A program made the position numbers and the translations under genes. This document shows, piece by piece, positions 1 through 8,008 of a DNA stretch of 8,008 nucleotides. The notes under the pieces are model-generated. The model was not told the origin of the DNA. It searched no databases and saw only the letters and a list, made by a program, of their open reading frames with translations. Positions within the stretch are counted from its first letter, which is position 1, and the number at the start of each line of letters is the position of its first letter. This DNA is from DATKZS01 sp035527835 [NCBI: bacterium] (GTDB lineage: Bacteria > RBG-13-61-14): positions 1 to 8,008 of the forward strand of contig DATKZS010000218.1 of NCBI GenBank assembly GCA_035527835.1, given 5' to 3'.

Positions 1-33
1 ATTCTTCCTCACAATCTGATAGCTTCTCTTCAT
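1..33 (-). CDS. N-terminal 11 codons of an unidentified protein, cut by the window edge
   Basis: The minus strand reads ATG at 33-31 followed by an open frame to the window edge, giving MKRSYQIVRKN. A strong Shine-Dalgarno sequence (AAGGAGG, 41-47) lies 7 bases upstream of the ATG, so this is very likely a real translation start. The fragment is too short to assign a family. The RBS and start codon lie in a long inverted repeat (see 32-100), and the local DNA is AT-richer than the rest of the window. Both are common in transposase genes of insertion sequences, so an IS gene is one possibility, by inference only. Transcription of the RAYT gene runs towards it on the same strand. Confidence 0.6.
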   Translation of the reverse strand, partial: MKRSYQIVRKN

Positions 34-100
34 GGCGGTTCCTCCTTTAAAGAGATTTTTGGGTTAGCTGATTTTACAATCAGCTGGATGGAACCGCCAT
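32..100 (-). promoter_or_regulatory. Nested hairpin covering the RBS and start codon of the left-edge gene
   Basis: The 11-base arms ATGGCGGTTCC (32-42) and GGAACCGCCAT (90-100) are perfect inverted complements. In the minus-strand RNA the gene-proximal arm contains the last two bases of the Shine-Dalgarno core, the spacer and the first two bases of the start codon. Inside the loop is a second hairpin, AGCTGAT/ATCAGCT (66-72 with 79-85, six-base loop). RNA begun upstream of position 100 could fold and hide the start; RNA begun inside the loop could not. The hairpin is visible in the sequence; its regulatory role is inferred. Confidence 0.6.
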
Positions 101-269
101 CCTTTTTAAGAACCTTCAACTATGGATGGGACAGCCTCGCAGTTGGAGTTCATTTTTAGACTCTCTTATCTCAGAGGATGCCTCTGAATTATCCAATTTG
201 TTGGATAAAATATCTGCAAAGTTTCTCACTATTGATTCAGATAAAGAGGATCATGACTAAAAAGCTATC
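101..269. other. AT-richer stretch without a confident gene
   Basis: This stretch separates the left-edge gene from the repeat/transposase unit. A plus-strand frame is open from 72 to the stop at 258-260. Its only ATG in frame is at 126 and would give 44 residues starting MGQPRSWSSF and ending in an acidic tail, DSDKEDHD. There is no ribosome binding site before that ATG and I do not recognise the protein. It could be the eroded 3' end of an older gene. I see no RNA gene or other signal here. Confidence 0.25.
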
Positions 270-314
270 TTGCCCGCGGAGCTTCGCTTTGTGGGCGGCA
301 TCGCCGCAGGATGC
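270..314 (-). repeat. Diverged REP-like element, inverted relative to the main array
   Basis: Read on the minus strand this begins GCATCCTGCGGCGATGCCGC and continues into a CCCACA-AAGC block. This matches the 5' two thirds of the array unit at 1050-1097 with several substitutions. The second hairpin is only partly conserved: the CTATGTGGG arm is replaced by a GC-rich sequence. It is the only copy seen in this orientation and lies beyond the 3' end of the RAYT gene. Confidence 0.6.
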
Positions 315-393
315 GCGGGATATTTCTTCCACCGATCGATCATCCGCTGCCCGACGTTAAACTCCTATTGCCTCCCCATAATGGCCGACATTC

Positions 394-443
394 CATCCCG
401 CGGCCCGGAGGCCGCCTATATAGCAGAGCTATGTGGGCTATCC
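394..443 (+). repeat. Diverged REP-like element at the 3' end of the RAYT gene
   Basis: This copy has the same orientation as the four-unit array but is more diverged. It keeps the CATCC start, the GCGGCC...GGCCGC arms, the TATAGCAGAGCTATGTGGG hairpin block and the final TATCC. Like the second array unit it is 50 bases long and has AGCAGAGCT instead of AGCGGAGCT. It ends 11 bases from the RAYT stop codon, so the transposase gene has related repeats on both sides. Confidence 0.75.
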
Positions 444-454
444 GTGCAACAGGG

Positions 455-985
455 CTAGAACCCCGGCTCGATTTTCACTCCCACGCTCTTATGCAGATAA
501 TACCAGCGCGCACTGCTCCAAATGTAATCCTGGGGTGAGGCCTCCAGGCCTTGCTTGACCGGGTTGTAATGCATGTAATCCAATTTCTCGTGGGCCTTTT
601 CATGGGAGCGCACGGAAAAATCATAATAACGGCGGGTCCAGACCGAGACGATGTCGCGTCCGTTCCGGGTGATGTGGAGGTACGGCAGAACGGACGGGGA
701 ATGTTGCTCGTAGTACTTGATGAGGTAATGCGCGGAGAGGCGTTTCCAGGTCTTCATGACCTCGGCCAGGACGGAATCTCCTTGCTTGAACCAGAGCAGG
801 GCGTGGACGTGGTCAGGCATGATGACGAACCCGGAAACACTGACGCGGCCCTGGCGGGAGAGGCCGGAGAGGACGGAGATGACGATCTGGCGGGAGCGGG
901 GAGTGTTGAGCAATTGGCGGCGGCCGGCGCAGCCGAAGGTGACGAAGTGAGTGTTGCCGCCGCCGGTGATAGTGCGCTTGGTCAT
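455..985 (-). CDS. REP-associated tyrosine transposase (RAYT), Y1/HUH single-domain nuclease
   Basis: This 176-residue protein belongs to the Y1_Tnp family related to IS200/IS605 TnpA. The metal-binding HUH motif is visible as MPDHVHALLW (His59 and His61). The catalytic tyrosine is most likely Tyr137 in DYMHYNPVKQGL, which matches the YIHxNPVxxGL signature of RAYTs. The ending YIWSSARWYY is also typical. Such enzymes cleave single-stranded DNA at REP hairpins, often beside a GTAG/GGAG tetranucleotide, and REP-like repeats flank this gene on both sides. Length and motifs look intact, so it may be active. The start is uncertain: ATG at 985 lacks a clear Shine-Dalgarno sequence, and a TTG at 1021 in the same frame would add 12 residues. 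I prefer ATG because ITGGGNTHFVTF is the usual beginning of the domain. Confidence 0.92.
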   Translation of the reverse strand: MTKRTITGGGNTHFVTFGCAGRRQLLNTPRSRQIVISVLSGLSRQGRVSVSGFVIMPDHVHALLWFKQGDSVLAEVMKTWKRLSAHYLIKYYEQHSPSVLPYLHITRNGRDIVSVWTRRYYDFSVRSHEKAHEKLDYMHYNPVKQGLEASPQDYIWSSARWYYLHKSVGVKIEPGF

Positions 986-1049
986 GAGAGGATTATATAT
1001 TGGAGGAAATGGCAGGCGCAAGGGGAAGTACTCTCAGGTTGTTGGGCGG

Positions 1050-1360
1050 GCATCCTGCGGCGGAGCCGCCCACATAGCGGAGCTATGTGGGGTATCCGGG
1101 ATGGGAGCGGGTGCCTGATATGACAGATGCTGGAAGGTATCCTGCGGCCGGGGGCCGCCCACATAGCAGAGCTATGTGGGGTATCCGGGATGTGGGCGGA
1201 CGCCAGATATGAAGCCGGCGACGGGGCATCCTGCGGCGGAGCCGCCCACATAGCGGAGCTATGTGGGGTATCCGGGATGGGAGCGGGTGCTCGCTATGGA
1301 GCGCCGGACCAAGCATCCTGCGGCGGAGCCGCCCACATAGCGGAGCTATGTGGGGTATCC
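1050..1360 (+). repeat. Tandem array of four REP-like double-hairpin units
   Basis: Four units begin at 1050, 1137, 1226 and 1313, spaced 87, 89 and 87 bases. Cores are 1050-1097, 1137-1186, 1226-1273 and 1313-1360. Cores 1, 3 and 4 appear identical; core 2 differs around its first hairpin and is 50 bases. Each core has a short GGCGG/CCGCC palindrome and a second hairpin with a perfect 9-bp stem, CCCACATAG/CTATGTGGG (1069-1077 with 1083-1091 in unit 1). Both loops contain CGGAG. The layout GGAG, three bases, then a palindrome resembles REP elements recognised by RAYTs. Linkers of about 39 bases are also related, beginning GGGATG and mostly GGGATGGGAGCGGGTGC. Frames running through the array are open by chance and encode no real protein. 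Confidence 0.92.
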
Positions 1361-1455
1361 CGGTCATTAGCACGGATTTCATGAATAAGATCCTGGCCAA
1401 CTCATGCAGTTTTAAGGACATAAATTTGTAGTCCATGCACCGGATTATTTTATGA

Positions 1456-1490
1456 AATGAGGGTCTGGCCCAAAAGGCCAGACCCTCATT
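1456..1490 (-). terminator. Strong hairpin downstream of the Fe-S oxidoreductase gene
   Basis: A perfect 15-bp stem, AATGAGGGTCTGGCC (1456-1470) with its complement at 1476-1490, encloses a 5-base loop. It starts 25 bases after the oxidoreductase stop codon. The minus-strand sequence after it (TCATAAAATAATCC) is AT-rich but has no run of T, so it is either an imperfect intrinsic terminator or an mRNA 3'-end stabilising hairpin. It separates the operon from the repeat array. Confidence 0.7.
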
Positions 1491-1515
1491 CAGGTTATCG
1501 CCCGGTTCGAGGTGC

Positions 1516-3624
1516 TTAGGCGGCCATGACCTCGATGACGGATTTTGAGACGACTTTGGGGAGGCCGCCCATGGCTTCGATGACGAGTTCGGAGATGTCG
1601 AGGACCTGCATTTTTTCATCAAGGTCCAGGAGTTTCACCGAGTCATTCAGCATCTGCAGGCAATAGACGCAGCCCACGGCCACAATGTCCGCTTTGCCCT
1701 GGACCGCTTCCTTGACCCGGGCAACGTTGATGCGCTCTCCGTTGGGGATGTCCATCCAGTAATGGCCGCCGCCGCCGCCGCAGCACTGGCTCCGCTCGCG
1801 GGTGTTCTTGAGTTCGACGAGCTTCACGCCCTTGATGCTCTTCAAGATCTCGCGGGGCATATCGTAGATGTCATTATAGCGGCCCAGGTAGCAGGGATCG
1901 TGATAGGCGATGGTGCGCTCGATGGGCAGTTCGAGGTCGAGCCGGCCGTCCTTGATGAGCTGATGGATGAGCTCGGTGTGGTGGAGGACCTTGAACTTGG
2001 CGCCGAATTGCGGGTATTCGTTTTTGAACACATTGTAGCAGTGCGGGCATTGGGTGACCAGGTATTTGAATTTTCGGCTCGAGATTTTTTCGATTTGGCT
2101 TTTCGCGGTGGCCTGGAACAGGTTCTCGTCGCCGAGCACGCGGGCGGGATCGCCGCAGCAAAATTCCTCGTCGCCCATGACGCCGGAGGATATGCCGGCC
2201 TCATGGAGGATGGTGATGACGTTATAGGCGACCTTCTGCTTAATCTGGTCGTAGGTGGTGCAGCAGCCGATCCAGATCAGCATCTCGCATTCCTCGCCGG
2301 CGCCGATCACGGGGATCTTCATGTCCTTGATCCACTTTGAGCGCTCCTCCTGGGGCCCGAAGGGGTTGCCGCCGCGTTCGAGGGTCTTCAGGGCCACCGC
2401 GGCGTCGGGGGGACACTGGCCGCGCATCATGACCTCGCCCCGGCGGAGCTCCATGATCTGGGGGACGTGCTCGATGTGGGCGGGGCAGACTTCCATGCAG
2501 GCCCGGCAGGTCCGGCATTCCCAGATCACATCGTTCTCGATGACGTTGCCGACAATGGCCGCGGGCTCTTCGGGGGCCGCCTCGCCCTCACCGGCCGGCT
2601 TGCCCTTTCCATTCTTGACGCTCTTTTGGAACTCGGACCAGGCGAACTCTTTCATGTCGTTGATGAAGGTCTTGGGCGCGAGAGGATGCTTATTGATGTA
2701 AGAGGGGCAGACCTCGAGGCAGCGGCCGCAGCGCAGGCAGGAATCGTAGTCCAGCCGCATCTTCCAGGTCAGGTCCTTGGCCGCGGATACGCCCACGTTG
2801 AAGTTATCCATGGCCGCCTCGTCGTTCATCATGGCCTCGATGTCGGGCCGCTCGAGAGAACCCTTGGGCTCGAGCGAGCTGAAGAAGGTGTTGAGAGGCA
2901 GGGTGATGATGTGGAAGAACTTGGTGTACGGGATCGAGCCGATAAAGGTGAAGGCGACCAGGGCATGGAACCACCACAGCCCCTGATACACCCGCATCAC
3001 GGTGGCCTCGCTCATCCCGCCCATAACCTTGGAAAAGACCAAGCCGACCGGGGCCCAGGCCGCCCAGTGGTCCGGGGTATTGGCGATGCGTAAGCCCTCC
3101 AGGACAAAACCGGTGAGGGTCGCCGCGAAGAGCAGGATCAACACGAAGGCGTCGTCCCACTTGTTGTCCAGCCGCTCGGCCTTGACCACGTAGCGCCGGA
3201 AGCTCGCGATCCCGAGCCCGATCAGGAGTGCTAAGCCGGCGAGATCGGCCATCAAGGACACGACGAGGTAGAGCGAACCGTTGTAGATCGGGATTTGGAA
3301 GTCCACATCCAAAAAGACAATGGCGGTCGTGAGGGTAAGCAGGGCGAAGCTCCAGAAGATCAGGACGTGCAGAAGGCCGCCGGTGCGGTCCTTAAGCACC
3401 CGGGTCTGGAACGGGATTTCCCAGAAGACCTTCCCGGCCCGCGCCACGTACTGGCCGAACCGTTTGGGGTCCGGCTGGCCTTGCCTCCAGAAATTGAATT
3501 TCCGATACGCCCCGTAGGCGAAAGCTCCCAGAGATACGGCCAGGATCGGATAAATGAAATACTTGAAGGGCGCGGCAATATGCCAGTACATCTCTCGATG
3601 CGGGATTTCGATGGGTAACTGCAT
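1516..3624 (-). CDS. Membrane-bound heterodisulfide-reductase-like Fe-S oxidoreductase (HdrD/EMO type)
   Basis: This 702-residue protein probably passes electrons between a soluble donor and the membrane quinone pool. Residues 1-240 form a NarI-like membrane domain with about five helices (roughly 22-42, 83-105, 117-141, 159-181, 214-236) and candidate heme ligands His86, His220 and His238. Two 4Fe-4S motifs follow: C296-C299-C302-C306 and C370-C373-C376-C380. Two CCG domains come next: C454/455, C489-C490, C526 and C529; then C578, C614-C615, C652 and C655. This order matches the EMO-type proteins that oxidise electron-transfer flavoprotein, and more distantly HdrD, DsrK and HmcF. No etf genes are visible here, so the partner is unknown. 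All cluster ligands look intact. The ATG at 3624 is preferred over an in-frame TTG at 3654 because AGGAGG lies six bases before it. It is probably the last gene of an operon with the two resolvase-like genes. Confidence 0.93.
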   Translation of the reverse strand: MQLPIEIPHREMYWHIAAPFKYFIYPILAVSLGAFAYGAYRKFNFWRQGQPDPKRFGQYVARAGKVFWEIPFQTRVLKDRTGGLLHVLIFWSFALLTLTTAIVFLDVDFQIPIYNGSLYLVVSLMADLAGLALLIGLGIASFRRYVVKAERLDNKWDDAFVLILLFAATLTGFVLEGLRIANTPDHWAAWAPVGLVFSKVMGGMSEATVMRVYQGLWWFHALVAFTFIGSIPYTKFFHIITLPLNTFFSSLEPKGSLERPDIEAMMNDEAAMDNFNVGVSAAKDLTWKMRLDYDSCLRCGRCLEVCPSYINKHPLAPKTFINDMKEFAWSEFQKSVKNGKGKPAGEGEAAPEEPAAIVGNVIENDVIWECRTCRACMEVCPAHIEHVPQIMELRRGEVMMRGQCPPDAAVALKTLERGGNPFGPQEERSKWIKDMKIPVIGAGEECEMLIWIGCCTTYDQIKQKVAYNVITILHEAGISSGVMGDEEFCCGDPARVLGDENLFQATAKSQIEKISSRKFKYLVTQCPHCYNVFKNEYPQFGAKFKVLHHTELIHQLIKDGRLDLELPIERTIAYHDPCYLGRYNDIYDMPREILKSIKGVKLVELKNTRERSQCCGGGGGHYWMDIPNGERINVARVKEAVQGKADIVAVGCVYCLQMLNDSVKLLDLDEKMQVLDISELVIEAMGGLPKVVSKSVIEVMAA

Positions 3625-3630
3625 TTTGCG

Positions 3631-3636
3631 CCTCCT
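3631..3636 (-). promoter_or_regulatory. Shine-Dalgarno site that fixes the oxidoreductase start
   Basis: AGGAGG on the minus strand lies six bases before the ATG at 3624. The longer frame from TTG at 3654 would place this site inside the coding sequence, so the ATG is the likely start and the predicted ten-residue extension is not translated. Confidence 0.85.
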
Positions 3637-3696
3637 ATAATACGCACCCCTCAACTACCGGGGAGCGGTTGGGGTACTACCCGGCCCATCTTGCGC

Positions 3697-4140
3697 TTAG
3701 GCCACAACCTTCAGGCTCGCGGCTTCGACCCGAGCCTCCGCTTCCTTTTTCGCCCGTTCCGCCAGGTTGACGGCATAGCGATGGCGGACCTGCTGGCTGA
3801 CCATGTCCCACATATAGGAACTTGCGGCCAGGGTCACGTCCTGTTTGTCCAGCTCGGCAAGCAAGGGCTCGAGGTCCTTGTTCTTGCGGGCAAAGGCCCA
3901 GATGCGCTCGCAGAGGACCAGGTTATGTCTCTCCCGGCAGCTCAAAAGCTTCTGCACGCCCGGCCGGGCCATGACGTCCTTGTTGTAGGCGTCATCCTCG
4001 AAAACCGTGATCAACTCGACGCCCTCTTTCTCGGCCCACTTGGTGAGCCGCGCCCTCTGATCTTCCTTACCGATCACCTGGTCTGTGCCCGGGATAGGGA
4101 TCTCGCACACATAACCGACCGCTTTTTTCATCCTTTTCAT
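3697..4140 (-). CDS. Resolvase-fold pseudoenzyme, second copy of a tandem pair
   Basis: This 147-residue protein has the serine-recombinase N-terminal fold: KKAVGYV strand, KEDQR helix, RPGVQKLL, the ERIWAFARK segment and a basic C-terminal helix. Aligned by eye with gamma-delta resolvase, the catalytic serine position is Ile14, the first active-site arginine is Cys12, and the Asp-Arg of DRLxR is Trp-Ala. Arginines matching R45 and R71 (Arg59, Arg85) remain. It should not cut DNA. It also lacks the usual C-terminal helix-turn-helix. It is about 57% identical to the upstream neighbour over the same length without gaps (84 of 147, counted by eye). Start ATG at 4140 has AAGGAG seven bases upstream; the longer frame to 4257 runs into the neighbour's coding sequence. 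Function unknown; a structural or regulatory role is inferred. It lies 72 bp before the oxidoreductase gene. Confidence 0.82.
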   Translation of the reverse strand: MKRMKKAVGYVCEIPIPGTDQVIGKEDQRARLTKWAEKEGVELITVFEDDAYNKDVMARPGVQKLLSCRERHNLVLCERIWAFARKNKDLEPLLAELDKQDVTLAASSYMWDMVSQQVRHRYAVNLAERAKKEAEARVEAASLKVVA

Positions 4141-4177
4141 TTTCCTTCTCCTTTCCATATAACTTCGGCGTTGAAGA

Positions 4178-4621
4178 TTACGCGACCACTTTGAGATTCC
4201 TGGCTTCGGCCAGCGCCCGGGCTTCCTTGCGGCACCGGTCGGAGAGCTTGACGGCATAGCGGTGGCGCAGTTGCTGGCTCAGGCAGTCCCAGAGATAGGA
4301 GCTGGCCATCAGTTGCACGCCCTTGCGGTCGAGTTCTTTGAGGAAGGGATCGAGTGCCTTTTTCTTCCGGCTCAAGGACCAAACCCGCTCGACCAGGATG
4401 GTGTCGAACTCTTCCTTGCAGGCCAGGAGCTTCGCGAAGCCCGGCCGGCCGATGAAGTCTTCGGTGAACTTCTCGTCCTCGTAAATGCACGCCAGGTCCA
4501 GGCCTTCCTTTTGCGCGAACTTCAGCATCCGGAGCCTCTGGTCCTCCTTGCTGATAACCTCGTCAGTCCCGGGGATCGGGATGTCGCACACATAACCGAC
4601 GGCTTTTTTATTCTTTCTCAT
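4178..4621 (-). CDS. Resolvase-fold pseudoenzyme, first copy of a tandem pair
   Basis: This is also 147 residues and the probable first gene of the minus-strand operon, 37 bp before its paralogue. The resolvase-like core runs from KKAVGYV (residues 5-11) through KEDQR, the EDE strand end, RPGFAKLL, ERVWSLSRK and LKELDRKGVQLMAS. The catalytic motif GYxRVS is replaced by GYVCDIP, so the serine is Ile14. DRLSR is replaced by WSLSR, losing the key Asp-Arg. Features shared with the paralogue and absent from typical resolvases are the CxIPIPGTD segment, Cys12, Cys68, and the C-terminal SSYxWDxxSQQ and RHRYAV blocks. ATG at 4621 is chosen over one at 4639 because AAGGAGGT (4628-4635) lies six bases upstream. 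I do not know a function for this subfamily. Conservation of the same departures in both copies argues for a selected non-catalytic role rather than decay. Confidence 0.83.
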   Translation of the reverse strand: MRKNKKAVGYVCDIPIPGTDEVISKEDQRLRMLKFAQKEGLDLACIYEDEKFTEDFIGRPGFAKLLACKEEFDTILVERVWSLSRKKKALDPFLKELDRKGVQLMASSYLWDCLSQQLRHRYAVKLSDRCRKEARALAEARNLKVVA

Positions 4622-4677
4622 CTGAGTACCTCCTTCCATTTACTTGCCGCTTTTTTTTCGCTTCCGATCTCTTACTA

Positions 4678-4693
4678 TTCAATCTCGATGCCA
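4678..4693 (-). promoter_or_regulatory. Weak sigma-54 promoter candidate for the minus-strand operon
   Basis: On the minus strand TGGCAT-N5-TTGAA keeps the -24 GG and the TTG of the -12 box at correct spacing, but has A in place of the near-invariant C of the -12 GC. It would start RNA about 45 bases before the ATG at 4621. It is a hypothesis supported mainly by position. Confidence 0.2.
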
Positions 4694-4760
4694 AGGGACG
4701 GGCCGGTGGCAGCTCTCTGCCTGCAACAAATTGATATTTATAACGATTTTTCATGAAATC

Positions 4761-4766
4761 TGTATC
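4761..4766 (+). promoter_or_regulatory. TGTATC half-site of the dyad family
   Basis: A single TGTATC half-site followed by CG, as in the other copies. The right half is not conserved (AAACCG at the expected position). It lies 42 bases from the full dyad at 4802. Confidence 0.35.
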
Positions 4767-4801
4767 CGCCGGTAAACCGGGGGATGAGTTTTCAATCGTT
4801 T

Positions 4802-4820
4802 TGTATCAGGAGCGGATACA
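4802..4820. promoter_or_regulatory. Putative operator dyad 1
   Basis: TGTATCAGGAGCGGATACA is a perfect 6-N7-6 inverted repeat. It extends to 7 bp per arm if 4801 and 4821 are included. It is the full dyad nearest the minus-strand operon, about 180 bases before its first ATG. Confidence 0.6.
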
Positions 4821-4904
4821 ATAAACAAACCGGCCCCGTCCCGGTTGCCCGGATAACATGATGAAATAAAAAAGCTTTTCCAACGATGCCGGCAGAGTGG
4901 CCGA

Positions 4905-4923
4905 AATATCAGGAGCCGATGTC
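4905..4923. promoter_or_regulatory. Degenerate copy of the operator dyad
   Basis: AATATC-AGGAGCC-GATGTC keeps the central half of each arm and nearly the same spacer as dyad 1. It is weak alone and noted because it lies just before dyad 2. Confidence 0.2.
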
Positions 4924-4925
4924 CA

Positions 4926-4944
4926 TGTATCGCCGGCCGATACG
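4926..4944. promoter_or_regulatory. Putative operator dyad 2
   Basis: TGTATCGCCGGCCGATACG matches the 6-N7-6 pattern, with one change at the outermost base of the right arm. The spacer GCCGGCC differs from those of the other copies, so the arms rather than the whole sequence are conserved. Confidence 0.55.
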
Positions 4945-5126
4945 AGTGGTGAACTGGGATCCTTAAACACGGTGGGAGGCGGCCCTGGATTGGCGATTCC
5001 TTGGGGCATCGAGCAGCAACGTCCTTCAATGCCGTCCTTTTGCATGACTTTCAATCAGATCAATTGTAAAGATATTTGTCCGGTTGACAAAGACACCGCC
5101 GTTAAAGATATGTAAAATTTGACGGA

Positions 5127-5145
5127 TGTATCCGGTGGCGATACA
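5127..5145. promoter_or_regulatory. Putative operator dyad 3
   Basis: TGTATCCGGTGGCGATACA is a perfect 6-N7-6 inverted repeat with the same arms and spacing as dyad 1. It lies about 217 bases upstream of the sigma-54 promoter candidate, within the usual range of enhancer sites for sigma-54 activators. Confidence 0.6.
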
Positions 5146-5310
5146 CGGGCTGAGATAGAATGCATCCGTGCCGTGTTGCGCCCATGCCGCGCAATTTCGG
5201 GGGGACCCAGTGGTTTTCTCGCTACCGCATTGCAATCAATTGAAATCATGAATTTATTCCGGCCGGCTGACTTGGCGGATGTTTTAGCGCGATCCGGTCC
5301 GGCGCGGGGA

Positions 5311-5316
5311 TGTATC
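5311..5316 (+). promoter_or_regulatory. TGTATC half-site close to the sigma-54 promoter
   Basis: TGTATC followed by CGG as in dyad 3; the right arm is GAGATT, so only GA matches. It lies about 45 bases before the -24 box. Confidence 0.3.
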
Positions 5317-5361
5317 CGGCCGGGAGATTCAGGGAGCGCGGCCATCGAAAGTCGGGGTTCA

Positions 5362-5377
5362 TGGCACGTAAATAGCA
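5362..5377 (+). promoter_or_regulatory. Sigma-54 promoter candidate for the two-component operon
   Basis: TGGCAC-GTAAA-TAGCA matches the sigma-54 consensus TGGCAC-N5-TTGCA at all positions but one, with the invariant GG and GC exactly ten bases apart. RNA would start near 5388, giving a leader of about 48 bases before the kinase ATG. The second gene of the operon is itself a sigma-54 activator, so autoregulation is plausible. Confidence 0.55.
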
Positions 5378-5435
5378 CTAAAATCCTGCTGGAGTGGTCC
5401 GGAGCCGCGGATCGTCCGGAAGGTGGGGAGTATTG

Positions 5436-6830
5436 ATGAAGGAGTTTTCGCCTCGGGAACAGGAGTTGCTGGAGCGGCTTGACTGGTTTGTCAAGTTGCG
5501 ATGGCTGTTTCTGTTGGGTCTGGCGGCGCTGATATTTTTCTCGGTACGGGTTTTCGGGCTGGAGCTTGATCTTCATGCCATCGGTCCGATCGCGGCGGCG
5601 GTGCTCCTTTACAACATCGGGTTTTTCGTTCTGCACCTCTTCCAATCGCGCTTCAAGAGGACACCGCTCTCCCTGCGGATCGAGGCCAACCTGCAGATCG
5701 GCCTCGACCTCCTGGCCCTGGTCCTTTTGATCCACGTGAGCGGGGGCATCGAGAACCCGTTCATTTTCTTTTTCATCTTCCACATGATCATGGGCAGCAT
5801 CCTGCTCTCGGGCCGGGACATCTGGTATCACGCGGGGGCCACGGTGTTCCTGCTGTTTTTGCTGCTCGGGCTTTCCTACCTGGGCGTGATCAGTCACTAC
5901 CACATCCGGGGGTTTGCGTCGGCGGATTTGTGGAACAACGAGCCCTACATCCTGGCGGGGGCCGTGGCCTTTGGCACCACCATCCTGATGACGGTTTACA
6001 TGACCAACTCGATCACCAGGAGCGTGCGCCACCGCCAGGACGAGCTGCTCCTGGCCAAGGGCCAGATCGAGAACAAGTCGCGCGAGCTGGAGCAGGCGAA
6101 CCGGGAGCTGATCCGGCAGCAAAACCTGCTGGTGCGCTCGGAGAAGCTCGCGTCGCTGGGCAAGCTCTCGGCCGGCGTCGCGCACGAGCTTAACAGCCCG
6201 CTCACCGGGATCATGAACTTTTCCTATTTCATCCGGGACGCCTGCCCGGAAAAGGAGCAGGTGCAGCTCGACGTGGCCGTGGTGATCCGGGAGACGGAGC
6301 GGTGCAAGAAGATCATCAAGGGACTGCTCGATTTCGCGCGGCAGAGCGAGCCGGAGAAGAGGGAGAACGATGTGCTGGAGATCCTGAAGAAGACCATCGC
6401 GCTGGTCGAGAACCACAAGGACTTCCGCGAGATCGAGATTATCAAGGACTTCGACTCGGGCCTGCCCCGCCTCATGCTCGACCGCGACCAGGTCCAGCAG
6501 GTCTTCATGAACCTGATCGTGAACGCGGAGGAAGCCATGAACGGGGCCGGCACCCTTTACGTGCGGGCCAAGCCGGGGCCGGACGGCCAGTCGGTGGTGA
6601 TCATGTTCCGCGACAACGGCCCGGGAATGGACGAGGACACGATGCGAAAAATTTTCGACCCCTTCTTCACCACCAAGGAAATGGGCACCGGGCTCGGACT
6701 GTCCGTCAGCATGGGCATCATCGTGAACCACGGCGGCGAGCTGGAGGTGGAGAGCAAGAAGGGCGGCGGCGCATGTTTCACCATAACGCTGCCGGCCAAT
6801 TCCGGGGCCGGCGGGAGGGCGGCGGCATGA
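5436..6830 (+). CDS. Membrane sensor histidine kinase with RegB-like quinone motif
   Basis: This 464-residue inner-membrane kinase probably senses a membrane redox signal and phosphorylates the next gene's product. About six helices are visible (roughly 22-40, 48-68, 85-101, 108-125, 130-152, 170-190). The loop before helix 4 reads GGIENPF (103-109), matching GGxxNPF, the quinone-binding motif of RegB/PrrB. A probable coiled coil (200-235) leads to a complete kinase core: H-box AGVAHELNSPL with phosphorylated His250, N-box around Asn363, DNGPGM (393-398), FDPFFTTK (407-414) and GTGLGL (417-422). The core is NtrB/HK4-like. No PAS domain is present. Cys270 and Cys290 lie just after the H-box; whether they act like the RegB redox cysteine is unknown. 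ATG at 5436 has GGGGAG five bases upstream and is preferred over an in-frame GTG at 5394. The stop overlaps the next start as ATGA. Confidence 0.93.
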   Translation: MKEFSPREQELLERLDWFVKLRWLFLLGLAALIFFSVRVFGLELDLHAIGPIAAAVLLYNIGFFVLHLFQSRFKRTPLSLRIEANLQIGLDLLALVLLIHVSGGIENPFIFFFIFHMIMGSILLSGRDIWYHAGATVFLLFLLLGLSYLGVISHYHIRGFASADLWNNEPYILAGAVAFGTTILMTVYMTNSITRSVRHRQDELLLAKGQIENKSRELEQANRELIRQQNLLVRSEKLASLGKLSAGVAHELNSPLTGIMNFSYFIRDACPEKEQVQLDVAVVIRETERCKKIIKGLLDFARQSEPEKRENDVLEILKKTIALVENHKDFREIEIIKDFDSGLPRLMLDRDQVQQVFMNLIVNAEEAMNGAGTLYVRAKPGPDGQSVVIMFRDNGPGMDEDTMRKIFDPFFTTKEMGTGLGLSVSMGIIVNHGGELEVESKKGGGACFTITLPANSGAGGRAAA

Positions 6831-8008
6831 AGGGCGTCAACATATTGGTGGTGGACGACGAGGAGGTCGTGCTGCAAAGCTGCGCGCGCGCGCTGGGCGC
6901 GCACCGGTACAAGGTCACCACCGCGCACAGCGTGGACGAGGCGCTGGAGCAGCTCGGCAAGCGTTACTTCCACGTGATCATCGTGGACCTGATCATGCCG
7001 AAAAAGGGCGGCATGGAGCTGTTGAAGTACATCAAGCAGCACTTCACCCGGGCCCAGGTCATCATGATCACCGGCTATTCCTCCATCAACACCGCGGTCG
7101 AGGCCATCAAGCTGGGCGCGTACGATTACCTGTCCAAGCCCTTCTCGCCGAACGAGCTGGTGATCACCGTGAAGAACGCGCTCGAAGGCAAGGGCCGGTC
7201 GCTCTACCCGTTCCTGTCGGACCACGAGCTGCCGGCGCAGATGATCTTCGACAACATCATCGGCCAGAGCCCGCGCATGATCGAGGTTTTCAAGCTGATC
7301 AGCAAGATCGCGGCCACCGATTCCACCGTGCTCATCACCGGCGAGTCAGGCACGGGCAAAGAGCTGGTGGCGCGGGCCATCCACAAGAACTCGCACCGCT
7401 CGGACGCCAAGTTCGTGACGGTGGACTGCTTGGCGCTCACTCCGACGCTCCTGGAGAGCGAGCTGTTCGGGCACACCAAAGGGTCATTCACGGGAGCGGT
7501 GTCAACCAAGGTCGGCTTCTTCGAGGTCGCCAACGGGGGCACGCTGTTCCTGGACGAGATCGGCGATCTGTCCTTCGAGCTGCAGGGCAAGCTGCTTCGC
7601 GTGATCCAGGAGCGCAAGTACATCCCGGTCGGCGGCACCGAGCCCAAGCAAACCGACATCCGCCTGATCGCGGCCACCAACAAAAACCTGAAACAGATGG
7701 TGCTGACCGGGGCCTTCCGCGAGGACTTGTTCTACCGACTCTACGTGGTCCCTATCTTCCTGCCCCCGCTCCGCGAGCGCAAAGAGGACATCAGCATCCT
7801 GGCCGAGCATTTCTTTCACAAGTTCTGCGTTAAGTACAATCGGCCGCTGCTCAAGCTGCCCGCGGCCATCGTCGAGGCCCTGACCTACTACAACTGGCCC
7901 GGCAACATCCGCGAGCTGGAGAACAGCATCGAGCGCGCGGTCCTCTCCTGCGAGGGAGACGAGCTGACTCCTGCCGACCTGCCCGGCTCGGTGCGGGAAG
8001 CCGGGCCC
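6827..8008 (+). CDS. NtrC-family sigma-54 response regulator, 3' end outside the window
   Basis: The first 394 residues are visible with no stop. A receiver domain (1-120) has acidic residues Asp10-Asp11, phosphorylated Asp54 in VDLIMP, Thr82 and Lys104. A linker leads to an AAA+ domain from about 143: Walker A GESGTGKE (172-179), sigma-54 contact loop GSFTGA (219-224, serine in place of the usual alanine), Walker B GGTLFLDEI (237-245), the arginine-finger region FREDLFYRL (297-305) and the WPGNIRELEN sensor II segment. The missing part should be a Fis-type helix-turn-helix of about 50-70 residues. The start overlaps the kinase stop, indicating translational coupling and a cognate pair. GGGAGG lies eight bases before the ATG. 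Phosphorylation should trigger ATP-driven opening of sigma-54 promoters; candidates lie in the upstream intergenic region. Confidence 0.95.
   Translation, partial: MKGVNILVVDDEEVVLQSCARALGAHRYKVTTAHSVDEALEQLGKRYFHVIIVDLIMPKKGGMELLKYIKQHFTRAQVIMITGYSSINTAVEAIKLGAYDYLSKPFSPNELVITVKNALEGKGRSLYPFLSDHELPAQMIFDNIIGQSPRMIEVFKLISKIAATDSTVLITGESGTGKELVARAIHKNSHRSDAKFVTVDCLALTPTLLESELFGHTKGSFTGAVSTKVGFFEVANGGTLFLDEIGDLSFELQGKLLRVIQERKYIPVGGTEPKQTDIRLIAATNKNLKQMVLTGAFREDLFYRLYVVPIFLPPLRERKEDISILAEHFFHKFCVKYNRPLLKLPAAIVEALTYYNWPGNIRELENSIERAVLSCEGDELTPADLPGSVREAGP

Follow-up and report, generated by a model that had tools for sequence, protein, structure and literature searches.

The window, by which the whole stretch of 8,008 nucleotides is meant, contains two adjacent genes on the reverse strand, here called paralogues A and B, which are followed directly on the same strand by the gene for a membrane Fe-S oxidoreductase and are divergent from the genes for a sensor histidine kinase and a sigma-54-activating response regulator (Table 1). 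Counted from ATG, A and B have 147 codons apiece and are separated by a gap of 37 bp. A gap-free BLASTP alignment finds 83 of 146 residues identical (57%) and 115 of 146 similar, so the two adjacent 147-residue paralogues of about 57% identity that were reported in an earlier note on this DNA are present as described. Elsewhere in the window there is a REP-associated tyrosine transposase gene (458-982, reverse strand; NCBIfam NF047646 at 107.2 bits, cut-off 80), flanked by REP-like palindromic repeats, with four 75-nt copies at a spacing of 87-89 nt at 1048-1385, a further copy at 405-444 and another, inverted, at 273-317.

Table 1. Features of the window and their positions
Feature	Position	Strand	Description
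Paralogue A, first gene of pair	4178..4621	-	147 aa, dead resolvase-fold protein; ORF, BLASTP, Pfam, model, alignment
Paralogue B, second gene of pair	3697..4140	-	147 aa, dead resolvase-fold protein; ORF, BLASTP, Pfam, model, alignment
Membrane Fe-S oxidoreductase, 702 aa	1516..3624	-	NarI-type membrane part, two CxxCxxCxxxC motifs, two CCG domains; EtfAB:quinone oxidoreductase / DUF224-like
Sigma-54-type -24/-12 box TGGCATCGAGATTGAA	4678..4693	-	2 mismatches to TGGCAYRNNNNTTGCW, weakest of six; 72 nt ahead of A start
IHF-type site TATCAATTTGTTG	4724..4736	-	perfect match to WATCAANNNNTTR; 43 nt upstream of box
Enhancer-like palindrome GTATC-N7-GATAC	4803..4819	.	126 nt upstream of box
Enhancer-like palindrome GTATC-N7-GATAC	4927..4943	.	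250 nt upstream of box
Third palindrome GTATC-N7-GATAC	5128..5144	.	451 nt upstream of box, closer to kinase gene
Divergent sensor histidine kinase	5436..6830	+	PilS-like membrane part, quinone-type motif GGIENPF; Pfam, NCBIfam, motif
Sigma-54-activating response regulator	6827..8008	+	receiver + AAA+ (Pfam); cut by window end

Both paralogues exceed the cut-off of the Pfam Resolvase family (PF00239, 23.3 bits), with B at 39.9 bits (E 5.6e-10) and A at 33.5 bits (E 5.5e-8), and in both the match starts at profile position 15, past the region of the catalytic serine. Matches in PHROGs are to integrase and invertase families alone, at E 2.3e-6 or weaker. The structural models reach a pLDDT of 72.2 for A (four alignment rows, with residues 108-129 below 50) and 79.6 for B (five rows), and their top matches among solved structures are the catalytic domains of serine recombinases. 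The TP901-1 integrase is matched by the model of A with Z 14.4 and an rmsd of 5.5 over 116 residues and by that of B with Z 15.3 and 5.0 over 123, the corresponding values for the IS607-like TnpA 6dgc being Z 13.7 and 2.5 over 99 for A and Z 14.7 and 2.2 over 96 for B. With the model of B the N-terminal part of HflX scores too, at Z 9.9 and an rmsd of 5.3 over 123 residues, closely following many serine recombinases. In both models the chain ends in a long C-terminal helix (116-146 in A, 108-145 in B) with nothing beyond it, and no further Pfam domain is detected, which bears out the earlier observation that the two proteins lack a DNA-binding helix-turn-helix. The same holds more widely, as Pfam finds no DNA-binding domain in five family proteins (A, B and those of loci L015, L016 and L017, introduced below), and Pfam scans of family proteins gave no match to a cofactor family.

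The active site was compared across 12 family domains, two from the window and ten from three other genomes, and against 8 catalytic recombinases found by the same kind of search, using position labels that we take to be those of gamma-delta resolvase. In A and B S10 is replaced by Ile, R8 by Cys and D67 by Trp, the R68 position is Ser in A and Ala in B, and R71 is retained. The replacement of the catalytic serine by Ile, that of the first active-site arginine by Cys and the missing Asp-Arg of DRLxR had all been claimed for the two paralogues, and it is apparent that the same positions are lost throughout the family. In the column of the catalytic serine, the nucleophile of Y-x-R-x-S, ten of the 12 domains have I and the other two V, against S in all 8 catalytic relatives; R8 has become C in six and A in six, against R in 8/8; D67 is W in every family domain, against D in 7/8; and R68 is A in nine, S in two and C in one, against R in 8/8. 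Other columns have been kept, R71, Q28, D49, P60 and R85 in all 12 domains, R59 in 10/12 and R45 in 10/12, with Q in the remaining two.

Nineteen columns are invariant across the 12 domains, and they include E78, R79, W81, R85, W111, D112, S115, Q116 and R119, which lie within former active-site segments. Of these, D112 and R85, and likewise a basic residue at position 79, are also common among the 8 catalytic relatives and may therefore serve the fold. Of the conserved blocks listed in the earlier note, CxIPIPGTD is not retained in the branch formed by the third genome, G257, whereas W81, the WD..SQ stretch (111-116) and R119 are the same in all 12 domains. A function for Cys12 and Cys68 had also been suggested; across the family this is not supported, and the idea was dropped, because Cys12 is Cys in six domains and Ala in the other six and Cys68 is Cys in just 5/12.

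In a phylogenetic tree the 12 family domains split from the 8 catalytic relatives with support of 100/99; most forks within the family stay open. Seven comparisons of dN/dS by the Nei-Gojobori method gave 0.33, 0.17, 0.32, 0.33, 0.35, 0.10 and 0.16, values that are rough because dS is greater than 1 in six of the seven, but that point to purifying selection. Tandem pairs, which the earlier note had proposed to look for in other genomes, recur in two, G001 and G002. Together with the loss of the same positions in 12/12 domains, the rough dN/dS range of 0.10-0.35 and the well-supported split, this recurrence upholds the view that A and B belong to a distinct non-catalytic subfamily and are not products of decay. 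It was also considered which of A and B corresponds to the first and which to the second gene of the other pairs; the motifs suggest a swapped order, and as the tree does not settle the matter no orthology is assigned.

The other members of the family come from locus L001 in genome G001, L007 in G002 and L015, L016 and L017 in G257, G002 and G257 being assemblies of many contigs. L001, the second tandem pair, belongs to a metagenome-assembled genome labelled uncultured delta proteobacterium, 'AlinenSediments'. It was one of two loci returned by a scan of contigs with a single protein as query, the other (L002) being a catalytic recombinase. Within the phylum of G001 the pair is present in two of three genomes, G001 and G002. 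Among 395 sampled genomes of another phylum, that of G004, only G257 was found at E 1e-18; its six family domains are spread over a three-domain, a two-domain and a one-domain gene, and within the class of G257 the family occurs in 1 of 17 genomes. A search of 395 genomes with a larger profile, in the same phylum and probably the same draw, found 9 at E 1e-9. The weakest of the six G257 domains scored E 1.1e-59, and no further genome scored better than 2.5e-13. Homologues with a catalytic serine, of the kind that the earlier note had named as telling against its view, thus do exist, but outside the family, as all eight of those further genomes keep the Ser. The family is known from the window and three genomes, and its prevalence is a lower bound since the sole scan of genome contigs used one protein and gave two loci.

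Phage records searched with A gave no match, and two scans of viral contigs gave no confirmed relative. Plasmids searched with A gave one weak match, a recombinase at 30.9% identity and E 9e-4, and a search of plasmids with a G257 domain gave none. On these results an origin from phage or plasmid was dropped.

The order of kinase and regulator genes, pair and Fe-S oxidoreductase gene is shared by the window, L001 and L007, with the Fe-S gene of the latter two truncated by the contig end. L001 also encodes a protein of 195 residues (927-1514, reverse strand) with no Pfam match at E 0.001, its gene being flanked by those for the regulator and a short-chain dehydrogenase. The loci of G257 are arranged differently. 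At L015 a sigma-54 regulator gene runs divergently from the three-domain gene, and a related Fe-S gene, truncated by the end of the same contig and 52% identical over residues 390-691, is parted from the three-domain gene by the regulator gene and about 2.7 kb. At L017 the divergent neighbour of the one-domain gene encodes a PAS kinase, and at L016 the two-domain gene adjoins a convergent pyridine-nucleotide-disulphide oxidoreductase gene, with no kinase or regulator seen by eye among the ORFs of at least 130 aa. Nor was an Fe-S gene seen by eye in those ORFs of L016 or in bases 1-6000 of L017. The three G257 genes (L015 253-1761, L016 6318-7403 and L017 314-1018, all on the reverse strand) share a short C-terminal tail, AAIAKPERFHFxG, after the last domain, in which there is no Pfam domain. 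Taken over the six loci, five adjoin a kinase and/or regulator gene, three have the family directly upstream of the Fe-S gene, and five carry non-identical pairs or repeated domains. In genome G003 the Fe-S gene is present (65% identity) and no pair was detected, but the contig ends 66 bp upstream of that gene and the best kinase match is only 39%.

The kinases of all three window-type loci (window, L001 and L007) carry GGIENPF, an instance of the heptapeptide GGxxNPF; it is absent from the kinase of L017. In PMC8191878 the heptapeptide is given as the quinone-binding motif of RegB. The NCBIfam RegB-family model NF033792 matches the window kinase over residues 14-454 with 128.3 bits, and as this is far under the cut-off of 350 the kinase is not filed as RegB. 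CCG-type membrane Fe-S proteins (DUF224) have been named EtfAB:quinone oxidoreductase in Syntrophomonas wolfei, according to PMC3582634, and by comparison with that protein the gene downstream of the pair may be regarded as menaquinone-oxidoreductase-like, although the window shows no EtfAB gene. With a quinone sensor next to such a gene, the two would form a coherent loop.

Ahead of every one of the six units there is a match to TGGCAYRNNNNTTGCW, with 2 mismatches in the window, 1 each in L001 and L007 and none in L015, L016 and L017. When each 200-base stretch was shuffled 2000 times with dinucleotides preserved, the box was equalled in 35 shuffles for the window, 12 for L001, 3 for L007, 0 for L015, 0 for L016 and 1 for L017. 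In L017 the distance from the box to the domain start used is 188 nt, and the box falls within the beginning of the longest ORF. Upstream of the box in the three window-type loci the palindrome GTATC-N7-GATAC recurs at similar offsets, counted from the start of the box as for the IHF-type sites: -126 and -250 (and -451) in the window, -128 and -252 in L001, -128 and -249 in L007, the two at -128 having one mismatch each. All three loci have a perfect match to WATCAANNNNTTR, which we take to be the IHF consensus, at -43. In 2000 single-base shuffles of 130-base stretches a perfect IHF match arose anywhere in 9, 67 and 54 cases for the three loci, and both patterns were picked after the sequences had been inspected, so the equal offset is a stronger point than the match itself. 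The remaining intergenic DNA of these loci is, by eye, mostly unalignable. In the G257 units palindromes of the form GTATA-N7-TATAC stand at -194, -196 and -192, which was observed only after the fact, and the IHF-type site at -43 is absent. Palindrome counts at up to 2 mismatches in the G257 loci do not clearly exceed those of shuffles (60, 147 and 183 of 1000).

Genome-wide, the perfect GTATC-N7-GATAC occurs once in G001, twice in G002, once in G003 and three times in G257, with one occurrence in each for a reversed control pattern. As this count hardly exceeds the control, it is the location of the palindromes and not their number that is informative: the pair locus holds the only perfect site of G001 and one of the two of G002. 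Of the seven perfect sites in the four genomes, both pair-locus sites have a sigma-54 box nearby that deviates at no more than 1 position, and the other five have none; the window's own box, with 2 mismatches, would fail this test. This distribution suggests that a regulator may be dedicated to the pair locus, and the putative binding by regulator, IHF and sigma-54 is read from consensus matches. A scan of 3550-5450 for sigma-70 promoters and terminators found 2 and 2, against shuffle means of 1.0 and 2.5. The conserved promoter, and the link to a kinase with a quinone motif and a menaquinone-oxidoreductase-like gene, are new, the earlier note having missed them. In the window a second sigma-54-type box, TGGCACGTAAATAGCA (5362-5377, forward strand, 1 mismatch), faces the kinase gene, and the kinase and regulator genes may therefore be autoregulated; in L001 and L007 no box was found ahead of the kinase at up to 2 mismatches.

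A further feature of the family is found at the protein C-termini, which in nine family proteins end in AA (seven) or VA (two), whilst of 98 background frames, some of them family members and others spurious, AA ends 12 and VA none. By the rule for ClpXP-type degrons, these ends could be degrons of that type.

Taken together, these observations allow a scheme to be proposed. The kinase would read the menaquinone pool through GGxxNPF and phosphorylate the divergent regulator, which may then bind the GTATC-N7-GATAC palindromes whilst IHF bends the DNA, and the promoter that the pair shares with the menaquinone-oxidoreductase-like gene would then be fired. The long C-terminal helix is the element by which resolvases dimerise; A and B may pair through it and, without cleaving DNA, would most likely serve as a short-lived feedback regulator of their own promoter or of the kinase-regulator pair. 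The two- and three-domain versions in G257 make an A:B heterodimer more plausible. The parts of this scheme differ in strength. That the family is a dead subfamily set within a sigma-54 redox module is very likely, and the pair is probably a non-catalytic hetero-oligomeric component of a quinone-sensing module of this kind. The explanation as a whole, a domesticated subfamily of dead serine recombinases acting as the output of a sigma-54 two-component switch, with feedback as its likely action, is given a probability of roughly 0.55. Feedback regulation as the exact role of A and B is put forward tentatively. Somewhat doubtful is the most detailed version, in which the proteins would be obligate hetero-oligomers, built from two genes or from two to three fused domains, made when the membrane quinone pool demands it, quickly degraded, and feeding back on the looped promoter of the menaquinone oxidoreductase.

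At the three window-type loci the pair immediately precedes the Fe-S gene on the same strand, a position that would also suit an accessory protein or assembly factor, co-expressed and regulating nothing, that serves the membrane oxidoreductase or the flavoprotein feeding it. We infer this role, like that of the favoured feedback regulator, from context, and it is the main rival. The related Fe-S gene on the L015 contig agrees with it, but the regulator gene and the 2.7 kb that part this gene from the three-domain gene do not, nor does the failure to see an Fe-S gene in the stretches of L016 and L017 that were inspected, and a kinase or regulator is a neighbour at more loci (5/6) than have the family directly upstream of the Fe-S gene (3/6); an accessory role is considered unlikely. 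The resolvase fold and long C-terminal helix of the models instead call to mind a non-cutting DNA-architecture protein, with a dimer that would bind and bend or bridge DNA in the manner of resolvase dimers, across the chromosome and not at this operon, and the multi-domain versions could bridge sites. R8 and R68 are active-site residues near the DNA in resolvases, however, and both have been lost, and the five proteins scanned with Pfam have no DNA-binding domain, so that general architecture appears rather improbable.

The 19 invariant columns, several of them in former active-site segments, raise the idea of a new enzyme or ligand-binding protein that reuses the old cleft with other residues. 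This appears quite improbable, with D112, R85 and the basic residue at 79 being usual in the catalytic relatives too and no cofactor family matched. The proteins might also be decaying recombinases of a mobile element that sit in the operon by chance, as their fold is typical of mobile-element enzymes and a REP-associated transposase gene lies 2.7 kb off. Decay would have to account for identical positions lost in all 12 domains, open frames, dN/dS of 0.10-0.35, and a layout and promoter repeated in separate genomes, and the searches gave no match in phage records, no confirmed one in viral contigs and one weak one in plasmids; this reading is scarcely credible and was dropped on the shared losses, the dN/dS values and the repeated layout and promoter. 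A short-lived non-catalytic regulator is favoured because five of six loci lie by a kinase or regulator gene, the recombinase active site is lost, the five proteins scanned have no DNA-binding domain, pairs or repeats occur at five of six loci and the proteins end in AA or VA.

Amongst known systems the nearest likeness is to the catalytic domain of serine recombinases (PF00239; TP901-1 integrase, Sin, gamma-delta resolvase), with which the family shares the fold, the columns Q28, D49, P60 and R85, mostly R59, as well as D112 and the long C-terminal helix. It differs from them in the absence of the catalytic Ser, R8, D67 and R68, in that no DNA-binding domain was found, in consisting of 147 aa or of repeated domains, and in lying next to cellular redox and two-component genes. 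A and B also match the fold of IS607-family TnpA (PDB 6dgc, 6dgb), a serine transposase with a catalytic Ser, nearly as well as any other. The DNA-binding domain of TnpA is N-terminal, as stated in PMC6188088. Neither that domain nor the serine is found in A or B. The window kinase resembles RegB/PrrB/ActS kinases in having GGxxNPF in its membrane part. RegB is partnered by RegA, whereas the partner here is a sigma-54 activator and not RegA-like, and the NF033792 score is below the cut-off. The window Fe-S protein, membrane-bound and with 4Fe-4S motifs and CCG domains, is like the DUF224 EtfAB:quinone oxidoreductase of S. wolfei, its gene differing in that it comes after a dead-resolvase pair and a sigma-54-type promoter.

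The promoter itself has the look of a sigma-54 promoter with enhancer, as a putative box precedes six of six units and, in all three window-type loci, palindromes and an IHF-type site stand at matching offsets. Owing to this geometry the system is directly testable, and sensor, activator sites, target genes and candidate feedback protein all lie within about 6.5 kb. Among the titles and abstract openings of one open library no paper on a dead serine-recombinase protein of this kind was found. Recombinases recruited by cells are described in a review, PMC8987985, as enzymes that rearrange DNA; if the reading favoured here is true, a conserved family of dead serine recombinases in the redox control of anaerobic electron transfer would represent another route of domestication.
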